Part shown: positions 1 through 64,000 of the stretch, in pieces
How the letters are laid out: every line of letters starts with the position of its first letter
Numbering within the stretch: the stretch's first letter is position 1
Assembly: GCA_024516155.1 (NCBI GenBank)
Contig: JAJJXM010000037.1
Coordinates: forward strand, 186,001 to 250,000
Source: Pyronema omphalodes
Lineage: Eukaryota; Ascomycota; Pezizomycetes; Pezizales; Pyronemataceae
DNA: 64,000 nucleotides
Direction of reading: 5' to 3'
Notes under the pieces: generated by a model
What the model was told of the DNA's origin: nothing
The model's input: the letters and a program-made list of their open reading frames with translations, nothing else
Databases searched by the model: none
Made by a program: the position numbers and the translations under genes

Positions 1-9
1 CATACCTCA

Positions 10-130
10 ACATTGACCGGGAGCGCCCCGGAGCGGCCATTCTTTCTTCGAGTTGTAGCCCCCCTCTCGTCTTTCATTCTCCGGTTCTGTGCTTATTGTC
101 GCTATGTCCTTAAGCCCTGTTCGCTCCACA
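10..130. repeat. GC-rich dispersed repeat, copy 1
   Basis: This roughly 115-bp block matches 26796-26915 over most of its length. Shared landmarks are a CCGGG..CCCCGG hairpin at its left end, a run of CCCCCCTCTC in the middle and a TATGTCC..GAGCCCTG segment near the right end. It looks like a fragment of a dispersed element. The family is not identified. Confidence 0.6.
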
Positions 131-1630
131 GATATCCTTCCCGGTGCCTGGTATCCTCCGTCCTTTCCCATTCACGTTCCCTTTTTGTAGTATACATTTT
201 TTTCCCCCTCACTGTCTTCCACTCTCCAACTTCTCTCCTTCTACATCCCTCTCCACTTCTCTTCTTTCACCTGCTCCCTCCCTCCCTCCTTCTCGCCTCT
301 ACCCGCCTACTTATTGCCTTCCACCTTCTTCTTCCCCACCCCCCTCCCCTTCCGCAACCCTTTCCTCTCCATCCTTTCCCCATCCCTATCTCCATGTCTC
401 CCCGTTCTTTCCTCCACCTCTGCCTCATCCTTCCTCTCCTTCTTCTTCCTCCTCTTTTGATTTTTATATCAAAAACCGTTTTTTTCCTTCAATTTTCATC
501 GGCCTCTGAGTCCAGCAATGTTCCCCAGCCTATCGCAGTGGTGTGTCTATCTAGTCTATCAGTTTCCTCGGGGGTCATGTGCAATACCGTATATGCCCAT
601 TCCGTCGCAGTGACCTTCGTTGCCGAGATCATAGTGGTCAGAGCGCGGATTCCGTGCTTGGTGTGAGGATGGTCCGTAGATTGAGTTGTCGGTGTTGTGG
701 TAGCTTCAATGATTTTCATATGTTTATGCGGCGGGAGGTAACGAGTGGGTGGGATAATAGTAGGAGTTTGGGGGTTTGAGGGGGGTCAGCAAAAATAGCA
801 TACCGTCCCAGCCACCACGGGCAAGATGCATCAGCAAGACAGGATGTGGGGAAAGATCGTAACTATCCAGGTATCACCCAGAAGTAAATTACACCTTGAA
901 GTTTGAAGTAGAAGCTGAAGATCAAGGTTTGATGTGGCGGTTATGGGCCTGGCTGAAATTTGCAAGGTATTTGGGGAACCTGCGGAAACGAATACTTCAT
1001 ACCCCTACCGATAATAGAAGACTCATATCCAAAACATCTGGGATCCACAACAACAACAATAAAAAAAAAGGATCACCAGAGATGTGGTATCATGTATCCA
1101 GAACCGTAAATTGTAATACATACATACATACCTCCATCCATCCACCATGTTTCCCATTGAATCTCCATCTCCATCTCCATTACTTCACGAATGCAATCAC
1201 ACTTAATCTTACTTAATAATTCCCCACCCATAAGCCATGCCGTAATGCTATTGTTTTCCATCCCCCCTTCCATCCTCCCGTCCCCCCTTCCCCCCTTCCG
1301 CTGCGGAACTAGTCGTCGTTGTTATCGTTAGTTTGATGGATCATCCATCCCGAGCAGTCAGCTACTGCAAGTGGCCGAGTGGCAGAGTGGCAGTTTCATT
1401 CCCGTCAATTAACCCTCACCTTCTCTTTAACCGACTCATAAACCCAAACCAGCGTTCACGATCCACCCCCCCCCCCCCCCCCGCCCCCCCAGCAACCCGC
1501 TTCTCGAATCTCGAATCTCAATCCCTTCCCAAACCCCTGCGCATGCTATTTTCCCCAGCTATTTTCCCCAGCTACTTTCCCCAGCTACTTTTCCCCAGCT
1601 ATTTTTGCTGTTCTATACCAATCAATAACT

Positions 1631-1840
1631 TCCCTTCTAATCTTCTAATCTTCTAATCTTCTAATCTTCTAATCTTCTAATCTTCTAATCTTCTAATCTT
1701 CTAATCTTCTAATCTTCTAATCCAGCATCTCAGCGTCTAGGCGTCTCAGCGTCTCAGCATCTCAGTGTCTCAGCATCTCAGCGTCTCGACGTCTCAGCGT
1801 CTCAGCGTCTCAGCGTCTCAGCGTCTCAGTGTCTGAGCGG
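1631..1840. repeat. Two adjacent octamer arrays
   Basis: Positions 1631-1722 are about 11 copies of the 8-mer CTTCTAAT. This is followed from about 1726 to 1838 by about 13 imperfect copies of the 8-mer GTCTCAGC. The sequence shows both arrays directly. Their close spacing suggests replication slippage in one unstable stretch. Confidence 0.9.
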
Positions 1841-1959
1841 TTGTGATTACTAATACACAGTACACAGTGTAGTCATTGAAGCCCTGACCACAGTACTAAC
1901 CACTACCCACTACCCACTACCCAAGTCCAATTGTTTTTTTCTTTTCTTTTTCCGTAGTT

Positions 1960-2292
1960 TCAGATTCAGATTCAGATTATGATTCAGATTCAGATTCAGA
2001 TTCAGATTCGAAATCATTATCACAGTCTAGTAACAGTAGTGAAAGGAAAGCTGGAGGGTGTTCGGTCGAATATGATGGTTGGTTTTTTGTAGATTGATTG
2101 GATTGGATTGGTATATCGTATGAAGTAGAAGTAGAAGTAGAAGCAGCATCACCACAGCATCACAACAGCATCTTCATCACAACAGCAGCATCACAGCAGC
2201 ATCACAGCATCATCAGCACAACAGCAGCATCACCACAGCATCACCACAACGGCAGCATCATCATCACCACAGCATCATCATCATCATCACTT
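1960..2292. repeat. CAGATT hexamers and CAGCATCA-type repeats
   Basis: A short hexamer run (CAGATT, 1960-2010) is followed by a 150-bp stretch of CAGCATCAC/ACAGCAG/CATCAT variants (about 2135-2292). The reading frames through it encode only His/Ser/Thr-rich low complexity and are not considered genes. Confidence 0.8.
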
Positions 2293-2914
2293 TTCTTACC
2301 ATCATAATCTCTCAAAAATCCACTATAAATAAAAGAAATCCGCGATCAAGAAAAAGAAAAATTCGCCATTTCGAAATTCAATTCCACTACAACTGGGGGA
2401 GGGGGGGGGGTATATATTGTGATACATCCGAGCTCAACCACATCAACAACAAACAACAACGAGAAAAAAAAAGGCAAGCAAAAAAGCAACGAAATGAAAA
2501 AAAAAATAAACAGCAAATAAACACGCGCCATAGGTATCCAGGTTAAAAAAAAAGAGGTAGCTAGCGAGCAAAATGAAACCAACGAAAAAAATAAAATAAA
2601 AGTAAAAATGAAAAACGGAAATAAAATCAGAAAAAAAAAAGAAAACAGAACCGATCCATCAAATTATCTTCATCTCTCATCTTGTATTTCTCGTCTCATT
2701 TCCTACGGTATCATTCCTCTTATAATCACGCAAGCATCCTTATGCCAATAAAAAAAACATCCGTGCTTTAGCTTCCGCTGTCTTTTTTTTTTTTTCAGAT
2801 TCGTTTTGGCTACCAGATATTATTTTAAGCGTCTCTGACTGGTTGCAAAACTACAATCGGTCCTTTGACAACATCTGCGTATTTTAGGCGTCTGCCGCTG
2901 ATTGGAGCGGAAAT

Positions 2915-5244
2915 CTACTCCATCTGCCCACCGGCAGCTCCACCATCACCATCAAATCTTCCGCCTCTTCTCATTCCTCCGCGGCCTCCACGACCAGCAC
3001 CACGATCATAGCTGTTTCCTCTAGGCTTTCCTCCTCTTCCTCCAAATCCTCCACGCTTGTATCCACCGCTTCCTCCGGCATTGTTATCACTCTCGCTAGT
3101 GTTTCCTCCCCTCCACTTGCTGGAATCAATTCCTCCACGGTTTACACGGTCATTCCTTTGGAAACGGTTGCTGTTGTCCTCAAGAAGCTTTACGTAAGGG
3201 CACTCACGGCTTTCAAAGCTTCCAGGAACGGTAAGCTCCGCAGGAAGACGAGAAAGGATGTCCTTCGCAGCTTGCTCAGTCTGGGTGTAAATAAGGTGAT
3301 ACTTGTAACCGCTCTTCTGGCTAATTTTCTCAATAACGTTGGTGACTAGACCTCGATCCTCCTCAGGGACAAGCTCACGGGCGGCATCAGATGAATCGAC
3401 ACCGGTCACATGGAGTCCAGTAGGGGGTGCATGTCTTGACTGCTGGTTCTGAGGGGCGCTCTCTTGCACGGGAGCAGGAGGAGCAGAGGAGGAAGCAGCA
3501 GGTGCAGCGGGTGCAGCGGGAGTCTCGACAGCTGGAGCTGGCGCGGCGGCGGCAGCAGCAGCAGGAGAAGCACCGTTACTAGCAGGCTTCTGTGCCTCAG
3601 ACGCTGCAGGCTCCGCAACTACGGGAGTAGCAACTCTTGCTGTAGGCCCTGTAGGCACGGGACGGGGAGTCGCAGGTTTCACCGCAGGAACGGCAGGCTC
3701 AATTCTTGGCGAAGGAGCGGCCGGGGGTGGGGGCGTAGCTTTCGGTGCCGGAGATGGTGCCGTAGGCACGGCAGGGGTGATAGTCTGTGACGGCTTGCGA
3801 GGTCCCACGGGAGGAACAGCTGGGCTGATAGGAGCGGGAGTAGAAGTCTGAGGAACAGCTACCGGAGCTGGGGCAGCCTGAGCTGCCGGCGCGGTGGTGG
3901 GCTGCTTTCCGCCTCTGTGCGAAAAGTTGAATCCTTGTGCCTTCATCTCAGTACCAATGCGACCTGCCTCGATCTCAAGAACGAGCCATCCAAAAGCAGC
4001 ATCTGCAAGGTTAAAGTTCCACATGTTCTTGAACGCTGATTCGTCAACTTGTCCAGCTCCCGGAGCAGCATTTGCAGAGGGTCCACCAAAGGGGTTACCG
4101 CCGTTAGCAGAGGTAGGCATCTTTTCAACAAACTGTAGCGCATTGTTAAGGAGGAGCTCCTGTGCCTGGTTGTGCGAGACAGCCGGCATAACCTCTCCCT
4201 TAACAGTTTCCCATACATCGTTGAAAGAGGCCTTGGAGGAGGCCAACTTTCCGCGGTAATGGTCCAAGCTAGGGTTAACGCTGAATTCGTTGTAAGAGCT
4301 TCCGTAACGGAAATGAAGACCGGCGGAGATGGAAAAGTCGGCCTTGAGGGTTACTGAAAGCTGGTTCAGTAATCCCTCACGTGCGGGGGAGTTATGCGTG
4401 ATGAAAATTCTGGTTTCCGTGGGGTCGTACACGCGGTTTGCCGTATCGACAAGCTCACCCATCTGCAACAATGTCGTCCACATAGTTCCCTGACCTCCGG
4501 CGATAGTAGTCCTTCCTTCACCGTTGTCAAACAGCTTGTGCATCACAACCGCGCCTCCGAGACCAAGCAACCGGAGCTTAACTCCTCCTACATCAAGACG
4601 TCGCGAGTTTGCTTCGTCAATGATGTGAAGATTGTTGACCTTGTACTCTCCAGAGCGGAACTTCTCCAACACGCGTACATCCTCACAAGCTCCCCAAACA
4701 GTGTATACTGGGACATCTAGCGTATAGGTTCCGTTGATGAAGAGGGGTAGTTCGGAAAGCGCGTACTGAACTTGCTGAACAAGGGACTTGATCTGAGTGT
4801 TAGGACCGGGGCTCTGGATCTGCTTCTTCACGGAATCTTCGAGTAGTGGCGAATATTGGGCTACGTGTCGCAGGGTCCTATCAAGAATATCATATCAGAA
4901 CTACTGCTCTGCACCTCTTCGGAAATCGCACTAGTAGCAATGCATCGAGCAACGTGGGGTAACGAACTTATCGGCAATTCTATCAAGGGAGGTCTCATCG
5001 TAGAAACCAAAGTCTCCGGTATGAAGGATATAGTCTGCGTTTGCTTTCTTTGCAAGCTCATTTAACGTGCGGAGATGTCCTGTAGAGGAAAGCCTGAAGT
5101 CAGCAAACTTGTGAACTTGAACAGCTGTCCAGAAACCATAGCAACCAGTAACCCACCTCTGACATCAGCAATACACAGAACACGAACTCCTGCCTTTTCG
5201 ATAATCTTCTGGTTCGGTGGTAGTACTCCAAGGGGTACCGGCAT
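2915..5244 (-). CDS. DUF2433 metallophosphoesterase-like protein with RGG tail
   Basis: I recognise the fungal DUF2433 family, which has a calcineurin-like phosphoesterase fold. Exons are 5157-5244, 4968-5079 and 2915-4877, giving 720 aa; both introns are GT-AG and keep phase. Residues 20-55 carry the metal-site pattern (DVRGH at 27-31, HTGDFGF at 49-55). The core runs on through VPVYTVWGACEDVR, a THNSPAREG motif and SAGLHFRYGSSYNEF. A block of about 130 residues very rich in Ala and Pro follows, then a conserved segment, then a Gly/Arg tail with repeated RGG motifs, which usually bind RNA. The start used is the first in-frame ATG; the frame is open for about 28 codons upstream without another Met, so a further 5' exon is possible. 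The substrate is unknown. Confidence 0.88.
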
Positions 5245-6350
5245 AGGGTTTACTGAGCCGTTCGGTATGTACGGCTGATGGAGCTGTGCACTTCCGAACT
5301 GAGGGGGGCGTTGCGGGGGTATCTATCCAGGTCGTGACCATGTCAGCGAACGCACAGACGCGTATGATGCAATCGGAAGCGGTAGAGCAATCGAAAGGAA
5401 AGAAGATGATGAGGTCGGGGAGGATGAGGAACGATGAGGAGTCCGTCGGGAGTCTTACAGCAGCCATTTGTGAGGTGGTGGTGGGTATAGTTTGGAGGGT
5501 ATTAAAAGTCTAGTTTCGTGAAGAATGAAGGAAAGGAAAGCAACAGCAGCAGCGTTACTTGGTATTGCACGCGATGAGAAAGCGGATCGTGATAAGGATG
5601 TTTGTCGTTGTTGTTCTTCGGAGGAAAGAGGGTAGCAGGAGTGGTGGTGATGAGTCGCGCGAAGGGTTGGAGATGAGAGGTGCGGCGGTGGTTGTGGAGC
5701 GTCGTGGAAGCAGACAGGAGGTGCAGCAAAGCAAAGCGACAGCAAACAGCGAACTCTGAGACAGGCAGAAGACAGGCAGACAGCAACGACAAAGAATAGG
5801 CAGACAGACACGCGATGGATTCAGAAATGGAAACACAGAGAGATGTGTAGGATGAGTGTTATTTTCAAATCGAATGGAGGATTCACGGCGATTGTCACTG
5901 AAAACGAGGGCGAATGAGTGAGTGAGTGAGTGAGTGGCGGGGGTGATTCCGAGTCTACATATCAACAGCCATTCTTCGGACCCAGTTGCTTTTCCTGACA
6001 TCGCGTAAACAGACCTATCACAACACGGGTTTAAACCTTTCCAACACGGGAATTTGGGGAGTTATTTCTTCATTTTGACTTCCTGATTGGATCAATAACG
6101 GCGGGGAGCATCAATCGAGGCTACAGAGAGCTTTATCGAGAAGCCGCAATCATCACAACATCACTCGCGGGTCACAAAACGTCATTTTCATGTTATGATT
6201 CATCAATTTTATTAGAAACTGACTCAGAAATTCATATAAAATAATTTCATGGGTATCATCCATACTTCTCATCAATTTTAGTTTCCCCTCTTCTGCAAAG
6301 CTGTACACTGGTTCAGCTCACTTCAACCATTCCCCATCATTCTGCCCAGC
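5245..6350. other. Intergenic between DUF2433 and Fmp52-like genes
   Basis: This holds the 5' region of the DUF2433 gene and the 3' region of the Fmp52-like gene. Minus-strand frames here encode only Ser/Pro/Leu-rich low complexity from a purine-rich plus strand. There is a short GAGT run at 5914-5935. No gene is recognised. Confidence 0.5.
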
Positions 6351-7130
6351 CTAATTACTTCCCAACTCCACAATCTCCCCCTGTCCCATAAACCAGACCT
6401 TTCCACCATTCTTTCCATCAACCGTCTTCCTTCCCTCCCAAACCCCCTCCTCCGTCGCCGCCCTAATCGCTGCCTTCGCAATAGCAGAAGCATCCTGAGC
6501 CCAAACATTCTTCAACGGCCCAGCAATAGCGCCCATAAAATTAGCCACATAATGAAGTGGTTGTTCCATAGCTCTTGTCTTTTCTCTCGATCCCACAATG
6601 AGTCCAGGTCTAACAATGACACATTTCTCGAATCCCAAAGCCGCAACATCATCTTCCAATTGTCCTTTCATTGCAACATAAGGCAGCCATGAGTTTGCAT
6701 TAGCATTTGCAGAGGAGATAAGAACATATGTCTTCACTCCAGATTCTTTTGCTGATTTGGCCAAGGCAAGGTTCAGGTCGTAATCAATCTTTCTTTGAGC
6801 CTCGATGGATCCTGCATCTCCCCTTGTAGTACCGAGACCGGAGAATAGGATGGTGGATTTGTTTGCTGCGAGAATAGCGGGGAGAGTTGCGGCCCATGTG
6901 GAAGTGTCCGAGGAGATAGTCTCGTGGTGAGCAGTGGATTGGGGGATTGGGTGAGGGCTAGGACGACGGATTAGGGTGCTAACGGAGGTAACGGAGGGTG
7001 TGGAGAGGAGCTGGTTGAGGATTTGAGAACCCTGGGGAACGCGGTTAGTTGAGGAGCGGGAAAGAGGAAAGGGAAGGGAAGAACGTACGACAAGGCCGGT
7101 GGAGCCGATGACGGTGGTGTTGTAGGTCAT
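6351..7130 (-). CDS. Fmp52-like NAD(P)-binding protein
   Basis: This is a short-chain Rossmann-fold protein of the fungal Fmp52 family, which is associated with mitochondria in yeast. Exons are 7089-7130 and 6351-7031. Splicing out 57 nt (7032-7088, GTACGT..CCCAG) joins TVIGSTGLV to GSQILNQLL, restoring the N-terminal GxxGxxG nucleotide-binding loop at about residues 9-15. The product is 240 aa, close to family length. Later landmarks are ILFSGLGTTRGDAGS, a YVLISSANAN strand and YVAMKGQLEDDV with the catalytic-type YxxxK arrangement, then VIVRPGLIVG. The intron is a multiple of three without a stop, so an unspliced reading stays open but breaks the loop. The exact biochemical role is not known from sequence. 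Confidence 0.85.
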   Translation of the reverse strand: MTYNTTVIGSTGLVVRSSLPFPLSRSSTNRVPQGSQILNQLLSTPSVTSVSTLIRRPSPHPIPQSTAHHETISSDTSTWAATLPAILAANKSTILFSGLGTTRGDAGSIEAQRKIDYDLNLALAKSAKESGVKTYVLISSANANANSWLPYVAMKGQLEDDVAALGFEKCVIVRPGLIVGSREKTRAMEQPLHYVANFMGAIAGPLKNVWAQDASAIAKAAIRAATEEGVWEGRKTVDGKNGGKVWFMGQGEIVELGSN

Positions 7131-8450
7131 TATTGCTGTGGAACTTTATGAAGTGGTGATGTCGTGGATCGATCAAAGGTCGGACGAAAGTCGGGTGTTC
7201 TATATGAATTTCAGAAGGTGGTGTCGGAGTACCGTAGTAAGCATGCTCGCTACTCCGTTGCATTGATTAGATGTCGTCATCGAAGCGACACTTCTCAGAG
7301 GCGGCGACGAGAGAGCGAGAGCGACGAGAGCGACGAGAGCGATCCCGACGTGCGTGTCATGATGGCGGAATTGTCGATCGGTGTTACGGGAGAGCTACAG
7401 TTGATATTCCGAGGATCCAAATTGTTCAAGTGAGTGGTGAGAGTGAAGAGCAGAGCACACGCCGAATGGTGAACAATCAGACACGAGGTTTCGTGAACCG
7501 ACGTCGGTGGAATGCTCATTCATACCCCCGCTCCGATTTTCAAATACGTTTCAAACATCACGGAATACGATGAAAGTGTAGTTCGTAAAATAATTTGAAT
7601 TAATCTAACTAAAGGGCGCGAAACTGCTCCGACAAAGTCCAAGTTGGTTCGAATCTCACTCACTCACAACGAAGGCAAGCGAGATCTCCCCTCCTCATCA
7701 TCCACCGTAACCAGTTGTGCCCTCCCCTCTCCTCCCAACCCATCAACGATTCGAAAAAGCAGTTCCTAATCTTCGCCAAAAATTAGCGCACGTCCAGAGC
7801 CAAATCTTGTAAAAAAAAACATCTCAAAAAGCCAAAACATCAAGATCCAATCAGAATCAAATAGCAAATCCCTTCATCAAGGTGAATACAGATGGGGTTG
7901 TAACATAAAAACAGAATGAGGATTTCTCAGGTCCTCATTCCGTATGCGATATCATCCTTAGATCTTTTTCTTTTCTTTCTCTCTCCTCGGCAAACAAAAG
8001 GGGGGGGGGATAAGTACCTTTGATAGCTGGGTTGGAAGCCCCTCTTCAGACCAGCTGAGAGGGGCACGTCGTCATGGTGATTGAAACTAAGGGGACATAA
8101 GATGCCTTTTAAAGTCCGGAGGTCGGATTCGGCTGCAGGGTCGGGGAAATTTTAGAGGCCGGGAATTATGGCGTGATGAAACATTCGCTGAGCGGGGATA
8201 TGTTGACTTTGCGTTGTGATCTTGGCGGATTGTTACGTAAGCGAATTATGTAGTCGTGGAGAGTGACTTAGTGTGATTTGATTTTTTGTCAAATAGAAGT
8301 TGATTGAGGTGATATACATGGGCTCAGATGGATATTTGTAGACATATAAATGAATAAATAAATATGTAAATAGCACTCGGCATTTTTTATTACATACTCC
8401 AGATACCCCCCACTCACCCAAACAAGTGACGACTCTCCACGCTCCATTGA
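7131..8450. other. Intergenic, nothing recognised
   Basis: Between the Fmp52-like gene's 5' end and the exopolygalacturonase stop. A GGTTCGAATCTC string at about 7650 resembles a tRNA B-box, but no acceptor stem or anticodon arm pairs around it. The ORFs near 7164-7573 look like chance frames in a GAGCGAC-repetitive patch. Confidence 0.5.
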
Positions 8451-10221
8451 CTAACCAGCACGACACGGAATATTCAACAATTTCGTATCAACATTCGAAC
8501 AAGCATAATAAGGCGCCATTCCACTCGGCGGAGTAACGGTGATATTCTCCGCATAAATATCCCCACAAACCTGGCTTATTATTAGCCGATTTCTCTCAAT
8601 ATGCATATCTGCACTTACCGTCGGACTAGAACAAATCAAAGACCCAACTTTCGGATCATATTTCTTACTAGTGGTCCCCCAAAAATTCTTAAAATGTATA
8701 TCAGAGATAGTAAGTTTACTCTATATATCATATGAATATCATCAGCGCTTAACCCTTAACCCTTAACCATTATCCCAAATCTCCCCAACCACCTCCAAAC
8801 AGATATACAACTTACCGGAAACAAATCACACAGCGTCCTATTCTTCTGACCATAACACTGCGTAACTTCAATCGCATAATCATTATTATAATTATAAACC
8901 CCATCATACGTAACATTCCTAACATGACCTTTTCCTCCACCACCCTGTAGGTCACCACTCATAGCCGCCGGAGCACCCGGCCATACCTTAATCCTAGCTC
9001 CATCAGAGGCATTAGACATGGAAATGTTATAGACGTAGATGTTTTCCACGATATCATAGGCGTCGGGATATTGGCCAAGACTACCGACTGAGATACCGTG
9101 GCTGCCGTTGCAGTGGAGGTTTTGGACTAGGATGTTGGTGCTGTTTGGTTTGAAGGAGACGCAGTCTGGGTTTCGTTAGTCAGAGCCTTTCTTTTTCTCT
9201 TTCTCTTCTCTTTGATTACTGTAAAAGGGACAGGGGAAGGATATATAATTTTGCTAGAAACTTGGGGGGGGGGGGGTGTAGAGAGAGAACAAACCATCAC
9301 CATTATCAACCCGCGAATTCTGTATAGTAATGTGATCACTACGATAAATATCCCAACCATCCGTATTTTTCGCAACATTCCGACTGCTGCTTCTCCCAGC
9401 GATATCGATGTTAGAATATATAACATCCGAGGAATTCATAATCATATTATAGTACTGCGGCGAATATCTCATTTTCAAATCACTAACCGAACCTCCTTTC
9501 AGTCCTATTATAGCCAGAAGTATCGGTCGGAGTATATAGATATTTTCCGCGTATGCATCATACCACTATCTCATTCATCATTAGCCATCCCGCATCATCC
9601 ATCCCGCATCCTGCAGGGGTTATAATACAGCCAGGAATACCTAGTACCTACACTCTGCCCACTCCCATCGATTATTCCACCACCAAAAACCTCCACATCC
9701 ACACCACCAATCATCCAAAAACTCGTAGTATTCTGGAACCCTCCCAATCTCCAAGCATTTTCCTCCCAGTACCCAAGATCATCCGAGAACCTTATGGTGC
9801 CTTGGATATCAATATCTACATGGTTTAGGAAGGTTAGGTTGAGCGCTGTTTTTATCGTGTAGTTGTGTCCCCTGGGAAAGAGGATTGTGCCGCCGTGGTT
9901 GCAGAGGTGCGCTGCGTGCAGGATGGAGGGGGCGTCGTCGGCGGGGGTGTCGTCGGTGTCGTCGGCGGGGGCGTCGTCGGCGGGGGCGTCGTCGGCGGAG
10001 AAGAAGGAGGATGGGGAGGAGGAACTGGGGACGATGCAAACTTTTCTCCGGGTAGGGGATTTTCGGTGCGGGATTGCTTGGTGTTTAGGGAAGGTCTCGA
10101 GGTGCGGTCGAGGAGAGAGCTGGATGCCGTTTGGTAAAGCTGAGGGGGGTAGGATAGAAGCGAGGGTTCCTGTGAACAGGACTGGGAGGATTTGTAGTAA
10201 GCTTATTATAAGAAGCTTCAT
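8451..10221 (-). CDS. Exopolygalacturonase, GH28, secreted
   Basis: Predicted to remove galacturonic acid from chain ends of pectin outside the cell (GH28 exo-type family). Five exons keep phase throughout: 9652-10221, 9295-9565, 9166 side exon 8816-9165, 8619-8720 and 8451-8570, giving 470 aa. A hydrophobic signal peptide covers residues 1-21. GH28 landmarks are all present: NTDGWD (257-262), the aspartate pair in NGDDC (278-282), GSHG with the catalytic-site His at about 303, and RIK (338-340). GQS joined to [14 protein letters not shown] and the rest of the right-handed helix body follow exo-type members. Several NxS/T sites suggest N-glycosylation. Odd feature: a DDAP-type repeat expansion at about residues 76-98, just before the conserved APSILHA segment. 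The start is the ATG directly preceding the signal peptide. Confidence 0.93.
9908..10000 (-). repeat. In-frame DDAPA coding repeat in exopolygalacturonase
   Basis: A trinucleotide-rich tandem array (GTCGTCGGCGGGG-type units on the plus strand) encodes repeated Ala-Asp-Asp-Ala-Pro blocks. The unit length of 15 nt keeps frame. It lies at the N-terminus of the mature enzyme, where most family members have a single DDAP. Confidence 0.85.
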
Positions 10222-11126
10222 TGTGTTTTTTTTTTCTGGGGTCGAGGATTGAATTAAAGAAAATAGGAGAGGAATAACAACGCGGTATTCCGGGTTATGG
10301 TTATCTCAGTGAAGTAAAAGAAAATCAAAGAAAACAAAAGAAAAGAAAAAAACTCAGTCTACATATAAAGATACACCCCCCCCCCCCCCGCCCCCCCTCC
10401 CCCAATCCACCCATCGCTTCCCCGGAAAAATATCTGTGGATCTCTCCCGGGATTTCGGTCCATGAGGTATATCTATCATAATCATGCATACATCCATGTA
10501 TGCATCCAGGCACTCGGTGTTAGTGATCATTTCCCCGAGTTCCGGATATCGATATAATATCGGCAAATCTTTATCAGCAACCCCTGTTCCTGTCGGGTTA
10601 AAAAGCGGTGTTCGGGATAATATAATGATTGCTATGCCGGGAGGGGGGGGGATTTTAACCGCGTTATACATAGAGGAGGTTAATTATTTGTTGCTATATG
10701 TACAAGGACTGGAATGAATGAGTAGTGTGGGGATTGGTGTTGGTTGTGGGTTTGATTTGATTTGATTTGATTTGATTTTAATCATACACCGTTCGAGGCC
10801 TTTAAGGCCTATGCGGGAATCTAAGTCCAGTTTTCCTGTACTCGTGGTCGAAACCACCTAAAGAGGCTCCCTAATCTCCTGTGTTGGTTGTGGGTGCTGG
10901 GTTGATGAGGTGAAGAAGGCTTGGCAGGAGTGATTGATGATGATGCGGTATATGCATGGTGTTACCGGTTTGGAGATCGGGGGAGGAGGTGGAAAGAAGG
11001 TGTAGTAACGTTGATGGGTGGTATTGGTGAGGGTGGAATAAACTATCGTCTGCTATTTTTACCCCATTCCTTTTTGGTAGATAGGACTAGTAGCGAATAG
11101 GATTTTCGTTCGTCTTTGAGAGTGGA
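10222..11126. other. Upstream of exopolygalacturonase; no gene recognised
   Basis: This contains the probable promoter of the exopolygalacturonase, a poly-C/G tract near 10375-10395 and a TTTGA microsatellite (10750-10775). A minus-strand frame at 10354-10671 has no ATG-based homology I recognise and runs into the poly-C tract, so it is not called. Confidence 0.45.
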
Positions 11127-11301
11127 GGACTTTCCATCGCTCTATTCGGGGCGGATAGAACAATTCTAATTTCACCTATGTCACAGCGATAAATAGGTAC
11201 CCCCCTTGTCTATCCTAGTTCTCTATTCGCGTTCTAAAGAAAATATCTTTTTGTGGTGAAATAGGCTCTCCCGTTCGTTTCTGAAGAGTGATGGAAGGTC
11301 C
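11127..11301. mobile_element. Small inverted-repeat element (MITE-like)
   Basis: Ends at 11127-11143 (GGACTTTCCATCGCTCT) and 11285-11301 are inverted copies with 15 of 17 positions matching. The 32 bp inside the left end reappear on the opposite strand at about 57668-57700, so the sequence is dispersed. No coding capacity and no clear target-site duplication. Probably a decayed MITE. Confidence 0.45.
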
Positions 11302-11549
11302 TTAGTCATAACTTCGTTGGTGAATTCTCTCAAGAGTCAAGGGCTACATCTAGAGTATGCTTCGATAACATGTTCTCGAGCCATCATCGCAGTAAGCTCT
11401 TCATCTCATTCCAGTAACTTCCGCTCGCCACTTTTCTGGGTTCCGATAGGGATATAACACCATCAATCTTCACCCCACAAGAGCGCAAGAACGAAAACCA
11501 CAGCCCTCTTTCCCCCTTATTAAACCTCCAAAATCTGCAAAATTTTTAT

Positions 11550-12308
11550 CAGACCTCTAAACCGTATAGTCATTTCACCGGGTAAAATCGTAAACCAGGT
11601 AAACTGAACCCACAATTCACAGTGACTAATTGATGCAGTTTTGGTGTCCCGAATACGCAATTGTTCCGCTTTGAGGGGTCCGTAGAACCAGGTAACTACA
11701 GTGCACTGATTAAACGAACTCCATAAATACAAACCAGTTTAACCGCATCAGGAACCAGTTCATGCAGAAATAAATAATGTATTCAAGCTTGTTTGAAGAC
11801 ACCGGTGGCCGAGCCTGACACTATCTCAACCCTGCTTAATCCATCAGTTTCTTGTAAGTTGTAACCAGGTTTCCCAACCTTTACGCAATGGCGATGAACG
11901 TTCTCTCAGTTCCCGTGATGACTGCCGAGTCTGGGCTGCTGTTTTCCGAATGCAAGCGGATCATTATATCGGACCGCTATTCCATGCAGGCAGATACTCT
12001 GGAAACCATTGACTGGCTCAAGATCGTCAATCGTAGGCGTCAGTTGTGATTTCTGGCGACCCAATCAGGATAGAATTTTTGTATGTATGCACTGAATAAT
12101 ATCTATTGCCCCTTCAAAAACTGGTTTTTGCAGTTTCAAATAGTTTACCTGCAAGCCTTGCATTCATTTAACCGGTTTTCGCAGTCTAAGCGGTTTATGC
12201 TACTGACACTCGACTAATTTAGGTCGCCGTACAGTTTTCATATTCCAAAAATCCTTACAGTCCATTCTGACCATTGTTTTAAACTGGTTTGTACGACTGG
12301 GAGGTCTG
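11550..12308 (-). mobile_element. Non-autonomous hAT-like element, copy C
   Basis: A 759-bp copy, inverted relative to the copy at 27561. Both ends show the family's terminal inverted repeat (CAGACCTC... on the left, ...GAGGTCTG on the right). The interior is non-coding and full of AACTGG/CCAGTT motifs. The 8-bp flanks do not match each other, so it is old, rearranged or damaged at its flanks. Confidence 0.8.
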
Positions 12309-12746
12309 GTTGCCCGAATTATCGCAAACACGGTGCACGTAAGAAAGAAAAAGAAATAGTTAGACTGATTGATGAAGGTCTTTGAATTGTCTATATATTT
12401 TTGCTGTTTCTTCTTCTTTTTTCAATATTGTTTAGGATTTTTCGATATCTGATTCAAATAAAAAGGTCCCAGAATTACATGCTTTTCCAGTTTCTTCAGG
12501 TTCTGCAAGTTACAGACAATCCACTACATCAGTGCATGAACATGCTGTAGGTCTTTCTTTCGCAATCGTTTTACGGCGTGCTATTTCTACTCCACATACC
12601 GTTGTTGCCCAACTTGCTGTCACATAATGTTCAGTAAGCCTAAATTGTATATAGATCCACATATCTAGTGCCAGTATCATGTAAGAAGAACGCGGTCATC
12701 GTTCACAGGAGTGGTGGACAAAGAAAAATGTACTTCTGTCATGACC

Positions 12747-12911
12747 CATCAATCGAGTATGCGCCAAGACTTTCTATGCATTCAGGGCTTAGTCATTTGC
12801 TTTTACTTCCCCAAGCTGGCGCCATAACAACTCGGCCATGCATGTCGCCTATTTATATAACAGCAGTGACAGGCAATATATTTAACCGGCCCTGCCACCC
12901 CTCGGATACAC
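12747..12911 (+). repeat. Direct repeat, left copy
   Basis: Matches 19760-19916 in the same orientation at high identity. It shares a core of about 50 bp covering TTTTACTTCCCCAAGCTGG and CGCCATAACAACTCGGCCAT. The two copies bracket the zinc-finger gene. A TATTTATATA string directly after the core suggests it may once have been a promoter. Confidence 0.8.
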
Positions 12912-15519
12912 AAAATTCCAACTACCATCCGAAAATCGGGAATCTCAGCTTGTATCGCTCGCAGATTTCGCCTGATTTCAAAATTGAAAAGTGCCGTATG
13001 AGCTTACTATTTCAGTTAGTTAAATTGATTGCCAACATATACTGCTTTGGGTGAGGATAGGAAGAGGGGGGGAAGGGGAGGGGGGGGGGGGAGGGGGGGG
13101 GAGGCTTTGTTGTATCCTCCTGGTATCCTTGTTTTTTATTTTTGCTTCGATATATGAACGAATGAATGAGAAATCCACGTGTACAACTTAGTTGAGCTAT
13201 GTATGTATTATTCTTACCATTATTTCTTTTTATGCATGATGTTTCCGAAGTCTTAGGTCGGAAGTAAATTAGATACATTCTACGCGAATACTCCGCATGG
13301 TCTAATTGATGACCTCGGCAGCTTGAATAGTCATAACTGCTTTACCAAAGTCTTATTCATTACAGCGAATGTGTTGCGATATATGGCGCCGTGGTGTGCT
13401 ATATGCTAGGCGGGGGTATTTCAAACTTCAGAGTGATGCGTACGTACATACAGCGGATTTTCGTTGATATAGTTTACACAATCTTACCATATCCCCTATA
13501 CTTTGCATCAAGTACTAATATATATGGGTCTGGCACACCACTGAAATGACGTGATTTGGAGTTGAAATTGTCTTGACATGTAAATTAAACAAGTGGTTTT
13601 ACATAGACGGGATATAACCCGCTTTATAATGTGATGGCTGTTGGCGGGATGGAAAATTTGTATCATTAACAAACGCGGACTGGCTGTCTAGTAGGACGGG
13701 GTGTGGGTATATGTATAAGTGACCGGTGAGCCCAGCCCTAAGGCGTCTACCGCAAGCGCTTAGGATTTTGACAGCGACGTCGATCCAAAGTTCCTGATCA
13801 CCCCCATAATTCCCTGATCAATGATCGGCAAACTCAGAGGCTGGAGCTTTATACAGTCGATCAAATTTTAGGCAGCAGCCTACCATACGTACTTATTATT
13901 TTTTGCAAATTTTAATTTTTGTTGTACATATATGAATGAGGCTATATATAAAGCTATTGAGGCCGTTGTATAGCACCATAGGCGCGGAAGGAACGCTCGT
14001 TTGTATGCAGTCACAGTGCACGCGAAGCCCTGGCCACGCTAACCGGATGCCGTAGCTTTGCACCTCATTTCATCTCGTGGTACCCTGGTTATGTATGTCT
14101 TTCGCTTAGCCTACATACAAAGCTAGAAATGGATTCTCAGCTGGATTTTCGCATTGGAAATAAACTCAATGCGGTATCTTTGCGACCGGTTGATTTCGAA
14201 ATTCAATACCCTGACACTACACGTCACTCGTGCTCACTCACCGCCCTATGGTACATGTCTGCCATACAAATTGCATATGTTATAACCATGCCCCACCAAA
14301 CTTTTTATGCACCGGGTAGGTTATTCAAGGTTTAATCCATCACAGCTATAAAGCCAGAAGATATAACGGCCTGTTGCATAAAAACTCTCGGCATTCGGCA
14401 AATGGTCCCATCAATCGTAAATGATGTTAATTTGAACCGACCATACAAGGAGGCTTCGGTAAATTCTACATTGCATTCCATCAAATGGACGGAATGTCGC
14501 CCTGAGACAAAAACAAAAAAAAATAGCCATGGGTTATCAATTTAATTTTGCAATTCAAATGTGACATGAAATAAAACAAATCCTCATGATAATCATTTGC
14601 CTGCTCACCAAGCCGCACCTGTATTTCTTAACAAATATCGGTGCTCATTGCAAACAAAAAATCCCACAAATTCTTGTATAGAAGTATATCAATTATTTTC
14701 TGTGATTCATTCAAACCACCTCATAGACAACTTTTACTTCCTCCGGCATTTCCCCTTTGATTTCGTCCGACATACAGCATTATCAGCTATGCAGGGTAAG
14801 AGTATAGGGAATGTGATCGCAACAGCTAGTTATCTCCCTGGGTAGGTGAGCGCAGGGGAGCAGTGTAGGACTGGAATCGATGGAGAGTAGCTTGTATGGA
14901 AGAGCTGAGGTTGGCAAGGAAGGAGAACCGGGAATTCCATTCCGGTGGAGTCCAGGAAGACGGAGGGGGGGGACACTATAGTATACTAGCCTGCATTTTA
15001 GCGCCTTTTCCACCTTGAGAATGTCCAGCCTAGTCCAGATTTTCCGCTGAAGAGAGGCTTTCAGATTCTCAACAGGCTCCCTATATCTTCAGCATTCGCT
15101 CAATTCCTGACGAATTCTCATCCTGAGTCCGCAGATGCGAACCCGCCATCTATTGACAATACACAACCATTGCAGATTTCTATCGTTGAAGCTGTGAAAT
15201 ACTGATCAATGAGGTTTACAAGGCGAAATATTGACTGAGAGAATAGAACAATGCTGATCGGTATAGGCTATTCCGAAAGGCTTCGGATCCTGCTGACTTA
15301 GTGAGTTCTCATTCCTGTTCGACTTACCTCACAGAAATTGATGAAATTCCTTATTATCAATGATCTTCGTCTGTAAATCAAACTACAGTCATTTTGCAAG
15401 TTTATCTTGGAGTATAAACATTAACACCACTCAATAAACATGCTAGATTATTTTGCAGTGTATGGGAGTATTACAGAATGCAAGGTGTGGAGTAAATAGT
15501 CACGTAAACAATGGAAGAA

Positions 15520-15780
15520 GAGATTGTAGACGATAACAAAAGAAATTGTAAACAATGACAAAACAAATTGTAAATGACCTGTGAATGGCAGTTGTAAATA
15601 ATAAATAAACAAATTGTAAATGACGTTTAAGTGGGGTTGTAAATAATAAATAAACAAATTGCAAATGTCGTTTAAGTGGGGTTGTAAATAAATTGTAAAT
15701 GACGTTTAAGTGTGGTTGTAAATAAAATGTAAACGAGCACTAAATAGGTTGTAAGAAATACCCAATAAGATTGTAAACAG
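15520..15780. repeat. AT-rich minisatellite
   Basis: Three to five imperfect units built from AAATTGTAAATGACGTTTAAG and GGGGTTGTAAATAATAAATA blocks, with a period that shifts between about 45 and 60 bp. Non-coding. Confidence 0.7.
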
Positions 15781-16938
15781 GTAATAAACCTAGATTATGA
15801 TTTGCTGGGGAAATTTCGAGATTTATACATGATTTATGCACCAATTTTATAACCATTTCATGAACCATAGGGCCGGTTCTCCCTTCTCACAGACGGAGCG
15901 TTTCAAACGAGCCTGCATCCAGTTACAGTAATAGATAACTTCTGCTTTAGAGGGACATGCAGGGAGTCTTTAAGCTTCCGGATGGCTATAGAGGCTTGTT
16001 AATTTTCAGTCATGGGGCGACCGTTGACGTGCATGAGCTTCGAGATGCGGTTTGGAGTGGAAAGAGTCACAGTAGGATGCAGCCGCCGGAGTGGCATTGG
16101 TGATTTGGTTGAGCAAAAGAATTCAAAGACAAGGAGTAAGAGGAATAGTAGGCTGTGCAGGGTTCCTAGGGGAAAGATAAGATAATAAGGCTTTGGCCTG
16201 AAACGGAGGCAAAGGGAGTGTAGAGGGTTAGAAGATTACGGGTGTGTATTTTTCCAGATCAAGTTTGAGGTGCATTTAGAGAGACCAATTCTGTATGTAT
16301 CTAGCGTAGATGGTGCGCAATACATAAAATTTCTGTCTGATTTTCTGTGGCTCTTCGTGCGAATTTACAGGCAGATAGGCAGACTGTCAGGTTGAAAGAG
16401 TCAGACTCCTTGATGCGAGCGCCTTGTTGATGCGCTGTACTAGTGAGCAACGGTAATACGCGACGTTCTTTGTATCACTGCGCCTCGCTCTTGTCACACA
16501 CACATATTACTGAAAATGCCAAGACAGCTTTTTCCCATGAATTACCAAATATATTTTAAATGGAATAGTTGAAATTGGCTATCATAAGGGTCTTAATTGC
16601 TCTGTCCTTTTCAGGAAATGTTGGTAGTTATGGCTCTTCTGATGCTATATCAGAATTATATGGGGCGGGCTGCAGTCAACGCATCCCTGAGTGAATACTC
16701 CGCTAAACGTGAATCTGGTTGGTATTTTCAGCCTTGTCTATGTGTTTTCCACTTCATCGCCGGATTAGCGATAGACTGTGTGCGGAATGTGCGTGCACAA
16801 AACTTCGATAGGTTGGTTATTTCATATCACACTGACACGCTTTCTTGCTTAAATTCATTGTGAGGAGTCGTAGTTTCTATCTTTACGTTAAAACATCCTC
16901 AACGACCTAATTTACGCAGTTATCCGCCTTCCGTCAGC

Positions 16939-19321
16939 ATGTCATCGCAACTCTATTCTTCTCCTCAAATGGATGGTACTCGCTTATCGCCGTATAAAGA
17001 AAATGAATGGACGCCTTGCATGCCGTCCCTTACATCTACTCCTCTTTGCGGCAGTTTACCGGTCGAGCTAGACTGCCGACCAAGAACCCCTTTGATTCCA
17101 GAAAACCCCAAATTTGACGATATCATTGATTGTGGACCACATGGTTATATCGACCCAGATCCTGATACTTCCAACTATAAACTTTCTACTGGACCGTCAC
17201 GTATCACGATCATGGAAAAGTGTTATCTTTCGGTTAAAGGTTGTGATGCCGAATTCCAGAAGACCACACCGAACGATTCAAGCCAGCCTACAGCATGGGT
17301 ACTTCACATTATCAATGACCACATGAATCCACAAGAGGCTATTTCGTCTATAAACTTTGAATATTCATGCGGATTCTGCAACGCATGTTTCAATAGCAAC
17401 TCGGCCTGGGAAACTGTATTTGCGCATGCCCAGAGTCATATTGTATCTGGAGAGCCTCAGTACGACTATGCCCTAATGAGACAACTGGAAAAGATTGGTG
17501 TTTTGACGGTAGAAGAATATGGTCGTGCATTATCGGTAGGTGCCGTACCTTCAACCTTGATAATTAGTCAATAGCATGTTTCGCTAACATCATCTACTGC
17601 ATAGCGTCAACTGCGTCAATCTCCCGGATCTAGGAAAAGCTGTAACATGGAACCAGCACAGAGAGCTTCAAGTAAGCTAACAGATTTGATGGATGGGCTA
17701 AGCTTATCATCGGCTGCACGGGACGAGAAATACAATCCTGCACGGCCACACAGCTTAGGAAAGTGGCTCACATGTATGGCATCCTCAAATTGTATGATAT
17801 CAATCGTGTTAACTCATTAACCATAGTAATACCGTCAGCCCATGGTAACATCATCAATTCCGGACATATTCCCTCCATCCCATCAGGAGCCATCAATATG
17901 CCCGAGTTACCTTCGCTCCCGTTGTTATCGCAATCCGGCTCTCCGGTGTCTATCAGCTCCTTTACAAGCTCATATCAAGCAATTGATTTCGATGAGCACA
18001 ACAATTGCGTGACAACCTGCGCCTGCGAAGGCTCAGGAAAAAAACGTAAGACAGTAGGGAATGATGGCCGGAGTCAGCAAAGTTTGAGTGGAGGCCAGGG
18101 ACCCTTTATGAATGGCGGTAATCAGTCTTCCCCCGGTGGTGGAGGCAGCGGCGATGGAACCGGAAGGGGAAACGGAAATAACCACACAGTACAACTGTCT
18201 CCAGGTTATGAACCGGAGAGAAAATTTGCGTGTCCGTACGCTAAGCACAGCCGTATATTCTTCCAGGATACACGATGTGCAGCCTGGGGCGATAAAAGTC
18301 AGCACCGAGTAAAGTAAGCATTCATAACTGTTGTCACTATTGAGACTTGCCGCTAAAATTCACTTCAAGAAGCCATGTTATGCGAACACATCTTCAGCCC
18401 AAAGTATGCGAACTATGTGGTTTCCGAGCAGGACAAGAATCTCAGATACGAGAACACAAACTGAACCCATGCCCAATGAACCAGACTTATACACCACTAG
18501 ACCATGATACGCTTAGAAAGGCAGAAAAGATTGAGAACTGGCGAGGAATCACCTGGAAAGAGATGTATGCATGTCTTTTTAACTGTGATGCATCAGATGC
18601 ACCTGATCCATGTCAGTACCCGTGATGATGGGTTCACTTTGAGAAATGAAGTACTAATGAGTGGAAGATGTCTACGAGAGTCTTTCGAGACCCATCACGC
18701 CGAACCCGAATCCTACGCCGAACATGAATCCTGCATATTGGAACATGAATCCTACACCAAATACGAATCCTACGCCAAACACGAATCCTATATTGAACAA
18801 GAATCCTACGCCGACCATAGCGACAACACCAATAGACCCTGTCACTAACAGTAGACACACTGAAAGGCTTGCTACAGAGCTATGGGAGAATATGATACCT
18901 CTAATGCGAGAGCTCTGGATGAGAGAGTTTCCCACAACGTACGAAAACTATATTGCAAGCATGAGTATAGGTGAGCTCAGACTATCCACTTGAGAATTCA
19001 ATAATTAACTATCCTTGACCAGAAACACCCGTTGAAACAACCGGAAATGCTAGCTCATCAGTAAATGCGGACGTAACTTCATGTCCCGGTGCTGTATCTT
19101 CTTCGATAAATATAAACCTTGTTACGCAAGTAATCCCACCTTCTGAGGTGACCACTCCCATAACAGTACGTACTTGATCTCTACATATGTCGATTGTGTC
19201 TGATAATAGATATAAGCATCCCGCTGCTGAATACGATCCGGAGTGGTTAGACGTATTCATGAACGATCAGGATCGCTATGTACCTGGTGATGGTAATCTA
19301 GGATGTAGCACTTTGATTTAA
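16939..19321 (+). CDS. C2H2-type zinc-finger protein (fungal accessory family)
   Basis: A seven-exon model keeps phase throughout: 16939-17535, 17605-17773, 17827-18313, 18370-18611, 18662-18970, 19023-19165 and 19217-19321, for 683 aa. Residues 95-167 hold two Cys/His clusters, the second a clear CxxC...HxxxH (C144, C147). A Gly/Ser/Asn-rich linker leads to a second module at about 390-445, starting CPYAKHSR and continuing HRVKSHVMRTH and CELCGF. I recognise this as the C2H2-like protein family often expanded in plant-associated ascomycetes; its function is unknown, though nucleic-acid binding is plausible. Joining exons 3 and 4 restores HRVKSH. A degenerate NPTPNT repeat follows at about 505-545. 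Exon 5's acceptor and the last two exons are less certain than the rest. The gene sits inside decayed repeats. Confidence 0.72.
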
Positions 19322-19759
19322 CGACAAGCGATAATACAGTAAACTAGATAACTGGTAGTAGGGTTATAGTTGTAGTCTTAGTCAACTGATAAAGATAATA
19401 TAGAGGAATCAATGTGGATGATACTAGTTCGAGCAAGAATAGTTTACATGATATTGAGTAAGCTTGAATCTTCAATATCCTTAAGCCAATGTCAGACTAT
19501 CATGTAGAAACGCGCCCCTTTTTCCCAGAGAATGGGCAAGGGTAAATGTACAACTGATACACTAGAGCTTTTCTAAAAAATGCTACGTTCTTAATACGAG
19601 TACTGATATCGACATCAAATTCCTCTACCCAACACTTCTGCATAACAACACATCTTCCTGTATGGCAAAAGAAAGCGGGGTTTCGGAAACAATGGCTAGC
19701 AGATCAATTCCCGTCACTTCTAAGTGAGTGTTTGTACTTTCCATCATCCATCACAATCC

Positions 19760-19916
19760 ATCAACCGATTTTACGCCAAGACTCCTACCTGCAGGGTTTA
19801 GTAATCTGGTTTTACTTCCCCAAGCTGGCGCCATAACAACTCGGCCATGCATACTCGCCTATTTAAATGACAACAGTTAATATATTCCACCAGCCCTACC
19901 ACCCATCGGTTACATA
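19760..19916 (+). repeat. Direct repeat, right copy
   Basis: Same orientation as 12747-12911 and diverged by scattered point changes. Together the copies enclose about 7 kb with the zinc-finger gene. They may be remnants of long terminal repeats or of a duplicated promoter; no primer-binding site or polypurine tract was found to support the former. Confidence 0.75.
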
Positions 19917-20313
19917 CCTGACAATATCTCCCCACCTAAAATGGAAACCGTAAATTAACCAGGTTAGCGCTTGTAATTTTCCAATCTTGAGCCACATGCT
20001 TCGAACTACAGATTTTCTTTATCCAACCAGAGAAGAAAAAGGATGGGATTCATAAAATCTAAAGAAGCAACACTTTCGCGTTCCGTGTACATATGGTTGA
20101 ACTAACAGCTACTGTATATGTAGATACCAGATCTCTAGCCTGACGTTTACCTTGGGATGCTCGCATGGTGATATCAAGCCGCTGCACATAACCTAATACA
20201 TTGACCAGTCTTACCATATAGTGTGCGGTTTAACTCAATTCTGCGACCACTGGCATATATACTGTGAGAAAATAATATCACAGTATTCGAGAACTGTTGT
20301 ATCGGCCCGGCAG

Positions 20314-20440
20314 GGAAATTTATTTGGCCAGCTATAGATTATCTGCCTTTCCGCAGTGAAAATTAGCATTCGGTAATAGGGTTGTGTGCTTTTATGTGTA
20401 ATATTACTCTATACGTTACGTTATTTCACTATTTAAACGA
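20314..20440 (+). repeat. Diverged direct repeat, left of 5S-like pseudogene
   Basis: Resembles 20848-20990: both contain TTGGCCAG.TATAG, CTGCAGTGAA or CCGCAGTGAA, a GGTTGTGTGC block and a GTGTAA..T run in the same order. The pair surrounds the 5S-like pseudogene. Confidence 0.6.
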
Positions 20441-20459
20441 AACGAGGCTTCAGAGAATC

Positions 20460-20668
20460 ACTTTATTAGTGTTAAGTCTTCCCTGATCAACGTTGCGGTG
20501 GTGTAACCATCAGCCAACCAATTCATTTACCTCACCCCCACAAAATACCCCACCTGCCCCTTGCCAGTGATGATATATGCGTCTAGCAATCATCTCCACA
20601 TATACAGACTCATCCTCAGATCAGAAACAAAATTTTTGAAAATATCTTCTTAAAACACATTTTAATCA
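20460..20668 (+). repeat. Duplicated 5'-flank of 5S-like unit
   Basis: Matches about 28410-28630 in the same orientation with many substitutions and small indels (shared GTGTTAAGTCTT, TTGCGGTGGTGTAAC, CCAACCAATTCAT/CCAACAAATTCAT). So the 5S-like pseudogene and the unit at 28633 are copies of one larger duplicated segment rather than independent insertions. Confidence 0.75.
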
Positions 20669-20770
20669 GCGCCGTTGATAGAATCATGTACTCAACGCAT
20701 CCCGTCCGCTATGATATGGTCCGGCTAGTACTGTCGTGGGCTACCAGACGGGAATCCCGGATACTGTAGT
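20669..20770 (+). pseudogene. 5S rRNA-like pseudogene
   Basis: Aligns with the 5S-like unit at 28633-28748 but lacks about 20 nt in the centre (CTGCGCTATTTAAGC region), where the internal RNA polymerase III control region and one helix would lie. Its 5' strand also has changes that break the terminal helix. Not expected to be functional. Confidence 0.7.
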
Positions 20771-20847
20771 TTTTTGTTTCTGTTTCATTTTTCTCATTTC
20801 ACTCCAAGAAATTACTTATCATTAAACATACCGGCTTAGCATGGCTA

Positions 20848-20990
20848 TTTTGTTGGCCAGATATAGCCTATGAAAGTTGTCGACATTTACCCCGCCCGTC
20901 TGCAGTGAAGTCAATATCCGGGAAAAGCGGTTGTGTGCCTTATTGTGTAACCTTGCTCTAGATGTTGTGTTTTCCATTATATATATTATA
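20848..20990 (+). repeat. Diverged direct repeat, right of 5S-like pseudogene
   Basis: Partner of 20314-20440 (see that entry). Spacing between copies is about 530 bp. Confidence 0.6.
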
Positions 20991-21798
20991 AATACAATAT
21001 GCGATGAAACATCCACAAAAACTCGATACTTTTTAGATTCTAACAACTAATCCCCAGTCGTTCACAATTCCTCCATATTTTGCCATTTGATGTTACAAAA
21101 CCCAGCACTGTATATCTATGATCTCTCCATGATACATACATATGCAGACATTCCAAGGTTAACAAAAATGAACAACAAAGCGATTGGAAAGCCTTGTACT
21201 AAAACATATAAAACCCCTCAAAATCTGTCAGCAGGAGAAAATAAGCTTATGTTACACTCAGATACGCGTGGCATCCAAAAGAAAACTGTGCATATGATAT
21301 TAAGGTTTTATTTTTTTGATTCTGTCAAGTATCCACCATATTTCTAGTCAGCTGAGAATACGAAATAGAAATCTTTTAACCGGCACCGGGCAGTGGACAT
21401 AAAGGGGTTCGGTTCCGAGACAGATTTCTGGTATATAATGCTATTATATTACCGATATATGTTTTGATATCTGGGAACAAGTTCTATAGCAGCACTACAT
21501 TTTTGGGGGGGGGGGTTATTATGGATATGACGGTTGAATGACTCGGCTTGATGTTTTAGATTCTGTTTGAATAGGGTGTGAATGTTTTTTTTTCTCTTGC
21601 TTTTTATTACAGATATAATCCGATCGATTATAAAACCCCTAGAGATTTATGGTATGGCTTACTGTATTCTTTATATATTCACCAACTAGCTTGATGATTG
21701 AAAATTGTGATTTAGAGAAATTATATTCCTAATTGTATGAATAAAGGAAATGCTGCTTCAGGGTAGAATTTCTCCAACAAACTGTTTCCTGGGTCGGA

Positions 21799-21959
21799 TT
21801 AATTAGTGCACTTTATTTACCTGGTTCTGTGGACCCCTCAAAACTGAACGAACTGTGTATCCAGGACACCAAAACTTCACCAACCAACTGTGAACTGTCA
21901 GTTCATTTTACCTGGTTTAAGATGTACCCGGTAAACTGGATATACGGCTGGGAGGTCTG
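21799..21959 (+). mobile_element. hAT-like element, truncated copy D (one end only)
   Basis: Corresponds to the right-hand 160 bp of the copy at 27561-28333, ending in the same terminal repeat (ACGGCTGGGAGGTCTG). The left part is absent, so it is a solo end left by deletion or truncated insertion. Confidence 0.75.
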
Positions 21960-22031
21960 TTGGTATGTATATAGAGACGATTAGAGATGATGACAATGCT
22001 TATGGATTGCATACATGATCCAGGGTGTAAA

Positions 22032-22056
22032 ATGTGGGGCGATGACTACCCCGCAT
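22032..22056. promoter_or_regulatory. Palindromic GGGG/CCCC element, distal copy
   Basis: ATGTGGGG and CCCCGCAT form an inverted pair separated by 9 bp. The same element with the same spacing is at 22515-22539, and about 50 bp after each copy is also similar. It could be a binding site for a dimeric regulator; this is inference. Confidence 0.5.
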
Positions 22057-22514
22057 GGTGACGCATTTACAGCACCCCCTCAAACACGATTTCTTTCCAT
22101 CACAAAGTATTTCTTTATTGAGTTATACGTTAACCGAGGCCTAAAAGGCCCATACAGGACTGGTCATAAGGTCATCTCAAGATTCTCAACCTCTCATTGC
22201 TACCCGTGGGCTTCATTACGAGCCGTCATTTCGCTATCAATTTAACCTAGTATTCAAGCAATGCGTGTGGAATTAAATTGACGCGCCGAAGCATGATTAT
22301 ATCCTACATGACAGAAATCAATACGAGAAAAAGATAAGCATGCATAAAGGTTTGAAAAACTTGGGTATAGGGTGTAGATTTTGTATGGGCGTAATGGACG
22401 AGAAAAGGTGGCATGCAAATCAGAGAGTGACTACACCTGTGAGTGGATAGGATCATAGCTGATATCTGTGCTTCTGGAGTACATATGTACGTACATCATG
22501 CTCCGCGGTGCGAA

Positions 22515-22539
22515 ATGTGGGGCGCTAATTACCCCGCAT
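22515..22539. promoter_or_regulatory. Palindromic GGGG/CCCC element, NLR-proximal copy
   Basis: Identical half-sites to the distal copy, 110 bp upstream of the NLR start codon. The region following it (ACAGTACCCCCTCAAA and ACAAAGTAT) is also shared between copies, as is a CATCAATT..ACCTA block just before the ATG. The arrangement suggests a duplicated promoter. Confidence 0.55.
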
Positions 22540-22649
22540 CCTGACTGGCTTACAGTACCCCCTCAAATACGCTTCCTCTACAAAGTATAATACTCTGAAC
22601 CTTTTGTCGTTGCTTTTCATATCGCCATCAATTCAACCTAATCTTAGTG

Positions 22650-25600
22650 ATGGATCCACTGAGCTTTTCCGCAAGCGTCGCAGGCCTTCTCAGCATAGCT
22701 ATAGAAGTCACTGAGATTCTCACAGCGTACGGCCACGATGTTAAAGATGCGCCCAAAGACGCTTCCGAGCTCAACATCAAAGTCTCTATCTTATGCAATG
22801 TCTTGGAAGCATTGGTTAGCACCCTTCGAAGTGACAACACGCAGACCATCACGATTGGCGAACAGTCCTTCCTGTACTGTGTTATCAGCTCATGCGAACT
22901 CCATGTTAAGTTGATATACAAGAATATCATGAAGCTTCGTGATACCAATACATTGAAGGCTTTAAAGGGACGACTGTCGTGGCCATTTCAAAAGGAAGAA
23001 TGTTTACGGAGCATTCAGACGCTACACCAATATTCACAGACGATTGGGCAACTTCTCGTTCTTTCTAACCGGTAATATTCACTACAATCGCTACCGACGC
23101 ACTGAACAAAATTGCTGATATGCTCCAGTGGCTTGATGTTACAGGAATTTGACGCGGTCATGGCAAAGCTCGAGGAACAGCAGAAAGAAATCATCTTATC
23201 AATGCGGATAATGAGAGAGAATGTGCCAGAATTACAGGTCATGATCCAAATGTCCGATAGCATTACAACTATGATGAGCCTGGTCTCCAAACTGTCTCGC
23301 GATAGTGCCGAGGATAGAAAGAAAATATCCGACGGCGTCACCGTGTTGTGTGCTCGGAAGAATGGTGAGTTCCTATTGCGGTCGGTTAGTATGATGCGTT
23401 AGCTAAACAATCATAGATGAAGAACTAAAGGAGATCTTACAGTGGATCTCCCCGCTCGAGCCCCTAAAAAGATACGAAGATCTCAAATCGAAGAGATTTG
23501 AGGGCACCGGAGCGTGGTTCTTAAAATCTCCCAAGTTTGTGACGTGGTGCCATGGCACGGCTTCGGATAAAGGGTATAACCCGGTTTTAGCGTGCTATGG
23601 GATCCCTGGTTCCGGAAAGTCTGTTATGAGGTAAGAGGTGTTTCTCTGTCACGTGCATGGAAACGTGAATTTTTAACACACCTTTGCCAGTACGTTGGTG
23701 ATTGATACCCTCTACGCGCTTCCTTCTACCGACGAAAATCGAATTGCCGTGGCGTATTTTTACTGCGATTACAGCCATAATGAAAAACAAACAGCAGTGA
23801 ATATGATCACTGCGCTGCTGGGACAAGTCATCAATGCACACTCTGACCACCTCCCAGTGGCTGTTATTGCCACCCTCAAGGAGCAGAGATCCAAAGGCAG
23901 ACCAACGCTGGAAGAATCCTATCAGTTCTTGGAGTCCGCATTGCAATGTTTCAGCAGGTTTTACATATGCATTGATGCTCTGGACGAGTGCCTTGATGAG
24001 CACCGTAAGGACTTTCTACACCTGATTACACGCCTTCTGCAACGATTCGGCAGTCACGCAGCTCGTATATTCACCACTTCAAGGCCTCAAATGAAGATAT
24101 CCATCAAAACGCCATCCGAATTCCCTCCATGCAAGTTTGAGCTTGAGGCAAATGAGGATGACATCAGGAAATACATCGAATCGAAACTTGAAAAGGACGA
24201 GAACTTTGCGGATGGCCAGGGCTCGGATTTGTTCAAGCAGAAAATCATGGAGAAAATCCTTGAAACTGCCAGCGGAATGTGAGTCCTTACAAATATGTTT
24301 CACTTCGGCTATCATGAGCTAATGCATTGGTTTTCCAGGTTTCTGCTGCCTGCACTCCAGATCGAAACAGTGCTGGAGCAAACGAGCGTTCGCAAAAGAC
24401 GTGCTAAACTCGACTCCATGCCAAAGAAGCTCGAAGATGCCTTCCAAGTCACCATTGATCGCATTAAGAGACAGGCTCCAGGAAAAGCCAGCCAGGGAAT
24501 GGAAGTCTTGAAATGGGTCTATCTCGTAAAACGACCACTCTCGGTTATGGAGATGCGCCACGCGCTTGCAACAGTCGAATCTGCCCCCAACGCCGAATGC
24601 CTTGACCTGGATGACTTGCCGTTCGAAAAGTCGTTGACTGAATGTTGTCATGGCCTTGTGGTGATAGATAACGAAACATCCACGCTTCGACTCGTCCATA
24701 AGTCCTTGCAAGACTTTCTGACGGATCAGTACGAAGCGTCCAAATTATTCAACACCGGTCATCGAGATATTGCGCTCGTTTGTTTGAGATATATGAGCTT
24801 CAGCGATGGTAGTACATCTAGTACTTCGGTATGTGACGTCGATGCAATAAAAAGAATGATCGGCCTCGGACCAAACTACCAGTCATCCTTCAGTGAGGAC
24901 TTCAGTAAAGCGGCATCTGAACACATTGACCGCTTCCCACTGCTCGCTTATGCCGTATATTTTTGGGGGCATCACGCCAAAGGAAATATCGACCACGAGA
25001 TCAAACAACTAGCCGTTGATTTCCTACAATATCAGGCTAAACCACATCGAATTTCACGAAACCTTGGCTCGGTTCTATGGTTCTTTCCAAGACTAGGCTG
25101 GTTCTTGCACAGCGTCAAGAGGGAAAACCAGTATCTTGTTCAACTTTCAACCGAATTCGGCGGAGTACATATCATCGCGTATTTCGGGCTCCACGAGATA
25201 TATGGACCTCTTGTTGAAAAACTAGACCATTTTGATATCAACTGCTTGATTTTGAGAAAAACAGCACTTGGACTAGCGTCCCAGCATGGCCATTGTTTGG
25301 TTGTCCGTCTGTTGATTGAAGACGGTGCACAGGTCAATTGCATGGATAAGCATGGGAGAACACCGCTCTCATGGGCCGCCAAAAATGGGAACGACAATGT
25401 CGTCCGTTTCTTGATTGAGAAGGGGGCACAGATTGACCCGAAGGATCAGGATGGACGAATGCCGCTATTCGTGGGAGCCAAACGTGGGCACAAGAATGTG
25501 GTCCGTATGTTAATTACCGCAGGAGCTAAGGTGAATCCGGAGGATTTCCATGGGCAAACAGCGCTGTGCTACGCAGCCGCAGGAGGTCATGAGGATGTTG

Positions 25601-26322
25601 TCCGCCTGTTGATCGAGAGGCGAGCGCGAGTTGACTCGACGAATCGGGTTGGAAAAACACCGCTCTCCGTTGCAGCTGAATGGGGCCACGAAAATGTCGT
25701 CCGTCTGTTGATCGAGAAAGGGGCCCATGTGGAATCGAAGGATAAGAATGAGCAAACATCGCTTTTTGGAGCTGCCACCAGGGGGCGGGAAAATATCGTC
25801 AGTTTGTTGATCGAGAAGGGGGCGCAGGTTAACGCGATGGATCGAAATGGGGAGACGCCACTGATTGGAGCCGCCAGGATGAGGCGCGAAAATGTCGTTC
25901 GTCTGCTCATAGAGAAGGGTGCACTGGTGAACTCAAGGAATAGATTTGGGAAAACACCGCTATACGAGGCCGCCAGAGTAGGACAGCAAAATGTCGTCCG
26001 TTTGTTGATCGAGAAGGGGGCGCAGGTCGACTTGAAGGATCGGGATGGAAGTACACCGTTGTCCCGGGCAGCCAACCGTGGGCATGAGGATATCGTTCGT
26101 CTATTGATCGAGAAGGGGGCACATGTTGACTCGAGGAATAAATTTGGGCAAACACCGCTATTCGAGGCCGCCCGAAGGGGACGTAACAGCGTCGTCCGTG
26201 TGTTAATCGAGAAGGGGGCGGACGTTGACTTGAAGGACCTGGATGGGAATACACCGCTTTCAGTTGCCACTAAGAATGGACACAAAGATGTTGGATGCGT
26301 ACTGATGGAAAGAGGAGAATAA
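22650..26322 (+). CDS. NLR/STAND receptor: Helo-like N-terminus, NACHT, ankyrin repeats
   Basis: Five phase-consistent exons, 22650-23071, 23129-23364, 23417-23630, 23691-24278 and 24339-26322, encode 1147 aa. Residues 1-140 (MDPLSFSASVAGLLSIA...) match the Helo-like N-terminal domain of fungal STAND proteins. The NACHT ATPase has Walker A GIPGSGKS at 281-288 and Walker B around 381-391 (FYICIDALDEC). A winged-helix-type region follows, with LVHKSLQDFL. From about 793 to the end are 11 ankyrin repeats of 33 aa with the shared phrase VVRLLIEKGA. Such proteins sense non-self or pathogen cues and trigger cell death or incompatibility in fungi; the ligand here is unknown. ATG 22650 is the only suitable Met at the start of the domain. 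The gene appears intact although transposon fragments surround it. Confidence 0.9.
25256..26319 (+). repeat. In-frame 99-bp ankyrin tandem repeats
   Basis: Eleven units of 99 bp (33 codons). Units 2-10 are very similar at DNA level, with GTCCGT.TGTTGATCGAGA recurring in most. Differences fall mainly at repeat positions 2, 6, 7, 10, 11, 13, 14 and 26. The last unit is shorter. Confidence 0.9.
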
Positions 26323-26795
26323 TTCATGTAATTCGAAATGCCAAGACTGTAAACTTCGCTATTGTATTGTGGAGGAACTTTTCCCTCTGTTCACTTTATT
26401 ATTCAAGCTGAAAGTATCTCGTTACTAGATAATGATGAATCTTATCTTCAGGCGTTTTTGTTATAGCCTGTCGGATCCTTCCGCCTACAAATTGTGCATA
26501 GAAACGAAAAACTGATCATGTAGCAGCGTCCAGCTCCACTGCCAATGACTACCTGGGAGATTGAATATGACACCTCTGGACGTAATGAGCCACTGGATTT
26601 AGGAATAATTTTCTAGTATATTGTTTTTCGGATACTTTGCCGGAAACCTGAACATTTCCCGTGCCAAGTATCGGCGGAAGGAGAACGGTATTCTTTTTTT
26701 TTTTTATTTCATACTCGCATCTAACCCATCTAACCGTAAGGTTATGGCGGAAACTAACTCTTTTATGTACATTGCTAACTCCTGAGAGTTACCTC

Positions 26796-26915
26796 AGGAG
26801 CCACCGGGGACGCCCCGGAGCGGTCGGTCATTGTTGGGGTGTCGCCCCCCTCTCCTCTTATTTCTCCTATTCTGTCCGTCTCGTCGGTATGTCCCTGAGC
26901 CCTGTGCGCTCTTCG
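26796..26915. repeat. GC-rich dispersed repeat, copy 2
   Basis: Partner of the block at 10-130. It begins with CCGGGGACGCCCCGG, a perfect hairpin, directly after another hairpin. Substitutions are scattered, so the copies are old. Confidence 0.6.
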
Positions 26916-27501
26916 AGAACGGTCTTCATTCACCAAGCCAGAACAATCCAAATTTAGCTTAAACGATTCATTAATAACTATATTCTTCTTTAACTCTGTA
27001 ATTACTCTGTCAGTGGATCTCTGGGTGAATAGGAGTTATCGCTCGTTCTGAGTACGTTGTGTGGTAAGCTATTCATCTGGTGTCACTCGCATATGTTCGT
27101 CCTGTTCGGTGACCACGAATTCGGAGCTTGAAGGGATGTTGTTTGTGTCCTACATAGGCCTTTCATGTCCCATTCAGAGTATGATTAAAAATACATAAAA
27201 ATTTTGAAGCTAAAATGATACTTCCAGCAGGACGTCTATTTTCAGTGTCATTGATACGTCTTTTCGTCACAATATTTTGAATAACGTTGCATGAAACCGG
27301 TCCACAAGCACTTGTAATTAGTTCATAAACCACTCGAAAAGTATAAGCAAACGAACCCTGTTTTTTTTTTTCTTTCTTGCTATTGTGGTTTCTTTTGTCG
27401 GCATAATGGAGTTGCGATTGCTTGAAGAGATTGATTTTATGCAATGCTGGTACAAAATAACTATTTTTGGTTTATGTGATTGGGTGATATTCTTATGATG
27501 C

Positions 27502-27548
27502 AGAACATCCCGTGAGACTAAATCAACGCTTTAGTAACAGCTTCATTT
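27502..27548 (+). mobile_element. Fragment of MITE family seen at 41503
   Basis: Aligns to the left end of the 41503-41735 element (GAAC.TCCCGT.AGACTA..CAACGCTTT, about 27 of 31 positions). It stops just before the hAT-like copy A and its target duplication. Confidence 0.55.
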
Positions 27549-27560
27549 ACCAACTAACCT

Positions 27561-28333
27561 CAGACCTCCCAGTCGTACAAACCAGTTTAAAATGACGGCC
27601 AAAACGGACTGTACGGACTGTTGGAATATGAGAACTGTACGGCGACCCAGTTCAGTTTACTGTCAGTAATATAAATTGGTTAAACTGCGAAAACCAGTTA
27701 ACTGAATTCAAGGCTTGGCAAACCAGGTGAACTGTTCAAAACTGCGAAAACTGGTTTGTCCGGAGGAACTGGTTTATGAAGGGGCAATAAATATCATTCA
27801 GTGCATGCATAAAAAACTTCTATCCTAATTTGGCCCCCAGAAATCACAACTGACGCCTACAAATGAAGCTCTTGAGCCCCTCAATGACTTCCAGAGTATT
27901 TGCCTGCATTAAATGGCGGTCCGATATAACGATCCGCTTGCATTTCGAAAACAGCAGCCCAGACGTGGCAGTCATCGCGAGAACTGAGAGAATTTTCGCC
28001 GCCATTTTGTCAAGGCTAGGAAATCTGGTAACCAGAAGCTGGTGGATTAAGGAGGGTTGAGATACTGGCAGGCTCGGCCACCGGTGGGTTCAAACGAGGT
28101 TGAATACACTGTTTATTCCTGCATGCACTGGTTCCCGATGCGGTTAAACTGGTTTGTATTGTCGAGTCCGTTTAATCAGTGCACTGCAGTTACCTGGTTA
28201 TATGGACCCCTCAAAACTGAACCAACTGTGTATCCGGGACAACAAAACTGCACCAACTAACTGTGAATTGTCAGTTCAGTTTACCTGATTTATGATTTTA
28301 CCCGGCAAACTGGCTATACGGTTGGGAGGTCTG
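27561..28333 (+). mobile_element. Non-autonomous hAT-like element, copy A, with 8-bp TSD
   Basis: 773 bp, bounded by imperfect inverted repeats of about 27 bp starting CAGACCTCCCA and ending TGGGAGGTCTG. It is flanked on both sides by the identical octamer ACTAACCT (27553-27560 and 28334-28341). An 8-bp duplication and CAG...CTG termini are hallmarks of the hAT superfamily. It has no transposase frame; the interior is rich in AACTGG/CCAGTT motifs, resembling sub-terminal transposase sites. The perfect duplication indicates the youngest of the five copies. Confidence 0.85.
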
Positions 28334-28409
28334 ACTAACCTATTGATTGAATATTATGAGCTAAAGAAATTCCACTCCTAATTCCACTAATAATCGAAAC
28401 GGAGCTTTT

Positions 28410-28632
28410 CAGGATTAATCTGTTAGTGTTAAGTCTTGCATAATCAACATTGCGGTGGTGTAACAATCAAGTACACAGCCAACAAATTCATCATCCTATC
28501 CCTACGAAATCCTACCCCTGCCCCGTGCTAGTGATAATACATGCATCGCAATCACCGCCCCATACATGTTGACCGACTCATCACAATCATAGCATAACAT
28601 ATAATTATAGCTTTTAACTAACACCCTATCAG
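28410..28632 (+). repeat. Duplicated 5'-flank of 5S-like unit, second copy
   Basis: Partner of 20460-20668, same orientation, directly upstream of the complete 5S-like unit. Confidence 0.75.
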
Positions 28633-28748
28633 CTACGGTCATAGAATCATGAATACAACGCATCCCGTCCGCTCTGCGCTATTTAAGCATGATATCGTCC
28701 GGCTAGTACTGTCGTGGGTGACCAGACGGGAATCCCGGATACTGTAGT
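28633..28748 (+). rRNA. 5S rRNA-like gene (dispersed)
   Basis: About 116 nt with the order of a fungal 5S rRNA. The 5' strand CTACGGTCATAG pairs with 3' ACTGTAG to close the terminal helix. CATCCCGTCCGCTCTGCGC and TTTAAGC match the central loop and internal promoter region, then GTGGGTGACCAGACGGGAATCCCGG, broken here for length, covers the 3' domain, followed by a TTTTT terminator. Filamentous ascomycetes carry dispersed single 5S genes. It differs from the usual fungal consensus in several arms, so it may be a variant or a 5S-derived repeat. Confidence 0.62.
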
Positions 28749-31277
28749 TTTTGTTTTATTTCCATAACGCATTTCTTTACTTTTTCCCGTCTGTTTCTCT
28801 TCGTTCTTTTTTCTTTTATTTTCTTCTTCCACCAAACCCCCACCCCGCCCCCGCCCTTCGCAGAGCAGAGCAGAGCAGAAGTAATAAACCCGCAATATAT
28901 CAAACCCACTCTATCTCAATATCTAAATAATTACAATCTGCAGTTGACTTATGTGATGCTCTATAATGACAAAAATCAACGAACCAAAATGTGATAACCA
29001 ATGGTAGTTTTGTACCATGAACAAAAAACCCGGCACTCTGATGCATCTCGGCAAGCTTCGCAACCACACCAGGTTACCCGGATCGTCGGGGTAGGAACTG
29101 AGGAGTGTTTTTGAGGTGGACCGTCGATGGCATACGAAATGTTTCTGACAGTTACAGTTACAGATATCGTAATTCTGCTTGGGAAAGTAGCGCGGTGTTT
29201 GTACTGTAATTGGCAGCTGTAATATAAGGTAATTTGGTTGTTCGTTTTGAATTCTGTAGAAAATGGTAGGTGCTCACTGCTGGATCCCCTTAGCAACATA
29301 CTTGCCACGCGGGTGTTTCTTTGAGTCACAGTGCAACTGATAAGTGAAAACAGAAGTACACCGATAGCTGAGGGAAATCACATATGCATCGCAAGTTCTG
29401 GAAGTTACAGATCTAGATATTGATTAATTAGTAAGTTAAATTTCCTGTCCAAATGCCAAAGAAATATTCGATGGAAACTACAATGTCATATATCTGACTC
29501 ATATGACTCAGGGGATCTATCACCGCCGCAATTTTATCTAATATTCGAGGCTGGGAACATTGCCAGTGAGGACTGGAGGGGAACTCTTGGGGGAACCTTT
29601 CTCAGAGGGGCTGTGTTTGTGTTTTTTTTATTTTTTCGTTTGTACTACTACGAATGTACATATATTTAATATATCAATTTTGAAATCGTACTGGGCACAT
29701 GTTTTCCGATATATATCTTGAGGTCACCTTGAATGTGTATCCAATGTTCTTTTGATATGGGCAGGTAAACATTGAGAATATCTACAAACAGTGACTCAGT
29801 TAGAGATATGAAGTTTTAGGTTCTTTACGTTGGTTTTATTTATACTTTTGGAGAACTTACCAGCGGTGTATACTTTCTTTTTTTTTTTTTTCTTGTTCAT
29901 TTCACTCAGACCACAGAAAAATGAAAAATGAAAAATCAAAATGAGAAAAATTGCTAAGTCCTCTAGAAATATCTTTCCTCATGACCGCATCAACGAAGCC
30001 AACCACAACTACAACCACGACACACAGCACCACAGCGCCGCATCCCGGTTCCCTCATGCCGCACCTCCATTCCCTCAGAACTCCTTATGCTGAAATTATA
30101 CTAGCCACCATCCTCCTCCTCAAATCCAAAGTCCAAACTCCCTACCTATAACCTCCATCTACTTCCTCCCCCTCCATCCAATTCCTCCTCCACGACCAAC
30201 CCATGCCCAAAGAGCTCCCAAAAAGCCATCTCCTACGACTCTACGACTCTACGACACTACGAGCAGAACCATTATTTCACCTCCCCGGAAGAAATGTTTT
30301 GCGTTTCTGCCAGCTGGCAGTGTTTGCTGCATAGAGTATAGATTATCTCGCCCATTTCACGCAGCCCATTTCACGCAGCCCATTTCACGCAGCCCATGCC
30401 ACGACTTTTCACAGCCGTCAACAGCTATCAAGAACTGATATTGGATTACATCACCATCACCATAATCTTCATCTGAGATTTAATATTCTTATACTTCTCT
30501 AGAAACATCTATAACTCTCCTTCCAACAGTTTACTTTTTATTTTCAAAGGGGGTTATAGATCAGGCGTATAATTCTATCTATCTAGCGGCCAGCGGGATG
30601 TTCTGTGCATGTGCGTCTGTATTACATATAAAGGTTGTGATGGAAACGGGTTCGGTGGTAATCAGCAGTTTACACCTATACCTAGGCTAAAGGCTAAGCG
30701 ACGGCAACGGCGATGGCGACCGTAACTGTGGAGGCTGGCCAGCAGGCGCATAACATGTTGTATATATATATCAAGCAAGACTCAAAACCAAAATCTCACA
30801 AAAAAGCTCAAAAAAAAGGACAATCGTTTATAAATTCCAAGATTTTTATATTCCAGACCACACGTTAGTTAGCCCTTATTCCCATATTTTATTCCGGATC
30901 CAAGCGGAGGAGATCAGATCAAAGCAAAAAGGAAAAAAAAGGAAAGGGAATAAAAAAAGGAAAGGAAAGAAAAGGAAAAGGGAGAGAAAAAAAAAAACGA
31001 TAACAAGAAACAAACAACGAAATTGCGAAAAAAAAGGAGCACAAAAAAAAAAAAAAAGAAAATAAGAAGAAAAGATGATAGATAGAAGATACAACACCGT
31101 GTAATATCATTTCTTTTCTTTCCGAATCAATCTTGGCAAGTGTATTCAGGACGAAAGGACGAGTTTCTGGACTATCGTTGAACTATCGTTGGTGATTTAA
31201 TTGTTGTTGATAATATTTGTTATTGATGATACTAAAATACTGCAGGTACTTCTGGTACTCGAAAAAAACATGAAAAT

Positions 31278-32462
31278 CTAATCTTCTTCATCGGCATGGG
31301 AGTAGATATGCTTTCCTCTGGTAACATCCTTTCGCATAGGCTGACCCGAGCCCGTGAATCCAACTGTAATAAAAAGTTAGTTTTCATTCCCAAAAAATCC
31401 AGGTATAATTTTCCATCGGATTCCTCTTCTTTTCAACAAAACATACCTCTACCATTAACACTCTCCGGCGTCCTAAACATAGACCCTTCACCAATCTTCT
31501 TTGTCTTTCCAACTCTTGCACCCTTAACACCCTTTGCAGCAAAAGTCTGCCACTTTTTCTTCTCCGCTTCCAAGGCTCCTTTTCCCTTATCAATCTTCTT
31601 CTTCTTCTTCACTCCCTCTGCACCCTCTCTTCTTTCCCTCATAGCGGCTTCATCCACCGCAGCAGGTTTAGAAATAACCACCGGAGCCTGTAACGTCGGA
31701 CCGACAGCCCCAGCGGCACCCACAGCCGTAAATCCCGTCTGCGGAGCCGGCGAACCACCCCTCCGTTTTCTTCCTTGTACTTTAAGATCCCTGGGCCCAA
31801 GCTGTTCGGTCACGTTATATTGTGTAAACTTAACCAAGTAAACAGGGTTCTTGGAGCTACCAGTGACACTTGTAATTTTCGCGGGATAAAACGCGTTATC
31901 CCCACTTGTCCATCTGGCTAGACATGTATCTCCAACTGCATAGACATGGTCTTCTTGTTGGGGGTCTTCGGTGCCTGTGTGCGTGGTAGAGGAGTAGGGA
32001 TTACTAGCACCTGCAGGACCCGCGGGACCTGCGGGACGAGAGGAGGCGGCTGCGGCTGCTGCGGCGGCGTTGCTTTCCGCGAGAACTGTCGAGGTGAGCT
32101 CAATTATTTCATGTAGCTCGGATACTAGTGAGGAAAGCTCGGCGTTGGTGGGATCTTGTTTTAGTGCTGCTTCGACCGATTCCAGCTGGTGAAGGGAGAT
32201 AAAGTGTCAGCCTGGTGTGTTCAAGAACTCGATGTTTAGCATTGTTGCTTAAGGTGCAAAGAGGGAAAGAAAGGCAAAGCATAGCAAAGCAAATCAAATA
32301 AAAACAAAGAAGCAACACCCCACAACACCCCACAACCCACAACCCGCAAACCCCATCAAATCCAACATCCCCAAAGCACCAGCCAACGCGTCCCAAAGAA
32401 ACTCCCAAACCCCATGCCTCACATACCTGTAACTGATATTCCTTCAACTCCGTAGCCGACAT
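31278..32462 (-). CDS. SPF30/SMNDC1-type Tudor-domain splicing factor
   Basis: Exons 32427-32462, 31447-32185 and 31278-31363 give 286 aa with consistent phase. The N-terminus (MSATELKEYQLQLESVEAAL) forms a helix typical of this family. An Ala/Pro/Gly-rich linker precedes the Tudor domain at about residues 93-150, with YAVGDTCLARW, FYPAKITSV and YLVKFTQYNV, whose aromatic residues would bind dimethyl-arginine tails of Sm proteins. A basic lysine run and a conserved SMFRTPES..GRVGFTGSGQPM end follow. Known members promote tri-snRNP joining to the spliceosome in the nucleus. The first intron (241 nt) follows the 12th codon. Confidence 0.88.
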
Positions 32463-33851
32463 CTTTTGCTATCTCGTGTTCTGCCTGTCTCGTGTTCTGC
32501 TTGATGCTGAATACTGAATACTGGATACTCCTTCCGCGTAGTGTACCGTTTTCTCTGTTCTGTCCTGTTCTGTCCTGTTCTGCTTTGCCTTGCCGTGCGT
32601 GCTGTCCTGATCTGTCCTGTCCTGTTCTGCTATGCGTGCCGTACGTGCTATGCGTGCTGTTCTGTCCTGTCCTGCCGTGCGTGCGTGCAGTCTATCCGTA
32701 TCTCAAATCTCAGTGTCGACGCGTCGTAGCGTCGTAGCGTAGCGTGATGGTTTAAACTTCGTGGTTGCCGTTGCCGTTGTATGGTGTAGTAGGGTTACTC
32801 TACTGTAGTACATACTCTACATCTCAGCCCTTCGCCAAGCGTTTGTTTCGGATGCTGCCGATGGTAAGGCCGAGCGGGCTGTGGCTGAGTTAGGCTATGG
32901 GTGTGGCTGAGTCAATCAACAAGGCATACCAATGCATCACGCGGCATCACGCGGCATCACGCGGCATCCCAATGCATCCCAATGCACATAGTCAAACCCA
33001 TCCATACCAAAGCCGACACCAAACTCGGGCTCGGGCTGAAAAGTTTATCACCAGCATATCGCCAGCACCATTCAGCATATCGCCAGCCCCACATACCAAA
33101 AGTCCTTTAATTGATTATTTAACCGATTTCCATGCCACTATGTATGTACCTTCGTCCGACTAAATCCCTAAATCCCCCCCCAAATCCCAATCCCCCAGAT
33201 CCTCCAAATCCCCCCAATCCCCGCCAAATCCCCCTTCAAAATTTCTCCTACAACTCAAGCCCGTCGAAACACACGCAAAGTCCGTCGTTTCGCCGTTTCA
33301 TAAAAGGTGAAAAAATTGAAATTACTTTTCATGTTTTTAGCTTCAAATATGCACACGTGCGCACGTGCACGGTGTTGCATGTCGATCAACATATGCACCA
33401 TATGCACCATATGCACCATATGCGAGCATCGTGCTTTGCTGTACATATGTAGCGTAGCATAATTTAATGGCGGCGATCAAAAATGCGTATGACTTTGCTT
33501 TACTCTGTTTCTCCTCTCATGTCACGACTTTAATGAATCTGAACTGATGGGGGGAAAAAAAAATTAAGCAACAGAATACTGATAGAATTAAGTATTCTAT
33601 TTCTTCTTCGACCTCCTTCCACATTATTATTATCCCACGCCTAAGCTACAAAATCCACCAAATTACCCAACTTAAAAAAAAAAGGACCCCAATCCACAGT
33701 AGATAGAAAAAAAGAAAACACAAAGAACAAGATACCCAAGCCGCCGACCAGAAAGAGAAAGAAAAAAAAAAATCAAGTGAAAAGAAGACCCAAAAACAAC
33801 TCCATTTTTAGCAAAAGCACCATGAAACCTCAACCGACCCTAATGGCAAAT
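32463..33851. other. Intergenic with pentamer-like repeats
   Basis: CCTGT/TCTGT-rich repeats (32550-32700) upstream of the SPF30-type gene, a triple GCATCACGCG repeat near 32940 and an ATGCACCAT triplet at about 33390-33425. No gene is recognised. Confidence 0.55.
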
Positions 33852-34439
33852 TTACGCAGTAGCAACAGGGGCAGCATCAACCTTCTTCTCCTCAACGGGG
33901 GCAGCCAAGACAACAGGAGCCTCTTTCTTCTCCTCAGCGGGTTCCTCAGCGATAACAGCAGGCGCGGCAGCATCCGTAACGGCGGGTGCAGCCTCAACCT
34001 TAGGAGCGCCTGACGAGAAAGTTAGCTCGAGTTTCGAGAAACGAAATTTCGGTAGCGAGCGGTAGCGGGTATGTTTACTTTCAGATTTCGCGGGAGCGGG
34101 GGTAGGTGCTGCAGCGGGTGCTGCTGCTGCGTCGGTTACTGGCGCTGATGATTCGGCTGCTGGTGCGGCGTCCGTGGTCGGCGCGATAGTTCCTTCGGCG
34201 GCGACGGGTGCCGCGGGGGTATCGGCGATGGGAGCTGCTGATTCGGCTCCTTCGCTGGCTGCTGCTCCTCCGGCTCCGGCGGCGGCTGCCTTCTTGCCCT
34301 TCTTGCCCTTGCCGAAGATTGATCGGCCGATTTTCTTGAGGAGCTCGAAAGCCTTAGGGGGCTGAGGAGGGGTTAGTAGGTGAGTTGGGCGACAGGGGAG
34401 AAGAAGGGGGGGAAAAGGGAAACGTACAACACCAGGCAT
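33852..34439 (-). CDS. Small Ala/Pro/Glu-rich protein, unknown function
   Basis: Exons 34428-34439, 34079-34361 and 33852-34009 give 150 aa. The N-terminus PPKAFELLKKIGRSIFGKGKKGKK is cut here: MPGVPPKAFELLKKIGRSIF forms a basic amphipathic helix, the only part that looks structured. The rest is low-complexity Ala, Pro, Glu and Thr. No signal peptide or membrane segment. Both introns (66 and 69 nt) are multiples of three without stops, so the frame is open even unspliced. Intron boundaries rest on GTACGT..CTCAG and GTAAAC..GTCAG. I do not recognise a family; the function is unknown. Confidence 0.68.
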   Translation of the reverse strand: MPGVVRFPFPPLLLPCRPTHLLTPPQPPKAFELLKKIGRSIFGKGKKGKKAAAAGAGGAAASEGAESAAPIADTPAAPVAAEGTIAPTTDAAPAAESSAPVTDAAAAPAAAPTPAPAKSESKHTRYRSLPKFRFSKLELTFSSGAPKVEAAPAVTDAAAPAVIAEEPAEEKKEAPVVLAAPVEEKKVDAAPVATA

Positions 34440-37400
34440 TTTGATAGTTGGAGAAGAGGAAAAAGGAGAAAAGGTAAGGTGAAGATGAAGGTTTCAGGTG
34501 AAGGAGAAAAGTTGAAGTTGAAGGAATCGAAACAGACGAAGGTGAAGGTTAAGATGAAGTTGAAATGTTTATTCAAAGAAGAAGAAGAAGCAAGTGAAGA
34601 AGAGGGAGAAAAAGAAGAAGAGGAAGAAGAAGAACAAGTTGGAGTGTCGTCGAAAGCCAGCAGCAGCAGCTGTCGGGCTGATGCTGGTTTAAGATTGCTT
34701 CGACTCCCCGGGGAACAGGGATCTTGGACCAGCTGGTGCTGGTGCTGTGACAGATTTAGACGGTGATTGGACAACGGCCGACTGGAATTACGGAATTTGA
34801 AGGACGTGCGACACGGCTCGAAATTCTATTTGATGCGAGAGGAGTAGTGGATAAACATGGGAGCTATTATTTTATTTTCCGTTCATTTCTTTTTATTTTA
34901 TTTATTCTATCAAAATAAGAGATCTACGGTGTAAACATCAGTTTCTTGGGTGTCGTTGAAATTGGGTGCGATTTCTCGCGAAGCGAAAGGTTGAAACGTG
35001 AACTCTGTTTGGCGAAGCCGCAAAGTGTTTAGCAGGGAAGCTTGGCGAAGCCTGGTGAAGCTTGGCGAAAAGGAAGTTTAACGAGGGGGATGACAGCACC
35101 ATTGATACCGTATTAGGAATAGTGTGAGGGGGGAGGGGAGGGGGGGGGGGGGCGAAAGCTAGTGACAGTGACACCCAGCAACACCCAGCGACACCCAGTG
35201 ACACCCAGCGCCACCGTGACACCTGCCACATCCCAAAAGCAATGACAATCCACCACCATACATATTCGGAACAGGCAAATCACATGACCGACCCATCCAT
35301 AACCCATCGCTCAGACCCAGAAATGGGTCGCATCTCTATTCTCATCCTGCTAATCTCCGCTGTGATTTGGTTTTGTGGGCGCACGGTGATGTATGGTGCA
35401 GTGCGATGTTGCTTAGACTCGGTTATTGTGGCGCAATGCGGCGCAACGCGGTGCGGTGCACAGAAGACTCCTATGTATCATCTATGTACATAGTGAGAGT
35501 GAGAGTGCTGTATATACACCCAACTCGAAGGTGAAGTGCAGATAATCCACCTCCGTCCACTGGCCACCATCCACCACTGGCCACCGACCTCTAAGTCAAG
35601 TACTTGCAGCACTACATTTCATTTCATTGCTTAATAGTAACCCTACCGAATCCTACCGAATCATGTGATTAATGATCAATAAACAAAAAAGGAGCTACAT
35701 ACAGGACATATACAAACTACATACAGTAAAACGCAGATACGTTATGTTAAGACTCACGAGTCGCTTGGACATGTACCTGAATCTCATTCTTGTCAGGGTG
35801 AAGATCTTCGCTAGCCGTACGGATCGGATGGCAAGACATGGCAAGGTAAGATATGGCAAGGCAAGGAAAAAAATTGTCGTGCCGGTATGGTATGATGGTA
35901 TGATATGATGGTATGATGGTATGGTATATTGAGATTGGAATTGGGAAGCATCTGAAAAAATGCTCCTGGTCAGACGAAGGATGAGCTGACACTTGGGGAG
36001 ACAAGAGAGACAGGAAGATGGAGATGGAGAATGTTGTGAGTGATATTCGATAACGAGCAAACATTCCATCGACAGAACAAACATAACGAGGGGATGTACG
36101 CTAAGGCAACATCCACCTCCACAAGCAGTCACAGCACAGAGCACGGCTCGACAGGCACTCTTCAACAGCATCGTACCATTTTGGTTGTGGATATATATGG
36201 GACTTTGAGGACGGTTCTGTGTCTGATATGCTGCCACTTTTCCCGTTGATAGGAATATGTTGAAAGATAGAAAGGGATAGGAATATCGATCAATTCGACA
36301 ACTTCCGGTAATATACCCAGTAGTTTAAAGGTATCGGTATCTGTCTCGGAATCTCAGAATCTCAGAATCTCAGATAACAAAAACGGCAAAAACGGCAAAA
36401 AGGCACAAAGGCACAAATAAAGCAATCAAAAACCCCAAAGTTGCCGAGTTTCCCTGATCTCAAAACAAAAAAAGTATTATGGCAATGTCCTCACATCTCA
36501 TCATGGAGCATCATGGAGCATCAAGATTTCATACAGTACCTCAAACAGTACCTCAGCCCTCAGCCCTTTATACTTCATAACCAAATCCATCATTTTTAAA
36601 TAAACAAACTATCTATCTATCTATCTACATATCTATACCCCCCCCCCCGGATTCCCGATCCCTGATTCCTTTGTTCCTCTGTTACTAAGTTCCAGCAGCT
36701 GGCTTTAAATCTTCAGGGTTTGTTAGTTAAAACCTGACAAGACCTAACAAGACCTGACATTTCAGACCGCCAGGTTTGTATATGTAAGACATGTAAGAAA
36801 TGTAAGATATGTAAGATATTTCAAGCATCTCGGGGATTTCAGGGATTCTAGGGATTCTAGGGATGATGGGGATGATGGGATGATGGGATGATGGTGATTA
36901 TGGGGATTATGGGGATGATGGGGATTATGGGGATGCTAGGCATTATGGGGATTATGGGATTCTGGGATGATGGGATGATGCGATGATGGGATTCTTGGGT
37001 TCTAGGGATTCTGGGGATGATGGGGATTCTAGGGTTCTAGGGTTCTAGGGTTCTAGGGTTCTAGGGTTCTGGGATGATGGGGTTCTGGGGTTCTGGGGTT
37101 CTGGTGATTCTAGGGATTCTAGGGTTCTAGGGTTCTAGGGTTCTAGGGATGATGGGATGATGGGATGATGGGATGATGGGATGATGGGGTTCTAGGGTAA
37201 TTTTTTTGTAGAAGATGTTGATCTTGACATGCATGGTACCATCTACGTCCGCTACGTCTGCTACTCCCCGTCATACCCGCGATACCCGCGATATCTGCGA
37301 TACATGCGATACCCGCGAAGCTATGTTATTTGATTTGCTGGAGCAGAGATAGTATAATACCTATAACAAGTTTACAAGTTCGCAAGTTCGCAAGTTCGCA

Positions 37401-38302
37401 AGGAGCAAGGAGCAAGGAACTGTGCATAATAGAATCAATCCAATAGTTTCCTTACCATTCACTTACGAAAACCCGATGAATCACAAGTAAATCACAAGTT
37501 AAAAAAGAATCTTTATAAATCCACAATAGCTAATAACAAACGACGAACATTGAACATTGAACACTGAACGACCAGAAATGGAAGACGAAGATATAGTAAA
37601 CGAGTATGAAAAAAAAAACTCCCAAAGGTTAAAGTAGGGATACACACGAGACGAGAAAAGACGAGACTTCACTTGGTCTCGTAAGATTTTTGAGTGAGAA
37701 AAAAAAAAAAAAACCCTTTCATGAAACTACCACACCAGTTAAAGCAATAATTCCGCAATATATTATCTATCCCAATGCTGATGTTCTTCCTCCTTAAACA
37801 CCTCCAAGACTTCCGGCTGCGGCAGTCCATCGTATCCTTTGATGAGTAGCATGTATTGCCGTAGTAGTTTTATTAAAGTGTTGAAGTTCGCCTAGGGCCT
37901 TAGCGCTTAGGTGGGGATGGAGTGTGTTGCTACATTATGTAGTCATATGTCTCGCTTATCTCGCTAGGATATAGATCTTCACTCTGAACTCATCAATACA
38001 CACACATATATATATACGTTTCACCACCACTTTTCCTCTCACGCTCACGCTCTTCCCTCGTGACCTTCGACACTAAGAAGGTGATTCTATTCTTAATTTC
38101 TTACACTTTGGTAATAACTTTTACCTGGAAGACTAATTGGCGAAGTAGGAAATAATCTTTATTTAACTGGATTGTGCATATCTCGCCTTGTAAAATTGTA
38201 AAATGTACAAGTCTCGAAAAATCTCAAGATTATATATCTCGAGCTTTTTTGAAACAAAAAAGAAAAAGGTCTCGATGTCGTCTCGTAGAAATCTAGTCTC
38301 GT
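34440..38302. other. Gene desert, left part
   Basis: Low-complexity tracts and simple repeats dominate. Examples are a purine-rich stretch (34440-34670), ACACCCAGC tandem copies near 35165-35215, TATGATGG repeats at 35890-35930 and GGGATGATG/GGGTTCTAG nonamers (36837-37200). Frames at 35695-36237 cross these repeats and are not called. Confidence 0.5.
36837..37200. repeat. GGGATTCTA/GGGATGATG nonamer array
   Basis: About 40 imperfect 9-bp units alternating among GGGATTCTA, GGGTTCTAG, GGGATGATG and GGGGATTAT. It is G-rich on the plus strand and has the regular spacing that favours G-quadruplexes. Confidence 0.85.
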
Positions 38303-38459
38303 CCCAAATCCCAAATCCCAAATCCCAAATCCCAAATCCCAAATCCCAAATCCCAAATCCCAAATCCCAAATCCCAAATCCCAAATCCCAAATCCCAAAT
38401 CCCAAATCCCAAATCCCAAATCCCAAATCCCAAATCCCAAATCCCAAATCCCAAATCCC
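38303..38459. repeat. (CCCAAAT)n heptamer array
   Basis: About 22 nearly perfect copies. The minus strand is GGGATTT, with telomere-like GGG spacing. Reading frames through it are repetitive artefacts. Confidence 0.95.
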
Positions 38460-39807
38460 GAAGCCTAGATTTCATGACATACCATCTAGAAAGAAATCAC
38501 AACCAATCAACAGCCCTTCTTCAAACCGCCCCACTCCAGTCTCCCTCACAATGCACACAGAGAATGAGTCTTTCCTCCACAGCTGGCTCATTCCAATTGT
38601 CAGAATACTGAAGTTTCAACAGGAATATCTCTTGAATCTCTTCTGATCCCCAATGGTCCAAAAATCTGGGACTCAGTCGGGCATGAACCCCCCCCCCTCA
38701 CCTCCATTCTAATACCTACAAGACTGTTGCATGCTGCATAACAGTCAAATAAGGGGGGGGGGCTTTTATTTTCTCGCTCTATAGCCCGAGAATTTTCATA
38801 CATGGGGATTAAGAATGCAAAGATTCCAGAGGATGGGGATTAAGAATGATTATAAAGCCATAGACAACCAATATTTGCGTCATTAAATGTGCTGGCATTA
38901 AACTTTTGACTCGAGTATCGGCCTTCGATCTTCGGGCACCGGAGATTTTATTAATTATTCTCGAGTAACGGTGGATTATACTATAGCAGTATATAATATT
39001 GTTCTCCAATAACCGTTACGGTGATGCATACGGAATTTGATTACAGTTTGATTCCTGAAAACACAAAAAAAAACAGTTTATTTCCACCGCGCGAACCGGA
39101 GTAACGTTCAGTGAAGTCTGGATATCAACAATGGTTCATGCATAATGTATTAGCAGATAATGAAAAACATGCAGCAACGTAGTTGGATTTGAAAGCCCGT
39201 AGTTGCCCGTTAGTGTTACCCATTCTGTGTACTCATCACAAGCTGCGGTGGCTTCGACCCATATCCACAAAGCTAAAAGCTAGAAGCTAAAATATTAACC
39301 CCCCACCCCCCTCACCCTTACCTTCTTGAAACTTCGTTGGGGTTTTTCCATGTCGGAACTTTGGGCCATTGGGGAGGAGATATTCCAGTAGAATATGCTA
39401 CCATTCACATTAGCATTAGAACAAGCCAGGTATAAAGGAAAGCATCAATCTCTCTATTTGAGGAAGACTGGAGTGGCGCTGTTTTTTTTTATTTGGCTTG
39501 ATTTGAAGAACGGCTATTGATCCGATGCGATGCATAACAGTGAAAATTTGAAATTAACTTCATCGTATAGATAATCATATCTAATACTTGTCGTTCTGGT
39601 TCATATGTAGCCCATTAAAAATATTGATATTCGGAGGCTATTTAGCATACCAAACAGTACAAGTAATAACCATTAAACGTTAGTTACCGGTTACGAAGGT
39701 CATTGATTTACAATCATGTCAAGGACATAATAAGTCTTTACGTACTTCCCCCCGGGTGTGGTTTTGGATTACTGGCCACCTGTTTACTGAAAACTATTGT
39801 TTTTATG

Positions 39808-40072
39808 TGCACTGAGTAGCATTCATTTCAACCTCATCAACCAGTTCCGCTGGAAAACCCTATGGTCGAATTGCACATAAGCAATCCACCTGGTTTAAAA
39901 AGGCTTGGCTTTCTCGAACTAGTTTTCGCAGTATAACCGGCGGTTCATACAACTCAAGGTAAATTAGTTTAGGTCCTAGACTCCTAGTACAGTTCTCATA
40001 TTCTAACAGTTCTTCCAGTCCGTTTTTGTCGTCATTTGAACTGGTCTCAGGCCTGTACGACTGAGAGGTCTG
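39808..40072 (-). mobile_element. hAT-like element, partial copy E
   Basis: Inverted relative to copy A. It keeps the terminal repeat (GTACGACTGAGAGGTCTG) and about 260 bp inward, then homology fades near 39808. More diverged than copies A and B. Confidence 0.65.
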
Positions 40073-40877
40073 GATTTGTTGTAAGTTCTTTGACTGAAGA
40101 ATATCTCCAGCTATATATAATACATGCCGCTACTAGACTTTATCTATGTTTTTGTATAGATGGAGATGCAGATAAGCTTTGCTGTTGATAGTGGAGAGAA
40201 AGATGTACACTGTGACAAGTTTATGCATGTCTTTATGTTTAACCGGATTCATCTCACTAGTACCTCTTTGTTTTTTGTGGGCATGTGAGGATAGGGTAAT
40301 TTTGTGGACTTGGTATTCTAAGAGAGAGAGAGAGAGAGAGAGAATTGTATATCATATCTTTAGGTGACATTTGCCGATAAGATACACAACCCACTATTAA
40401 ATTTCGGTTTTCCCTGACCCAAAATCCAATAGCTACAGAACTTATTCTGCATTCTGTATTCTGATATTACAGAATATATCTACATATATGTCAAGATACT
40501 CCAGCCCACCGATTCAATAAACCCCGATTCATCAAAACTATCTCTATACCCCCGCTGAATATAGTGTTCGGCATTGATCAAGAGCTTCTGGACGCGGAGT
40601 AATATGGGGTTATGAAAATTACGATTTTCTGTTGCAGGTTACACTGTCCTCTGTACATTATACATACCAAGCACAACCTTCACGATCCCGCCAGTTTTGG
40701 TATGTATGTATGTACATAGTCAACACCCTCTTTTTACTTTCTTGCATAACACTATTAAGCAAGCCTAAAAACCTACCTTTTCCCAAATTCACGGCAGAAG
40801 ATATAATTCCGACCTTTGAACTTGGAGAAATTGTATAAATGAAGGAAGTTACTCCGAGTCTTATCATGGGGGCTATG

Positions 40878-40962
40878 TACGAGGTTCTGGACAAAAGTCA
40901 TCGTCACCCCTCCCGGCGCTTAGCACAGAAAAGTGACGATCACTTTTGTCCAGAACCTCGTA
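40878..40962. mobile_element. Hairpin MITE with 29-bp inverted repeats
   Basis: TACGAGGTTCTGGACAAAAG at the left is repeated inverted at the right, with 28 of 29 bp matching overall. A 27-bp C-rich loop separates them. The TA at each outer edge fits insertion at a TA dinucleotide, as Tc1/mariner-type elements do. No coding capacity. Confidence 0.65.
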
Positions 40963-41114
40963 TATTCCATATTCCCCCCAATTCAAACACCAACCCCATC
41001 TAATCCCTACCAAAGCTCAATCAAGCCGAATACTCACATCACCTGCGGGACCCCACAGACTCGAAAATCCGTTGCCAAGGAAAGGAGTAAGAAGAACAAA
41101 AAAGAAATGAAAAA

Positions 41115-41229
41115 CTACAGTATCCGGGATTCCCGTCTGGTCACCCACGACAGTACTAGCCGGACGATATCATGCTTAAATAGCGCAGAGCGGACGGGAT
41201 GCGTTGTATTCATGATTCTATGACCGTAG
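41115..41229 (-). rRNA. 5S rRNA-like gene, second complete copy
   Basis: On the minus strand this is practically identical to the unit at 28633-28748, including the central TTTAAGCATGATATCG and the CTACGGT/ACTGTAG terminal helix. The flanks are unrelated to those at 28.6 kb, so this copy moved alone or its flanks have been replaced. A T-rich run follows the 3' end. Confidence 0.62.
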
Positions 41230-41502
41230 CTGATATTGCTTGTACTTTAGTTGATATATTCGTATAATCTACTCTGATGGCATGTCCTGACTTGGGGAAG
41301 CTTGGCAGTTCATTCTGTATTCATGGTATATCACTCGTTTGATAATGGTGCTCTATGGGGCAGATTGGCTAATTCATACAAAAACATAATGCAGATCATG
41401 CAAAACTCAAAACTAATATAAGTAATTCCATAAAGCTCCGTTTGTTTTGTACGTAAATTAGGAGTTCAATATCGCTACCTCTCAGTCTCCACGATATATA
41501 AT

Positions 41503-41735
41503 GGAGAACTTCCCGTAAGACTATAGCAACGCTTTTTCTATTACATTTTTCAACAAAACACAATGCCATCCAATCAATCCAAAGTTGTAACTCTGAAATC
41601 ACAAACGCATTGGGGTCAGAGACACGCTCAATCGTGATAAGCTAATTCGTAACAATTTGCGGTATCAATCTGCTGTAAAATGCAATAGAAAAATTGTTGC
41701 TATAGCGTGTCTATAGCCTTACGGGAAGTTCTCCA
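41503..41735. mobile_element. MITE with about 50-bp inverted repeats
   Basis: The left end TGGAGAACTTCCCGTAAG recurs inverted at 41718-41735, and similarity continues inward (CTATAG, CAACG/CAACA, TTTTTCTATT.CATTTT). It is 233 bp with no ORF. A fragment of the same family is at 27502-27548. Superfamily not assigned because no clear target duplication is visible. Confidence 0.65.
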
Positions 41736-42901
41736 ATGTCCAAACCCGCAACCTTAAATAAACAAACATGAAGGTAAATATCTAAACAAGACAGTACGCT
41801 ATACTTCAAACCTTTGGCAGATCTCGCAACAAATATATCAGGAACAGAACGAGGAAAGATAAAAAAAAGACACACCGCTGCAAAGCAGAACTAGGAAAAC
41901 TAAATATTTCAAACATTTCAATAATTTCAAGCCATATTACCATCCTAGTAAAACAACATTTGAATCATAGCAGGACGCTACCCGGCCAGCCGGTTAATTA
42001 GTTGACCTCAGTTTTTTCTAATTTTTTTTTGTTCCTGTTCTTTTGTTCCAGTCATAAACCCATATTGATGCCTGCCAGTGCTAATGGAATTACGTTTATG
42101 TATTTTTCTAGGATAGATCTGGATTTGTAACTGGACCTGGACCTGTATCTGGATCTGGCACTGGATTTGGGTCTGAATCTGAATCTGAACTGTTACGACA
42201 ATTAGGACAGTTCCGGCAGTTATGACGATTCCGGTCGCGGTCATTAACCCCCCTTCCCCCCCCCTCTACTCCCGCTGTCTTTCTCCGAATGCCCTCCACT
42301 TTCTGATCAATGGTGTCTTCATCCCAGTAATTCATTAATCTTAACCTCAAAATTAAGCTTAACCTTAACCTCTGTCGACCCTCCCAGATATTACAAAAAT
42401 TACCAACCATCTATAACGTATACGTATACAATCCAATAATCATAACCATAACCATAACCACAACTTTACATTTACAGCTATTGTACGTTCAATACTTGAT
42501 CTTTCATCTTTTATCTTTGATATCATATCTAGCTCAAATCTGTTCCTACAACCCTTACCCCAAAATATAGTTATCCCAACCCTGATTTTCTTTAATCTTT
42601 AACAAAACTTTATGTACGAGTCTAGAACTAGATTATGATAGAAATATATGTATGTACATATTTATAGGCTGCAAGTTTGAAGTTCTCGGTTCGAGTTTCA
42701 CGTTTTGGAGCATCCTGGACTTTGGAATATGTATCCTGAACTTGGGATTTGGAAGTTGGTTATGGAGTAGTTATGGTGTGATTATGGATTGATGGTTTGG
42801 CTTGGTAGAGTTTTGGACATGTGGGACTTTTTTGGATCTGTTGAAAATTTAGGAACCTTTGGAATTGAGTATATATACACCTAAATCATACATACATACC
42901 G

Positions 42902-43153
42902 TAACCTAACCTACCTAACCTACCTAACCTACCTAACCTACCTAACCTACCTAACCTACCTAACCTACCTAACCTACCTAACCTACCTAACCTACCTAAC
43001 CTACCTAACCTACCTAACCTACCTAACCTACCTAACCTACCTAACCTACCTAACCTACCTAACCTACCTAACCTACCTAACCTACCTAACCTACCTAACC
43101 TACCTAACCTACCTAACCTACCTAACCTACCTAACCTACCTAACCTACCTAAC
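42902..43153. repeat. (TAACCTACC)n nonamer array
   Basis: About 28 almost perfect 9-bp copies, C-rich on the plus strand, with sharp edges. The lack of decay suggests recent expansion. Confidence 0.95.
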
Positions 43154-44879
43154 TCCCACTACGGTTCATTTTTTCGTGATCACAATCACACGATGGATGT
43201 CACCCACGATTTCGCAGCAGCGCTGTGATGAACTGGGAATGCGGATGTGATGATATAGGCTTTCATGTCCCACAACGCTGTCGTGCGACGATGTGGGCTC
43301 CAAACAACAGAGATTATCTCAATGTGATGATATGCAATTAAGCGCTTAATTGCAATGAAGCTAGTGGTATTCACAGGTTGAATCACATATGCCAAGATAT
43401 TATACTTTCAAAATAGTTCAAAATTTGTGAATTCTATTGTTTACACTAATATGATGGACTCCCACTAATCAACCCACACCCTATTCTGCAACCCACTAGC
43501 GAACCTCCGCTGAAAACAAGCCAATGTAAGAAAACAACCTCTGTTGAGGCTTCTTGTGAGTGTCAATTATTTATGTGAAATAGTTACATTCATATGTACG
43601 ATACCTTATTCCTGAACAGTGAATGGATTGCATCATCATCAACATTCATCCCTTCCTGTAGCAGAGTTATCTTCTTACAATCACACTACGGGGAAATAGA
43701 TACTTACAAAAATTGTGGGATCGCAACGGGGAAGCATGGGATTCGCGAATGGCGAGCTGCTAATGCTGCATCGAGGATCAGTGCAGGGACACAGCTGCCT
43801 GGCAGCAATAGAGCAGGGAGACGCTGGTTCGCTGTCAGGAGATGTGAAAATGAAATGCTGTAGATGGTGGGTCAGAGGTCAAACCAGAAAGAACGCTGTC
43901 TCATAGATGTGCAAAGGGGGAGAACTGGAGGTTTTCCCGCAGAGCTGATTTTATGTGGGTGGGAGGGCGCAGGGAAGGAACTCGGCAAGCGCATTGAGAG
44001 AGTAGTTGGGAGCTTGAGCCAGGAGCTCAACGTCATAGGAACAGCGCGGGAAAGACACTAGGGCATACTAGCTTGGATGTGGAATTTTTATAGCCTTGAC
44101 AGTGCTATTTCTGCCAGATTTTTATTGACAGCATGAATTCTTTTCCTTTATGCATCTTATTTCTTCCATGATTGATTGATTTAATTAATGTTGTCAATTG
44201 GTTAAACTTTTTATTTCTGTTATTGGTATACGAACAGAGGGAGAAGATAGTTTTTATCTTTTATTTTTGACAATTTTGTGTATTCGGGATCTTTTGATTG
44301 TAGTTCACGAAACCTCGTGACATAGATTTTCATGGTGTTGAGGTGTGTTGAACATTGCTTGCCCATCAGTTCATGTCTTTGAGGTGTCCAAATATTAGCG
44401 AGACCGCAGATATGCGTATCATCTTTCCAATGCATGATTCCCACGATGCCGCTGGTCTGTTGATTGAATCCCACGCCGTCGTGGCGAGCAAACCATGATG
44501 CAACGCTATGGTGGGGAGGTCACTATGTCCTCCAATGTACACTACGTTCTCGCGGCACACACACTACACACAGCAAAAAAATGTACCGTAGGGCTCCCTT
44601 TTCCACATATCAAAGTATATTTACCTATGTACACCAACGCGTACTGTAAATATATAAACATACACACCCACTACTATAGCGCGCGCTTCGGTATATATAT
44701 TTTACCGCAGTGACCTGCATGCTTTATGATCCAGCCAATACATCAATTAACCAATCAAACAAACAGATAAGCAATCAACCAAGGAGCCAAGAAACCAACC
44801 ATAAGAGCGACTAAACAATCAACAAAGCAAGCAAGAAAAATCTGGATATCTTATAAACCACTATAAATAACACCGCCCC
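43154..44879. other. Intergenic, small orphan frames only
   Basis: Holds non-repetitive sequence of higher complexity than its surroundings. A short plus-strand frame at 43594-43863 and a minus-strand frame at 44220-44545 have protein-like composition but no family I recognise (see the separate entry). Confidence 0.4.
44220..44545 (-). pseudogene. Possible protein remnant, unknown family
   Basis: An open minus-strand stretch whose translation has balanced, protein-like composition (for example WFARHDGVGFNQQTSGIVG then MHWKDDTHICGL and SKIKDKNYLL). There is no convincing start or splice acceptor, and it is bounded by repeats. It may be an exon remnant of a lost gene or a chance frame. Confidence 0.22.
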
Positions 44880-45700
44880 CAGACCTCCCAGTCTTACAAA
44901 CCAGTTCAAAATGCCGGCCGAAAAAAGGCTGTAGGACTATTGGAATATGAGAACTGTACGGCTGTCGGCGACTTAGTTCAGTTTTCTGTCAGTACATAGT
45001 GTAAACCGGTTTAACTGCGACAACCAGTTAACTATCGAATGAAAGGCTTGGCAAATCAGGTGAACTGTTTAAAACTGCGAAAACTGGTTTGTCCAGAGGA
45101 ACTGATTTCCGAAGGGTAAATAAATACTATTCAAGCGCATACATAACAAAACTTTGTACTAATGGGATCCCCAGAAATCACAACTGACGCCCACGATTGA
45201 AGCTCTTACGCCCTTCAATGACTTCTAGGGTACCTACCTGCATTGAATGGCGATCCGGTATAATAATCTTCTTGCAATTAGAAAACAGCAGCCCAGACTA
45301 GGTAGTCATCGCAGGAACTGAGAGAATATCCACCGCCATTCCGTAAAGGTTGGGGAAATCTAGTTACCAGATTTCCCAGCTGGTGGGATAATGAGGGTTG
45401 AGATACTGGCAGGTTCGGCTACCGGTGGGTTTAAATGAGGTTGAATACATTATTTATTCCTATATTATTTATTCCTATATTATTTATTCCTATGTAGTTA
45501 AACTGGTTTGTATTTCTCGACTCGGTTTGATCAGTGCACTGCTGACTGCAGTTACCCGGTTCTATGAACCCCCCTCCCCCCCCCCCCCCCCCGAAACTGA
45601 AAAACCTGTGTATCCGATCCAGAACACAAAAACTGCACTAAATATGAATGACCAGGTTCAGTTAACCTGTTTTTACGATTTTACCCGGCCGGGAGGTCTG
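44880..45700 (+). mobile_element. Non-autonomous hAT-like element, copy B
   Basis: 821 bp, same orientation as copy A. The left terminal repeat (CAGACCTCCCAGTC) is intact and the right is shortened just before GGGAGGTCTG. Local changes are a triplicated ATTATTTATTCCT at about 45449-45493 and a poly-C run at 45572-45592. The flanking octamers do not match. Confidence 0.8.
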
Positions 45701-45894
45701 CTCCATGGCACCTTAACTCCTTGGCTCTTTGGGCTTTGATAAGGTAAGGTAAGCAAGGAAAAATGATCTTAGTTCGTTGTTATTATCCATATATCTAGAC
45801 CAAGATTTCAAATTTAGAATTTCTTATTGTTTTTAACATACAAAAATTTCCGCCTGCTACTGGTAGATTCATGCTGTGACGAGGAAATAAACGA

Positions 45895-46511
45895 AAACCA
45901 AAAACCAAAAACCAAAAACCAAAAACCAAAAACCAAAAACCAAAAACCAAAAACCAAAAACCAAAAACCAAAACCAAAAACCAAAAACCAAAAACCAAAA
46001 CCAAAACCAAAAACCAAAAACCAAAAACCAAAAACCAAAAACCAAAAACCAAAAACCAAAAACCAAAAACCAAAAACCAAAAACCAAAAACCAAAAACCA
46101 AAACCAAAAACCAAAAACCAAAAACCAAAAACCAAAAACCAAAACCAAAAACCAAAAACCAAAAACCAAAAACCAAAAACCAAAAACCAAAAACCAAAAA
46201 CCAAAAACCAAAAACCAAAAACCAAAAACCAAAAACCAAAAACCAAAAACCAAAAACCAAAAACCAAAAACCAAAAACCAAAAACCAAAAACCAAAAACC
46301 AAAAACCAAAAACCAAAAACCAAAAACCAAAAACCAAAAACCAAAAACCAAAAACCAAAAACCAAAACCAAAAACCAAAAACCAAAAACCAAAAACCAAA
46401 AACCAAAAACCAAAAACCAAAAACCAAAAACCAAAAACCAAAAACCAAAAACCAAAAACCAAAAACCAAAAACCAAAAACCAAAAACCAAAACCAAAACC
46501 AAAAACCAAAA
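45895..46511. repeat. (CCAAAAA)n heptamer array
   Basis: About 88 copies over 617 bp, mostly 7-bp units with a scattering of 6-bp (CCAAAA) variants. Extremely long open frames (QKPKTKN on one strand, GFWFLVF on the other) run through it on both strands and are artefacts. Confidence 0.97.
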
Positions 46512-46892
46512 AACAACCCACCCACCCACAGAAAACCAACCCACCCACCCACAAAAAACCACAACACCAGACATCCCCTATAATCAGAACAACGGTACGT
46601 ATGCGTTCATATTCATGATTCTGTAATTACATCTCTCTACATATTTCAACATATCAAGTACCATAAACATAAACATATTACCCCTGATATATATAGTATC
46701 CATTCTCTATACAATATCATAAAAGAAAGAAGTCTAAGTACCTACATATGTACCTTTATAGCCATAAGGAAGGTATTCATATAATATCATTCGATTGGAA
46801 TTTTTTGAGGACGGTGGTGGGATTTTTTTATTTTCTTCCTTCTGTTTCGTTTCTTCTGTTGGTGGAATAAATATATTTTCATCTTTATCTTT

Positions 46893-47010
46893 ATGTTTAT
46901 CTTTATCTTTTTTTTTTCCCTTAATCTTTTCTTTTCCTTAATCTTTTATTTTTATCTTTTCTTTTCTTTCCTTTCCTTTCCCTTCCCTTCCCTATTCTTT
47001 TCTTTTGGAC
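46893..47010. repeat. Pyrimidine-rich CTTTT/CCTTT tract
   Basis: A polypyrimidine region of TTTATCTT, CTTTTC and CCCTTCC variants. Non-coding. Confidence 0.8.
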
Positions 47011-47055
47011 AAAAAGTAAGTATTGGCACCACAATATTCCTTCCGAATTCCTTCC

Positions 47056-47205
47056 CACCAGCACCAGCACCAGCACCAGCCAGCACCACCAGCACCACCA
47101 GCACCACCAGCACCACCAGCACCACCAGCACCACCAGCACCACCAGCACCAGCCAGCACCACCACCAGCACCAGCACCAGCCAGCACCACCACCAGCACC
47201 AACAC
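47056..47205. repeat. CACCAG/CAGCACCAC array
   Basis: Mixed CAGCAC hexamers and CAGCACCAC nonamers. It would encode Pro/Ala- or His/Gln-rich repeats, but no gene surrounds it. Confidence 0.9.
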
Positions 47206-47238
47206 CAACAAAAAGAATACCATACCCAAAAGCAGCCG

Positions 47239-47507
47239 TAAACCATAAACCATAAACCATAAACCATAAACCATAAACCATAAACCATAAACCATAAACC
47301 ATAAACCATAAACCATAAACCATAAACCATAAACCATAAACCATAAACCATAAACCATAAACCATAAACCATAAACCATAAACCATAAACCATAAACCAT
47401 AAACCATAAACCATAAACCATAAACCATAAACCATAAACCATAAACCATAAACCATAAACCATAAACCATAAACCATAAACCATAAACCATAAACCATAA
47501 ACCATAA
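47239..47507. repeat. (CCATAAA)n heptamer array
   Basis: About 38 perfect copies. With CCCAAAT and CCAAAAA it is a third 7-mer array in 9 kb with the C-rich strand on plus. Confidence 0.97.
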
Positions 47508-48574
47508 AAACACCACAGCATATCACATCACATCACACCACAGCACAGCACACCACAGCATATCACATCACATCACATCACAGCACATCACATCACATCA
47601 CAAATGTTCAAAAAGTCAGTCTCCGACTCCGACTCTCCGGACAATTTAATTATAGTCGTCGACGATGCCAAGGTTAGGATTATTTTTTCATCGAGGAGCA
47701 ATAGTTTTGTTTATGAAATATACAGGCTGATGGATTATGGATATGGATATGGATATGGATAAGGGGATTGATCGACATTTATTCCGGGTTAAAAATATCA
47801 TGACTGATACTAGAAGAACAGTAAAAAAAAAAAAAAAAGAGAACAGAAAAAAAAAAGAGAAAAGACGAAAAGATAGGCAGAGAAGAGAAGAGAAGAGAAG
47901 AGACTGTTCATGATGCATAAGATAAGATCCATAAGGTAAGATAAGTAAGTAAAGACCGAAGACTGAATCAAAAATACAAATAACAATCATAAATAAACCA
48001 AAAAGAAAACGGCGTACATAGAGCAAGACATGAGACGAGAGCATAGATATCACACCAAAGCAAACACAACCACACAACACAACCAGACAACAATAATAAG
48101 AATACAAAGATAAATATAGATAAATCAATGGAGATAGATGGAGAAATAGATCAAAAGATAGAGATATAGAAGGAAACCAAAAAAGGCCATAAACAACAAA
48201 AAAAAAAAAAACATATCAAGGATATCAAAAAAAACATCAGATCGAACTCAAAAACAAAGGATATATGAAAGCATACATGAAAAAAGAAAAAGGTCAAAAA
48301 AGAAAAGAAAAGACCAAAACACATGACAACAAACAACAAAAAAAGATCCCATAACACCAAGCAAGGCAATAAACCAAACCCTCAGATCTGGTACAAAGTG
48401 TGAAAAAAAATGAAAATCCCTAAACTGAATAAATAAAAAAGCCTTCCCTCCCTATCTGCCTCCCTCAATAAAACAAACGAAACCCTTGATTCTGTTCCCC
48501 AATTTATCCATTCCATCAACTTACCATCCCCCTGTTCCCATTGGTTCGGCCTCGCTCATCTTTCAGTTCAACCA
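47508..48574. other. A-rich 3' flank of the Yap1-type gene
   Basis: CATCACA repeats (47515-47600), GGATAT repeats (47735-47760) and then A-rich sequence up to the stop of the Yap1-type gene. Minus-strand frames give only Phe/Leu/Ser low complexity. Confidence 0.6.
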
Positions 48575-50888
48575 CTACCTTGCACCCTTGATAACATCAC
48601 CCGCCTTAATCCCCACTTTACCCAATACTTCTTGAACGTCGTTTTCAGCAACAACTACTCCCACCTCAGAACACTTTGCCTTACTCCTGAGCTCACTACA
48701 TAAGCCATCCATATCCAATTCTCCCGAGACAAACCGAGGATGGCTACTTATACGATCCCTATAGTGGTTGGTAATCAGCATTCTCATGTTGCGAGCTTCA
48801 TCTCTCGGAGGTTCCATTCTCCTGCCAGGGTGCAAGGAGTTAAAATATCCCTGCCCGACTTTGCAGCCGGAGGCAGTTACAGGAATATCCAAAACTCCAA
48901 GGTCCGGCGGATAAGGAAAGGGTAATAAGGGGGGCAACGAACCAGATCTTATTACAACTCAACATCTGCTTCGGGTCATCAGCAGGAACAACCTCTTCCT
49001 CTTCCTCTTCATCCAACTCCTCGATGACACCCTTCTTCTGACTTGCACCCGGTGACATTTCTGTACGACCCGGTGAAAGCCCACTATCTAGTAAGCTACC
49101 GCCGAAAGCATCTTCAAAGAACCCACTTCCGAGGTCCACCGAAACTGGATCTCTGTAGTCACCAAAGATACCAGAGTCATAGGGGCCCAGAGCTGCCGCA
49201 GCTGCTCCTATACTCGTACTTGTGCCCATTCCATTAACAGCACTAGGAGTAGAGGCAGCTTGCGTTTGGAGCCAGTCTAATGAGCTAGCAGCGGAATCGG
49301 TGGTAGTGGCAAATTGCGGTGCTTTGGGGATAGGGTTATTAGGGTTTCCGCAAGCCATGCTGAGTTTCTCACAGAATGTTGTTTCAGATAGCTCTGAAAG
49401 TGGTCCAGATTGGCAAATATAGCCTTCGGGAGCGGTGGTCGCGGGTGTTGATTCCTCTGTGATTGGGTTGAGGTTTGCAGGTTCGGATTTCGAGACTGGC
49501 GAGGCTTGGGGCTCGGGTGAGGTACCACAGGAGCTATTGGGGCCATGGTGGGAAACGGAGGAAGCTGAAGGTGAGCTAGTAGCTGTGGTAGGTTTAGGAA
49601 AGGTGAAGGCTGTCACGGCGGTTAGCAACTTTCTGCTCATACATTTCTAGAGCAAGCTCGCAGCTCGCTGTGGTCAGAAGGGAGCAGTAGCGTATAAGCT
49701 GTGGGAAAGGGTTGGTATACGGAAAACTTACTACCATTTGAAGATATTGACGGATTGCTCTTCTTATCAATCTCATTGAATCTATCGGTAAGTGTCTTAT
49801 CTTTACCCGGTTGCCACGCTCCAAAGCTCGGAAAGTTAAACTGAAACTCCCCCGCTCCCAAACCACCACCCATTCCCATTCCACCAGCAAAGCCAACAAG
49901 TCCGCCTCCTAAGCCTCCACGCATCTCATTGACATGTAGCCTCCTCTTATATTCCCTCAATTCCGTCTGTAACCGATCAACCTGAGCTCGTAACATGCTA
50001 TTCTCATGGTTTGCTGACTCAGACGCCTTTTCGAGGTCGGCAACTTTTTGTTCAAGGTCTTTCAGGTGCTTTTCTTTACGTTCGCGGAATGCTCGTTGAG
50101 CGGCTCGGTTTTGTGCCTTTCTTTTACTGGTGGGCTCTGATGTAAGAGGCTTGCGGCCAGGCTTTTTGGCAGTCTTCGAGTCCTTGTCATCTGTGCGGTG
50201 TTAGAAGTGCGAGTCGGACGGGATGGGCAGGACAAGATATGGAAGGGTGTCTGAAAGGCGCTTGGTGTGATAGGCGGACAGGGCAGGATAGGCATGCGGG
50301 GCGCGATAAGCGAGTAAAGTGCACGATGGTGCAGCTTCATCATCTTGCAAGCAAAGAGACGCGGCGGGTTGGGCAGTGGGCAGCGGGCAAAACTTGAATT
50401 CCAACAAATCTAGCAAAAGAAGAACCCTTACCCCTCCTCTTCGGATCCTGTTCCTGACCCTCCTCTCCTTCCGGTGGCTCCTTTCTCTTTCCATCCTCCG
50501 TCCTTAGCAGCGATTCTCCTCCATTACTAATGCTCGCCGGTGGAGTTTCATGCATTAAATCCCCTCCTAAATCGTAGCTATCCCAATTCCCATCTTCGAA
50601 CTCTGGATCCCAGTCGTTATAGTCCAACGCTGATATTAACGGTGTGCTATAGGTTGTGTCGAGTGGTGCTGCAGCGGGTGGTGAGCCTTGCGGAAGCGAG
50701 TTGGTGACCTGCTGCTGCTGCTGTTGTTGTTGTTGCTGCTGTTGCGGCTGTTGGTAAGCCCGAGGGTCGGCGGGCATAGGTATAGCGTTAAACATTGGTG
50801 ATGATGAGCCGTTAGAGTTGAGGGCGGCAAGCAGGAGATCCTGTTGGTTGGGTGAAAGGTATAGATTATCGGGTACTGCTGTTGACAT
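48575..50888 (-). CDS. Yap1/Pap1-type bZIP oxidative-stress regulator
   Basis: Four exons with consistent phase, 50432-50888, 49732-50190, 48943-49609 and 48575-48758, give 588 aa. The basic region at about 172-188 carries the Yap1/Pap1 signature NRAAQRAFR, followed by a leucine zipper. An n-type Cys-rich region has C371, C385 and C392. The C-terminal Cys-rich domain has C524, C548 and C557 in SCNKIW...GLCSELRSKAKC, where the nuclear export signal lies. In this family peroxide forms disulfides between the two regions, hides the export signal and keeps the factor in the nucleus to switch on antioxidant genes. All key cysteines are present. The N-terminus has a polyglutamine run (about 45-60). 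Exon 2/3 splicing uses GTAAGT..GCTAAC..GACAG. Confidence 0.93.
50711..50750 (-). repeat. CAG-type repeat coding polyglutamine
   Basis: CTG/TTG triplets on the plus strand encode 12-13 Gln in the Yap1-type protein. The mix of CAG and CAA codons would limit but not prevent slippage. Confidence 0.9.
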
Positions 50889-53300
50889 TTGTTGCTATTG
50901 TGGATTTATCCGTCGTCGTCGTCGTTGTTTTGTTGAGGGTCGGGTGTAGTCGGCGACTCGAAGTTCTCAGGGCCGTCTTTGCCTGAATCTCGATGTCTGT
51001 CTGACAAGGTCTGAGTCCTGCAAGGTTTCGAAAAGAAGGGCAGATTCGCTTGACGGGATTCCCAGAACTTGCTGTGTCGCTGGCGTCCTTTCAAAAGGGT
51101 TCTGATGACGTTTACCGGACTTAATTTCTTCAGAATGGTCGCTGCGACGGTGTGTGTAACTCAAGGACGTGCTTTAGGAAGGCGGATTCTGATCTAGCTC
51201 GGTCTGCTTTGGCGGAATTTAGCTTGCTAACTCCACTGTTCCAGCGCGGTTGCGTGTGTATGGTTGCCAGTGCTGCTGCTGCTGCTGCTGCTGCGAGCGA
51301 TCTCTTTGTCAACTTGTCCTGTCCAACTTTTGCTCAACTGAGTTGATGCTACAAACTGTTTCGTGGTTTTTTCTTTCCAGTCTTTCTGTTCGACGAGATG
51401 GAAGTGGAAGTGAGTGGTGTCGAGCAGATTGGGTTCTCTGTGTGCGATCGATGAGCAGAGGAGGTGTAAGGTGTGTGAGCAATGCGCTCGCTGCCGCTAC
51501 CCCTCGTACAAGGATTCGGCGGTACAGCAACAGGTAACTGTACGAGACGGGGACAGGCCAGGCAGCGATGAGGTGTGTTGCGCAGGGTGGCGTGTGAGGG
51601 AGGTGACGAGTCGAAGGTGAGTCGAAGGTAATTCGAAGCCGGAACCTGAAGAAGCAAGAGCGGAAGCGGAATCGAAGCGGAGTCGAAGCGGAGTCGAAGG
51701 AAAGCCGACGCGGAGGCAAAGCGGAGGTTAAAGTCGGGGCAAAATCGGAGACAAAGTCGGGAACAAAAAGGTGATGTTGAAGTCCAAGTAACAATCTCCG
51801 TATTTTTCGTGTCGTACCACTTTTTTTTCTTTGGTGAGGAGGTGGCAGTGTGTGTCCAGCCGTTTCCAATTTCTCCTGAGTTGGTATGGTATGGTATGGT
51901 ATGTTATGATTTGTTTTGTTGTGTTATGTTATGCTGTTGCTTCTATTCTAGAATAGATTTCTGTGTCTCTGTATGGTATGTCTGGTGTTGCCTGTCGTGA
52001 TCGAGTTTTCGGAGTCGAAGATGCAAATAGCACTTTCCCTTCCCTTCCCTTCCCCCACCCTTTCCCTTTCCCTTTCCCTGGTTCACTTTCACGATAACGA
52101 CTAACGATTCATAGTTACATTTCATCCAAGAATCCAATCCGAGTTTTTTTTTTTTCCTATAAACGAGCCTTTTCACTTTCAGACTTCAAGATCCTTGTGG
52201 TTGGTTTGTGTCTTCCGTGTATATCCCGTGTACCATGACCTTCCCCTCTTCCCTACTTCTCCTTGCACCAAACTCCTACAGCCCAGGACTCAGGTGTCTA
52301 CAAGCACATATGTATAACCGCCCATTCTGCTTCTGTTGCTTCAAAGTTCTGTCCATCCATGCCCCATATTTATCCTTTCCTACATACACCCATATGATCA
52401 CCCCAGCCGAGGGCAGCGATTCAGCACTCAGCCTTCCCCCATATCATACATAGTTTCCGTCACGTTCTTTCAGTTGCTACAAGCTACGAGCGTCGAGCTT
52501 TACAAATCAACATCTGGAGAAAGGCGCTAGATGGGATTTGGTAAAGTCAAGTGAAATCTAGTGAAATCTGGGTAAAAAGCGGGTGAAATCTGATGAAGAC
52601 TAATGAAATCTGATGAGCACTAATCAAGAAGTGGTATGGTATCCTGGGAGTATCCGACGCGATACTGAAAGAAGTATTGGGGCGTTGTGTACTTGATATA
52701 CACTAGCACGAATACGGGATAATGTTGAATAATGTTTCGACTAGTAAGAGTAGCGGGAGATCTTGTCTGAGGCTCTGAGCTAGACTGAACATCTGTACAT
52801 TACATATGTACATCAGATGTATGTAGAGACAGACATGTTGATGTCTGATTCCTCACAGCTGCTCTCCTGTCGCAAGTTACAACTGCTATCCTACAGCCCC
52901 AGCCCTAGCCCCAGCCTTGTAGCTTCGTGGCCTCGTGTCACAGCCACCCAGCTCCGAAGTGCTTCTGCATAACCGCCTCAGCTCGAGTAACCGCCTCAGC
53001 TTTAGTAACCCGGTAAAGCGGAATGCAGTCCTGAATCACGAATCATGAATGTAATGCAACAAAATTACAAAGTTATAAAGTTACAAAGCTCCATATAGAC
53101 ATACAGTAAAACCACATCTAACTTCCAGGCATTATGTATCATGAACATGCTCACATAAAATCCACTATAGCATAGCGCGAGCATGACAAAGAATAGTATA
53201 AGCTGATAGGGTTGAGTTTATTTAGGGTTTCAAGTTTGGTTTAAGTTTTGTTGAAATCAGAGTGATGTAAATATATGCATGCATACAAAGATGTGAGCTT
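50889..53300. other. Upstream region of the Yap1-type gene
   Basis: Probable long 5' leader and promoter. It contains a CTG run (51270-51296), GGAGTCGAAGC repeats near 51655-51725 and TATGG repeats (51885-51905). Many short ATG frames on the minus strand could be upstream ORFs. No protein family is recognised. Confidence 0.5.
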
Positions 53301-54465
53301 TCAGCTGTGAGTACTCAGCACTCACCACTCAGCACCCATTACTCAGCACTCATTACTCATCACTCACCACTAATCACTCATCACTCATCACTCAAAAACG
53401 ATCGATAAGCGATAAGCAACAAACACACAGTCCTGTAAGTAACAAACGGGGATAACCAAACATACACGCCAATATCCCGAGTCAACATACCATATACCAT
53501 CCAAACTTTCACCTCAACTTACATAACATTAACCCCATCTCCTCGCATTTCATCCAATCTCATCTCATCTCTTATACATATTCTAAACAAACCTTAGCAC
53601 CTATAAAGCAACAGAGACGTGTCTGTAAATATGTTTGAACCAAAATTTCGGCCTGCGTCTTGGGTTATATGCTGTATACTATATCCACGTGCTAAACTCC
53701 TGATACTTGATTTCCGGTGCCCGGTACCGATACCCGATACCCGATGTCCGGTATCCCTGAAGCCAGGAAGCCAGGAAGCCAGGAAGCCACGACATGCCGT
53801 TACCAGATCAGATGAAACCGGATTAAAACAAATCAGAAACAGACTAAAAAAAAAAAATCAAATAAAAGGGATATCGATACTTAACATAGACTATTGACAG
53901 CGAAGATATGATATAGGCGAGAGAGACTGGTAGTTGATATAAAAAAAATTACAGGAAACAGATAATTGACAACAGACAACAGATAATAGACAACAGACAA
54001 CAGACGCGACGCTAGATATATATATATGGACGGATATATAGACAAGCAACAGGTAAATAACTATGGATACTAGAAAACAGATAAAAAAAACTTGCTGAAT
54101 GATTTATTGTGTTGATAAAAATAAAATACTTGCCCAGATTCAGTTTCTTGGTATACTATACAAACTTCAGATTCCCACTATCCCCTCATTCATTACATCC
54201 ACTACATCCACTACATTAACCTTCATCAAAAAAAAAAAAAAACATCTCTTAAATTAAATAACCATCGAACTCCTATCAACAATCTCCCAGCAATCTCCCA
54301 GCAAATAACCATCGAACTCCTATCTGGCCACAGTTTCAACCTTAGTCCTTTCTAAGACCCAAGACGTAACATCGAGCTGTAAGCTTTTAGTTTCTCCGGT
54401 AATGTAATAGTATCAAATATCAGTAATAATATCAAATATCAAAAATATAATATCAAATATCAAAT
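53301..54465. other. Intergenic with simple repeats
   Basis: ACTCATC/ACTCAGC heptamers (about 53310-53395), GATACCCG and AAGCCAGG short tandems near 53720-53790 and ACAGACAAC repeats (53965-54005). No gene is recognised. Confidence 0.55.
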
Positions 54466-54616
54466 ATCCAATCCCAATCCCAATCCCAATCCCAATCCCA
54501 ATCCCAATCCCAATCCCAAACCCAAACCCAATCCCAATCCCAATCCCAATCCCAATCCCAATCCCAAACCCAAACCCAATCCCAATCCCAATCCCAATCC
54601 CAATCCCAATCCCAAA
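54466..54616. repeat. (CCCAAT)n hexamer array
   Basis: About 25 hexamers, interrupted twice by CCCAAAC pairs in a regular pattern, which suggests a higher-order duplication. The C-rich strand is again plus. Confidence 0.95.
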
Positions 54617-56802
54617 TCCCAAGATTTAAACCACCCCTAGAGCCTAGCCGAAATCTTAACATACAGCATATAGGTTTATATCACCAGTAAACCTTTTGAG
54701 GGTGGCGGGGTTCTTTTTTCTTCATATTCCTGGACCAGAGAAAAAGGATTCCGTCACTGGATGTTTTACTCGATTTTAGTTACTTTCTTTTCAGGCTCGA
54801 TGGTTGGTTGGTTGGTTGGTTATAACCTCTCCTGGGCTTAGGCTTGGCCTTGGACATAACTTTGAACTCGACTTCTTGAGACTATAGCGCGCTCTGGGTG
54901 GCTGATAATGCGATACTAGATTGTTTGTTTAAAGGTACTTATGGGTGTGCTTGGTTGGGTATATATGCGTACATGTAAGTACCTACACTAGCTTCATACC
55001 AGCTTCATACCAGCTTCGCACCAGCTTCATACCAGCTTCAAGCTCAAAGTTTTGTTTATGTAGTTTAGTTGTTTATATTGTTTTGGATCTATGTATGTAC
55101 ATACATACCATACCACACCATACCATACCATACCATAACGAACAATTTGATACAAAATGATGCATAGTGAATGTGAGAAAGGACAGGGAGAGACAGACAA
55201 TTCTATTGTAGATAATGATGACGATACAGAGAGAGGAGGCATTATATATAGTAGAAAAGTCGGTTGGTCTCATCCTCCTTATCACAACCCGTTTGATGAC
55301 CCACTTTGTGCCCCTCAAGGTTCGTCTTGAGCAAACTCAAGGACCTTGTTCCGACAAGCTAGATTGCCTGTTCCTGGCTATCTTCCAACAGTGAATAGGA
55401 ATAGACTGGAATATGGTATATACTTCGGATATGGAAAGGAAGAACTTTTTTTTTATTTTGTTATTTTGCCCCGTTATTCTATTCTTTTTTTTTTTTGGAG
55501 ATATGATATCAATATAGGCTATAGCGGAAGCAGAGGAATTATGGGGCAGTGAGTATGGTGGATAGATATTTTGGGTAATAGAGTAATAGATTAATGATTT
55601 GTTGGATCCATCATTCATAGGAATATGATGATATGATGATATGATGGGATCATTACTCCGCGGTAAAGCTGTTGACATGGGGAAATAGATAGAAGCTGGA
55701 GGTATTGGGTAGAATACATACGTTACGGTATAGATGGCTAGGGGAATAGGTAGGTAGGTGAGTAGGAAGGTAAATAAGCAGGTGTATTCACCGGTCGAAA
55801 AAAAAGGGGGAGGGGGTGGGGGGGTATATAGAGATGTATAGATGTCGAGTATTCGTTATATATACATTAGGCCTTATAAAACACCTATTTTACAGCTTAG
55901 CACAGCTTAGCACAGCACAGCAGAATCCAAGTCTTCAACTCAAAAGTCAACCCCTTATGCCCCCCCTCCCCTCACTACCTACCCCGGTTAAACCGTTGAT
56001 ATGAACATCCTGAGTCCAAAACATAGGATTCAGTGTCTTCATGGGTATCATGTAATTATGTATGTGAACAGTGATCTACATACTACCAGATATCAAGTTA
56101 GCAGTGAATGATAAATTATAGCTTCCTTTGTGATTGTTTGGTAATTCATGGATGGGTCATAGACTCATGGCGAAGGCATACATAAGTCACTGGTAGATCA
56201 CTCGTATGTAAGCCACTCTCAGAGGGTCTGATTATTTCACTTTCTTACTACCTTACTGTCTGACTAGCTCGCTTACTGATTACTTTATTGTTTACGCTAG
56301 CTCACTGTCTGATTACCTAGCGCCTAACTACCTCATGCTCTTACCATCTCGCAGTCTGGCAACCTCGGGAACTACCTCGGGAACTACTTCTAGCACTAAA
56401 TGCCGGGAATTTATGGTTTATTTCAGGATATTCCAGATTGCTTCAGTTCCTTCTCTAAGTCATTTCAGGTAGGGTCGATTCAGGTCGGTATGTATGTATA
56501 TAGCGATACCATATACCTCGAAGCTGCTATGGATACATCCAAGCTGTTATGTCTTGATTATATATCTTTATGGATACTATATCTTAATCCTGTCTCCTAA
56601 GACTTAGTTTCAATCCTAGGTTCCATTCCCTAGTCCCCGATCAGTTTAATCTATACCTTGAGCATAGGTGATTGAGGATATGAAAGGGTGGAGAGAGAAT
56701 AGAAGCTTTTGGTTTTTGTTCAGTTTTTGGCTGTGATGTTATCTGAATGGAATGTGTAATGTTGGTTATCAGGGGTGAAGATATGGGGGTGTTTGTTTAT
56801 TT

Positions 56803-56837
<35 letters not shown>

Positions 56838-56936
56838 GGTAAGGTGTCATTAGATAAGTACAAATCAATACAAATGAATCTTAGGAATCAATCAAGTATT
56901 CCTACGGGACTCTGAATGATCGGGGATAAAGCTCAT
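54617..56936. other. Intergenic, nothing recognised
   Basis: Short tandems: TTGGTTGG (54795-54820), CAGCTTCATAC (54985-55035), ACCAT pentamers (55105-55138), GATATGAT (55625-55645) and a poly-T of 31 (56806-56836). No conserved protein is seen. Confidence 0.55.
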
Positions 56937-57092
56937 ATTGTCTTCTTCTTCTTCTTCTCCTTCTTCTTCTTCTTCTTCTTCTTCTTCTTCTTCTTCTTCT
57001 TCTTCTTCTTCTTCTTCTTCTTCTTCTTCTTCTTCTTCTTCTTCTTCTTCTTCTTCTTCTTCTTCTTCTTTCCTTTTTTTTTTTTTTTTTCC
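56937..57092. repeat. (CTT)n microsatellite followed by poly-T
   Basis: About 44 CTT triplets (56943-57070), one CTC interruption and then poly-T. It gives poly-Phe or poly-Glu frames that are artefacts. Confidence 0.95.
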
Positions 57093-58192
57093 CTGTAATT
57101 GGTAAGAGAAGTGATTCAAATATTTCGCAACATTGTCCACATCCGCGTTAACGAGTGTACTTACGAACTCACCAAAGTTTTACAGCCCCAGCTTCCGCCA
57201 TGCATGGCTCCATAAACCCGCATAAAATTTCTCTCTTTTTTTTTGTGTGATATCTCTTTTTTTGTAAGTACCTAGGTACATATGTACCTACATCTATGAT
57301 ATATATTCTTTTCCTATTCTTTTCCTATTCTTTTCCTCTTCTTTTCCTATTCTTTTCCCATTCCATCCATTCTTAACCTTCCATACAGAGTATCCATTAC
57401 AAAAGTCTACTTAACATCCTCAAGAGATCTTTTCTTTTTTTTTTTTTTCCCATAAAGTAACATGGTGAATGGGATTATGTACCGGAGAGATTTTTTCGGA
57501 TATCGGAGGACTTTTCATCGCGTCATAGAAACCGGCATGAGAACCTATTTCACTAGGAATTCTTTTCTGTGTTTTATGGAACGAAAATATAGCACTTGGA
57601 TAGAAAGGGGGGTTCCCGGTTACTTACTTACATACTACCTATTTATTAAGATTTTCTAAAGTGTGTTGTTCTATACACCCCGAATAGAGCGATGGGAGGT
57701 TCTCCATGATGATGATGGTATTGCTGGGGTGTATATGTCTTATTGGAGGGATGACTATAATCAGTACCAACACATAGTGGGTAATTTGCTAAATATGGTA
57801 ATAACGACAACGAGGGTTTACTACTAGTTCTTAATCTAGATTTCAGCCATATGCTAGGGAGAAAAGCAGCATCAGCAATAAGAATGAAGTTTGAAATTGT
57901 GATGATGATAAATCAAACAACTGGAACACAATGATTAAACTCCAGAAATACTGCAATTACTCCCATTATTGAACATGTAACTGTAGATTTTTGTCTATCA
58001 AGCCGCTCCGCATAATCTTTAAATACAAGTAGCCTGCTGCTTCCTCATTTCTCTTCCTTTCACATCCCTTTGAATTGCTTCCTATGTCGTGTTCCACGTC
58101 GTATTCCACTTCGTATTCAGCATTCCCATTGATATCATCACAGCGACTTTCCGGTGCCTTTTCAGCGCCTATTCAGTGCCTATTCAGTGCAC
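57093..58192. other. Intergenic between CTT tract and complex I gene
   Basis: TCTTTTCCTAT decamer-like repeats (57307-57360). A fragment at about 57668-57700 matches the left part of the MITE-like element at 11127 on the opposite strand. No gene is recognised. Confidence 0.5.
57668..57700 (-). repeat. Fragment of the 11127 MITE-like element
   Basis: GTTCTATACACCCCGAATAG and the following AGCGATGGGAGG match the reverse complement of 11131-11161 with three or four differences. Confidence 0.5.
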
Positions 58193-59120
58193 TTATTTCT
58201 TCTCCTCCTTCTTCTCCTCAGGCTCCGGGGTAGGGAGCTTGAAGCTCTGAGGGGACATATCCCGACCCTCACCAACCTGCTCCCAGACGGAGCTTCCACC
58301 CTGGAAGTTTCTGAAAGCCTGAGTCATCTCCAAAGGCTCGATAACGACTCTCTTCTTCTCCTCGTCGAATCTGACCTCAGTGTAACCGGTAAGAGGGAAA
58401 TCCTTTCTGAGAGGGTGACCATCAAATCCATAGTCGGTCATGATTCTTCTCAAGTCGGGGTGTCCAACAAAGTGAATTCCGAACAAATCATATGCCTCTC
58501 TCTCATACCAATTTGCTCCATCGTACAAGTCACAAATCGAAGGAACGGGAGTGGTCTCGTCGGCGTAGGTCTTGACACGGATACGAGAGTTGTGCTTAAT
58601 GGACAACAAGTTGTAGACAACCTCGAAACGCTGGTCGCGGGTAGGGTAGTCGACTCCTGCAATGTCGGAAACCTGGGTGTACTGCGCGGCGGTGTGGTAC
58701 TTCAAGAAGGTGAAGACGGGAATGACGGAGGAGGGAGCGATGTGAATGGTGAGCTCATCTTTCCAGACGGAGAATTGCTGGATGTGCTTGGGCAAGGCGG
58801 CGATTAGGTATTTTCCGTAGTGGTGGAGGGCTTCGGTAGCGGGGAGGTGCTTGTCGGCGGGGTTGACAACGGGGGCGGAGAGAGGTCCAACGGCTGGGGT
58901 GGGTTAGTGAGCCGCGGTCATGCTATGAAACGCTTTGGGGAACTTCAATGGGCGTCATGGGAATAGGGCACGTACGGGGACGCTTGGAGGCGCGGGGGTC
59001 GGGGAGATGGGATCCGTCCGGGCGCTCGGTTCCAGCAAAGTAGCTGCGGGCGAGAATTGGGCGAGCAGCGAGGAGGCTGCGGGAAAGACGCCCGGTGTTG
59101 GAGGCGAGACGGAGAGCCAT
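58193..59120 (-). CDS. NADH dehydrogenase (complex I) 30-kDa subunit
   Basis: Exons 58976-59120 and 58193-58893 give 281 aa. The N-terminal 30 residues ([21 protein letters not shown]) are Arg/Ser/Ala-rich without acids, a mitochondrial presequence. The mature part has the family signature at about 179-202, [20 protein letters not shown], then [21 protein letters not shown]. The protein belongs to the peripheral arm (Q module) of respiratory complex I in the mitochondrial matrix, equivalent to bacterial NuoC and human NDUFS3. It ends in a Glu/Lys-rich tail. The intron uses GTACGT..CCCAG in phase. It is divergent with the NOT4 gene, with 721 bp between their start codons. Confidence 0.95.
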
Positions 59121-59841
59121 GGTGTTGGTGATGATGGTGGGGGTTGTCTTGCACTGTCGCCGGAGTTGGGGAGCGCTTGATAGGTTGCTGCCGTGATACT
59201 CGACATCATTCAGGCGCTTGGATGGTTCGGGTAATGCCGGTAAAATAACGATTGGATGGTTAATTTATCTACTTTAGGTAATTTCTGCTAGCACAAAATG
59301 ATTCAATTAGGAAATATTTAATTTGATGCGGTTAGCGAGATTGGATGAATCAAGGTTTCTGTTACGATTGGTAGATCTGATGACTAAGAGAGCCAAGCCT
59401 TAAACCCTGTCAGCCGGGGAACGGCCACTGCCTGCTGGTCTTGTCACGACCGCTCCCAAGCCCACTCGATCGATTCGCAGTTCCCCAGAAAGAAGCCAAA
59501 GCAATTCGCTGTTACCGACCAACTCTGCTCGACCATTTCCAACACTTGTCACCAAGTCAACCATCAACCAACGCAACAGCCTCGAGCCGTGAAGCAGAGC
59601 CTCCGTTTAACCTCACCCTCGACACTTCTCAACCCCACACTCCACCCACCGCAACCCACCCTACTTGCCTACTGCTCTTCTACAGCACACCTCCCCCGTC
59701 TATCCGCAACCCACTACTCTCCCATCCACCACCACCTGTTCATCACCGACTATTCAAACCTGTGTTTCATCGGTTGCTACACTCAACCGTACCTGCATCT
59801 TTTCTTAAGCGAACAGAAAAGCCCCGCACGCCACAGTTACC
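59121..59841. promoter_or_regulatory. Divergent promoter region, complex I gene / NOT4
   Basis: Lies between two start codons pointing outward. The right half (59400-59841) is C/A-rich, typical of a fungal 5' leader; the plus-strand frames there are leader artefacts. No specific element identified. Confidence 0.5.
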
Positions 59842-62579
59842 ATGTCGCGTTTACAGCAAGATACCTTTATTGACGAGGATGAGGAAGAATGCTGGTACGA
59901 AACAGGTCCTATCTAAAGCAAAGCTATCTTCCAGGAGTACTAACAGTATCTGTAAAGCCCCCTCTGTGTTGAGGAGTTTGACGTTCAAGATCGTAATTTC
60001 AGACCTTGTCCTTGTGGTTACCAAGTAAGTAGCTGTCACCCCCACTACCGATAACCTACGACATCTTCTGACTCTCTAACTAGATTTGTCAATTCTGTTT
60101 CAACAACATCAGGTCTAACCTCAACGGCTTGTGTCCCGCATGTCGTAGACCCTATCGCGATGAAACAATCGAGTACAAGATCATAACTGCAGAGGAGTAT
60201 GAATACCCGTGTACCGGCCTGAACAGTTACTAACTACCATCTCCAACAGACTCAAAGCCGAAGATGCAAAGAAAAAGCGAGCTGCAAACGAAAAACGCAA
60301 ACACGAGGCAGCTAAGCGCGAGATTGAGCTTCTTAATCGCAAACACTTATCTGGGCTTAGAGTTATTCAGCGCAACTTGGTCTATGTCACCGGTCTTAAC
60401 CCGACGGTGAAAGAGGACGAGCTCCTGCAGACACTGCGTGGACATTCCTACTTTGGACAGTACGGAAAGATTCTCAAAATTGTGGTCAACAAACGTACTG
60501 CTCAAGAAAGACATGGCCAAATGCAAAGTTACCAACACGATTCTCAAGGACTCGGCGTCTATGTAACTTTTTCAAGCAAGGAAGAAGCTGAACGTTGCAT
60601 TAAATCGGTTGACAACACCGACAACGGGGGGCGTACTTTGAGGTATGTTGGATTGGCGGTATAACTAATGCAGGTACGGAGCTGACCCGGTGAATAGAGC
60701 TACTTACGGTACTACCAAATACTGCTCGGCCTACCTCCGCAACGAGGCTTGTCCTAATAAGAGCTGTATGTTCTTACACGAACCCGGTGAGGAAGCTGAA
60801 TCCTTCAGTCGTCTGGAGCTTTCCAACGCAAATACGTCTCGACAGAACAATCAGACAAATACTCGGGAGCAACAGCAACCTTACGGGCACCAACCACAGC
60901 CTTCCAGACCTCCACCAAGGGAGCACCACCACCCGCCCACGCTTACCCATCATGACAGCTCAAGCTCTCTGACGAGGGCTAGTGCCTCGCATGGCGCTAG
61001 TTCTTCCGGGGGTGACGATGGTCACTCGGCTTTGCCATCAACGGCTAATTGGGCTAAGAACCCGCCGACTCCGGCGTCACGCCCAGCTTCCCTTGTGCAT
61101 TCATTAAGTAATAATCATTTACCACCTAAGGTTTCAACTCCAGCACCTAAGGAAGTACCACCTTCTCCGCTGTCTCAGAAGGTACAAACTGCCAGGAAAG
61201 CAGAGGACAGCAAAAAGACCGCTGCGGAACGTACCAAACCTACGCCCCAGGCTGCTTCAACTCCTTCAAAAACTCCTCCGCCTGCTGCGGACAAGAAGTC
61301 CAATGCAAAGTCAGTTGGAGTTATTGGACAGCCTGCACCCGCACCTGAACCAAAGAAAGTTGTCGCACCACCTCCGCCTCCTCCCGTGCAAGAACCTGAA
61401 CCCGAACCAGCTCCTCGCGCGCCTACTCCTGCTCCTAAGCCCAAGAGACGTGCTGAGCCTATTACTCCTAACTACCTCGCGGATCACAAGGCGAGAATGA
61501 CCGCCATGCAGAAGGCTATGACCGAGGCGAGCTTCAAGTTTATTTTGGATCTTTCCACCTTAAGTGAGAAAGAAATTGAGGTGCTTGAGAAACTTGCACC
61601 CATGTTCGATTCCCAGGGAGGCCGCAAGAGACGCCTACGTGAGAAGCAGCAGGCAAAGAAGGCCCAGCCTAGCGATTCTGGCAGCGATGATATTCGTGAG
61701 CCTGTTCAGCAACAGCCCATTGGAGCCATCAATCCTCCACCAATGAGCATTCCCGCACGTGGCCTTACTCCTCTTCAGCACCAGCAGTTGATGGCCGGGG
61801 AGGGATCCGCAGCACAACGTCAGGCCATGGCACTGCAGGAGTCTCTTCAACAGGCCGGTGTTCTTCGATCTCAGACTCCCCACAGCATCCTTCAGCAGAT
61901 GGCGGGCCAGCAGGGATTCAACAACTTCCAGAACAGCCAAGGCCCTATGGCACCACCTCAGGGACACGGTCACACTCGCCAGTCTTCCCGCTACACCTTC
62001 GCCAACGAGAACCCCTTGGCTGGCACCAACGTCAACGCTAGAAGCAACGCCGCTCATATGGCTGAGCAGCAGCGTATGATGCCCTCGCAACAAGGATTGC
62101 CTCACCAGCAACTTGCTCAGATGTACGGTGGAGCACCTGGACTCGGCGGATCGTTGATGGGAACTGCACCTCCTCCCGGCCTTAAGAGCGCCCCCACCCC
62201 TCCGGCTCCCGGCCTCGGTGGTATTCCCATGGGAAACATGCCCGGACTCGGACAGTTCTCCAACATGGGCCTTAAAACAGAAAGTGAGAACATTTTATTG
62301 AAAGAGTTGTTGTCTGGAAGCGCCTCGCGATTGGGCGGAATGAGGGGTGTCGACGGGAAGCGTAATGTCCCATTATCTGCCAGAGGCAACCCCGGATATA
62401 CTAATCGGGGTGGTGTAGTGGAGAACTATGGCGACCCAAGCATCCTTCAGGCCCGCGTCGCACAACAGCCCCCATCAATGCAACACCAGCAGAACCTACA
62501 AGCCGGACATGGTCAGCCAGGTGGGTACAATCCCAGCTTGAACTACTACGTCAGCGCCCAGGCATCTGGTAGATGGTAG
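59842..62579 (+). CDS. NOT4/MOT2-type E3 ubiquitin ligase of the CCR4-NOT complex
   Basis: Five phase-consistent exons, 59842-59894, 59958-60024, 60084-60196, 60250-60642 and 60698-62579, give 835 aa. A C4C4 RING covers about 17-65 (CCPLC...CPCGY, QICQFC, CPACRRPY). A basic coiled stretch (80-110) leads to an RRM (about 119-205, NLVYVTGL...GVYVTF). A CCCH finger (C218, C227, C232, H236) follows in TTKYCSAYLRNEACPNKSCM. The remainder is Pro/Gln-rich with a conserved helix around KFILDLSTLSEKEIEVLEK. The family ubiquitinates stalled-ribosome and other targets and sits in the cytoplasmic deadenylase complex. Intron 4 was placed to restore GGRTLRATYGTTKYC; an alternative nearer acceptor would leave a 31-nt intron. 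Confidence 0.93.
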
Positions 62580-63351
62580 GTGGGTAGGATTTATTTCCTT
62601 CAGGCTCGGCCAGGCTAGGCCTTATACCACAAACGATATGGGCAGACAGACGCACGCAGACGATCAGACGATTTCATGTTTTATTTTTTTTTCTTTGATT
62701 TTTTTTTTCATTTCTTTTCTTTCATTTGCTTTTCTTCTGCCTCTGTTGCGGAATTAATTCTGATTTATTTCCTTTGCTTTCTGTCGGCGTTGCGGTTTTG
62801 CTCTACATGGCTGTGAGTTTGTTTTCTATTTTTGTTTTCTCTTTTCAATTCCTTGTTAACGGTGGTTTTTTTTTAATCCTGTATAACTGTTTGGGTATGG
62901 CCGCCTACCATCTATTCAGAAGGATCTTTTGGTGTGATTATTTTCCTTGCGTTCTTGTCTAATGCTGTTTTTGGCATCTTTACGAGGCAATTAATGTATG
63001 CGACGTCTGAGGGAGGTATGAGTAGTTTACTCGATTTCATGTATCTGGTTCATCTTCCTCTTGCATCTTTTCCTTGCAACAGCAGTATTGGTTCCTCAGG
63101 GAATTATAACTGCGAGAGGTCGATATCCGAGGAATCTACTAAACATTATCTTTTCCTCCAATGTCTCTATGATTACTTGATGGGGGTCTATGTGAAATAG
63201 CGTCTCCTGTTACTTTGTGTGTGGGATTGTCTGTCTGCCGATATCGTTTCTTAACATTACAGCTTCCTGGCCTGCCTGAACTGGATCGAATCTCCTACCT
63301 ACCCACCTTTTCCTACCTATCCTGTGTGCTGCTCGCGGTGGTGAGTAATGT
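62580..63351. other. 3' region of NOT4-type gene, T-rich
   Basis: T-rich sequence with poly-T runs (62685-62720) fits a 3' UTR and intergenic spacer. A CATTACAG at 63254-63261 looks like a splice acceptor, so part of this could be an intron of the next gene. Confidence 0.45.
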
Positions 63352-64000
63352 ATGATGCTGAGACTTGAAATAGGTAATATCGAAGGAACCGCAACCGCAA
63401 CTAGCACAGCACCTGGAACACCGGCCCCTGCTCTCGCCTCCCCAATTGTGCCCGTATCAGAGGAAGATTTTCCTGCTCTCACGCCCGTTGCACCTGCCAA
63501 AACCATTGCGCCTAAAACTGCTACCTCTAAGAAAGAAAAGCGGAAAGCCAAGGCCGCTGCAGCTAAAGAAGAGGCAGAAAGATTGGAGGCCGAGAAGCTT
63601 GAGGCGGAGAAGGAAAGACTTGCCAATGCCGCTCCTGCACAAACTGCAACTCCCGTTGTGGCTACTGCTTCGGCTCCCACTCCCACCGTTGCATCGGCTA
63701 CTGTTCCTGCTACTCCTGTGAGAACACGCCTCGTTACACCTGCACCTAGCCCTATGCCAGCTCGGGTTGTTACACCTGCACCTAACCCATCTCGCATTGC
63801 TACTCCTAACCCCTCCTCAACTCCTGAGCCTGTGCAAACCGTATGGGGTACGCCTGTTGTACCGGCCCCTGTTGCCGAATTGAAGGCGCCTGCTACGCCT
63901 ATTGGTGCACGTACCTTGCGTATTGCTTCTATCGCCTCCGTTGCTTCCGCTGCTCCCAGCATTAAGGACAGCACCGACTTTTCGGATACCGCATCAGTAC
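63352..64000 (+). CDS. Ala/Pro-rich ORF with coiled segment, partial at right edge
   Basis: Open from ATG 63352 to the window edge (216 codons, no stop). The protein has an Ala/Thr/Pro-rich start, a SEEDFPAL motif and then a charged Lys/Glu/Ala helix (KKEKRKAKAAAAKEEAERLE). Repeated TPAPxP segments and IKDSTDFSDTAS follow. The style resembles the long C-terminal regions of NOT4-type proteins in some ascomycetes, but I could not join it to the upstream gene: the one donor near 62575 in phase would create a stop. It may be a separate gene, possibly with upstream exons. The function is unknown. Confidence 0.5.
   Translation, partial: MMLRLEIGNIEGTATATSTAPGTPAPALASPIVPVSEEDFPALTPVAPAKTIAPKTATSKKEKRKAKAAAAKEEAERLEAEKLEAEKERLANAAPAQTATPVVATASAPTPTVASATVPATPVRTRLVTPAPSPMPARVVTPAPNPSRIATPNPSSTPEPVQTVWGTPVVPAPVAELKAPATPIGARTLRIASIASVASAAPSIKDSTDFSDTASV

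Follow-up and report, generated by a model that had tools for sequence, protein, structure and literature searches.

An intact NACHT-ankyrin NLR gene with an old repeat array, in a Pyronema omphalodes paralogue cluster that is probably diversifying at the concave face

The gene at positions 22650-26322 of the window, a 64,000-nucleotide stretch of Pyronema omphalodes contig JAJJXM010000037.1, appears from its sequence to be an ordinary fungal NACHT-ankyrin NLR, a known kind of receptor gene, intact and under constraint. It is labelled gene W here. The best explanation, considered quite likely, is that gene W is an intact fungal NLR with an old ankyrin array, in a cluster of six paralogues that is probably diversifying at the concave face of the repeats. 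The first-pass annotation had suggested that it may be an actively evolving recognition receptor and not a relic. It does not look like a relic, as its frame is intact and its omega before the array is 0.26-0.38. Active evolution is indicated for the family, by excess replacement at six positions and by differing repeat number, but not for gene W alone, which has no supported selected site and gives p = 0.45 at the six positions. The likelihoods attached to the explanations below overlap and are not meant to add up to one.

In the splice model, gene W has five exons on the forward strand and encodes 1147 aa, with GT-AG at all four introns and a single terminal stop. Exon 1 (22650..23071) contains the start codon and the N-terminal region, which matches the PigL_N/HeLo-like profile PF17111 in Pfam. 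Exon 2 (23129..23364) is a linker. The NACHT domain starts in exon 3 (23417..23630), which is defined by the splice model and the NPHP3_N match, and its remainder is in exon 4 (23691..24278), defined by the splice model and Pfam. Exon 5 (24339..26322) contains a weak winged-helix match, a linker and the entire ankyrin array, and ends with the stop codon at 26320-26322. NPHP3_N (PF24883), a NACHT-type NTPase profile, is above the Pfam cut-off at residues 249-422 (E = 1.2e-33). GIPGSGKS at 23599-23622 in exon 3 is presumably the Walker A motif, and FYICIDALDEC at 23959-23991 in exon 4 is what we take to be a Walker B-like motif. The match of PF17111 to the N-terminus (E = 1.8e-4, 21.4 bits) is below the cut-off of 27.2 bits, which is passed by two P. 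omphalodes proteins, BZA77DRAFT_345631 (P0001; 34.1 bits) and 345612 (P0002; 33.7 bits). These correspond by N-terminal sequence to paralogues E and B. PigL_N is termed HeLo-like in the accessible text of PMC9815663. The GPIID_WHD winged-helix match in exon 5 (21.8 bits) is under its Pfam cut-off of 27, and the NCBIfam matches of exon 5 are all below cut-off and reflect the ankyrin repeats. The NACHT/P-loop NTPase is preceded by an N-terminal effector region and followed by C-terminal repeats, all in one open frame, which is the architecture of fungal NLRs. Neither a broken frame nor relaxed constraint, either of which would mark a relic or pseudogene, was observed; before the array, omega between gene W and the five paralogues is 0.26-0.38 (303-307 codons).

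Related proteins of gene W number 721 at E <= 0.001, and those with a named organism among the 120 matches listed are all fungal. P0001 and P0002 are 75% and 72% identical to gene W over 61% of the query, and as deposited they stop ahead of the ankyrin array that the DNA carries downstream. The protein of gene W itself is absent among the matches listed. No close orthologue from P. omphalodes CBS 100304 is among the 120 matches listed per protein search, and short gene models are outside the length limits; one may still exist among unlisted proteins or short models. The NPHP3_N profile has 158 matches across the 60.8 Mb genome, with exon pieces counted apart. No paper on a Pyronema NACHT-ankyrin family was recognised among those listed by the literature searches, and the accessible text of PMC3778014, on the P. 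confluens genome, mentions NACHT once and ankyrin never.

The in-frame ankyrin array reported by the first-pass annotation in exon 5 is real at 25261-26319, based on the Pfam Ank_2 match (E = 5.1e-111) and regular helix pairs. It consists of ten full units of 33 residues (99 bp) at 25261..26250, with mean identities of 53% aa and 63% nt, and a partial eleventh unit of 23 residues at 26251..26319. The AlphaFold2 model of exon 5 with 15 homologues has a mean pLDDT of 84.9, mostly over 90 in the array, and places the array helices at unit positions ~2-9 and ~12-20. Another helix pair is predicted at 25162..25221, before unit 1 (exon 5 protein residues 275-282 and 285-294), and it is possibly a degenerate capping repeat. 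Natural ankyrins and designed ones are among the 60 of 316 matches listed from the PDB sequence search, and 4GPM is one of these entries. 4GPM is the template used in PMC4986451, as far as the accessible text describes it.

The units had been called nearly identical, which they are not. Pairwise identity among the ten full units averages 52.7% at the amino acid level (36-73%) and 63.3% at the nucleotide level (53-80%), and no pair out of 45 reaches 85% aa identity. There is no exact repeated tract of at least 30 bp within them. The core VVRLLIEKGA, described as constant, is exact in only three of the ten units (5, 7 and 8). In the accessible text of PMC4986451, highly internally conserved repeats are defined as units over 85% identical across at least 100 aa. 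With a mean of 53%, a maximum of 73% and 0/45 pairs at 85%, gene W is not among the NLRs with highly conserved internal repeats, to which it had been likened.

Unit positions are numbered here with the T of TPL as position 1; in PMC8415598, in the part accessible, this T is position 4. The 13 positions named earlier as variable correspond to 4, 5, 8, 9, 11, 12, 24, 27-31 and 33 in our register. Their variability is borne out, as 12 of them rank in the array's top 13 by variability and the remaining one has an entropy of 0.88 bits. Their proposed ligand-facing placement is correct for seven (5, 8, 9, 29, 30, 31 and 33), which are concave, but not for the others. According to the table in the accessible part of PMC8415598, position 4 is core, 11 and 12 are convex, and 24, 27 and 28 are basal. 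In the ankyrin alignments there, and in that paper's numbering, 1, 3, 11, 12 and 33 are among the most diverse positions; 1, 3, 8 and 33 lie on the concave face, where they are diverse and rich in contacts, and positions 11 and 12 are unconserved. Our positions 5, 8, 9, 30, 31 and 33 are equivalent to its 8, 11, 12, 33, 1 and 3.

Eight of the 13 hotspots are common to seven ankyrin arrays (73 units) outside the cluster, and the entropy profiles of gene W and these arrays are correlated (Spearman 0.72). Entropy averaged over the 13 positions is 2.18 in gene W and 1.71 (sd 0.14) in 10-unit samples of the outside arrays, a contrast that is circular because the positions were picked from the gene W array. 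Positions 4, 12, 24 and 27 are more variable in gene W than in the outside arrays. The entropy comparison includes only runs of at least six units with exact 33-residue spacing, so that arrays with 34-residue spacing (e.g., L040 and L041) were dropped; paralogues E and F enter it as partial loci, with 15/22 and 15/19 full units.

Within gene W alone, synonymous divergence exceeds replacement divergence. Between units, pN/pS is 0.51 (pS 0.58, pN 0.30), with 0.80 at the named positions and 0.27 elsewhere, and the Jukes-Cantor dS is ~1.1, near saturation. This comparison had been proposed as a refuting test for selection between the units, and it went against that idea. Core unit positions are constrained (omega 0.25). 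The grid codon model detected no positively selected site with posterior over 0.9 in this array. The test on positions 5, 8, 9, 30, 31 and 33 gave omega 1.56 (p = 0.45) with only 10 units, and the pair-count ratio was 0.87. Gene W units compared with their nearest paralogue units gave a ratio of 1.17 (bootstrap 0.89-1.61). RIP was considered as a source of hypermutation and rejected, since the indices of gene W (TA/AT 0.54, substrate 1.31) show no RIP.

Gene W and paralogues B, C, D, E and F constitute six genes over ~170 kb on one contig (C164). Repeat number differs among them: including partial units, there are 16 in B, 10 in C, 9 in D, 23 in E, 20 in F and 11 in gene W. In the region before the array, dS among C, D and E is 0.11-0.17 with omega 0.65-0.85, and dS between gene W and these three is 0.40-0.43 with omega 0.36-0.38. 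The dS of gene W is 0.62 to B and 0.92 to F. As dS within the gene W array is ~1.1 against 0.40-0.92 between genes, the gene W units split before the paralogues did. Adjoining paralogue B, there is a truncated second match to the N-terminal region (L031:2080-2847, minus strand; query residues 1-246). It has no NACHT match in the following 2 kb, and introns may account for the stops within the alignment.

The grid codon model was applied to groups of these genes. Positions 5, 8 and 9 have posterior over 0.95, and 30 and 31 over 0.9, in C+D+E; with gene W added, these are 5, 8, 9 and 31 (over 0.95) and 33 (over 0.9); for all 83 units, 5, 8 and 33 (over 0.95) and 30 and 31 (over 0.9). This per-site test is anti-conservative, with at least three of six neutral sites called in 4/52 and 4/58 simulations. 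The six positions were picked after these results. Taken together, they have omega 2.40 in W+C+D+E (LRT 17.2), and none of 66 neutral two-tree simulations was as extreme. Omega is 1.92 in C+D+E (LRT 10.1) and 1.88 for all 83 units (LRT 8.5). The test on the cluster is partly post hoc, because the six positions were chosen first and only later matched to the diverse concave positions of PMC8415598. The outside arrays therefore provide an independent test, and the seven of them gave omega 1.92 (LRT 12.1, uncalibrated by simulation).

Single paralogues are less consistent, with p = 0.0043 for C and no significance for D (p = 0.46) or E (p = 0.40). Pair counts at the six positions are weaker, with a ratio of 1.42 at the strictest threshold (0.025 of bootstrap replicates at or below 1), 1.15 at each of two looser thresholds (0.194 and 0.187) and 1.26 for C, D and E (0.082). 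A pair count restricted to pairs with little synonymous divergence in total was biased and was discarded. The eight published concave positions have omega 1.00 over all 83 units. Another set, which we take to be the positions randomised in DARPins, was tried first and mostly failed, with a pair-count ratio of 0.84 in the cluster and an omega of 1.00 for the 83 units together; it reached significance only for W+C+D+E (p = 0.041) and C alone (p = 0.013). Excess replacement at the six concave-face positions is probably a property of the family only, and it is not uniform across tests.

It is somewhat unlikely that positive selection acts nowhere and that the pattern merely reflects how much change the surface of ankyrin repeats normally tolerates. 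The sharing of 8/13 hotspots with arrays outside the cluster, the diversity of positions 1, 3, 11, 12 and 33 (in that paper's numbering) already seen in the ankyrin alignments in the accessible part of PMC8415598, and the looser pair counts of ~1.15 are consistent with such tolerance. However, replacement at the six positions exceeds the synonymous rate both in W+C+D+E, with 0/66 null simulations as extreme, and in the outside arrays, and pair-count ratios of 1.37 and 1.42 (0.049 and 0.013 of bootstrap replicates at or below 1) argue in the same direction. The proposal that the repeats of gene W are themselves highly conserved internally, and diversify by repeat shuffling and selection, is quite improbable. 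A unit identity of 53%, with 0/45 pairs at 85% and without any exact repeat of 30 bp, contradicts internal conservation, and pN/pS of 0.51, the lack of a selected site, p = 0.45 at the six positions and the nearest-paralogue ratio of 1.17 speak against selection within this array. Still, its variation covers known hypervariable ankyrin positions, addition of its units to C+D+E lifts the six-position LRT from 10.1 to 17.2, and its middle may have turned over, as units 3, 4 and 7 have no match in the cluster above 0.72 nt identity while 1 and 2 match units C1 and C2.

A decaying receptor, in which homogenisation ceased after gene W lost its function, is very improbable. Its units are old and diverged, as such decay would leave them, and decay may occur in the cluster, because a stop stands in paralogue F where codon 4 would be. 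Gene W itself, however, has no internal stop and has canonical splice sites, and omega is 0.26-0.38 before the array and 0.25 at core unit positions. The stop in F (L035, near 7836, minus strand) is located by comparison with the equivalent start region.

Under the preferred reading of an intact NLR with an old array, the differences between gene W units are mostly long-standing ankyrin variation, because the array is old and without recent homogenisation. Diversifying selection is probably acting on the six concave-face positions across the cluster, and such selection at the binding face would add to these differences. By analogy with other members of the family, gene W would most likely use its concave face to bind a cue that is either non-self or modified self. 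Its NACHT domain would then oligomerise, and the HeLo-like N-terminal domain would trigger regulated cell death. Variation at the binding face is normal for ankyrin repeats, and by itself it is no proof of an arms race in one gene.

Units 1 and 2 of gene W correspond to C1 and C2, with nt identities of 0.88 and 0.80, and its other units lack a clear positional partner in C, D and E. The best match in the cluster for units 3, 4 and 7 is at most 0.72 nt identity. Since units 1 and 2 have counterparts and these three do not, turnover of the array middle is possible. The nearest unit is in another gene for nine of the ten full units of gene W and for 17/17 of C and D. In paralogue E (L034, C164:312105-315266), 19 of the 22 full units are nearest to another E unit. 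Paralogue E contains exact repeats of 126 and 123 bp. Nucleotide identity between its units reaches 98%, and of 231 unit pairs, 10 are at least 85% identical at the amino acid level. The exact repeats point to recent internal duplication.

Three tandem ankyrin genes, ~7.6 kb apart and with corresponding units 99-100% identical, are present elsewhere (C232:8235-25804; L044, L055 and L056). They are open for 657, 767 and 800 aa. The third copy differs from the second by the duplication of a block of two units and the loss of a single unit, a net gain of one, for which an assembly artefact is possible. Based on the exact repeats of E and this rearrangement, repeat turnover is visible in the genome but not in gene W, and paralogue E and the triplet are better objects than gene W for its study.

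The cluster could serve as a shared repeat bank, in which the array middles of the recently duplicated receptors C, D and E are replaced from a common pool centred on the 23-unit gene E and at most some end units are kept in place. This is regarded as unlikely. Such replacement would reshuffle binding faces among the genes as well as inside single ones. Alternatively, the C, D and E arrays may simply have been inherited from one array in a recent ancestor.

Gene W resembles Pa_3_8560 and Pa_2_8180 of Podospora anserina, as described in the accessible text of PMC4986451, in its NACHT domain and ankyrin units of 33-34 residues, in variation at concave-face positions and in changing repeat number, here among paralogues. 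The Podospora genes differ in their PNP_UDP N-termini and internal conservation over 85%, against the HeLo-like N-terminus and 53% identity of gene W. For Podospora repeats whose internal identity exceeds 85%, that text describes polymorphism in repeat number as well as positive selection. The HNWD genes het-d, het-e and het-r, as far as covered by the accessible text of PMC12222747, are similar in having NLR sensor repeats with positions under diversifying selection in a multigene family. They carry WD40 repeats, which share over 80% identity inside one gene and differ more from one paralogue to the next, unlike the full units of C and D, all of which are nearest to a unit of another gene. 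This Pezizomycete case points to a Podospora-like combination: there are several NACHT-ankyrin receptors, their repeat numbers differ, and replacement is in excess at six positions, which coincide with the diverse concave-face positions known from ankyrins.

Upstream of gene W, an 86-nt element at 22497..22582 (forward strand) contains the imperfect palindrome GTGGGGCG-N5-TACCCCGCAT, 133 bp before the ATG. Another copy, 77% identical to it, is at 22014..22099 on the same strand. A relaxed pattern occurs four times in the 60.8 Mb genome, twice upstream of gene W and once each upstream of paralogues C and E, and a weaker form precedes paralogue B. Elsewhere in the window, long near-perfect and perfect satellite arrays with a 7-bp unit are located at 45894-46516 and 47239-47508, with ~90 copies of AAAACCA and ~39 copies of TAAACCA, respectively.
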